Shown piece after piece: positions 1 through 64,000 of a stretch of DNA of 64,000 nucleotides. Positions within the stretch are counted from its first letter, which is position 1, and every line of letters begins with the position of its first letter. The position numbers and the translations under genes were made by a program. This DNA is from Cucumis sativus (taxonomy: Eukaryota; Streptophyta; Magnoliopsida; Cucurbitales; Cucurbitaceae): assembly GCF_000004075.3 (NCBI RefSeq), contig NC_026655.2:1364001-1428000 (forward strand), read 5' to 3'. The notes under the pieces were generated by a model. It did no database searches. It was given only the letters and a program-made list of their open reading frames with translations, and was not told the DNA's origin.

Positions 1-39
1 TATTAGATTGTTTAGCCGATTTACTTGCTTGTTTTCCAG

Positions 40-1007
40 CGAATCTTTGGGGTAGCAACTCTCGAGAAAACTGCTCATGATGACATAAGGAAATTGGCCT
101 CAGCAGTGTATCTTCAAGTAAGCACTATAAGTCAGGCTCTCATATTTGTTACTCGCTCTCGAAGTTGGTCTTTCGTGGAACGTCCTGGGTTATTACTGGT
201 TGCAGCTTTTCTGGTTGCACAGCTGGTGAGTGGGCTTTCATTAAACTTCAGTATAGATTTTTGTATAGGTATGATTAGAACTGAGCTGGTATTTCTCCCT
301 CTTGAACAGATTGCTACTTTAATTGCGGTTTATGCAAACTGGGGCTTTGCTGCCATTGAAGGAATTGGATGGGGTTGGGCCGGTGTTATCTGGCTTTACA
401 ACATTATCTTTTACATCCCACTTGATCTCATTAAGTTCTTTATACGATATGCTTTGAGTGGGAGGGCTTGGGATCTTGTTATTGAACAGAGGGTATCTCT
501 CTCTTCCTGCTGAGTTACTTAATATGATTTTGCCATTTGTTGTATCACTGATCGAGCCATTTCTTGGCATGTAGATTGCCTTCACGAGACAAAAGGACTT
601 TGGGAAGGAACAACGGGAGCTACAATGGGCTCATGCGCAAAGAACATTACACGGATTGCAAGCACCCGATGCCAAAATGTTCCACGACCGAACTCATTTC
701 ACCGAGCTCAATCAGATGGCTGAAGAAGCCAAAAGGAGAGCTGAAATTGCAAGGTATGCACCGAACCTGAAGAACCATCTGTTTCACATATGCATCTTTT
801 TTCCGTTGCATGACACAACATCAAGATGGTTATTTCCTAATCCTCTTAGGATGGTAGTGTTTCAATATGCTTCCTTTCTTAGTTTTGTTCTTGGGCTATA
901 TTTGCTTCAGGTTGAGGGAACTACACACCTTGAAAGGCCATGTTGAATCAGTGGTGAGGCTGAAAGGACTTGACATTGACACAATTCAGCAAGCTTACAC
1001 GGTATGA
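40..1007 (+). CDS. AHA11-like: Plasma-membrane H+-ATPase (P3A type), C-terminal part only
   Basis: This is the last 214 codons of a proton pump that exports H+ across the plasma membrane and energises secondary transport; the 5' part lies outside the window. Four exons join in frame: 40-225, 310-492, 575-753 and 911-1007, all GT-AG. The protein begins [15 protein letters not shown], runs through the last membrane helices ([15 protein letters not shown], then [10 protein letters not shown] and [12 protein letters not shown]) and continues into the cytosolic autoinhibitory R-domain ([24 protein letters not shown]). It ends QQAYTV. The penultimate Thr is the residue that, when phosphorylated, recruits 14-3-3 and activates these pumps. 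[10 protein letters not shown] and VIEQR favour the AHA4/AHA11 branch over AHA1/2. The downstream NPF2 gene is convergent. Family identity is certain; subgroup is inferred. Confidence 0.95.
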
Positions 1008-3164
1008 AGAAGAAACACTGTTTGAGATCACTCTCATTGTAAATCATGGCAACTTTGTCAGTTCTGAAAGTGAAGAAAAACTGTTGCAAAACCATAATGT
1101 TTTGTTTAATATTCTAAATGGGTCCTAATGTCTATTTTAATGAATTTCTTAATCACTTGTCTCCACCCACCAACCTTAGCAACATTCTGCATTCTCTGAA
1201 AAGCTTCAGTAGGTCATTACGACCAACTTTTTTGTAGCTTACAAAGATTAATTTATTATATACTTTGTTATTGTTGTTAATGTTACATTTACAAATTTTT
1301 AAGGAAAAAGAAATCAATTTTTTTCTCCTCTGCTCTCCCCAAATGGTTGAATCCCACCCCTTTCCAATGTCTAATGAACTGTGGGAGTTTTTAACATTAA
1401 GAAGAAAGTGATGGTTAAATACTATATTCCAAAGAAGGATTAGAGAGGATGAATTAGCTTGAGGTTTGAGGCTTGATGCTTGATGCCTAATGTCAAAAAC
1501 GTAACTGTAGATTACAAATTGTGTGGAATTATTGTGGCCAACCCTAACTTAAAAAGTATTTGGTGGGTCACATTATTCTCTTTCAAGATTTCATTTGTTA
1601 ATCTAACCTGTTACCTTGAAGAGAGATGTGAAGGATAGTGCAATCTTAGGATCCATCTTGAACCTCTTATTGTTAATGGATTATTCATCAACAAACTTGG
1701 AGCATTATTTTTTTAGGAAAATTATGATAGATGGCAAAGTAAGAATCATAAAAAGAGTGCATCACACACTTTTTTAAAATTGCAGATATGATAATAGAAT
1801 TAACTTTAAATTTTCATTATCTTCTTCGCGACGGTATTCTCTCAGTATCTCCTTTTGTACATTACTCTTAAAAGTTTTATTTTTGATTCTCTTCTTCCAT
1901 TGTCTTTTTCACTATTGAAACTAAACATCAAACTATAGGTTTCTTTGAGAGAAATCACCTATTTTTCTTTCTTCCTTTGTTGGGGTCACAAATCTGTTTC
2001 ATAAACCTATTTTATTTAATAGGGTGTAAATTTGTTAAGATGTAAAACATGTATGTTGGCTCGGTTTGATCATATTGATAATGACACCATTTCTATATCA
2101 AGAAGCAAAGATAGAAAAACACACAACAATCTGGCTTAAAATTATTGCTTTAGCATATCTAAGTTTTGACCATTTTAGAATGGGGTCCATAAATAAATGC
2201 ATAGCCACAGAATATCCAGAATAGAACCCACCTTAATTAATTTTCAACAAAAGGCTATCAAATATCGAAAAAGACAACACAGCACAGCACAGCACAACCT
2301 GATTGGCCATCAAATTAGAACATGCAGAATTCTTAACTTCTTAAAACTCTTCTATTTTCAGCCATTCTCATCCTAATTTGATTCTAATACGTGCGACGTT
2401 TGAACCTTACGTGGTTGGCATTGATTAGGGTGTGCAATCATTTTTTTTGTTTGAGTACAATAACTACGAGGTGAAGAATAGAACCTTCAATCTTTTAAGA
2501 GAAAAGTCATAATAATCGTCGTTAAACTAAGTTCACTTAGACATGTGCCGTCCATCTTGGCTATTAACACTTTGTATCCATAATAAATAGGTGTTCTTTC
2601 CAGTACTTAATATACCATTCTCATTAATTAATGACCGACTTCAAATATATGTATTATTAAAACACCATGTATGAACATATACTAGAGTTACATATAAACT
2701 ATTGAGTGAGTTGACATTAAAATAATAGAATTATCATGCTAGAAAATATGACCAAAGTCTCACATTCATTGAGTAAGGAGGAAATCATATATACACATAT
2801 AAATATCATGGCAATTATTATCCAAGCATAGCAATATTCTGAAAGATTCCCCCATCAAAGTTTGTGATCTTGAAGCCTCAGAAGGCAACCTTAAACCACA
2901 CGTAAGATTCGCTCAGAATTTTCCTCTCTTAATTTTTATTTCTTCTTGCTTTGTATGGATCAAATTCAAACAATGAATGCTCTCCACAACCACAGAACCT
3001 AGTTTTGTAAAATCTACCCTACCCTGCCATCCCTTAATTTATGCATTATAAGTTCTACACAGAGAACTTTTTTTGCTTAAATGACCCCAAGTTCATAATC
3101 TAATCCATCTGAAAACAGGGTTAATTAACTAATTATTTAAGCACTGCTGATATATGTATAGATA
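1008..3164. other. Intergenic, between two convergent genes
   Basis: Both neighbours end here, so it should hold two 3' UTRs. I see AT-rich sequence, a short CAGCA run near 2279-2297 and no convincing gene, RNA or element. Confidence 0.6.
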
Positions 3165-5650
3165 TCAAACACTATTTTTCTCTGGTTGTTTTGATATCAA
3201 GTGAATTTCAGAGGCATTTTGAGGTGCCCCTTTGTACTTATACCACTTTGAACAAATTAGAAAGTAGCACAAATTGACTAATCCAATACCAGTAAGGAAG
3301 TAATAAAAGTAATCCAATCTCCCCTTGTTGAGATCCTCAGGTAACCAATCTCCTGACTTAGATCCTTCACTCATTCTATGAACTACTATTATCAACAGTC
3401 CATTCAAATAGCTCCCACCTGCAATGGCACAAAAGAACATTGACCCTCCAATGCTCCTCATATTCTCTGGGAATTGCTTGTAATAAAATTCCAACTGACT
3501 CACAGCTCCAAACCCATCAGCCAATCCATATAATGTCAGCTGAGGAATCAACCATGAGGCCGACATCGCTGAAATAGCCCCTTTTCGTGGCTCAATTCCG
3601 AGAGATGGCTTTGTAAGAGCAATGATTCTTCTTCTATCTTCAACTAATCCAGACAAAAGCACTGCCATTGTGGTAAGAAATATCCCAATCCCTAGCCTTT
3701 GTAGAATGGTGATTCCACCTTCTTTTTTCGTAAATTTTAGAAGGAAAGGGACTACGATTCGATCGTAAATGGGAAGCCAAATGCTGAGGCTTAGCATTGC
3801 AAAGATTGTGTAGGATGCAGCTGGGATTGTGAAGTTTCCTATCCGCCGGTTTGATTGAAGGGCTTGAAATATTGCATAAGTATTCTGTTGGGCTTGAGTA
3901 GCAAAGAACAAAACTCCTGCCAACCAAACTGGTAGCACTCTCACTAAACACTTCACTTCTTCCACTTGTTGCATACTGCAAAGTTTCCATGGATCTGCTG
4001 CCGATCCATCTTCCTTTATTTGGTCTTCTGCTGTTATGATTGCTGCTTTGTCCAGAAATCTGTTCACCAACATTGATTTGTGGCTCAAATTAGTTCCTGT
4101 TTGTGAGCATAGTAAGGTATAGGGTCGTTTGGAATGACTACTTTCTTATGTAGTCATTTCAAACAGATTCTAAGTCGCGAATAATATGAGGTTTTTGTAT
4201 GAATGATCCATTTCAGGAGGCATTAAAACGGAAGGACCCCAATCCTAAAAAACAAATGAAAACTAACCTTCTAAAGGTATCATAGAGCACTACTTTGTTA
4301 GGGATGTCCCTCCTGTCAAGCAATATTTGAAGCCTTAACATGATACTCACTTCAATCGAGATTTTTTTAATCAATAGTTGGCCAACCGGTGATTAAAAAT
4401 GAAAATTGTGTTAGAAACCGGACTATTTTGCAATGAGTGAGACGTGGGACAGTAATGCTTTTCAGGCGATGAAGTGCTCTATGACGCAAGTAGAATGTTA
4501 GTTTTCTAGGATTAGGTCATTCTATGTTAACGCCACTGGGATTTAGTAATTCGTACAAAAATCTTGGAAAATATCATAACACTATGGAGCGAGAGAAAAA
4601 AGGGGTTGGGCGGTTTTATACCTGAACTGATCTGAATAGGAAAGTTTGGAGTTAATGGAGCCTGGAGGTGTGTATTCAAAGAGAGAAAGCCATGGTTGAT
4701 CTGGTTGCTTGAGTTTTCTTTTCTTAATAGCAACCACAAGAACTTGTGCAACACTGGTCATTGGACTGCCAGTAGCTTTCACTTTCACATAGATTTTAGA
4801 ACCCACAAAGAAGAGTATACAAGCAATCAACATAAGGATTGCTGGAATTCCCAATCCCAGAGCCCAGCTGACATTTGTTTGCACATACACAATGACTGTA
4901 ATTGATACCATCATTGCAAAAGTGTAAGTGAAAACATACCAATTGAAGAAACTATTAATTCCTTTCTTCCCAGCTTCTGTATTTGGATTAAACTGATCAG
5001 CTCCAAATGCCAAATTACATGGTCTAATGCCACCAGCTCCAATTATCATAAGGCCAAATCCAAACAGTAGGAAAGTCATCTGCCCTGCTGTTGGCCCTTT
5101 ACACAAATCTGCTATACAGTGTGGTGGATGCAAGGTCTTGACTGCTGCTGTGAGATGAATTACAAGCAACCCCTTGAATGGAAAAAACAAACATTAATCA
5201 TTCAAATGATGGGAAATGAGAAAAGTTCAAATTTTTAAACAATATAAGTGAGAACAACTACCAAGAAAGAGGCTATGATAGCAAATCCCAAGGTTTTATA
5301 GCGACCAAAATAAGTATCACAAAGAAAAGCTCCAACTAAAGTGACTAAATTAGTGCTGCCATTGAAGATATTAAGTATAGTCGCTGCTGTTATACTCTTC
5401 ATATTGAAAACTGAAGTCAGATAAATCAAGAGATTTGCTAATGTTCCAATAGCTCCCAACTTCTCAAAAGTCTCATTACCTGAATGAAAAAACAGCATAA
5501 ACAACAACAACAACAACAACAAAAATACATGAAACAGAACAGAAATGAAACATTACCTATGACAAAAGGCATGGCTTTCCAGCCTCTGTAATGTATTTGA
5601 GTCTCTCCATCATCATTTTTTGGAGGTGTTTCTTCATTGTTCTTCTCCAT
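3165..5650 (-). CDS. NPF2-like: NRT1/PTR family transporter, NPF2 (GTR-like) clade, copy A
   Basis: Intact 585-residue proton-coupled transporter of the major facilitator superfamily. Exons on the minus strand: 5557-5650, 5262-5479, 4622-5172 and 3165-4059; phases 1, 0 and 2 close correctly. Start MEKNNEE; the first helix carries ETFEK, which fits the ExxE[R/K] proton-coupling motif. Other family hallmarks are [28 protein letters not shown], the QFRFLDKAA linker, [24 protein letters not shown] and [11 protein letters not shown]. The sequence is nearest NPF2.9-2.13, the clade that includes the Arabidopsis glucosinolate transporters GTR1/GTR2 (NPF2.10/2.11). Copy B (8645-10852) lies 3 kb upstream on the same strand with identical intron positions, so the pair is a tandem duplication. 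The last intron (562 nt) contains a MITE-like inverted repeat. Substrate is unknown: nitrate, a hormone or a specialised glucoside are all possible. Confidence 0.93.
4133..4520. mobile_element. MITE-like inverted-repeat insertion in last intron of NPF2 copy A
   Basis: Two arms read as imperfect reverse complements: 4241-4292 (core CATAGAGCACTAC) and 4471-4513 (core GAAGTGCTCTATG), both with the shared AAAACTAAC.TTCTA stretch. A separate perfect 9-bp hairpin, AATGACTAC/GTAGTCATT, lies at 4133-4158 and may mark one end. No coding capacity. The same intron in copy B is only 78 nt against 562 nt here, which fits an insertion of about 0.5 kb. The element ends and target-site duplication are not resolved. 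Confidence 0.6.
5498..5521. repeat. (CAA)n microsatellite in intron 1 of NPF2 copy A
   Basis: About eight CAA/ACA units (TTG on the coding strand) lie inside the 77-nt first intron (5480-5556), occupying about a third of it. Confidence 0.85.
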
Positions 5651-8644
5651 GTTTTTTAATCTCTTTCTCTCTGTATGTGTTTAACAAGTGCCTCAGTTTG
5701 GTGTATTTATCCCATTTTTGTGGATGGAAGCTTAAGTAAGAAAATTGTCCATTAGAGTACAAAATTGGGGTCTTTTTTTCAGTTTTACTGCAAATGTGAT
5801 GTTGTCGTTTAGGTAATGGAATTTCAATTTGCTTTTTCTAAAACAAGAGCATGCGGCTGGCTTAGCTTGGACCACGCCACTGGCTACCACCGTCCTCACA
5901 ACCAGTCCGATGATTTGCACAAAAATTTGGTCACGACACTCTAAATATATCTTTCACATGTTATGGCGGTACACAATTTTGTATGCTTGCTGATATCAAT
6001 TAAAGATAAACGAACAAAAAAATTCCTATACAATAAAGAGTCAAAGACAAAGATTGAACAGTATTATTAGCTACGCTAATGAACATAGATAGTTAACCAT
6101 CTCTACTTAGAGAAGCAAGTAGAGTTAAAGAGTTTATACAACACACTCCCTTAAACGATCAAAATTGTAAATATTGGTTGTTGAAAGGGTCATGCTTCTA
6201 CTCATGCATTTCAACAAACCAACCTAATTCAAACCACTCTATTCACTTTTACACTTGGTTTTTTTTTAAAGAAACTTTTTGTTTTGATTTTATCTAACCA
6301 AAGCTCTTGTTCTTTCGTTGGAGGTTAGAAATTTGTATTCGATTCACGTTAGTAAAAGATTTTGTTATTGGTTTTTCATCCGATTACACTATGTAAGTGC
6401 AACATTTTGGTAAGTAATTAATATTGTTTAATGTATAGTAGGAAAACACTGCTTTGGATAGCATTAGTTGTTTGGACATTTAAGATACACTAATTTAATT
6501 GGACTAATAAATGTATGGTATAGAGGTAGTGAAAAGTTAAATACCTAATCAAGATAGATGTAAATGTTGTAAAGAAATCGGTCGATAAATTATATATCGT
6601 TAATTTGATATTTTTATATTTTTATAAGTTTACATAATACAAAATTAAAAGGTTAATGTTATATTAGACATAAACATAAAATTGAAAGTTGAAACTAAAA
6701 TTAAAATTGTAATTTACATTATTGAGTTTTGGATAACGAGTTAATTTCATGGCAGATTTTCAACATGGTACAAAAGTAAATTTATATTTTCTTATAAAGT
6801 ATTTCAAGTCATAGATTTACTAGAAACAAAGTTGAAAATTTTAAAGACAAAAAAGTATCGATACATATTTTGTTACGCACACCACTTATTTGTTAAAGTA
6901 GAAAAACAAATTAAATTTAGAAACCAAACTTATATTATATTTTAAGTACTATAAAAAAAAAATATATAAAGTTGAGGTACATATTATATGCATTATATAT
7001 ATGAAAAGTTGAACAAAACATATTACAAGAAGTGTCAAATTCATCTATTTACATATTTCTAAGAACATGATCAATAATTGATGTATATACTGTGAAAGAA
7101 TGCATCATTTAAGGGTTGAAAAAGTAAAATGACGAAAACGACCTCTCACCCAATTAGGCCCCACATACCAACAAGTCGATCCCATCATATTTTTTGATCG
7201 TGACCATGGGGTATTACAATAGAAAACTTTTACACGATTGTCGAATATGAAATTTTAAAAAATACGACAATGTCTTCAAATTTTAATTGAGTTATTTTTC
7301 TTTGAAAGATAGAAAGTAAAGATATTATCTTATTGAATTTTTACTTATTTACCTATGAAAATCGACATTTAGTAATTTGTTTTTTTACGTTAATTGAGAA
7401 AAAGTCTAGAGATGTTATTAATAGAAATTACTAATGATATTATACTTTGAATTGAAGTGTGTTATATTTAAGTAATTGATTAATTACATATTAGTTGAGA
7501 TTTAGAGACAGGTTGGAGTTTCTATAAATGATTGATTTCTTAATTTTGACATATTTTCCTCTTTTTGCTTTCTCTTCACCTAATCTAATTTCCAAATTTG
7601 TTTCACTTTTAATCCATCTTTTGCTATAAATGTTACTACTTTTTGCATATTCTTTCATTTGCACTCTATATTTATTCAAAGCAAAATGTGATGAGTAGTC
7701 AATATGGTATATTTTATTTCATACAAAACTTTACTATATTAATGCACCACGAAAATGTTTACCTACATCAGCAATTCACTGTTTATTATAAAAGCAGTAT
7801 TTAAGGATATGAGGTTACGTGTCAAATGTTAAATGGAAGAAATATATACTATGAGGTATTTAGAACTTTTCCATCTCAATTCTCATTGCATTACTAATCA
7901 CACTCTTACATTTTAGGTTTTTCTTATCTATGCTTGAAATTAACGTTTGAATTGTAATACTAAAAATATGACACTACAACAGCTTAGACTTTAAATATTA
8001 GTTTAAAGTCTTGTAAAGAGTGGTAGAGGGTCTTTAGGTGATAGTTTTTAGGAATGGTGAAAGTTTTGACGGATTTTGAACATTTTTATAATGCATGAAT
8101 GACGATTGAACATCGTCACCAAAAATTCTATTTAATGTTTGTTTTAAGGTGTTGTTGAAATCTAGAAACGATAATTGATTGTAATGTTTTAGTATTAGGT
8201 TGATTAAATGGTCTTCCTTATTGGTGAAGAATAGGAAAAATACAACTATAATTATGAACATTTAAGATGATCAATGAAGTTGTTGTAATGATAGAATATA
8301 TACTATTTGTATTGACATAAAGCATTTTGATTTAGAGGAATAGATATTACTTTTGTCCCTCTAGGTGGTAGGTTTAATCTCGTGACCCATTCCACTTTGT
8401 TGCACATGTCAAATAATGCCCATGTTGACTCTAACTAGAAGAATGAGGTTATCGATTGGGAGGAATGAATATATCCATGCAAAAAACATGTTTGAATGGT
8501 TTAAGGGCATATAGATTGATTCATGTAGATCAATGGTAAGAAGTTGAAATGTTAGGGGCAAAGCCCCATTTGACATTACAGTACACATTCATTCATAAAT
8601 ATAAAGAAGACAAAGGAAGCTGGAAACAATGACAGATTACACAA
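5651..8644. other. Intergenic, promoter side of NPF2 copy A
   Basis: Holds the copy A promoter (GATAAATAC on the minus strand near 5703-5711 is a possible TATA element) and the 3' flank of copy B. The rest is strongly AT-rich, with no supported gene; the short open frames here have low-complexity Lys/Asn/Phe-rich translations. Confidence 0.5.
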
Positions 8645-10852
8645 TCAATAAACGACAGTTTTTTCAAATTCCGTCTTCCCAAAATCCATCTCATCAACGC
8701 CATGGCTTCCACTCCCTTTGTACTTATACCATTTTGAACACAACAAAAAATACCCCAAATTCACAGCTTCCAATCCCGATACCAAGAAATAGAAGTAATC
8801 CAATCGACCCTTGTTCAAATCTTCCGGCAGCCACTTTCCGGCGGTGAGACGGTGCACCACCGTCACCATAAACCCACTTAAATAATTCGACAGTGCAAGA
8901 CCCACAAAAGATAACGACCCCCCAATGCTTCTCATGTTTTCAGGGAACTCCTTGTAGTAAAATTCGACTTGCGCAATGACGGTGAACGCCTCTGACAACC
9001 CGATCAGCGTCAATTGAGGGACCAACCAGAGTGCTGACATGGAAGAAATTGAACCCCTTCTCCCTGTTTCTTCGCACAATGGCTGTGTGAGAGCTAAATT
9101 TCTTCTCTTTTGTTCTACTAATGCTGAGATGAACATTGTTATAATGGCGATTCCCATTCCGAACCCCATTTTTTGTAGGAGCGTAATGCCGCCTTCTCTG
9201 GCTGTGATTCGGCGGAGAGAAGGGACTAAGATACGATCGTAGAAAGGGATCCAGATGGTGAGGCCAATCATGGTGAATATTGTGTAAGAAGCGGCTGGGA
9301 TTTTGAAATAATGGGTGTTTCCAAAGAATAAACGCCTATCGGATTGGAGGGCTTGAAATACAGCGTATGTTTGTTGCTGTGTGGTAGCGACATGGTAGAT
9401 TATGGCTGCACCCCATATTGGTATTACTCTCACTAAGCATTTTACTTCTTCTACTTGTTGTGTGCTGCAGAGTGTCCACGGATCAGCTGCTGATCCATCT
9501 GATTTGAATTTGTCTTCTGAGGTTATGATTGCTGCCTTGTCGAAGAAGCTGCATGCAATAAAGGGGTTTTTGTTTTAGCTTTTAAGGTTTGTTTAAAACT
9601 TAAAAGCTTTGAAAGTGGAAGTCTACCTGAATTGATTAGTGTAAGGAAGCTTGGAATTGATGGAGTTTGATGGAATGTGGTTAAAAAGAGATGGCCATTG
9701 CTGGTCTGGCAATGGCAGTTGTCTTTTCTTGAGAGCAGCCATTAGAACTCGCATCACACTAGTGAAGGGACTCCCATCAGGTTCTAATTTGACGTAAATC
9801 CAGGAACCCATGAAGAAAAGTGCACAGGATAGGAACATGAGGAATGCAGGAATGGCTAATCCCCAAGCCCAGCTTACTTCAGTTTGGACATATACAATGA
9901 TGGTTAAAGATATCATCATGGCAAATGTGAAGGTGAAGTAGTACCAGTTGAAGAAGCTGTTTATTCCTAACTTCCCGGAGGCTGTGTTTGGATTGAATTG
10001 GTCTGCTCCAAAAGCTAAGTTGCATGGTCTGATTCCACCAGCTCCAATTACAAGCAATCCTAATCCAAATAACAGAAATGCTATCTGCCATGACGTTGGC
10101 TCTAGGCAAGCCCCACCTGCACTGCCCTTTCCACAATCTGGTGGGTGCAATTTCTCAATTGTTGCTGTCAGTGTTAGCACAACCATCCCCTGCGAGTGAT
10201 CAGTGACATGAAAACCAAATTAACAAATTTGTATATATATGTGTGCGCGCGTGTTTAAATGTCATAAGGAAGCGCAGGAATAACTTTTCAAAAGTTTAAG
10301 AACATTTAAAATATAATTTAAAGGGACCTTAATTTAACTTATACAATATGCATGTGTTTGCATGCGATGTCAGATTAAGCTGATATATTTCACACATGGT
10401 GTGTTTTATAAGATCAGAGCCTCAAACAATAGAAGCAGCCGTACCATTAATGAAGCAATGGAGGCATATCCTAAGGTTTTGTAACGTCCAAAATAAGTGT
10501 CACAAAGAAATGCTCCAAATAAAGTGGAAAAGTTGGTGCTTCCATGGAAAATGTTCATTAGAGTTGTGGCAGTGATATTTTTCATGTGAAATACGTCTGT
10601 CAGATACACCAAAAGGTTTGAAGAAGTGCCTGTAGTCCCTAGCTTCTCAAAAGTTTCATTCCCTAAATCAACAAACCCACATATTAATTAACATTACAGT
10701 TATCAAAACAAAACAAAAATGGAAGTTTGATTTCAGTTTGACCCTCATGTTCACGTATCTTACGAACCTACTACAAATGGCATGGCCTTGACTCCTCTAT
10801 AATTGACGTTAGGCTCATCAAGATTGTTAACATCTTCATTATTTCTTTCCAT
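8645..10852 (-). CDS. NPF2-like: NRT1/PTR family transporter, NPF2 (GTR-like) clade, copy B
   Basis: Intact 589-residue paralogue of copy A. Exons: 10768-10852, 10445-10662, 9627-10189 and 8645-9548, with the same phases as copy A and the same 218-nt second exon. Start [25 protein letters not shown] carries the ExxEK motif; then [59 protein letters not shown] and [12 protein letters not shown]. The residue completed across intron 3 is Ser (AG|C) where copy A has Arg (AG|A), so the linker reads QFSFFDKAA. The loop after QALQSDRR has four extra residues (LFFGNTHYF) compared with copy A. Tandem, head-to-tail with copy A. Membrane transporter of uncertain substrate; class assignment is secure. 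Confidence 0.93.
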
Positions 10853-10907
10853 GGTTCTTCCTTGAAACTACTCTCTGATCTTCTTATTATCCTTTTCTAC
10901 ACGAGTC

Positions 10908-10915
10908 CTTTTATA
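10908..10915 (-). promoter_or_regulatory. TATA box of NPF2 copy B
   Basis: TATAAAAG on the minus strand, 56-63 nt upstream of the ATG, implying a short 5' leader of roughly 25-30 nt. Confidence 0.45.
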
Positions 10916-12029
10916 CTCTAATCCAACAACTGAGCTTACTTATACTTTCAATATTGCATTTGCTTTTTTGGTTCAACAGGTTGTCAACTTTGAGTGTGCT
11001 GTATCAGCATATGAAGTGTTAGATCGAGATAACTACTTTTTGTTAGCTTTCAAAGATTTGTGATGTGTCTTTCCCTGAATAGTAGTAATAAGGACAAAGA
11101 TGTAATGAGAAAGTGAAATATGTGCAGTATGATCAAAATGTTTAAATTAATGTAGCTCAAATTGATATCATATGAAATCTCACACATTAATTCTCAAAAA
11201 GAATTATTCTGATCCCCTTCATTCGGGTTTAACTAAGTTGTTAATTAGTTTAAGTTCATTGAAGCATAGGTTTATGGAATTGAGTTTCCTCTAGATATTA
11301 TTAGCTCTCTTGTTTTCCAAATACTAAACATTATATTCGGTATTTGAAACTCATTTACGTGACTCCATGAACATAAACATTAGCATATTTCAATTTGAGC
11401 CATCTTTTTGCAAACTTTTTGCAATGTGATGTCAGCGTACCAACCAATGGGACAAAGCATGTTGATTGTCCTTATCGAAGATGCTGTTTTGCAGGGAAGC
11501 CAGTTAATGGCAAAGCCCTTCACTGTGATGGAAGGTACAGCAGGCTGTGAAAATGCTATTCCTGGCCTGAAGATACAGCAATTCATTGCCTCTCAACGTT
11601 TCAAAAGTGCTGAATTGATTAGACAGCTTTGGTTTAGTACAAAAAAGCACCGTTCTTTTTATTTTATCTGTATATTTTTTAATTTTGAAACAGTTGCATG
11701 TAGCATTCAATCAGCTCATAGAACTGCTTTAGATTAATGATGTGTACATCAGAATTTGAATTTGAGAGACTTCATAAATGCCTGCCTGAGTTTTGTGAAG
11801 CACATAAAGTGCCATATTTCCAAGAGGTTGATGGTCCCAAACAGAGAAATTGATCCAATAAATTGTCTCTTGTTGTATGATTACCTGTGTTCATATTCAC
11901 ATTTCAATAATGATCATTTATGATGTATATTTTGGGATGGTGACTTGGTGAGTCAAATTTTAAAAGCCTGGAGTTAATTCGTCTACGAAGTGAATACATT
12001 CGTAAAGTTAAAAGGTTTGTGTTTGAGGT

Positions 12030-12420
12030 GCATAAGTTGTTTAGTCTGAGTTAGCAAGTTTGTACTGTTAGAGATAGTTGATAGTTGGAGTTGGTCACCA
12101 AGTTGAGTTTCAAAATTGACCACTAACTGTAGTAGTCGCGTGGAGTTGGATGTCAGAAATGTTAGTTAGAGATGATTGTCGAAGTTAATTTTCGCGAGAG
12201 GTAGTTGTCAGAGGCGGTTGTTAAAGTTTAGTGGGCATAAGTGGTCACAAAGCATGCCGCACAAGTGAGACAACAGTAATTACTAACAGTCATTGTTGCA
12301 AGAGGTTTGACATTGGAGGTAGTCGTAGAGGTGGACTGTTGAAGGCAGTCGGATGGAGTTGGCCATCAAAGGTGGTTGTTGAAGCATGTTGTCAATGATG
12401 ATTTTCGTCAGTAGCTAGGG
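12030..12420. repeat. Degenerate short repeats rich in GTTG/GTCG
   Basis: Loosely repeated 20-30-bp units such as GAGGTAGTTGTCAGAGG, GAGGTAGTCGTAGAGG and GGTGGTTGTTGAAG. Composition (G/T-rich with many CG steps) differs sharply from the AT-rich flanks. No open frame spans it. Could be an old minisatellite or a decayed element. Confidence 0.45.
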
Positions 12421-12581
12421 GATGGAATCATTAGGAAAAAAAGAGAGAGCAAAGAAGAGAAGATGAAGTTCCTTCCTACTAATAAAGTTGAGTTATTTAA
12501 TACATAACTCGAGTTACTAAACTCGAGTAAATGGCTCAAAACACCTCTAGTGTCTTTTCTTCCCCTCAAGTCAACTGCACC

Positions 12582-12697
12582 CAACTCTAGTAAAGAAGAA
12601 GAAAGGAAAAAAGCTAGTATACCATGCTTAGAGATGGGACAACTCTAGTAAAGAAGAAGAAAGGGAAAAAGCTAGTATACCATGCTTAGAGATGGGG
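12582..12697. repeat. 58-bp tandem duplication
   Basis: Two adjacent copies, 12582-12639 and 12640-12697, beginning CAACTCTAGTAAAGAAGAAG and differing at about one or two positions. Noncoding and very recent. Confidence 0.9.
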
Positions 12698-15600
12698 TCT
12701 TGTATGGAATCTATAGTTAGTTTCATATGATAAAGTCATAGTGGAGGATTTTTAGAGATTGAACTTTTAGGAAGAAGGGGATATAATGGAATGATGTGAA
12801 AACATCACTTAAACCAATCAATATTATTGGATTATGCTCATTAATTGATAGATTGTTTTTTTTTCAAAGGAGTGGAAAATACTATTCAACTTGAATGTCA
12901 CAAAAATATCCATTTTAATCAGTATAAAGAAAAGTAAAAGCATCTAAATCCAACTAGATTTCTATCTCTATCATGTATTTGATTTGAATTATATTAGAGA
13001 AGATGTTTATTTTAGCCAATCAATATGAACACTTGAACTGAAAAATAGACTTCTCAAGAATTATGGACGATGGCATCCACATACGTTGGTCCTACCTTAT
13101 TTACTATGAATATTACAACACAACAACATATTACTCTCATTACATTGGTTCATAACTTCTTTCTTTTAATTTTATTGACATGGTCAAAGTTCAAAATTTG
13201 ACACTAATACATACCACTTGGATGATCGGCTCTTTTTGTTTTTAGAAAAATAATTAGATGTATCTTCGAACATCACTTATCTTTGTGCATCCCACCAAAT
13301 TGTTCAATTATAACTCGTCATGAGGAAAATTCTACTTTTTTCTTTTCGTTGAAATATTTTAATAATTTTTTTATGTGAGTGGTGAAAAAGTATCCATAAA
13401 AACGGGTAATGTTCGAGATGCACACAAGTCTTACTTTTGTGTTTAATTCCCATGAAAAGATGTCCTTTGTTACTAAAATGCTATGAAGAGATCATATTGG
13501 TCTGAATAACTTTAGTTTCTAAGGATAATTTCCAAAGACTAATTGGAGTATTATGAAATATCAGTAGAAAATCAAGGAAGTGAGAATAACACAAACAGAA
13601 GAAAAAAGTTGACAAGAAGTTTATTCGGTTCACTAATAGTGTGTTAGTTATGTCTACAAGTATAAGAAGACATCCGTTTTTTTTAACAGAATGTTAATTA
13701 ATATAGATTGCATAGACGTTAATAGAGTTAGAAATCTTATATATATTTCAAATTAGATTTTATGGATAACTCGTATTTTGTCGTATAAAAAGATTGAACA
13801 CAATGTAATAGGACGATCAGAAATTATAATGAACGTAATTTTGGTTGTTATAGAAGAAAAGTTTTCAAAGAGAGACGTGTTTGAACATCAAAGCAATTGT
13901 GTGAATCCAAGACAAAAAGTGGTCAAAACAAGTTGGAGTTATGAGCAGTGAGATGATTGAATAGTCCAAAGCTTTGAGACGTCACACGTCAAAACTATAT
14001 CAAATGTTTGATTAACCTTTTGGTTTGTTCAATCCCAAAAAGAGAAGAAACTTTTGGGTATGAACAAAAGCTTTCTAATTCTTTACTTGACAATAGCCAT
14101 CATTCCATCCTAATCAAGTTGTTCCTACAATTTTAGCTTCGATTTATTTATCAAAACTTCATCCTAATAAATTAGTTCATACCTATTTTCATTTGTTTCT
14201 TTTTACGATATGTGAAGCATACTCAAGATTGAGTAGATGATGTTAAAGTAGGTTTGATGACGTGAGAGTTAGCTCGAGATTTTTTTGCAATTTTCAATAA
14301 GATAGTTTTAAAATAGGAAAATTACATCATACAACACATCTTTTTAACATATTGCGATTACAACAAATATTCAGTGATATAAAAAGGTTATCGACTTTTA
14401 AATTTGCTATTTTTGCAATTTAAAAAGTATAATGACGTGAACTCTATTATCATAATTTTTTTTTTGTTATTTCTCCAAGTGTAATTATAGCCCGTTATCC
14501 GACAACAATAATATTAACCTCTTTAAATTAAAAACTCACAAACCATATATTGGTAAATTAAATTTAGGTAGGTCTGAAATAATTCCCAATTGTACAAAAT
14601 TCCATAAACTTCTTAGTCCTCTCTGGCTTATCAAAATCATGAAAGTTTGCTTTAGATTTATTTTGAGATTAAGGTACTATTTTGTCATTGTTGTTAACAT
14701 CTATGATTGAACTTTGATTTGAACTTATCAAAACTTATCTAATTCTTAAGCACATTAACCTAACTTAACAACAACTTCATTTCTTACACATTCCACTGAT
14801 ACTGTTCATGAAGTAGATGAAATAGAGATGTAATAAATAACTCTAACAACATAATAAAATAAATCGATAGATTATAATTTAATTATACTTGTCGACACGT
14901 TTTTACAAACTAAATTTTGTTGAAAGTTTTAAAACATCACAATTTCAACAAGTTTAAGTTTATAATCTGGTAGCAAATAAACGTATACACTTAATTATTA
15001 TAACCTATAATTAAGTTTGAGATTAAAAAATTTTAGAAATAAGTGTGACTTATTTATTTCAAATCTATTTTTATCATAATGTTTACTATTTCTTAACTTT
15101 TTTTTCTTAAAATGGTTTGTTTAGTGTTTGTATGGAGAATTGGGCTGGAGACTTGAAGTTGGGCTGTGCACTATATCTGGGCTGTTGAGTTAAGCAACAA
15201 AAGAAAAAAAAAAGTTCAAAGTTTCTCAGTTTTGTTTCAATTTTATGATCATTTCTTGATGATTTTGATACAAACATACCCAAATCCAATATTCTAATTA
15301 TAGCTTTACATACATTAATCCCACTTCAAAAGTGAACATTGCTGCCTGTTGTAATGTAAATGCTAAAAAAGGTTGTGTTCTTGAGAATAAAAAGCAAAGA
15401 TCATGGAGCAATAGAGATTATCATCATTAAAAAAATATGAATTTTGAATCTGACTTTTTCTATTTTTTTGAATTTCAGCTTACGACAAACGGCTACTGCA
15501 TTTTGCACGATTTCCCATGTCCATTCAAAAACCTGTCCTCCCTCCTTCTTCATCTGTACATGTCAGAAAATAAATCCTCCCTCCCCATTCATTTTGATTA

Positions 15601-15746
15601 GTTCTTCCACCACTAAAGTCTCCCTTCTTTTAATTTTTCTCGATTATTTTTGAAATGGGGTTCTTTGCCTGAGCTCCGGTGACTGGCTGCTGCAAGCGAG
15701 AGATTAATCTTTAGCTGTAGATTCGTTTTTTTGAAGTTCATTTGAA

Positions 15747-18700
15747 ATGGGTCTTTTCATTTGGGTCTCATCCTTCATTTTAGTAGCTACCCTTTTAAGC
15801 AAATGCTCTTTTTCTCTCACTGAAGATGGTAAACCCTACCTCTATTATGCCCTTTCTGCTGAAGATTTCTTTAGGGTTTATGTTTTGCTTTGTCTTATGT
15901 CTCAGGTTTAACATTGTTGGAAATCAAAAGTACTTTAAATGACACTAAGAACGTGCTCAGTAATTGGAGCCCTGCAGATGAAACTCCCTGTAAATGGACT
16001 GGTATCTCTTGCCATCCTGAGGACTCTCGTGTCAGCTCAGTGTATGTCACTTCATTCTCTTTTCAACTAACTTTTGAGCACCCATTTCTAAATCTTAGGG
16101 TATTTTTGTTTGTGGGTTTTCCAGTAATCTTCCGTTCATGCAACTAGGAGGGATTATATCTCCCAGCATTGGTAAACTTAGTAGATTGCAGAGACTGTAA
16201 GCATCTCTACAAGCATCTTACTTCTCTATTATGATATTATGGAGTGATAGACTTTAGTTAAGTATGTTTTTTCTTATGTGTAAACAGGGCTCTCCACCAG
16301 AACGGCTTACATGGATATATCCCCAATGAACTTGCCAATTGTTCTGAACTTAGAGCCCTGTAAGTAACCATTACCATTTTTACAGCCCTCCCTCCACCAT
16401 TCTTGTGGACGTGCTTCCAAGTGCTTTATTTATATTCATGAGATTGTGCATTTTTTTGATTCAGGTACTTGAGGGCTAATTATCTTCAAGGAGGCATTCC
16501 ATCAAATATTGGAAACCTTTCATACCTTACCATACTGTGAGAGTCTCAGTCTTTTTCCCCTCTTCATTTTTGGATGATTAAGACTTCTTGATATCTTAGC
16601 TAATATCTATTTATGAAGTCAATTAAAAGAGGCATTTATATCGTAAATTTTGCAATTAGAATACCATTATTTTGTTTGTTTTCTGGGTTTTTGTATCTGT
16701 TGTTGTTTTGTTCTTCACCCTTGCTACCTAATTTTGATTACTGGTATTTAATTGTAGTGATTTATCATGCAATTCCTTTAAGGGTAGTATACCATCATCG
16801 ATTGGTCGTCTCACACACTTGCGGAATCTGTAAGTATTCACCACTTTAGCTATATTTACATCGCTGTCCATGCCTGCGATTCATATTACTAAAACTATTG
16901 TCCTTGTTGCGTTTCTTACGTACTTGGTACTCATTTCAGGAATTTATCTACCAACTTCTTCTTTGGAGAAATCCCAGATATTGGAGTTCTAAGCACCTTT
17001 GGTAACAACTCGTAAGTACACTATCAAGATACAGTCCTTTTATACATGTTGAAATCCTTTGTCTATGCCATACCCTCAGAGTAACATGCTTTGAATCATT
17101 ATGTTAGGTTCTTGGGTAGGATTTAGTTCTATGATTTATACAAGCATGGTTTAGAAGTATGCAATTGATTAATGAAGTAGCCATATAGGCATGTTCATGG
17201 TATTCCAAAGAGAAATTGAGAATACTATTCACCTGGTACCAAGGTAAGTGGATGGTTTAATGTTGATGACAAATTCAAGAGAAGAGAAACATGTCGCTTG
17301 CTTGTTTGTCTTGACTTCAAAATTCTTACCATCTTTTCCTCCCCAATTTATCCTGCTTGTTTTGACTTGGTTCTTCAACACATTCTGCATCTTAAGATGA
17401 TCCCTTGATGTGACAGATTCTTTGGTAATCAAGGTCTTTGTGGTCGACAAGTTAACAAGCCGTGCCGAACCTCACTGGGTTTTCCTGTCGTTTTACCACA
17501 TGCTGAAAGTGATGAAGCAGCAGGCAATTTCTCTTTACACTTCAATGAAGTTATTTACCACTTAATCACTTAATCATATTCCAATTAGATGAGTTTGTGA
17601 CAGAATGATTAAATTTGCCAGAGAATCATGTATACTTATTCTATTTTCTATTTTACAGTTCCTCCTAAGCGATCCTCTCATTACACCAAAGGACTGTTGA
17701 TTGGTGCAATATCAACAGCAGGGTTTGTGTTGGTCATACTTGTTGTATTCATGTGGACTCGTTTGGTGTCAAAGAAAGAAAGAACTGCAAAGAGTTACAT
17801 GGAAGTTAAGAAGCAAAAAAATCGTGATACAAGTGAGCAATTCATTTCAGTTTTGGTTCTTTTTCTTTTATCTAATTTGTACATTTTCCCTCAAAATAAT
17901 ACATATCGCAATTGACAACCCTCACAAACCAATGTAGGTGCAAAGCTTATTACATTCCATGGGGATCTACTATATCCAACATGTGAGATCATAGAAAAGC
18001 TGGAGGCCCTGAGTGAAACAAATGTTGTTGGCTCAGGAGGTCTTGGAACCGTGTATCGAATGGTCATGAATGACTCCGGAACTTTTGCTGTGAAGAAAAT
18101 TGATAGGACTCAAGACGGTCCAGATCAAGTAGTTGAAAGAGAACTGGAGATACTGGGTAGCATTAAACACATAAATTTAGTGAAATTGCGTGGCTATTGC
18201 AGGCTTCCTTCTTCAAAGCTTCTTATATATGACTATCTGCCGGCTGGTAGCTTGGATAATTTCTTGCATGGTATCATTTTTCTGTTCCATTATTGAATTC
18301 CAAAATGCAAAATATTGAGAAGTAACATAGATAGGAAGATGTAATATGATGAGTATGGAACTGTAGGACTGGAAGTTTTATTCTTCTTTTCAACTCTTTG
18401 TAGACTTATCTTTTCACTATTCGCAGAACGTGGACCAGAAAAGTTATTGGATTGGAGTGCTCGGTTAAACATAGCCCTAGGCTCTGCTCGAGGACTGGCA
18501 TACTTGCACCATGATTGCTGTCCAAAGATTGTGCATTGCAACATAAAATCCAGCAACATCCTTCTTGACGGGAACTTAGAGCCGCACGTATCTGACTTTG
18601 GTCTTGCAAAGCTTTCGGTTGATGGGGATTCCCATGTCACAACTGTTGTTGCTGGCACATTTGGTTATTTGGCTCCAGGTGCTATTCCCTAATAATGGTT

Positions 18701-19221
18701 CAACTTCAATTCAGAAATTTATAAAACTATAATCTCAAATAAAATCTTCTTTGGACCTACTTTTTCTTGAGCAGAATACTTAGAAAGTGGGATAGGAACT
18801 GAGAAGTCTGATGTTTATAGCTTTGGAGTTCTCTTGCTGGAGCTTGTAACAGGGAAGAGACCAAGTGATCCATTTTTCTCAAAGAGGGGTGTAAATATCG
18901 TTGGTTGGGTAAGCCAATCTCTGCACAGTGCAAGTTGCATCTTTTTTCTATCTCTAAACAACTATGCATTAAATTGTGCATGATCATGTCTAACAGTTGA
19001 ACACACTGCGGGGAGAAGACCAATTGGAGAACATAGTCGATAATAGGTGCCAGAATGCAGATGTCGAAACGGTAGAAGCGATTCTCGAAATAGCAGCGAG
19101 GTGCACCAATGGCAATCCAACTGTGCGGCCTACAATGAACCAAGTATTGCAGCAGCTAGAGCAAGAGGTGATGTCGCCGTATCCAAGCGATTACTCTGAG
19201 TCTCACTCGGATTATTCGTGA
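15747..19221 (+). CDS. LRR receptor-like kinase (At5g62710/FEI-like), predicted pseudokinase
   Basis: 600-residue single-pass receptor. Thirteen exons: 15747-15828, 15906-16041, five 72-nt LRR exons (16125-16196, 16288-16359, 16465-16536, 16758-16829, 16940-17011), 17417-17523, 17659-17832, 17938-18270, 18427-18678, 18775-18908 and 18997-19221. Signal peptide at the N-terminus, LRRNT with a [12 protein letters not shown] cap, about five LRRs (residues 73-193), membrane helix near 240-261, kinase from about 316. Glycine loop GSGGLG (318-323), Lys339 in FAVKK, DFG 454-456 and APEYL are present. The catalytic loop, however, reads [10 protein letters not shown]: Arg435 is Cys and the catalytic Asp436 is Asn. 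Intron 8 appears to use a GC donor at 17524. The frame is otherwise intact, so it is probably a signalling scaffold rather than a decayed gene. Overall resemblance is to At5g62710, close to FEI1/FEI2. Confidence 0.92.
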
Positions 19222-22200
19222 ATGTAAACAAATTTGAGGTTTTGTGCAACATGTTAAGAAAGAAACATTTGCATAATGTATTCACTTGTGGAATCGTTTT
19301 TCAACCCACGTTCTTGTTGGGAGGGCTTGAGTACCATGTAAGTTTGACATTCATGACACTTCTCTACGAATTTGGGTTCTTTTTTTTCCTTGTTTGAAGT
19401 AACAAGTTCTTTTCTCGTTCTTCCTAGAAATATATTTGAGATTGATCATGATGACCAAAAAATTAGAAAAAACAAAACTAGTTAATACAAGTCTATTACG
19501 AGTGTGATGTAAGATTTATTTATTTTAAAAAAAAGCAATCTATAGAACTACATCAACACCTTGGGAGTCAACGAATAGGAAAAATGTTACTCCAACGACG
19601 AACATGGTTATAGGACACAATGCTAGGTTTTGTGTGCATAAAGATTTAACCTCAAGGATGAAAAAGGAAACTTTTGCAAGCTTCATTGAACCACTAGTCA
19701 AAAGATTACCATTCGCCAAGCAGTTCGACTTCAGTGTTGGGCTATGTATTTCTAAAGTGTGTGTTTCAATAGAGTATATGTTTTACTAAACTAGCTTGAT
19801 CACAAGAGCAATAGTAACATAAAGATCACATTCTGTAACAAAACCTACACATAATATATGAATGTATTTTCTCACTTGGTTATAAAATAATGCACAAGTA
19901 GTTGATGTTCCCCTTTAAAAGAAGCCTTTATAATTTGAAATATGAAAACATTATCTTATTTGAATGATGCTTAGAATAATGTTGTGCAGTTTCCCCCTCA
20001 TGTAATTCAAAGTGGGATATCTACTTCTAGAATGTGGTACCATTGATTGCATCTTTATTTTCGTTGAGAAAATCCTTCTTTCTCCTATCGGAATAGGGAA
20101 TATTAACCACATTGTGTTACAACAATCTTTGAGTATCGACGGATAAAGTATAGGACAAGAGGGCTCGAGTCTTTCCCAATCTATGCACTTTATGTAATAT
20201 ATATAGAAAAAATTGAAATAATTATAATAGAGTAGCAAGTCTAGTGGTAACAAGTTATTCAATCTCCTTTAGATCAGGTTTAAGCTTCCTTTTTATATTT
20301 TCTCAAGTTACTTTTACTGAATTATAAAGTTTTGGACGATAGATTTTCTAAATTTATGCACTACTTTTAAAATAACGATTATTATCTTGCCTTAAAGTTT
20401 GAAACAAACAAAGAACATATTTTTCATATTTAGAATTCCATAACAATCAAACAGAGAGGTCTCGTAATTTTAATAAAATATATAAGATTGATTTTGAAAT
20501 GAAACTTTAGATTTATACTGTACTGATGGCTTACAAAACAATCACAACAAAACTTTCATGCAAATGAAGTCATTGGGGTTTGATGAGATATTTTGAAATG
20601 TGGGAGGACATGTACTTGGTCTAGACCAACTCTAAAGACTTCCATCCACACATTTCTATCCCTTCCAACTGGGTTACCTCAAATATTAAAAACTACACAA
20701 CACACCTTTTATCTTTGGAATGTAATAAATGTAAACTGCATGTGACAATATAGAAAAAAATCTAACTCTTAGTTAAACAAATAGAGTACAGATTGGAAGT
20801 TACCTTATCAACTAAACTATACTTAAAACCACTGATGGGCCATTGGCCTAGGAGCTAGATGGGTTAAGAAAGCATAAACAAGCTGCATTGCATGGGAATG
20901 GGAAGTGCACCGACCATTTATTTGCTTGGTGTTAATCTCCACATACAAAATCAAAGGTACCAAAATTTGGAGTAGGGTCCATTACCATATGGGGTTTAAA
21001 GGGTTTTTAGCCATTGAATTTGGAGTTCACTGGAAGACATTAAATTGCACGTTGATGAGAACCAACAATGTCCACTCATTTGATTGTTTGCCTTCAGAAA
21101 GATGACTTACTCCATCCGGCAATCACCAGCAAACGAGGATCCTTACAATTTACACTTGAACATTTCAGCCCCCATCTGAAGAACACGACCCAGCCATTTT
21201 GGAAAAGTTGCCATCGATAAGGATTGATGCCCACTCACATTATACAAGACGGCAAGATGATGGGTCATTGCCCTTTTCACGTTTGATGAAATTCCTCAGT
21301 GGGTTTTTGGCTTTTTTCACTACCCCACCTCCAGGATGCGGTGCTGAGTCCTCAAGACACTTTGAAAAAAATGAAAAAAAGGTAGGTCCTTCAATTTAAT
21401 TTTCATATCTAATTTAATCAAACCCCACTCTTCCCTCATTTTCATCTCAATCCCATCCCAGATATTATCCATTTCCATTCCTTCCTTTACTTATCATTTT
21501 TCTATTCCAACTTGTCAACTAATTCACTATTCTTTTGTTCTAATATCTTCTATACCATTCACGTACTTTTCATCTTCATGTGGGTTGTTTTCTTATATTT
21601 TGTTTTCAGCATTATAAATTATAATATATATATTGTCTGGCATAGAAGTTTGTAGTCTCCTGAATTGTTACTTCCCTTTCAGTTGTGATGGCGATCTTGT
21701 CTGGAATGCAACCGAAGTCACACGTTGGCTCAATAAGAAGAGGCTTGTGCAATCATTTTTATTGGTGCGAGACATTTTGGGTAAAACCAAAAGTAAAAGC
21801 ATGGAGGCTTGTTGGCTACTGCCAAAGTTTAAATCACACATTGACTAGATAAGAAAAATATCATAGGTATACAAGTGAATGACAAATATCTTTGTTGGCA
21901 TGAAACCACTTTTAGTGATTCCAAAGACAATGTCATGAACTTATGTTCAAAATGGATGTAACCATATTATTATGATTCGAATGTGGAAGAACGTTAATGT
22001 CTAAAATGAATATAATAGTATCATTTTATTATAAAGATATGTGAGGACCCTTTAAATATAGCTTTTCGATTTCAACAGCATTGATGATGGTCGTATATAT
22101 ATTTATTATCTACGGTAAAAGTTGAATCAACAAACTCCAGAGAGAATCCAATGTGGATGAATATTTCTGCTTGTGCATGAGATGAATGACTATTGGCAAC

Positions 22201-22424
22201 ACTGTAGATTTGGGGTGAAACCAAGGGAAAGAAAGGAGTTGTCATTTTCGAAAGAGTCTAGAGTTTTCTTTTTTGGTTGGACCAGCATTTTGTGAGTCTA
22301 TAAATACAACCACTCCATTTTACTTCACGACCAATTTGAATAGAGAATTCTGGATCAATTCTGCATTAAAATTTGGAAGTCCTAGTTGTCCAATTTCCGT
22401 ACCCCTCCAACTGAAGAAAAAAGA
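19222..22424. other. Intergenic, between LRR kinase and NPF4.7-like gene
   Basis: 3' flank of the kinase and promoter of the next gene. Several open frames of 60-70 codons (for example 19604-19789, 21199-21399 and 21633-21848) have no recognisable family, no splice partners and no start context I trust. Confidence 0.5.
22299..22306 (+). promoter_or_regulatory. TATA box of NPF4.7-like gene
   Basis: TATAAATA, 119-126 nt upstream of the chosen ATG, followed by a plausible leader. Confidence 0.5.
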
Positions 22425-25400
22425 ATGTCTTCTACCACTGCGACTCCATTAGAAACTGAAAAACATGTGGTGGGATATCACAGCTTAATTTCCTCGCTTA
22501 TTCCTTCAAGTTTGTGTATTTTACTAATTTCTTCTAACTATAACTCAATTGCTTTTATGCTTCATTCTTTAGGAAGAAGCTCAACGGCTGAACCTCTGGG
22601 AAGACTATGTGGACTGGAGGAAGAGACCTGCAGTAAAAGGACGCCATGGAGGCATGCTGGCTGCCTCCTTTGTATTGGGTCAGTATATATAAGAACAAAA
22701 GATTGAATTTTGGTCCTTGTGAGATTTAAAGTACTTCTGCACTTCCTATAAACGTGGTTAAAAACAATTTTTTTTGTTCTTATTATTCTCGTGATAACTG
22801 GTGTATGAGCTGATCTTATGAACTGTATAATATCAGTTGTTGAAGTATTGGAGAATCTAGCATTCCTGGCCAATGCAAGCAATCTTGTTCTGTATCTTTC
22901 CAAGTTCATGCATTATTCTCCATCCGAGTCTGCCAACATCGTCACCAATTTTATGGGCACAGCTTTTCTTCTTGCGCTTCTTGGTGGCTTTCTATCAGAT
23001 GCTTTCTTCACCACTTACTCTATCTTCTTGATAAGTGCTGCAATAGAATCCTTGGTGAGTTAGTTTCCACCAAAGTTGTTCTTTCCTTATATAATATGAT
23101 TTGCACGTGGGTTGCTCGGTTATGTTCAATGTATGGTCTTTCATGATAATGAAAGAATATATTCAAGAGATCAATTCATCCAAAAGTGTAAGATAGTTGT
23201 TGAAGATAAATTTAAATATATATCACGAACAATCTTCTCACTTGTGGGCTTGAAATATTTGAAAGGTCCAATAAGTAGAAATCAATTTTAATTGGAGAGG
23301 AAACCACCTGCTCTGATACCATATTAAACCACTAATTCACTCAAAAGTTTAGGCTAGTAGTTGAAGATAAATTTAAATATATTTCACCAACCTAGATGAG
23401 TACATATTTAATATACAAGAATTGAACCGAAGGTTTTATGTTCAAACTATTATAATATACGTTGAAATTACTCAAATTTGTTATTTGACACTTTGAAACT
23501 TTGGTTATACTTATATTTATGTTATTTACGTTATGATTTTATTATAGATCTAAGACCTAAGAGGGATCCACTATATATAAATTACTCTTGAACTTTACTC
23601 GTGCCTTTGAACTATACCTTTTATTCTCTCTAATAATAAACTACTCTCTCTGCCATATGAGAGTTAATATGTGTCAATTTTGTATGTTTTCTTTGATTGG
23701 ATGATATCATAGGAATATCATATTGAAGTGCTTACCAAATTAAGAGTAATGGACCCTAATGGTAATTTCTAGATCTTTTAGTGGAGCATTTTCCATCGGG
23801 AACAGTTGACATTTGATACGAAGCTTGTGACTCATTTAAATGCTTTTGGTCCCACATCTGTTAGTGTACAGTATTTTGTGTTTTTGATGGGGTTTCCATT
23901 TTGGGAAAAAAAAATGTGTATAAGGTGTTCTAATCAAGTTTGAAGGCTCATAACTATTCCATCAACCCAAAAGCTTAAATTTATGGATTACCGTAAATTG
24001 AGTTATATCATTATTTTATCATAAACAAACATGTCGTGGGGTGCAGGGTCTGGTAATTCTGACGCTTCAAGCTGATGTACCATATCTGAAGCCTTCAAGG
24101 TGCGTTTCAAATGCAGTGGGGAATGGAAATCCATGCCATAAAGTTGAAGGTGGAGAAGCGGCCATGCTATTTGCAGGGCTTTACATGGTGGCACTTGGAG
24201 TTGGGGGGATAAAAGGGGCGCTTCCTCCCCATGGGGCTGAGCAGTTTGATGAAACCAGCTTTGAAGGAAGGAAGAAAAGATCTGTATTTTTCAACTACTT
24301 CATCTTCTGTCTTTCCTGTGGAGCTTTGATTGCTGTAACTCTGGTGGTGTGGATGGAAGATAACAAAGGCTGGCAATGGGGTTTTGGGATATCCACTCTT
24401 ACAATACTCATCTCTATTCCTATTTTCCTCCTTGGATCGCCTACTTACAGAATTAAAACGCCAGCCGGAAGCCCCATCACAACCATTTTTAAGGTACTTC
24501 AAACTCTCCATCACAAACCAACTCCTCTACCTAATTGTTCACCTTTCAGGACCTTCGTCTCAACCTGTCATTGTTTATAGTTTCTTTTATGAAAAAAAAA
24601 AGAATTTAACAATGGACATTGGACAAATGTTTACATATTTTCTGTATGGTTTTTTTATACAAAAATTAATATTTGAGAAGCGGAGGATTAAAAAAATTGT
24701 TACTTTCTGCGGAAGATTTTTAAGTTTTTGTTTCCACCAAATTGTTGGCAACGTCCAGGTAAATTTAGTTCAGTTACATAAAATGTGTTTATACCAACAA
24801 GTATGTGGACTGAATTCTTCCACTTCTTACAATTTTCTCACCGAGCTATGCTACCTACCTACATTCTTGTCTATATGATATTCAATCAATTTTGAGCCCA
24901 TTAGATATCTGTCTGCCAAATTATTCCAAAATACAAGAATGTGAGGCCATAAATTTAGTTCTGAATTTTTAAATTTGTGTTTATTTCCTTGAAAAATATT
25001 AGTTTGACCCCTGACTTATCTTGTGTAGAGTACGTTATTAATAGCCAGATCTCATGTTGTAATTGTTGAAACTTTTAATGATTGTAAATCACACTTAGCT
25101 ACAATAAAACTATTTGAAACCCCTCGTTGTCTACTGTTTAGTACTTTTTAACTATGTTCTCTACTCATTTGTAAAAATAGTTTGTTTGAGACTATGACAA
25201 CCAACAAGCTATGATAACCAAACTTAGTGAAGATCCTCTAATCAATTTGTTACTAATATGTCACTGAACATTCATTTTAATTACTTTTGGGACAGGTTCT
25301 AGTCTCAGCTGCTTTCAACAATAGGAAGAAAAAGACTCGTAATAACGTTGTGATGAATATATCCACGAGTTCAGTATCTTCAGATACTACCACAGATATT

Positions 25401-26336
25401 ATAGCTGATGAGCAAAGACAGACTATGGAAAAGGAAAGCGACCCAAGTCCAATTCAAACACAAGCCATGGAGTTCCTGAATAAAGCTACAATTGATAACC
25501 CCAGCCATCCACAACTAAATTGCACAGTCAAGCAAGTAGAAGAAGCCAAAATAGTACTAAAAATCCTCCCCATTTTCACTTCTACCATAATGCTCAACTG
25601 CTGTCTCGCACAGCTCTCCACATTCTCAGTCCAACAAGCCGCTACCATGAACACCAAACTCGGCTCTCTCAAAGTCCCCCCTGCTTCTCTCCCTGTGTTC
25701 CCTGTCCTCTTCATCATGATCCTCGCCCCATCTTACAACCATCTCGTTCTCCCAGTTGCAAGAAAACTCACCAAATCCGAAATGGGAATAACCCATTTAC
25801 AGAGAATTGGAACAGGCCTAGTTCTATCCACGGTGGCAATGGCAGTAGCAGCATTAGTTGAAACCAAGAGAAAGAACCTAGCTATCAAAACCCACAAATT
25901 AGATTCTCCTGACCCTTTGCCCATCACTTTCCTTTGGGTGGCTTTGCAGTACTTGTTTTTAGGGTCGGCTGATTTGTTCTCCTTGGCTGGAATGATGGAG
26001 TTTTTCTTCACAGAAGCCCCTTTGAGTATGAGATCTTTAGCCACTGCTCTGTCATGGGCTTCCTTGGCCATGGGGTATTACTTTAGCTCTGTTTTGGTGG
26101 CTCTTGTCAATGGTGTTACTAAGGCTTGTGGGCTCAGGCCATGGCTGTCTGGGAAAAGCTTGAATCATTATCATTTGGAGAGATTCTATTGGGTTATGTG
26201 TATCTTGAGTGGGCTTAATTTCTTGCAGTATCTGTTTTGGGCTAGTCGCTATACTTATAGATCCATTAATGGAGGAGAGCAGTCTTTGAAGGAACAGCCA
26301 TATAAATCTGATTTAGTTGAGGAAAGAGAGGTGTAG
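22425..26336 (+). CDS. NPF4.7-like: NRT1/PTR family transporter, NPF4 clade (NPF4.7/4.6-like)
   Basis: 618-residue MFS transporter in five exons: 22425-22469, 22573-22678, 22837-23054, 24047-24493 and 25296-26336. Exon 3 is 218 nt, the same length and phases as exon 2 of the two NPF2 genes. Features: WEDYVDWRKRPA near the N-terminus, GRHGGMLAASFVL, VVEVLENLAFLANASN, FMGTAFLLALLGGFLSDAFF, ALGVGGIKGALPPHGAEQF, LNCCLAQLSTFSVQQA and GSADLFSLAGMMEFFFTEAP. The first helix carries ExxEN instead of ExxE[R/K], as in NPF4.6 (AIT1/NRT1.2), which moves abscisic acid and nitrate. The C-terminal region (HYHLERFYW, WASRYTYRS) fits NPF4.7 best. Exon 1 is short (MSSTTATPLETEKHV) and its donor could lie three bases earlier. 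Intron 3 (992 nt) holds a miniature LTR relic. Substrate is not shown by the sequence. Confidence 0.9.
23172..23391 (-). mobile_element. Miniature LTR-retroelement (TRIM-like) relic in intron 3 of the NPF4.7-like gene
   Basis: Two diverged direct repeats of about 60 bp, 23172-23230 and 23332-23391, share GAAGATAAATTTAAATATAT. Between them, at 23310-23321, lies TGGTATCAGAGC on the minus strand, the standard plant primer-binding site complementary to initiator tRNA-Met. It sits just inside the right-hand repeat, as expected for a minus-strand element. No coding sequence remains. Boundaries are approximate. Confidence 0.6.
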
Positions 26337-29270
26337 ATCAGATAAACATTGTGTTATTATATATACATACACACATTGTTTGAAATGGTTAGAGAGTAAG
26401 ACATCCTATTGATTTTATTATGTGGTAATGGTTGGTCAAGTTGGTATCTTCGATACACTTTATTGTATTTAAAAAATAATCGATCTTGAGCAATATTTAG
26501 ATGTACTTTGAACTACACGTTTTCATGCATTCTCATCTATAACAAAAGGAAAAAAAAGAATAAATGAATAAATATCTTTTAGAAGAAAGTAAAGTTTGTC
26601 ACTTAACAACTTCTAATTGAACAGTCTTCCTATACTTTTCTAAAATGTTTAATTATGAAATATACATCATATCATATCTAAGTGATTATTAATCTATTGG
26701 TTTAGATGTGAAAAAATATTTTGTTCTATTAAAAGAAAATTTTGTACTTGTTTGTTTGTTTATTTATTTTGACATTTTGTTTATTAACAGGTAACGACTG
26801 GATGGAAGGTACTAATTGAATATGATGTTCGTTAACATCTAGGGAAGCAACTTCTTGTTTAAAGTCACTAATAATTTAGGCATCTTTTAGTTATCGTGTT
26901 GTGATTATATTATTCTATCAACCTTGAGAGATAACTTGGTCAGACATTATTAAATTATTCAAATATTTGAAATGTCAATCATATATGATTCAGACCCATA
27001 ATGAGAATAGTACAAATATCAATTAATCCTTTTAGATAATGATCAAAGGACTCATTCAACCAAGGTAGAAAGAGCTGGGTGGCTAAGAAGCAAGAGGTTG
27101 ACATTGACAAATCTTGATAAAAACAGAAGTCCATGACCATTTGTTTGTAATCAATCAACTCGGATTAGTATTATTAGATAGCACAAGATTTCATATTATA
27201 ATCAATTGACAAATAGCAAAGTAGTTTGTCTATTTTGCAGACTGTTAAAACTTTTGATTTTTCAAGTGTGAAATGTTCAATAAATACTAGTTTAATTCAA
27301 CTTCAAGAGTGGGAGTTATTCCTGACTCCTTTCACTACCTAATATCTCGACTCTCACCTAAATGTACATAAAAATTAGGGATTCGAAAATCAGGATTTCA
27401 ATAAAACAAAGCAATATTTTGTATTTTCAAATCTATCTTTGGAATAAAATAATTGTTTTAAATATGTTTGATATAGTTATTCACTAAACTTTAGGTTGAA
27501 TAAACAAAGATTATTAATTTAATTTATACAATTTATTTTATAAATATTGTTCTAAATTCCAAAAGCTATTTTCAAAACGGTTTGTGAACTTGAACATTTT
27601 TTAAAATATCATAACATTGAAACTATTTACCAAATATAACAAAATTTATCAAACTCCAGACTCTTTATAGCTCATTTTAATTTTTTTTTAATTAAATTTT
27701 GTAAATAGTTTCATTTTTCTTTGTGCTATCTATAACAGTTAGCCTTTTAGTAAGTTGTCTAGGTGGGTTGACATCAATGGGGATGTAGCTCAGATGGTAG
27801 AGCGCTCGCTTAGCATGTGAGAGGTACGGGGATCGATACCCCGCATCTCCAATTTATTCTTTTAAAATAAATCATCTATATTTTCCATGGTTATTGTTTT
27901 CGAACATGTCAACGTCCTCTTAATATCTTACTACAATTTGACACCAATGAAAGCTATTTTTTGTTCCTATGTATATGTTTTACCAATACACCACGTCTCT
28001 ATAAAATTCAATGGAATGAATGTTACTAACATATATAGTTTTCTTTTCTTCCAAATTCCTCACCTAACAATATTTTTTTGGTGTATGCAAAACTCAGAAT
28101 GTGAGATCACATATTACATCAACCTACCTAATTTGGTGTACATATTACAAAACATAACAATCTTAATTTCAATATAATCTTCTTTTAAGTTTAAAAATTA
28201 AAAAGATATAATCTTTTAATTTATAATTTCTTTTTAATTATGAAGTTGTACGACATAGTAAACTACATAACTTTTTCTCTCAAAGTTGGAGGTTCAATTT
28301 TTTTTTGCATAAAAATATCATAGGTAGATATAAATATATAAATATTGTATGATGTTCATTATGTTAAAAACCTTTTTCTAATTAGTTGTTGAAATTGTGT
28401 TGAACATTCCTAGCAATGATCCCTATGAAATTATTAACATTCCTAAGAATGATCGTAACTTGTAAGGTTAAGATATTTATTTTCTTGTCTCTTTCGTTAC
28501 TGAAAAAAAGTCATAAATTGTTATTATTATTATTATTGTGGCTGTCACTTTTGTCTATCTTCGGATGAGCATATAGACAGAATCTTATTGGCCATTTTAA
28601 TTGTTTGTAATTTTATAATCTCTTTATTTTGTTATACTTTAACTATTCATCCTAATCCCAATTAAAATATTAACAAATATCGTCTAATTTACTATGCAAT
28701 TTCGTGTATTACTATTCAACGATTCGATCGAGGTGATGGATGATTAGAAAGAAATATTTACATTTTATATTGAATAGATTAAGTATAACTATTCAATATG
28801 AGATGAAAATTCAAACATATTATCCAACTTAAAATTATGGAAAATACAAGCAAAACAAATGTTAAGACTTATTGTTTCTGTAGTTCACACTTGTTAGAGA
28901 TTGTTAGAGATTTGAGATTGAAGTTTCAAGCCTTTGGATGATGGTTCTTTTTCTAATAGGTTGAAAGAGGAGAAAACAAATAGTTGTTTGGGTCTGTTTT
29001 CTTCATTTACTTGAATTAGGAAGGGATGTGGATAAGCTTGATTGCTTTGTCATCTTCACCTTGTATGTATGTATGAATGTATACCCTGTCAAATTCTTAA
29101 TTTTCTTTGTAGAAAAAACTCATAGATGTGAACTAAAAGAAATTTGTAAAAATGGTCTCTTTCTCAGAAATTCTTGTTTCTCTCTGTTCATTATTAACCT
29201 AATAGAAACACACTCACAACGATAAAGATATTTCCATTGAAGATATTAAGGTCAAGAGTGCCCGTCTCTT
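26337..29270. other. Intergenic, containing a tRNA gene
   Basis: AT-rich DNA between the NPF4.7-like gene and the HIR gene. Apart from the tRNA-Ala gene I see only a short TTA microsatellite near 28519-28537. Confidence 0.55.
27779..27851 (+). tRNA. tRNA-Ala (anticodon AGC)
   Basis: 73-nt cloverleaf without intron. Acceptor stem GGGGATG pairs with CATCTCC and includes the G3:U70 pair that identifies alanine tRNA. D-arm GCTC...GAGC; anticodon stem CTCGC/GTGAG around loop TTAGCAT, with AGC at 27812-27814; T-arm CGGGG ATCGATA CCCCG; discriminator A. A CAA motif lies just upstream (27774-27776) and a TTTT run follows near 27860, both usual for plant Pol III tRNA genes. 3' CCA is not encoded. Confidence 0.96.
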
Positions 29271-29279
29271 TCATAATTC

Positions 29280-30010
29280 CTGGGGTTTGTTCCAAATTCC
29301 AACGGCGACCCACTTCTATAAACTTGATCCTTGTTCTCAAACAGCCCTTGAATTCCAATCGCAGTGGGGTTTGTGAAGGTTAACACAAACTGAAAGGTAC
29401 AAACTTCTTTCTTTCTCCCTTTCTTTGGGTGACATTTCTTTCTGGGTTTGTTTCTTTTTCTCTCTTTCTTTGATTGTTTGGTGCATTTGGTTCTGTTTGT
29501 GGCATGCCCTCCCTGATCCTTTTTCTTTTTTGGATCATCTGAAGTGTTTATGGTGGCATTCTTTAGGTTTTTCTTTCTAGTATTAGAGCTTTGTATTGAG
29601 GGGTTTACGTATTGTTTAAGGATGGTTCACTATGCATTTCATTCTTTCCAGAAGGGAAAAAGATGTACCTCGAGTTTCTTATTGGTTTTCCAGCTTTGCA
29701 CGTTGAAGCTGAAACCGTTGAATTGTAATGTATTTACTTTATATTTCTTATCTGCATTAATTGGGGAAGGGATATGGTTTAAGGTTTAATTCTTTGGAAA
29801 GTTTGACTAAGACCGAAGGCAATGAGTATATTAATGTATTGATTCGAAGTCATTGTTTGCTGCTCTATTACTAATCTTCATAAGTTGACAAATTTCTGCT
29901 TCTCTTGGCTGCTGCCCACGTAAAAAACTTCACAAAGGTTTTGTGACTGGAATTTCTTTGTGAATCCAAAATTTTTTATTCTTTTTTGCTTTTTTGTGAA
30001 GGTTCAAGAT
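29280..30010 (+). other. 5' leader exon and leader intron of the HIR gene
   Basis: A probable noncoding first exon ends at 29396 (TGAAAG|GTACAAAC), followed by a 605-nt intron to 30001 (GTGAAG|GTTCAAG), nine bases before the ATG. The transcription start is a guess. Confidence 0.45.
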
Positions 30011-31826
30011 ATGGGTAATCTTTTTTGTTGTGTGAAAGTGGACCAGTCCACTGTAGCTATCAGGGAGACGTTTGGCAAATTTGATGAAGTTGTTGAGCCA
30101 GGATGCCATTGCTTGCCTTGGTTTCTTGGAGCCCAGATCGCCGGCACTCTGTCTCTCCGGTTGCAACAATTGGATGTGCGATGCGAGACCAAGACAAAGG
30201 TTTGGCACTCTTTCTCTATATTTTGATGGTACCATTTCTGTCTCATCTTTCAGTTTCTACAAAATAATCCTCTAAAACATTAATATTTTGATGCACTGGA
30301 ATCACTGCTCATTAGCACACTGAAAGAAGAACAAATTCGTCTGTCCTAAAAGGGAATATAGATATGAAAATTAAGTAAGGAAGCAGAACTATAAGAGAAG
30401 GTTTCCAAACTCCTACTTCTAAAAAGCTCCTTGTTCTCTCCATGTGATTTGCTGAGGCAAGAACATATCAAAGTGGCTTGTAATAAAGTTACTTAACTGC
30501 TTCTCTGTGTTCATGCTTAGCTGATAATGAATACACCGTGATGCTCTTATTTCTTTGCTGTAATTTCTATAGAGAGAGTTTAGAAGATGGGATACTACAA
30601 GAACCTGCTCTTTTAATTGCTAAGTCTTTGGAATGAATTATTCCGTGTGCTTTGTTCCTAAAATCAGAAGTGATTTTTTCTTCAGGATAATGTGTTCGTT
30701 AATGTGGTTGCCTCTATTCAATATCGAGCACTGGCGGATAAAGCAAATGATGCATTCTACAAGCTCAGCAATACAAGGTCCCAGATCCAGGCTTATGTTT
30801 TTGATGGTATACTCCTTTTTTTCCTTGTTAAACTTGTTAGTTAAATGCGTTCATGTACTCGTAAAGGGTATTCAATTTCTTCTCTTTTCTTTTTGTCGTT
30901 TGTGTAAGCACGCTTCTTTAAATTTGAGAACCTTCTTGCATATCTGTAGTGATCAGGGCAAGTGTTCCAAAACTCAACTTGGATGATGCTTTTGAGCAGA
31001 AAAATGATATTGCTAAAGCAGTAGAAGATGAACTTGAGAAGGTAATCTTTGTTGCTCTTTCAATTTTAGTGTTATGAAGCAAATTTCAACTTTCTTTTAA
31101 CTTCTCAACGATTACTTTCAGGCTATGTCGGCTTATGGCTTTGAGATTGTCCAAACCCTCATTGTTGATATAGAACCAGACGAGCATGTTAAGAGAGCAA
31201 TGAATGAAATTAATGCTGGTAATAATCTAATCCTTCATATTAAAAAATTGAACTTCTTAAAACAGTACCAATAACTGATCAGATGCTAACTTCCTATGCA
31301 ACACAATAAGTTTGTTTTTATTTAACTTTGTATAGTTATAAGTAATTTTCATGCCTATACTTCTAGTTACCAGAACAAGAATGGATGGTAAACTGTTCTT
31401 TCATTGCGGGTAACCAGACACTTTGATGATTATTGATTCCTTTTATAATTTGATATCTGTTCAGCTGCTAGATTAAGGGTGGCAGCAAATGAGAAGGCAG
31501 AAGCAGAGAAAATTTTACAGATTAAGCGAGCCGAGGGTGAAGCTGAAGCCAAGTATTTGTCAGGTTTGGGTATTGCTCGGCAGCGTCAAGCAATTGTGGA
31601 TGGTTTAAGAGACAGTGTTTTGGGTTTCTCTGTTAATGTTCCTGGGACGACAGCAAAGGATGTTATGGATATGGTGCTTGTGACCCAGTATTTTGACACC
31701 ATGAAGGAAATTGGAGCTGCCTCGAAATCAACTTCTGTGTTTATACCTCATGGACCTGGAGCTGTTCGAGATGTCGCATCACAGATTCGTGATGGACTTC
31801 TTCAGGGTGCCGCTACTTCTCACTAG
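30011..31826 (+). CDS. HIR4-like: Hypersensitive-induced response (HIR) protein, SPFH/band-7 family
   Basis: 286 residues, normal length for plant HIR proteins. Coding exons: 30011-30199, 30686-30806, 30950-31041, 31122-31218 and 31465-31826, all GT-AG. N-terminus MGNLFCC has Gly2 for myristoylation and Cys6/Cys7 for palmitoylation, the usual membrane anchor. The band-7 domain follows ([27 protein letters not shown], then [19 protein letters not shown]), then a long helix rich in Ala/Glu ([21 protein letters not shown]) for oligomerisation, and the HIR-specific tail ([25 protein letters not shown]). HIR proteins form plasma-membrane microdomain oligomers and associate with disease-resistance proteins such as RPS2. 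The 3' end converges on isochorismate synthase. Confidence 0.95.
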
Positions 31827-32763
31827 TCCAACTCTGTGTTAAAATGATGTTTGTAAGGTGGTATTCAGTGTGTTGTAATTTTCTCTTCTTAAATGATATA
31901 TATTGTGTATTTGAGCTATGGAAATTGTTCTTAATACTTTATACTAATGAATGCTTCCATGACATCTCCAATCTCCATTGGTCCATTGGCAACCTGAGGC
32001 TCAAAGATAATGGAATTAAATCCCGTTCTTCTTATCTTGCAACCCAGAAAAAGAAACAAGAAGAATCTGGTTAAATGACTGGTTTCACTCTAAAATCTAT
32101 ATATCACAATGTCTGTTTTAGTTTAAATGATTTACTTACATGATTGTCTTATAGGATGAAAGGTTGCAAAGCTTATTCCTTTTCATTACTATTCATGTAA
32201 GTTACGGAATCTACATTTGGTTACACTTTTTTTTATTAAAAAAATAAGCAGAGAGAGAGAGAGATCAGCAACTGAACAATATACATTAGGAACGTGGCCT
32301 GGTGATCAAAACAGCCAAAGGAAAGCAGGACGAAGAATGAACAAACCATTTGCCAACTCGAGCCACTACAGAAGGGACCTAAACAGAGCTTATAAGTTGA
32401 GGCTAACCAGTCCCTGTCACTGGAAAATGCATATATTCAAATAAATAGTAAGCCTAAAGCTATATAATCAAATCTCAAAATCACGGGACGTATGGGGTCA
32501 CTAGTTTAATATCTTACGCCTGAAATTAGTAAGCCTAAAGTTTAATTGGAGTGAAAAAAAATTGGGTGTTTGAGATTCATATTTATGAAGATTGAATTCA
32601 GAGAAACATTGTATAGGTACTTTTTCTTTATGTCTGGTTATCTAAGACGTAAGTTGCTATTCAAGTTTATTGGTTCTTCAATTAAATTTAAATTTGGAGG
32701 AGTTAAACGCAACTCACCTTATGGCTTCCTAAACCTTAATTCCACAGATGGCTGTTTCAGTAA
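31827..32763. other. Intergenic between convergent HIR and ICS genes
   Basis: Two 3' UTRs and about 0.9 kb of AT-rich DNA with a short (GA)n run near 32250-32262. No gene seen. Confidence 0.55.
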
Positions 32764-37929
<5,166 letters not shown>

Positions 37930-38459
37930 TTCCTTCTTTCTTTTTTAAGTCACTCTCAACTCTGTCCTTTCCATTACCTTTTTTTTTTTCTCCCCAAGTA
38001 AAATCCAAAATCCCCCATTCTCAAATACTCAACATTCAAATTATCAAATCTATATCTATATATATATAAAAAAAATTCTATTCATATTCAAATTAATGAT
38101 AAGTTGTGACGTCATAAATTAACATGAGTGCTTTAACTAATTGAGCAGTTAAATTTTGGAATGAGTACTTGCAACATTTTTCTTTACCCTAAACTATTAT
38201 ACGTATTTATAATGATTCTATTTTAGTTTATTGTACTATGGATGAAAATAACATGAACTATAAATATATATTAATGTTACTATCATTAATATCGATAGAA
38301 GTGATATCCATAAATATTGGTGTCTATCAACATTTATCACTATAGCTATTGTTCATGAGTTTTGTCATTTAAAATAATTTTCTTGAAATTTATTCATTTT
38401 ATTATTGTTTTAGTTACATGTGTTAATAATTAAAAAAAATAGAAAAAAAAAGAGTTAAG

Positions 38460-38875
38460 AGTCCAATACTTGATTGAATAATTTTAATAAACAGTGATTT
38501 TAAGAAGGAACATCTTTTAAAATAGCAAAATAAATTAAAATATTTATAAACTATAACAAAATTTTATATTACATTAATTATAGTTTTCTATTATAGCATA
38601 GTTTTCTATCATTATAGCATATCAATTACTATCTGATAAAATTTGTTATAATTTATAAATATTTTATAAAATTTATCTTTTACGAATATAGTAATTAAAT
38701 ATATAGCAATATTTTTAAAAAGTTATAAATATAGCAAAGTCAATTGATGATAAACTTATAGCTCTGATAGACTTTTATGATTTATCAATGATAAAACAAT
38801 ATTTACAACATGATTTATTATTAATAGATTTCTATTGTCGATAGACTTCGATAATTTTACTGCCGATTATTACAG
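38460..38875. repeat. Dispersed AT-rich repeat with TATCAnTGATA palindromes
   Basis: Carries TTTATCAATGATAAA, AGCTCTGATAGAC, GTCGATAGAC and ATAGCAATATTTTTAAAA, the same building blocks as 52030-52570. Diverged and noncoding. Confidence 0.5.
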
Positions 38876-38885
38876 GTTAGACAGG

Positions 38886-38918
38886 TGGGCTGGGCTTCAT
38901 AGCCTTGGGCCATGCCCA
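38886..38918. promoter_or_regulatory. Site II (TGGGCY) cluster
   Basis: Two overlapping TGGGCT at 38886-38896, TGGGCC at 38906-38911 and an inverted GCCCA at 38914-38918. TGGGCY elements bind TCP factors in promoters of housekeeping genes. It lies about 950 bp upstream of ICS; no other gene is visible nearby. Confidence 0.4.
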
Positions 38919-41900
38919 TATAGAAAACCCAAATCTAAAGTCCAAAGTTAGATGACAAAATCCCACATGCAAAAGCAAAACCATTCATTTTGTGGATTAT
39001 TATTACATGCTCTTATGGATATTATCCTATTAAAAGTTGTGTCACGTTTAGCTCTTCAATGTATGACAACGACGACTTTACTTTACTATTATTTCTTCTT
39101 TCTTCTCCTCCATATTTCTTCCCAACTCGAGAGGTTGGAAAAATATCTCTCCCACTATCTATGAATAAGTAAAAAATAAAGAAAAAATTAGAATGAAACA
39201 AGTAAAAAAAACCCTAAACACCAATGATTCACCAAACAAATTTTCACTACGTAAATCACTTCGATCTCAATTATAAGAATGTGTTATTTTCTTTTTGTTC
39301 TTAATAGAATAGTATATATAAATATTTTAGAAAAAAATTGAAACCCTAATTGATAAATTTAGACTAAGAAGAGAAAAAATGTTATTATATAGTCAACTCA
39401 ACTCAATTACATGATGAAATTTGACTAAATTGGCATTGAAAACAAAAGTTAATGTTAGAACACTTGTTTGTGTACACAAATTCAACGAATCTTTTTTATT
39501 AAAGAAATAAAATGGCAATAATTAATTTAAGTACAGTGGAAATTATTGTATATATAAAATGATCATCAAAGTATAGAAAATGATTTAAAATTTACAAAAT
39601 TTGGTCGTCAATTTATATATAAATTCTCCCTCGAGATTAGGGAAAGAGCAAAAAAAATTAAACAAAAAAATCTCTGTACTAATAGATTAAAGTCATAAGT
39701 TTGAAATAATTTATAAAGTTAGATTTGAAATATTTTTAATTGACTTGTTATAAACAAAACTATAAGCATATAACAATGGAGAAGTTATTGAAACGAGTCT
39801 CTTTACAACTCGAATTATAAAAGATAAAAAAAATTATTGAATATTTTCGATATTTTTGATATGGGCTAGAATTGTTATTAAAATTTAGGAATTATTTTAA
39901 AGGAAAATACAGTTCATTTTGTGAAATATAAAACAAATAAAATAAATATGTATTTTTTTTTGTTAAGAAAAAGGGGTCTAAAGCTGCAGTCTTTTTTATT
40001 ATTCAACAAGTGGTTCTTCCCTCATTAAGCACACAAACACAACGTTGAAAAACGTCTTCACACCATCAAAGTCTACTCCTCAAATCCATTACCTCTTTTT
40101 TTCTTTACTTTTATATATATATATATATAGACTTTGAATGAGGATTTATATAGTAAATAACAAAAGGAAAATCCGTTATAAATATTTACGAAAAAAAATG
40201 AAATAAAATTTCATATTCTATGGAAGGATAGAGTTATTTTTAAATAAATAATTATTAAAAGTAGAGATTAAAATAAGTTACATATTATTTGTTCACAAAT
40301 TTTGATTTAGGGTTTTTTGAGTTTGGTTGCAAGAGATCAACGATGGACAGAAAATTAAAAACTTGTTAAAAGTCTTAATGTGCATTTGATTTAACTTTTT
40401 AATGAGTTAAAATGAAAAAATAAATTGAGCAATTTAAATAATAATAATGTTAAAATTAAAGAAAAAATTGTTCATATATAAATTATATATGGTAGCATAT
40501 ATATTATACCAAACCCTTCCCTGTACGTAATTGATGTGGTCAATTATAGTGTCCAATAACACTTCAAACATAAGCCCCCATATATTTCTAAGTCAAATAC
40601 GCAATGATAAAAGCCATGTTGTTATTTAACAATTTATATAGTTTACTACGTTAACAAACACACATCATGAGGATAACATATTACCATAATTAAACTTACC
40701 AATCTCGACCACTTCAACTCTCTTAATCTCGAAATATTAGAATATTATTCTTATCTTCATAAGAAAAATTTTGAATATTCGGTCACAAACAAATTTTGAA
40801 TCCAACACTACTTTAAAGTCAAGTATTTAGCTTGAAGTTATTATTACTTTTATTCTCGTAATCGTTGTAAATATCGTCAATTCTTCTGTTAATTAGTTTT
40901 ATCTAAACACTCATTACTCTTATAAGGAAATTAAAAGGGAGATAAGAAAAAGAAAAACCAAACTCATTTTTAGCATAGAATTAGTCAAGCAACTAACTAA
41001 TTGAAAAGATAAACTCTGTGTATTTATATTTTTAACTTGAATTATTGTGTTAAACGTTGACAAATTATGAGTTATATTTGACCAGAAGTTGGATGGAATG
41101 ATGTCAAGAGAGAGCCAAAATTAAGATATATTCTTGTGATTCAATTTTGTTAATCTTGATTATATCCAATGTTGACGTAAAAGGGAGAAAAAAAATGAAA
41201 TAATTATTAGAGAAAACCATTTTCTTTTTAAATTGAATCTTCAAGTTTGTGTGTTTAATTTTCATCTTTAATTAACATTAAAAGTGAAAAATTGAAGCAA
41301 TAATTTTTCTAAAGTTTATTCATATATATTGTAATAATATTGTTTAATTAAGAATAACAAAACACATAATGATATAAAGTTGATATCTTCATGGCTTTGG
41401 TTAAAGGATATTCATTAAATTATTCTCTAATAAAGGGAAGTTGATTTATATTAAATATGAAATTGATTTTAATATTGAAATTATATCCTTAATAATATGG
41501 AGTCAACGGCCTTGATCCCGAGGTTAGCCAGCAAACTTGGTTGCCCTACTGGACCGGGTCGGGTCGGTTCATCTCCCATTCCTCTACTAAATTATTATTA
41601 TTACTATCTATATAAATATAATTACTATATATATATATATATATATATTGTTATTCAATTTCAACCATCACCTTTTCTTATTCTTATTATCTTTTAACTT
41701 TCTGAATTTTCTTAGAAGCTCCCCTGTACTGTACATCTTTCCATTAGAAAAAACACAAACAAATGAGAAAATTAAATTAAGGGAAAAATACAAGATTTAT
41801 GTAGAAAAATTAACTATTATAATCATAATTCGTGTAGAGTTTTCAATTTCAATTACATTACATTAGAAGAAAGTTAGAATTAATACATATAAACTATTTG

Positions 41901-42421
41901 ATGTGAGTTTGTAATGAAATGTATTTATATGGTAATGTAATTATCTAAAATAATCTATATTTGGATCAAGTGTTTTGATAGAATGGTTTTACATCTAACT
42001 CTAATTTTTGAAGGTTTTCATATTTTACGATCTAATTTTTATTTTGCTTTTTATTACTCACGTTTTTCAACGCTCCTTAATTTTCAAAAACCCTAACTAC
42101 ATTCCAACTTTTCAAACACATCCAAATATTTTCATAGTGTTTGGAGTTAAGCACGAACTACTACTCTTTTATCATTTTTTTTTAAAGACTACACTTGAAA
42201 AAAATCTTTCATGTATATATATAATACCAAAAAGAAATTATAATGAAAAGAGGAGAGATATATAAAGGTAGCTAAGTAGAAGAAGAAAGTTGATTGAGAT
42301 ATTTATATATGATTGTGAGTGGTGTAGACTTTAATTTCTCACAATGGATTATGATTTGAATTGTAAGTTAACTAAAGTGATGAATACAATTGGAATATAC
42401 GAAGGTTTTTTATTAGAATAA

Positions 42422-43031
42422 GGTCAAAATCATAGACCAACGATGAGAAGTTCTTTTTTTTGCAAAGAATCAAATGTTTTGACCTTTAAAAAATAACCCA
42501 AAGTAATAAAATTAATTTAATGTGACCCATGGTAGCACACGGCAGTGCCTTAAACTTTGACCTTTCAACCAATCCCCATGTGACATTTATTAAATTAACA
42601 TCAAAAAACCCTTTAATTAATTACCAACACCTTCTATATATATATATATATATATCACATATATATATCATATATATATATATATATATCACATATATAT
42701 ATCATATATATATATATATATCTATATATATATATATATAGATATAGATATATCTCTCTTCCTCCGGCCATTGCGCCATAACCCACTCTGTAATGAAAAT
42801 AAATGAAGTGAAAATTGAGAAAGAATTCATAATGTTAAGTTATGCAGAAGTTTGTGAGAGTTTGGATTTGTGTTTTTGGTTATAAGAGAGAAAATTAATT
42901 TTAATTTAAGAGTTGAATCTGATAGTCTTTTTTTTTAAAATTTTATTTTAAATAAATGTTATATATATATATAAATATATTTAATACTTTTCTTAGAAAC
43001 AAAGGAGAGAGAGAGGGGAAAGAGTGGTCAA
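42422..43031. promoter_or_regulatory. Four W-box cores upstream of the WRKY gene
   Basis: TTGACC at 42479-42484 and 42557-42562 (plus) and its complement GGTCAA at 42422-42427 and 43026-43031. TTGACC/T is the binding core of WRKY factors, so auto- or cross-regulation is likely. Confidence 0.5.
42632..42752. repeat. Compound (TA)n array with a 34-bp higher-order unit
   Basis: TA repeats interrupted by CACATATATATATCAT at 42656 and again at 42690, giving a 34-bp period, ending in a TATCTATA/TATAGATA palindrome. About 400-520 bp upstream of the WRKY ATG. Confidence 0.85.
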
Positions 43032-43070
43032 ACGCTGCTGCTTAATTCTATATCTCTATCTCTTTTGATC

Positions 43071-43128
43071 TATAAATTTGATTATAATTATTGAAGAGAA
43101 GTTTTTGAAGAGAGAGAGAGAGAGAGAG
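43071..43128 (+). promoter_or_regulatory. TATA element and GA-repeat leader of the WRKY gene
   Basis: TATAAAT at 43071-43077, then a (GA)n tract at about 43109-43128, 20 nt before the ATG. GA tracts bind BPC/GAGA factors in plants. Confidence 0.4.
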
Positions 43129-43148
43129 GAAGAAAGAGGGTAGTTTTC

Positions 43149-46807
<3,659 letters not shown>

Positions 46808-48961
46808 AGAGTTTGTGTGGATGATGAATTTTATATTTAGAACAACTTGAGATTTTTGTAAATAACCCATCAAAAAATTAAGGGTTCTTTGATCTTTCGA
46901 CCATTATTGATCTTGTCAAGAAATGTTCATATATAGAACAAATTTTGTCATGTGAATTGATCAATTGATTTTCATTCTTCTTAGGAAAATTGGTAAGAAT
47001 TTGTTGTTTCTTTTCTTTTAAAGACTAGTTTTTCTATAATCTTTTTCGTACTTGTTCAACTTTTTAATTTCAGGCTTCACATATGATCTTACTGACATAT
47101 TCGTTGAAAAAGTGCTTAAGTTTGTTGTTTGGACTGGCTGCATCTTCTACTTTCCATTATACGGATGAATCGTTCTTAGAAAAAGTGCTTAAGTTCTGAA
47201 TTTCCTGCTCCTTGTTTGGCGTAAGAATTCATGATCGGTCTCAAGACTGAACGATATATTACTTTGATACCATATTGACTCCTTATACTATAGGTTCCAA
47301 GAGTTCAGAACACAAGCATTCAACTTCAAACGAGAAATTTCATTTAAACAAACAAAAAAAGGTTGGAATTTTTTAAAAATCCAATTATCTTTAAGCATTT
47401 CCAGCCCCTTTTCCTGTAATAAATCAACTTTTTCAAAAGAAAAATTCACAAATCAATCCTTTATAGCAAATATTGGTAACCAAAATTTAGACTGTATTCG
47501 AAAATTCATTAAATAAAAAACTGTATTTTAACAAATAAAAAATAAATTTTAAACATAAGAATGAGAAGAAAAAAACATGAAAATATTAGTTGAAAAATAA
47601 ATTGGATGATGTCCACCACTTCAATTTCGGTGTAATTATAACAATCATTATTTTCACCCAATTCACACTTAGCATTGACATCAACTTCATCTTTATTTTC
47701 TAATTTCAACAACATTTATTTGATGGTCTGTTAGAGATTGTATTGAATTTTCCTTCATTAACAACTGTACTGTATTTGATGTTTTGTTAGATTTCAAGAT
47801 AATTTGTGACATCAAAAATAGATATAGATTCACTTCTATATATATTATCTAATGCTTTGAATAACCAAGCACCAAGTTCATGATTATCACTCGACAAGTC
47901 AAAGTCCAAGAGCTATGGGTGTAAGAATCATCCCAACCCAAATAACCTTGTAAGAAGGGTTGTGTTAGTTTAAAATTTAGGTTAGGTTGGGTTAATTTTT
48001 TTTTGTTTTTTTGAGGTGAGGGTTGAAAAAACCCAATCCAACTTGAATTAATGATATATATATATATTTATATACTTGGTACTATATTTCATTATTAATT
48101 TAGTAAAAGTAAATTTAGGTCATACAACTTCATTTCATTAACACCACTTCACGTCATGCCTCACATCCCTTTGCGTTACCTTCCTCTCGTCTCAGCTTCT
48201 CATCTCACATCTCTCCTTCTCAATGTCCGTCGTCGTCGACTTCTCTTTTCACCGTCTTCATTGGTGTTCTCTCAATCTACCTCTCGCACCACATGTTGGG
48301 TTAGAAATACCATTGAGTTATGCAGGTTGCCAACCCAACCAACCCAGAGATATGAGTTGAATTATTAGAAATGTCCCTTGACCCTAAATCCTACTTTGTA
48401 ATCCATACATATTTACCGTGTTTAGGAGGTGCATACTAGTAGAACACGTTAAATATGTATGTTAGATTTCCAATTTCACAACAAATATCAAATTTAATAA
48501 AGTTGTCAGTGAAATATAATGGAAGGGTTTATAAGTTAGATATAAGAATAAGTTCAATGTCACATTTTCCTAGGATAAGTTACTGAAATGATAAAAAAAG
48601 CACAAGTATGTTTATGTTGTAAGAGGACGTTGATTTATAAATTCCAAGCTGAAACACTTTTAAAAACAATGAATCTGAATCAACTATCATAAATTTCAAT
48701 ACAATTTGAGATATAGTAATATCTCCTCCCCCTGTATAATGTATTTAGCAACAGAGGAGGAATTGACTTACAAACTATTATGTTTTATGACAAAGAAGAA
48801 AGCACACACCACAAGACAGGTTGACACACTTTCAATTCATTACTTAAACTCACTCCTGTACTCGAAAGAGATCACCCACTTCAAAACCCCACACAAATAT
48901 TACAATAACCAAAATAGGAACGAAACAATAAAATTCCCCATCAGTTATATTATTATTATCT
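46808..48961. other. Intergenic between convergent WRKY and unknown gene
   Basis: 3' flanks plus AT-rich DNA. Around 47920-48360, inverted GGTTGGGTT and AACCCAA motifs (47983-47993, 48030-48036, 48332-48341) suggest a decayed nonautonomous DNA element, but ends are unclear. No gene supported. Confidence 0.45.
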
Positions 48962-51316
48962 TCACATCACTAATTGTTCTGTTGAAATCACTTCAATTTG
49001 GGGAGCCTCCTGTAAGAACATGAGAGAGAAAGAAAAGGCAAGAGTTCACATCATCATAATTTAAAATGATGTAGAAACAAATTGGAGATGCTGAGGTCTT
49101 TTAAGGTTAAAAGAAAACGAATCGCTATACCAAATTTTCTTTGTTTGATTGCACAGAATCTTCTTCAGGACTTGTGGTAGCTGGAGCTGCAGATAAATAT
49201 AGAATTGCAGTTATGTTTAATTGTTGCAAACTTTTTTGGTAATTGAAATCATTTTCTTTTACTCACCCTTCTCGCTGGGCTGTTTCTTTCCTTGCTTCTT
49301 GGTCTTTTCCTTTCCTTGAATGGGTTCTTGCTTGTTTGACTTATGGGGTTTCTTCAAAGATTTTTTCGTTGTCTCTGAAGTTGAATTTGGGGCAACATTT
49401 TTATTCCAAGTTCCTCTGTTTCTTGGTGTTGTAGTAAGATTTCTCTGATTGACCTCAGTGACTGGGGTAGTTTTGGAGACATCGGCGTTTAAGGATTTTG
49501 GTTTAAGCTTCCGAGGCTCTACTGAGGATGAAGAGCTATGAACTTCATCATCTGAAGACCTTGTTCCCACTTCAGGTCCCTGGGAAATGGATTCAGAGAC
49601 CTGTAGTTGCTCTGTTTCTTGTGCGGAATTGTAGTTTTCTAGCAAATCTTTCACCGTTTGTTCACTTTCATCAAGGTTGCAACGATTAATATAGGATTTG
49701 AGTTCATCACGCATCCGATGAAGAGGCTGGTTTTAGTAAAAGGATTAACGTCAGAAACACTTTTCATAATTAAACACTATCCAACTGCATTAATCTGAAA
49801 AATTGTAAGACACAAACAGACCAAGAAAAATTTAAGAAAAGAGTATTATTACCTTGCACCCTGCCTCCAATGCAAGCTTAAAGAATCCAAGCGACACTGA
49901 ATGCTTAGAAGCAGCTTCAGAGAGCTTGATCTGCGATAGCCAATATGATGTAGAAGATAAAAGGTGGAATGTTTTCTTGCTTGACCGCGAAAAGTCAGAA
50001 ACAGGTGTGTCACTTTTCCCCTGGCTCCTAGCAGTTCTCCGGACCTCTGATATTGGTGTAATGTTGCCAACTAATTTTCGAGTCGGGCTTAGATTTTTAG
50101 TTGGTATAGAGAGCCTTCTTGGTGGTTTAGCGGACTTGTCCTTGGCAGATAGTTCAAGGACTCCAACACTTTTGCTCACACTGGACACAGATCTTCCCCT
50201 GAATTTTTCAACCAGATGTCAATCAATTTCAAGTTCTATGCAATTTCCAATGTACATCTCCGATAAAATAACTTGGGTAGATCCAAGAAGAAATGAAACC
50301 AGTACTGGGAAAACGAGCATTCAAATTGAAGCAATCTCATACTAGTGAACATACCACAGCAACAATTATTCAAAAGGTAAAGCAAATAGAATTATTTAGA
50401 ATAGTCTCACATTGACTAAATGACTGCGTGATCAAGGGTTTACAAGAAGAGGACAGCTATGAACAATGGTATAAGACATTTATCAAAAACAAAACCAAGA
50501 GGTTTATGCCTATGGACAACATCATACTATTATGGAGATAAGTGGAGTATCTAGGAGATTGATACTTGGTTGTTCCTAACATCATCAACACTAAGGAATA
50601 TGAGCAAGAACAATTTTTTTCTATTAATCCAACCAAGAGGGGATGGAAATTATGACTTAACCATTAATCACACAAGGAAAGAAAACAAGACAATAATAAT
50701 GATAGTTTGCTAGAAAAATCATGTTTCGTCAATCAGATCATATCTTAATTCAGGTTTAGCAGATTACCGTAAAGTTACATTCCTAAATCTTCGAAAAAGT
50801 TACACGTTGTTTCAACTCATTAGAACCTTACACTTCTCTCTCTCTCAATCTCTTCCATCGTTTCCCTCTAAAAAAACGATTAAGTATTACTATTAGGAAC
50901 CCTAAACTTCCTCCATTGCTAATGATAATATTAACCAAACACGACCGACCAAAATTAGAGTAAACAAAGTAAATTCATTTAAAAACTGATATCCACCAAA
51001 ACCCCCCCAATAAAATATCATATAAAAGATAAATAGCATCAAGACAAGGAGCCAGTACCTCTTTGAGGCAGAAGAAGGAGGATTCGACAATTCAGGAGCA
51101 GGAAGCTTGTCATCTTTAGATTTATTATTCCCCGAACGCAAAGCATAGCGCTGAAGCTTGGGTCTGGCTGCGTTACCTTACTCATCCAAAATCCAAACCA
51201 AACCACCAAAAATCAGGCAACAAAAATGAAAACTAGAAATATTTAGAAAGGGAACTGAACAAAGAAATCAAACCAGGAAATGGAGTAGATTGCTGGTCCT
51301 TGATGGATTCTTCCAT
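48962..51316 (-). CDS. Conserved-looking basic Ser/Lys-rich protein of unknown function
   Basis: 356 residues in six exons (minus): 51274-51316, 51059-51176, 49853-50198, 49267-49726, 49131-49186 and 48962-49009; all GT-AG, phases 1, 2, 0, 1, 0. Start MEESIKDQQ, then a basic N-terminus (AARPKLQRYALRSGNN, KPPRRLSIPTK). A helical, probably folded core follows (SSTSYWLSQIKLSEAASK, FFKLALEAGCKPLHRMRDELK); the C-terminal third is disordered and Lys/Ser/Thr-rich (EKTKKQGKKQ). No signal peptide or membrane helix. The sharp contrast between the conserved-looking core and the low-complexity tail suggests a nuclear or cytoskeleton-binding adaptor, but that is a guess; I do not recognise the family. Two identical G-boxes lie upstream. 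Confidence 0.8.
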
Positions 51317-51556
51317 AGCTCTTGTTCTCTAGAATTCCTCAAAAGTAGAAATCTCCAATCTCTCTCCCCCGCTCCGATTGAAAACGACAAAAGAATTTTT
51401 AATACACAAATTTGTTGCGCTCAGTGGAGCTCTTCCAATGGCGGGATTTTATACTCAAAATGGAAGAAAATGGAAGAAATATTAAAAAAAGAAGAAAAAG
51501 GAATTAGGCGGGAAAGTATGGAAACTGTCAAAATCATTTACTCGCGCTGTATGAAC

Positions 51557-51640
51557 GACACGTGGATAAAGAAAGGTGTAAATTATCTGATTTGGTGTGA
51601 ATAAGCGCTGGTTTATCAAACGTTAATGATGACACGTGGA
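51557..51640. promoter_or_regulatory. Pair of identical G-box/ABRE sites
   Basis: GACACGTGGA occurs at 51557-51566 and again at 51631-51640, 74 bp apart, 240-325 bp upstream of the ATG of the unknown gene. CACGTG is bound by bZIP/bHLH factors; ACGTGG is the ABRE core. Confidence 0.5.
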
Positions 51641-51888
51641 GGATTTCGAGGGATTTAAAATTTCTAACTAAAAGAGAATGGACGGTGGTGATGAAAGAAG
51701 GGAAAGTTTTTGAACGGCTACCTGATGCCTGCCCCACCATGACTTGTCGTGATGGCTTAAAGAGAAAAAGGTCCAAAAGAAATACGCTCACAATTTCGAA
51801 TTTCAAATTTAAATTTGTAAGCCGTTGAGATTAGGAAAGGAACAACCGTGCTTTTGCAGTTGATGTGAAGAAGATTCCGTTTGTCTAA

Positions 51889-51950
51889 TGGGCCTCCTTC
51901 TCTGGGCTGGACTGACATCATGGGCCGATTGGTCCTCAGTTGGTGGCCCA
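51889..51950. promoter_or_regulatory. Second site II (TGGGCY) cluster
   Basis: TGGGCC (51889-51894), TGGGCT (51903-51908), TGGGCC (51921-51926) and inverted GGCCCA (51945-51950) within 62 bp. About 570 bp upstream of the minus-strand gene start. Confidence 0.45.
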
Positions 51951-52029
51951 GGTTTTAGCTTCTATTGGACCATGACACCTCCAACTCATTCGACACCATC
52001 TTTCTATAAATAGTGTACTTTTCCTCTCA

Positions 52030-52570
52030 ATCGTTTTATTGAATTGGTATAGTTGCAAATTTAGCAATTAAATTCAAAATAATTAGGTATATAGTGCAAC
52101 ATTTTTAAAAATAGCAAAATTTGTCAAATTCTATCAATGATAGAGTCTATCATTGATAGACCATGTTATAAAAATTGATTTATCACCGATACATCATTCG
52201 AGTCTATCAGTCATACAAGTTTATCAGCGATAATTTTGCTATATTTGCAATTTTTTAAAAATATTGCTATATCCTTAATTATTATTCCTCAAATGGTCAT
52301 CTATTACAATTATCCTATTGAATTTGTACTAGGGGATACTTGCCATTGTAGTAATTAGATTCAAAATAATTAAGTATGTAGCAACATTTTAAAAATATTA
52401 CCAATATAATCAAATTTGTCAAAAGCTATTAATAATAAGAGTCTATCACGGATAGGCGATGTCGCAAATATTGAAACCTACAAATCTATTAACAATAGAG
52501 GTTTATCACGGATAGACTTTGTTATATTTGTAATTTTTTTAAAATAATGGTAAATACATGATAATTATTC
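52030..52570. repeat. Two diverged tandem copies of the palindromic AT-rich repeat
   Basis: Copy one, about 52060-52280, and copy two, about 52350-52560, both run ATTCAAAATAATTA..TATGTAG, ACATTTTTAAAAAT, AAATTTGTCAAA, GAGTCTATCA, then TATTTGTAATTTTTT. Copy one contains the perfect-looking palindrome TCTATCAATGATAGA (52127-52141). Related material occurs at 38460-38875. Confidence 0.6.
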
Positions 52571-52846
52571 TAAAAAATTGATATTTATGGAGTGTTTAAC
52601 AAAATAGGTGAAACAAAGCTCAAAAGCACAGTTGATAAAAGAGTATTGGAACAAAACAATATATTATGGATCTCTATGAAATGATCCAGTGAATAATATT
52701 TATTCATATAGTAAATTCTAGTGAAAATAGACGGGGATGGTACAGCTCTAAAGAATCAAGCTAAAAAATTTCTGCATCAATAATGATGATACCTAGATTT
52801 TGAAAATATACAATGCAAAAGGAGGAAGTAGGAGAGAGCAGTGGAT

Positions 52847-55800
52847 TCAACCAGAATTGTAAGCAGTAACTTGTCCAGGTTCATACACAATACCATAAAC
52901 TGGACCTGTCTGTCCAAAACGGCTTCTTTGTGAAGCTGATCTCAAAGAGAGGGTTCTCAGAGAAGGCAGTGGGTGCACGTTAGGCGGCACCGGCATTTCG
53001 TCGGAGTGACCAGATATGCATAGAGAACCTGAATCATCTTGTTCCCAGTAAACTTCTACCATTACTCCGCTTGGATTCTCAGCGGTCTCTGTTCCTGGAA
53101 TTCCCACAAATCTTGCTCCTACTGGTATCTGTAGTGTCATAGTTTTGAATGCCATCAGGGGACAAAACAGGCAGCTTTCATAGAACCATTTATTTGGGAA
53201 GACAGCTCAAAATAATGTTCTTAAAAGGCAAAGACATTGACAAAACCAACCAAAACAAGCCAATTTTTTTTTTCCCTGGTAGACTTTAGTTTTACCTCAA
53301 GAGTATCACCGGATGCCATTAGAGTCAGTGACATCATGGTTCCATCAGCTGCAGCACTTTCCAACTCTGCCTGTTTTGCAATGTTCAAGAAAACTTCTTC
53401 AAGGGTAGTAAGACTGAGTTGGACATCCGATATTCCAAGCTCTCCCTTTCTCTCCTCAAGTTCATCAAAGAATTTCTGATCCACCATCATAACTTGTAAG
53501 TACTAAGCAAATGCGATTGCAACAAGTCAACAACCAATAGGCTAACTCACAAAATTCTCATAACAAATTAAACAATATTTTCAGAGTAGAAGTCAAAGTG
53601 ATTACCGTCAGAAGCTTTTCTCTGTCATGAGGGATGATGTAAGTTAGAAAAGATTTATGCTCTTCCTTGGGTAGAATATCCAAGCGCTATCATCATGGAA
53701 ATGGGAGGATTTCAGTTAAAAATTAAACATATATATACTATAGAGAGATTTAAGACCATTTTAGTTTACTGCACATACAGATTTGAAAAACTGCTTAATT
53801 TCTTCATAGCCGGCAGAGGTATTCGGTACCCCATTAAGAGATGGGGTCTGTCCGCCGTTGTGATTGTCAAAACTAACATTTGCAACAAAGCCAGCACCAA
53901 ATCTTGACTTCAACCTGATTGAGGTTCCAATGCAACGGAGCCTTCCCTTTGCCATGATTCCAATGCGGTCACTTAAGATGTCAGCTTCTTCCATTGAATG
54001 TGTTGTTAAAAGAATGGCACGTCCTTTCTTTGCACCCTCTATGATATCCCAAACGTGCCTCCTTGTTATCGGATCCATTCCAGTTGTCTGCATTTAAGTT
54101 TAGAAAGCTTTCAGTGTCTGCAAACATCATCACAGTTATTGCCATGGGTAACGATATTCAAATATGTGTACCGGTTCATCTAAGATAACCAACTTTGGAT
54201 CACCAATAAGAGCTATGGCAACACTTAACCGACGTTTCATTCCCCCACTGTAACTCCCTGCTCTTGTCTTTGCAGACTGAGTGAGTTTTACTTCTTCCAG
54301 TGACTTCTCCGCAATCTATTTGATTAAATACACAACCATCCTTAGAGGAGAATATTGAAATCATCTTTAAATTTACGTATTCAGCTGTAAAATATTACTG
54401 GTCTGATATACAGTACTTATTGATAATTACATACCGACTTTATTGAAGATGGTGGTAGACCTTTTATTGTTGCAAAAAGATGGAGGTGTTCTTGCCCAGA
54501 CAAGACTTCCCATAGTATATCAAACTGTGGCATGCACAGAATTCAAACAAACATAAATTTTTTCATAGAGAGAATTTGTAGGAAAAAGTTGAGAAATTTT
54601 GCAAGATAAAAGCACCTGGGGACAGACACCAATAATTTTCCGAATGTTTGCCATGCCAACAGAGTCACGAACAGAATTTCCATATATTAATGCTGTTAAG
54701 TAATATATGGCTCAATAAATAGTTCGCTTTAATCCAGAGACATTATGTCCAAAAAATAGAATTTAGTTGAGATCACATTACCATCTCCACCAGTCACTGG
54801 TGTAATCCCTGTCAAACAACTGATTGATGTGGTTTTCCCAGCACCATTTGGTCCAAGAAGACAAAATAGTTGATCCTTTGCAAAGTTCACCCACAAGCCC
54901 TGAAATTTATTTTCAGTTATTATATTTTTGTGACATTCCAATGGGGCAGTCATAAGTTTCATGTTAATATGCTGGTGCATATGGTAATAGAAATTTATAT
55001 GTGTTGTTGTAACCACGTCATATAGGTTAATTCGTAGCCAAAACTTTGAACCAGAAGCAAAAGAATACATATACATCTTGCAGCAGATTATAAGATGATT
55101 CTTTCATATGTTTAGTCTTCCCACCCTCAACCAAAAAGTTGTAAGTTATTTACCCTGACAGCGTGATAAGGAGAGGTTTTAGTGCATTTACAGCAGCAAC
55201 CTAACTTGACCTTCCAAGCTCCAGGATATGTTTTTGCTAGGCCACGTATTTGAACCGCAACATTTGGATCCACTATTCCATTTGAAAGTTGTTGTTTTAC
55301 TGTGCTTTCCTCTTCAAGAACATCTTCATCATCTGGAGTAATAGGCTCCAATACTGGAAGTGAACCCAAGCAACTGAAGATTCCACCCTCTATGGAAACA
55401 AATTTTCTAGTTTAAACATATTTGAACTCAAGGAGAAAGCCATGAGTAGAAAACTAGTGGTTGCTAAATTTCCCTACCTTCAACTTTACTTCCTCCTTTC
55501 CCTGTCCAATATCCTGGCCTCAAAAAGTAAAAGGCTGACTTTCTCACACCAGCGGCATTTGGAATGATGTTGTCGAAGTAGATGGCCAAGAAAAACCATA
55601 AGAAGAATGTTCCCACAAGCCATGAATAAATTTCATTCTGCCAGAATCAGAAATCCAAAAAAAAAAGTGTCATCGATGTCTTGTTTCGTCTAGTATTAGT
55701 GCACGGCCTAGTCAATTGATTTAGCATTAAATTGATAACATACTATAGTTATGACACATTCAGAACCCTTTGGAATACACTCTGTGCGACTACTCCAGCT

Positions 55801-58034
55801 GATTCCTGGATCACTTGGGGTGGCAGTGGCATCAGAGAGGAGAGAAAGAGCTTTTGCAAGAAGATTAGGCGGGAACAAGGACCAGATGATTTGGTAAGCT
55901 TTTGAGATGCCATCTGCATAAGGAAATCCAAATCCAGTAACAAGCTGTATAGAAAAATATAATCAGCCGTCGTGAAATACTGAAGCCATTTAGTATTTAT
56001 GTAGAATTTGTGCAAACGCATCATTACCTGAGTGAGAAATCCAACAATAAATATGGAGAAGCCCACAGTAGTAGATGAAGACGACTTGCTTATAAAGGCT
56101 GATAACATAAAAGCAAATCCAACCTAACATAAAAATTAATGGGAGAGATCATAAATCATTAATTTTGTGGTAATTGGTGTTGCAAGAAGATGTAAGATTA
56201 GAAAGAACAAGAATGAATTCAAGGACAAGGAGCCACTTCAAAAACATACCATATTGAGTTGGAAGAGAAAGAAGACAAGAAACACGACCGCAAAATTGTT
56301 TTTAGAGAAAAAATCAAACTGAAACATCATTCCAAATAGAACTGTGAAAATTGATGCAATGAGTGTCGTAATTCCTTCCCATGTGAGCCATGATAGCCAA
56401 TATGCAGTATCATACAAACCCATCATCGTCATTGCCTGAACATAAGTTGAGAGGGAAAGGTGCTGTTAGATTCTAAGAGAAAATGAAGGCTATGTTAAAT
56501 AATGATAAACATTCCAAAACACAGACCTGGCGAAGTTTAAGCTCTTTTTCTGTGATCAAGGAACTAATTTGAAGCACAAAGCCAAACATAGCAATGGCTA
56601 GGAAGAATGTTGGCCCAATAGTATTCACTGCAGAGAATTTGTTCACTGCAGGGTGTGCAAATTCCATGAAGTTCACAACCCAGCTAAAGTTGGGATCTGA
56701 ATAGAAAGAAAATATAGAGAAATGTTAGTCTCTCTCTCAGACTATTATTGTAAGAAGTGTCAAAAGTACAGAAATACATAGATTTCGTAACTTAAGTTTA
56801 TTACCCCCAATAAAAAATCGAGCTATTTCGCGCTCTGCGGCTATCTGAAGTGGAATTTGAAATTTAAATATGGGGTCTTCGTACTGTCCTCTCCTTGCCA
56901 CAGCAGTAGAATTAGTTTGTAAACCATAACTAATCACAGTCCCATTTCTTTCAGTGAAATGCAAGGCCCCAGGACAAGTCATAGGGTTGTTAAAAAGCCA
57001 TTTATCAACTTCAGCAGGTGTACCAAAAGATAGAACCTATCATTTGGCCATGTAGAAAAAAGTCAATCAAAAGGTAGAACCTATCACTTCGCCACAAAAA
57101 TTGCATTTAAAATTGTAAAATTAAACATTAATGCCTTTTCAAGTCATTAAAGGCATGTTTCCAAGTAACATGGCAAAGTTCAAAATCACTCCCAAACATG
57201 CACTTATTCATTTGGTTGGAATTCCCATTTACTGCAGATGGTATAACTATTTTCAGATGCCGGAAAAAACCATAAGACACTGAGTTAGGCAGTTCATTTC
57301 TCGTTGATTCTGTACTATAAATTAAAAAAATTATTTTCGAAAATAAGTTAAAAGATCGTCTCTCATTCATAATCCCAGCGCCAATTTCAGTTATAATCGA
57401 ATCATCATGAGAGTTTATTTGTATGATTATTGTATTAAGACAATTCTACTCCCAAGAAGGAAGCGGGCCATCACGAGATAAACTGTACGTCTCCTTCGCA
57501 TTTTATAAGGATTATATTCAGGATATTCCCGAAACCTTCAATTTTCATTGATCCCTTGCGTCCAAACTACGTAAAGCAATCAAGCGAAGATCCCAAAGCA
57601 ATGAAAAAAAAAATCCAATCGATCAACGATAACAGTCAAAAGAACTCGAAATTTCAAACACAAACCTTATTCGCAGGAATGGACCGGCCGGGATTTTTAG
57701 CCATAATAGCGCTGACAATGCTGCGGACCTTGGGGCTGGAGTCACCACTATACACAAAATCATAACAAGGAAGCTTTATGTAATACTTGTCCTCACAAGG
57801 TGGAATGGAAGGGTTAGAGTGAAGTTCAGGATTGCGAACATCATTCATAGAACTGGAGGAGCCAAAGCGAGATTCTGTGGCTTTCTGAATACAGAAAATG
57901 AGGAAAATGAAAAAGAGAGAGGAAAATAGATGAAGAAATGTAGCTCTCTTGTTCCGCAATGAAAGTAAGAGATTCTTCTTTAATAATGCTCGGTATTGTT
58001 GAAGAAGAAGCGGAAATCCGCTTCTTAATTCCAT
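52847..58034 (-). CDS. ABCA2-like: Half-size ABC transporter, subfamily A (ABCA2 type)
   Basis: 976 residues, 16 exons (minus): 57666-58034, 56805-57036, 56527-56696, 56250-56435, 56028-56123, 55744-55944, 55478-55637, 55154-55389, 54782-54899, 54616-54692, 54435-54524, 54172-54315, 53779-54087, 53606-53686, 53296-53475 and 52847-53128; 2931 nt. Membrane domain first: one helix near the N-terminus, a luminal loop, then about five helices ([38 protein letters not shown]). The nucleotide-binding domain follows: Walker [10 protein letters not shown] from residue 566, Q-loop GVCPQFD, signature SYSGGMKRR near 666-674, Walker B LVILDEP ending at 693, switch LLTTHS. The tail carries the ABCA2 hallmark [26 protein letters not shown]. 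All catalytic motifs are intact. ABCA family members move lipids or acyl-CoA; the substrate of ABCA2 is not known. Divergent from the ABCA7-like gene at 61276. Confidence 0.95.
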
Positions 58035-61000
58035 GGTTGTTCTTGAATAGTTTTGTTTAAGCTTTTGCTTTTGGATTTGTAAAATTTACCAAGTATGGAA
58101 TCAAGGAAGTTGATGAAATTCAGTTATAAATTGAAATCCATTCTCGTTTTAAATCATATATAAAAGAGGTTGACGAAGAAGATGAATCAGGTTTCAAAAA
58201 TGGGGCTGGAATTCATTACATTTACGAAATTTGCCATTGGGTTCTTCCCTTTGTGGTTTCACACATTTGTGGATACTTCAAAATTTGACCAAAGAAGGAA
58301 TCTTCCTCGAAAGAAATAAATAGCAAAATTACGACGAAACTTCTATTTGTTTTGACCCTTACGTGTCTAAATTAATATTTGCATTAGACAATGACGTATT
58401 TAAATAATGTAAGATTGAATTGATTACATTTTTCGTATGATTGTATTAGTGATATCTAATTTCAAAGAAATTTTTTTATTGTCTAAAGATAGTATCAAAC
58501 TTTTCTATTCTCTTTTTTGATTTAAAAGGTCGTAGGAAAGAGAGATTGAACCTAAATAAAAGGATGAAAAGGGATGTATGGATGGAATTTTATTTAAATT
58601 ATAAACAACGTGAAAGGTTAACTCAAAATTGAAATTGTTGGTAGGGGTTAAGATGGGAAAAGAAATGGTGAGGTGGGGAAATGGGGAAGGGCAGTTAAGT
58701 AATTTCGTAATTCCGTTTTGCGATTGGGTACTTAAGATTTCGCGCGTCCTACTTTCTCTTTGGCTTTCGCATTTACATTAAATTAAATGTCAATCAACGA
58801 AGCTCCGGCGGGTAATACAGTTGCTTGTGAAACAAGAAATATATATATATATAATATATATCATATATCATATGATGGAATGAAGCTGTTAAATGTTGAA
58901 TTTAACGGTATTTGGTCCTAAAGTTTTAAAATATTTCCCATTAGACTATCAGCTCTAGCTTACGAGGTTTGAGTTTGATTTCTATTTACATTTGATAATT
59001 AATTTAAAATAAAATTTTTGTCGTTCTTTTTCACTATTAAAATTGAATTAAAAATTTACTTCACGAGGTTATTTTTATTGATTTATTCAAAAAAAAAGTT
59101 AAAAGGGTAAGATCGTAAAATCTGTGAACCAAATTGAAGCAAAACTCAAATCTTGACCTTAAGATGATAACATTTTGAAAGTTAAAACCAATTTTAGAAC
59201 CTAAGGACACTAATAGACAACAATTTGAAACCTAATGACCAAATGCAAAAAATTAGATCGAAAATATAGGGAATAGTTTTTAACGTTTTAGTTTATGTGT
59301 TATAATTATGAACTTAATTTAACATTTTAGTTTATGTGTGTATTACTTATGAACCTGTGATTGAATAATCCGAGTTGAGATCGGTTATTAAAGTTTTGAG
59401 TTAAAAAGTTGATTATGTTTAGAATGCAAAGTTTTATCAATATAGAGTTTTTTCTTCAATAAATATGCAAACGTTAACAGTGTTCTTCATTAACTTATAC
59501 TATATTAATGTTGGTGAAAATTGTAATACATTTTACGATAGAGTAAAATATTAATTTTCATGAAAAGACCATCCACCTAGAGTTCTTAAAGTGCTAACCA
59601 ACAATAACCATGGCTAATTAAAGTAAACAATATAGTTAATTACAATAACAAAAGTCAACTAAACAAATTAATTACATCTAAGTAATATATGATGGAGGTA
59701 TTAATGAAGCAATTAAACAATACATAATGCTCGAATCCTTTTTATCTTTATCAATATAGTTTATGAAATAAGTACATAAAATCTATTTTCTAATATTGTT
59801 TAATATAAAATAACAAAGTTGGTGGATCCAATATTGTTTAATGTTTTATTATTTACTTACTACTAATTGATTTAGTAAATCCTTTTTATTTATAAAATTC
59901 TTCAAAAAAGACAAATAAAAATGATGAAACTTTATATTGAATATAATAAATAACAATTGGACTTTGTAAAAGACATTGACCATAATTAATTAATTAAGTA
60001 GCCATGACTTACAATGATATATTTGTTATTGTTTCAATGATTAAATTAAACTATATAATGAAGTAATTGGGCCATCGTGTTATATTATGACTAAATCCAA
60101 CCATTTCTTTCATCTACTAATTAATTCCTTTGATTATTAACTTATTATTAGCTAATAAGTCATGCTTTTCAACCTCATGCGCTCGCACCGTTAATTTAAT
60201 TTAATTTATTTCACTATTTCATCGTACAGTTTGAATCATTCTTACGATTTCTAAATAACATCGACTCTAAAATATATTTTAATATTATTTTATCACTAAT
60301 ATGCATTTAATTCAAACATTATGAAGTAGTATATGTGAAGATGATTACGTTCATTAGTTTGATATTAGAATGAGATTTGAAAATTTAGCTTCTTCTTATT
60401 CGCATTATATAAACCATCATAGTCCTCCATTTTCAATTTAATATTTTGCATATGACCAAAGAATTTTAATAAACTAATTATTTTAAAATAAGTAAAATAA
60501 TCCCTACAGTCCACGTATTTACTTTTTCGAACAAACTTTTTAGAATAGTCTACGGAGAAAAGTTTATACATACGTATACATTTGACAAAAATAAAATATA
60601 ATCGATTAACTATCATTTTCTTCTCAAATAAAAGAAGAAAAATGAAAACTTAAAAAATAAGTGTAGTTTCTAATGTCTTGGGTAAACTCTTGTCGTAAAA
60701 AGTTTTAGATTTGTATAATTTAGTTTCCAAGGTGAAAAGATTCATCAAGACCGACTTTATATTGTTTATTTATACAAAAATCAAATTGTTATAAGTTTTA
60801 AAGTATAAAAGCTAAATTGTTATAATTGAAAATAGGAAAAGTGGTTTTTTAAAAATCCATTTCTTCCCTATGGGGAAAGGACGAAGGTTTTCAAAGACGC
60901 GTGGGGGATATTTTGGTAAACCCGCTAAAGGGTAGTTTCGGTAGAGCGTACAAAAGGTAGGCCGTCGGAATGATACCATTTTGGAGAATCTTAGGAAGAG

Positions 61001-61275
61001 TGGGGATGGTATAGTAATTTGAGATGTATCTGACTTTGACTATAAAGGAAATATATAAATGAAGATCGTTTAATCGTTGTCTGAAAGAGAGAACTAGAAA
61101 AACGAATTTCAAGAAGAATGGTGTCTGACGTATAAAGAAAAAAGAAACAGTAAAAGCTGTGGTTTTTGGTTTTCAGTTTTGTTCATTTGGGAAATTTGAA
61201 ATTGGGTTAAATTGTTAGGAAGACAAAGAGCTTTTTGTATTTTGGTTGCTGAGTTCCTTGCTTTTTTGGTTAATA
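58035..61275. other. 3.2-kb shared upstream region of two divergent ABCA genes
   Basis: AT-rich; contains both promoters and no gene. A perfect AT run lies near 58839-58851, and TATAAAGG (61041-61048) with TATATAAATG (61052-61061) is a plausible TATA region for the plus-strand gene. Confidence 0.5.
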
Positions 61276-64000
61276 ATGGCGGATCATTCTGTTGGTCCAG
61301 CCAGTTTCTGGACTCAAGCTAATGCTCTACTCAGAAAGAATTTGACTTATCAGGTCTTTTTTAAATCTCTTTATTTCATTTATGTTCTTGATTTCTTTAT
61401 GAAATCCATTGAGCTAAGATTCTGTGATGTGGGGTTCCGTTTTTATGCGCTTTAATCCCAGTTTGAATCTGTTTGATGATTCTCAAGCTTCATTTTTTAT
61501 ATGATGGGTGTTCAGCAAAGTAACTCTTTTTTTTTTTTTTACTCGTGCTCTTTAGAAACGCAACATGAATGCGAATGTTCGGCTCATTTTGTTCCCATTC
61601 CTCTTGTGTTTGTTGCTTGTACTCATCCAATCATTGGTTGACAATGAATTGGACAAGCCCAAATTCAGATGTGGTTGTGCTTGTATTGATACTAATGGAG
61701 ATGGTCGGTGCGAGGAAGTTTGTGGAGTTCAATTTTCAACTTTGGATCAAGCTTCAAGTTGTCCAATTGAAAACCCGCCTGAATGGCCTCCTTTGTTGCA
61801 AATGCCAGCTCCTGAGTTTCGTGCTGTAAGAAATAATTTCAATCCATTTAACGACTTACCAGACGAATCGTGTAGGCAGACTGGGACATGTCCTGCAACT
61901 GTACTATTCACTGGAACTAATAGAACTCTTGGAGAAAGTATGTTCATGTATCTCTCTTTTGTGTATACAATTGATTTCGTTGTTGATTTTATTCATTTCT
62001 TCGTGGATGCTCAAATTTAGTCTCTTTATTTGGCTAGCTCTGGCTGGAAGCTTGTTCACAAATTCATTCAATCTGAATTCCAATAATGTTTCTGATGGTA
62101 TAGCTTTTAATGCGGTGGTAAGTAGTTAATTATTTTCCTTCTCTTCGTAGGATAGTAGTTTGTGTAGTCTGTATTTTATATCTTGAACTGGTCAAGCTCA
62201 ACCATTTAGGTATTTCAAATTCCCAGGGCTCGAGCTCGATGACTGAAAATAACAATTTTCTGGAGCCTGCTTTTGCTTCAAACCTTCCGTTGTACAATGT
62301 GCAACTTCAGTGCACAAGAAACTCTTCTCTGACTGTTCCTTTTCCTGTATTATCAGTTGAAAAGGCTCAAGGTAAGAGCTTTTTCTCATTATTTTAGAAT
62401 TATTTCTCAATTATCCTTGCATGGTTTGGTCAGGTTGTAGGAAAAAACTGAACTTAAAGAAAACTGAATTCAAAGCCGGTGGATAATACTCATAACCACT
62501 TAACTTGACACCCTTATCGCTCCATACAATCACTTTTAATAATGGAGAAATTCAAACAGACATTTGCAGACATACAAAAAATAAATTAAGAAGAAAAGGA
62601 AGTGCTATTGATATGATCCTATGTATTCAATATTCTTTGTCTTTTTTTCTTTTTTGAGCGTAGAGATTAGATGTGTTCAAGGGTTACATTTGTGGCGCAA
62701 CACTGCTTCTGAGGTCAATGATGAGTTGTACAAGGGATTTCATAAAGGAAATTCAGAGGGGAAGGTTAACGAAATCCTTGCAGGTTGTTTACTGTTACCT
62801 ATTGGAACATTTGATATACTAGCTTGGGTGTTATGTTGGAAATCACAGTTTTGTTCATTTTACAGGTTTTAATTTCTTGAACTCAAATGCAAATAACTTT
62901 AATGTGACCGTTTGGTACAATTCAAGTTTTAAAAATGACTCTGGAAGTCGTCCTCCGGCATTATTGCGTATTCCACGCTCGGTGAATTTGGTAGGCTAGT
63001 CTATAATTGCTTTTACTTGTGTGTATCTTGTTTATAGACATTCTTTTGGTTTTGTCTTAGAGATTAGAGCCTAGAATTTTGAGTTACTAAATTTGGGGTT
63101 TTTACCATGATTGTTCAGCTGACATTAATCGATATTTCTTGTCATTTCATCCATGTCTTCCAGATATACTTGTCAATTTCTGTTTCCTAAAACAAATTCT
63201 TGTGATTGTTTCACAGGCAACCAATGCCTACCTCAAACTTTTGCAAGGACCAAGTACAGAAATTCCTTTTGAGTTCGTCAAAGAAATGCCAAAGGCGGCA
63301 TCAAAGCTCAGGCTTGATCTATCTTCTTTGCTGGGCACTCTTTTCTTTACTTGGGTCGTTCTGCAGCTTTTCCCTGTAAGATCATTTGTATTCTGGTTGA
63401 GATGACTTATGATGCATATCCTTAATAGATTTGCTTTAACCATCACCCTTTAATCTTAAGATTTTATAAATGTGTGAAATATGTTTCTTTATGTTATGTT
63501 CTCTCTTTCAATTCTTCAAGATGACTATGCTTGTTTGATTTAGGTTGTATTGCAATCACTGGTTTATGAGAAACAACAGAAGCTGAGAATCATGATGAAA
63601 ATGCATGGCCTTGGTGATGGGCCTTATTGGTTGATTTCTTATGCATATTTCCTTACAATATCCGCCATCTACATCCTATGTTTTGTGATATTTGGCTCAG
63701 TTATTGGTAACATCTTTGTTCTTTTTCTACTCTTTGAGTATTATTTTGTTGCTGATTTTCTATCTGCTCAGTATCTTGATATTGTTGCAGGGTTGAAATT
63801 TTTCAGATTGAACGACTACAGCATTCAATTCGTGTTTTATTTCCTCTACATAAATTTGCAAATTTCTTTGGCTTTTCTAACTGCAGCATGGTTTTCAAAT
63901 GTCAAGACTGCTGCAGGTATACACTTCAATCCTATAATGGTTAATACATATTTACTTTATCCGTATAATTTACAAGGAAGCTATACTTACCTCTATTTTC
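61276..64000 (+). CDS. ABCA7-like: Half-size ABC transporter, subfamily A (ABCA7/ABCA3-12 clade), 5' part
   Basis: Runs off the window end; nine exons are visible: 61276-61353, 61556-61937, 62038-62117, 62227-62371, 62664-62783, 62866-62990, 63217-63375, 63544-63706 and 63791-63916, phase 1 at the last junction. Encodes the membrane domain only. Start MADHSVGPASFWTQANALLRKNL; first helix (LILFPFLLCLLLVLIQSL), then a Cys-rich extracytosolic loop (RCGCACIDTNGDGRCEEVCG) and a long luminal region with many NxS/T sequons. VRCVQGLHLWRN-type block at the start of exon 5 (IRCVQG); FEFVKEMPKAASKLRLD before helix 2; EKQQKLRIMMKMHGLGDGPYW between helices. These match the ABCA7 (ATH6) group. The nucleotide-binding domain should lie downstream. 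Acceptor at 62038 is the only one that keeps the frame; the upstream AG at 62020 gives a stop. Confidence 0.93.

Follow-up and report, generated by a model that had tools for sequence, protein, structure and literature searches.

A cucumber LRR receptor kinase gene with HCN at the HRD position, a predicted pseudokinase in an otherwise intact receptor

A putatively FEI/ARH1-type leucine-rich repeat (LRR) receptor kinase gene of Cucumis sativus carries HCN where active kinases carry HRD in the catalytic loop, and its product is a predicted pseudokinase in an otherwise intact receptor. The gene occupies positions 15747-19221 on the plus strand of the window, the 64,000-nucleotide stretch analyzed here (C1:1364001-1428000 in an assembly of 226.6 Mb in 88 contigs). 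As the best explanation, to which we give a probability of about one half, we propose that it encodes a non-catalytic co-receptor. Receptor pseudokinases are already known in plants and the window gene is a clean further example; more generally, PMC9403797 puts the share of pseudokinases among predicted Arabidopsis kinases at over 17 percent. The HCN copy has an HRD sister and presumably belongs to a group in which the kinase activity of FEI1 is reportedly non-essential. The two copies would thus form a clean natural pair for studying which functions a receptor kinase domain serves once catalysis is gone.

In our model, which was spliced by hand without transcripts, the gene comprises 13 exons and 1803 coding nucleotides for 600 amino acids, with zero internal stops. 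Eleven of the 12 introns are GT-AG, while intron 8 (17524-17658) is GC-AG in the model; the model of the closest paralogue, L032, has GT at the same place. Exons 1-8 with their introns (15747-17523) encode a hydrophobic N-terminal stretch, judged from the translation, and the LRR ectodomain found by Pfam. Exon 9 (17659-17832) encodes the predicted transmembrane and juxtamembrane region, the hydrophobic stretch again being read from the translation alone. The kinase domain is spread over exon 10 (17938-18270; N-lobe with the G-loop, the beta3 Lys and the alpha-C Glu), exon 11 (18427-18678; catalytic loop, DFG and activation segment), exon 12 (18775-18908; the end of the APE Glu codon and the alpha-F region) and exon 13 (18997-19221; the C-terminal part and the tail). 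LRRNT_2, LRR_8, LRR_1, LRR_4 and both kinase models including Pkinase score above the Pfam cut-off, and LRR_14 below it. The product accordingly combines an LRR ectodomain and a kinase domain, both by Pfam, with a transmembrane stretch predicted from sequence only, as in LRR receptor-like kinases. The Arabidopsis proteins FEI1 and FEI2 (LRR-RLK subgroup XIIIa) likewise have a short LRR ectodomain and one kinase domain. Ahead of the start codon lies a short upstream frame at 15655-15672 (ATG, four further codons, TGA).

Read directly, positions 18531-18545 are GTG CAT TGC AAC ATA, i.e., V H C N I. In the spliced model His434 (18534-18536), Cys435 (18537-18539) and Asn436 (18540-18542) occupy the HRD position, so that the original prediction of a change from HRD to HCN at 18534-18542 was confirmed on re-reading, in frame in the 600-residue product. 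A misread frame as the source of HCN is ruled out, since the loop lies within exon 11 and in frame with the kinase on either side. The catalytic loop of the spliced protein, ten residues long, aligns without gaps with the HRD of the BAK1 and BRI1 chains. These two proteins are the best kinase matches among the best 60 of 61 solved structures and show HRD in all three alignments displayed; none of these 60 is named FEI or ARH1. The other motifs are in place: the G-loop GSGGLG from residue 318, the beta3 Lys339, an alpha-C Glu in the stretch VERELE from 352, the loop residues Lys438 and Asn441, DFG from 454, APE from 480 (its Glu codon split by intron 11) and DVYSFG from 494. The VAIK Lys, DFG and APE had been predicted to be kept, which holds for all three, except that the motif around Lys339 reads FAVK and not VAIK. 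With a pseudokinase defined by the loss of at least one of the VAIK Lys, the HRD Asp and the DFG Asp, it is the HRD Asp that is lost here, as Asn436. The reading as a predicted pseudokinase in an otherwise intact receptor is thus upheld by the open model, the Pfam domains and the remaining kinase motifs. Features of a pseudogene are absent from the gene: its 600 codons run without stop or frameshift and its 12 introns all have GT-AG or GC-AG ends.

The substitution could also stem from a mistake in sequencing or assembly, or be an allele found only in the sequenced accession, as the reading comes from a single assembly. In that assembly, contig C57 holds kinase matches that pair up (7852-8187 with 399730-400065, and 20480-20815 with 387102-387437). 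The pairs are identical within themselves and symmetrical, their outer coordinates summing to 407917, so that this contig looks palindromic, perhaps as an effect of assembly. However, an error that places two substitutions in adjacent codons and leaves the frame undamaged seems unlikely, and a 25-base string spanning the HCN site occurs a single time in the assembly. We therefore regard an error or private allele as rather improbable.

The retention of Lys339, the alpha-C Glu, Lys438, Asn441 and DFG would also suit an active kinase of atypical type, able to phosphorylate even though the HRD Asp is missing. A precedent exists in ILK1, an active pseudokinase of which the HRD Asp-to-Asn form is more active in the account given in PMC9403797. 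Two statements of that source combined indicate that the ILKs read HCD and that this form of ILK1 would therefore read HCN, as the window gene does. Yet ILK1 belongs to another family, the Raf-like MAP3Ks, and has GFG for DFG, whereas the window gene encodes an LRR receptor with DFG. The same source also states that an Asp-to-Asn change abolishes activity in most kinases. An active enzyme is the least probable of the explanations considered here, and we think it very unlikely.

Loss of the HRD Asp combined with an unaltered loop Lys, loop Asn and DFG is unusual among the related loci of this genome. We read 111 kinase loops, from 30 loci of a first similarity search (the window gene among them), the locus L034 and 80 further ranked stretches. 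This is a set gathered by similarity to the window gene and not the whole kinome. It is a subset of 157 reported matches, the 46 unread ones including another of the window gene's own exons. The count omits L032 and L033, which are identical with the genes L005 and L028, as well as L001, a repeat of the window gene, and the bacterial locus L035. Among these loops, 108 of them distinct in sequence, 105 retain the Asp and six, counting the window gene, have Asn instead (HCN, HRN, HLN, HQN, HYN and HNN). Only in the window gene are the loop Lys, the loop Asn and DFG all unaltered. L038 and L070, which look BIR-like, lack the loop Lys and Asn. In L115 DFG is replaced by NFS and the loop Lys is missing, and L046 and L106 read DYG, yet with the loop Lys and Asn present. 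The non-RD form that retains the Asp, HCD, is found in 14 of the 111 loops. It may be added that every loss of the HRD Asp in this set is a change to Asn (window gene, L038, L046, L070, L106 and L115), and that L096 (C3:9717191-9717514) is another candidate pseudokinase loop, with HKD and thus the Asp, but NFG for DFG.

By the identity of the loop exon and of the kinase domain, the nearest gene in the same genome is L032 (minus strand, C1:5.032-5.036 Mb, within the stretch C1:5029500-5037000), followed by L034 and L033. With the window gene as template, L032 fits the same 13 exons and gives 601 amino acids with HRD. The two genes on C4, L033 and L034, also read HRD, in contrast to the HCN of the window gene; they were represented by kinase exons chosen exon by exon, and they look FEI-like. 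The window gene is 76 percent identical to L032 over 307 kinase codons and 59 percent identical to L033/L034, and over the same codons it and L032 are each 59-62 percent identical to the latter pair. Presumably, ARH1 (At5g62710) is the nearest Arabidopsis gene of the window gene; the correspondence of L032 to ARH1 and of L033 and L034 to FEI is likewise our assumption. With a dS of about 1.1 separating the window gene from L032, the duplication is old. Since L032 has HRD, the HCN change would by parsimony have arisen on the window-gene branch after this old duplication. The expectation of a lineage-specific change is hence supported within the genome, where HRD is present in L032, L033 and L034. 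The change may be confined to one accession, to the species or to the cucurbits; the orthologue search of genome contigs confirmed one locus from 47 stretches, which is a bacterial contig with 33 percent identity. The proposed route by two transitions at CpG sites fits in that TGC AAC can be derived from CGC GAC, but these ancestral codons are putative. The three relatives read CGT GAT, CGA GAC and CGG GAT, and CGC accounts for 4 of 89 Arg codons at the HRD Arg position in the loops read from this genome. As a further observation on the L032 model, its exon 11 ends, in the inferred splice, with CCA A and is followed by GTGCTC, so that the codon at the APE Glu is AAA (Lys) and the motif APK; by eye, this donor (A before GTGCTC) looks weak.

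The receptor pair likely lies in a small duplicated segment, judging from a comparison of the window's open reading frames of at least 35 amino acids with the region around L032 (C1:4989900-5056800). The end of a proton-ATPase gene (best pieces 88-97 percent identical) and the receptor both match around L032, in inverted order and with matching orientation. Window positions 16-1004 and 3165-10687, which hold the proton-ATPase end and, with weaker matches, NPF genes, recur in inverted order at C1:5.0377-5.0429 Mb. The proton-ATPase end has a further locus of similar score on C5. The NPF genes reach only 34-51 percent in the L032 region, where the NPF locus takes 27th place when the 40 matches to one of the window's NPF genes are ranked. 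A stomatin/HIR-like open reading frame of the window is unmatched around L032 and finds its best other match on C6, and the stretch from 26.4 to 64 kb of the window has zero matches in that region. A duplicated block of three genes is weakened by the low, non-nearest NPF matches and by the unmatched stomatin/HIR-like frame.

The pair formed by the window gene and L032 has been under purifying selection since the duplication. Over all 600 codons pairwise omega is 0.139; taken separately, the ectodomain gives 0.132 and the kinase domain 0.121. A value of omega = 1 is rejected in each case (2dlnL 274.6, 113.2 and 142.1, respectively); between L033 and L034 pairwise omega is 0.047. A long-term pseudogene is excluded by the open frame, the intact splice ends and the low pairwise dN/dS, as the frame has stayed open beyond neutral expectation. 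Under neutral decay, the share of such genes still free of a stop falls to 5 percent after 0.044 substitutions per site. Counting splice sites and indels as well, the latter at an assumed rate, brings this figure down to 0.013. These values correspond to about 2-6 My for an assumed clock of 7e-9 substitutions per site and year (kappa, indel rate and clock being assumptions).

A much younger inactivation is a rival reading of these figures. The window gene could be a redundant copy on its way out, in which the catalytic change came late and the frame has remained open through a short time; at the 5 percent level a neutral gene can stay stop-free for just those 2-6 My, and an HRD paralogue exists. 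The branch models on 307 kinase codons of the window gene, L032, L033 and L034 give mixed results. The single-omega model yields 0.068, whereas the two-ratio model estimates 0.283 on the window-gene branch vs. 0.047 elsewhere (2dlnL 15.2, p = 1e-4) and fails to reject neutrality of that branch (p = 0.18). Neutrality is rejected (p = 0.035) in the three-ratio model in which L032 has its own omega, and the window-gene branch does not differ from L032 (p = 0.80). When L032 alone is given its own omega the estimate is 11.7, a value showing that change is not stably divided between the two copies, the internal branch being saturated. By arithmetic, the window-gene branch has an omega of at most about 0.28 even with every amino-acid change placed on it, if synonymous change is split equally. 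At sites where the other three genes agree, 20 changes are unique to the window gene and 13 to L032, which is not a significant difference (p = 0.30); one of the former lies in the G-loop (GSGGFG to GSGGLG). Against a recent inactivation stand the intact frame, splice dinucleotides and other motifs, and neutrality over most of the branch conflicts with the pairwise dN/dS. We consider it unlikely, though the most serious competitor of a non-catalytic co-receptor. Of the predicted selection for a scaffold role, what these data bear out is a long constraint since the old duplication (omega 0.139); that the constraint persisted after the HCN change does not follow from them.

It is also conceivable that both copies left canonical catalysis after the old duplication by different routes, HCN in the window gene and APK in L032, a scenario that overlaps with the co-receptor explanation. 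It draws on the Lys that exon 11 of L032 gives at the APE Glu, a residue that the window gene, L033 and L034 have kept as Glu. On the other hand, the L032 splice was inferred without transcripts and an APK kinase need not be dead; we see this double departure as improbable. If true, it would mirror in nature what is reported of FEI1, a function that does not depend on kinase activity.

The co-receptor explanation joins the observed open 13-exon model, the substitution, the HRD paralogue and the purifying selection on the pair to a putative loss of activity. The gene would make a FEI/ARH1-type LRR receptor. Its kinase domain would probably be folded and might also bind nucleotide, while phosphate transfer would be inefficient because the catalytic Asp is replaced by Asn. 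The old duplication would have given two copies, of which the sister retained HRD and the window copy altered both residues on its own branch. The HCN receptor would then most likely bind and allosterically support an active kinase, or hold a substrate as a scaffold. The putative pathway is the one reported for FEI1, FEI2 and ARH1 (the last being its presumed match), namely cell-wall and osmotic signalling. A literature search on HRD-altered receptor-like pseudokinases in cucumber returned no paper, and the HCN change is unmentioned in the literature retrieved, which includes FEI1 and receptor-like kinases in cucumber. BIR2-type receptor pseudokinases are LRR receptors with an altered catalytic loop, as is the product of the window gene; PDB 4l68, among the structure matches, is presumably BIR2, a protein that is not known to bind ATP.

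A non-catalytic co-receptor is favored by two reports taken together. The kinase activity of FEI1 is described as not essential in PMC7912651, and EFR D849N, which has the same Asp-to-Asn change at the same position as the window gene, keeps some ability to enhance phosphorylation by BAK1, as stated in PMC11259431. The EFR change was engineered in a member of LRR-RLK subfamily XIIa, whereas that of the window gene is natural and in another subfamily. Moreover, BRI1 D1009N gives no substantial enhancement in the same text (PMC11259431), so the allosteric property is not general. The normal appearance of fei single mutants, as described in PMC5380761, argues against a co-receptor function. In PMC10966064, ARH1, FEI1 and FEI2 are reported to act jointly, both in root hydrotropism and in the wall composition of the root tip. 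Finally, AT5G62710, for which HRD had been predicted, is listed in a table of PMC9224535 among the kinases for AtGPA1 sites; from that listing the Arabidopsis gene appears active, unlike the predicted pseudokinase described here.
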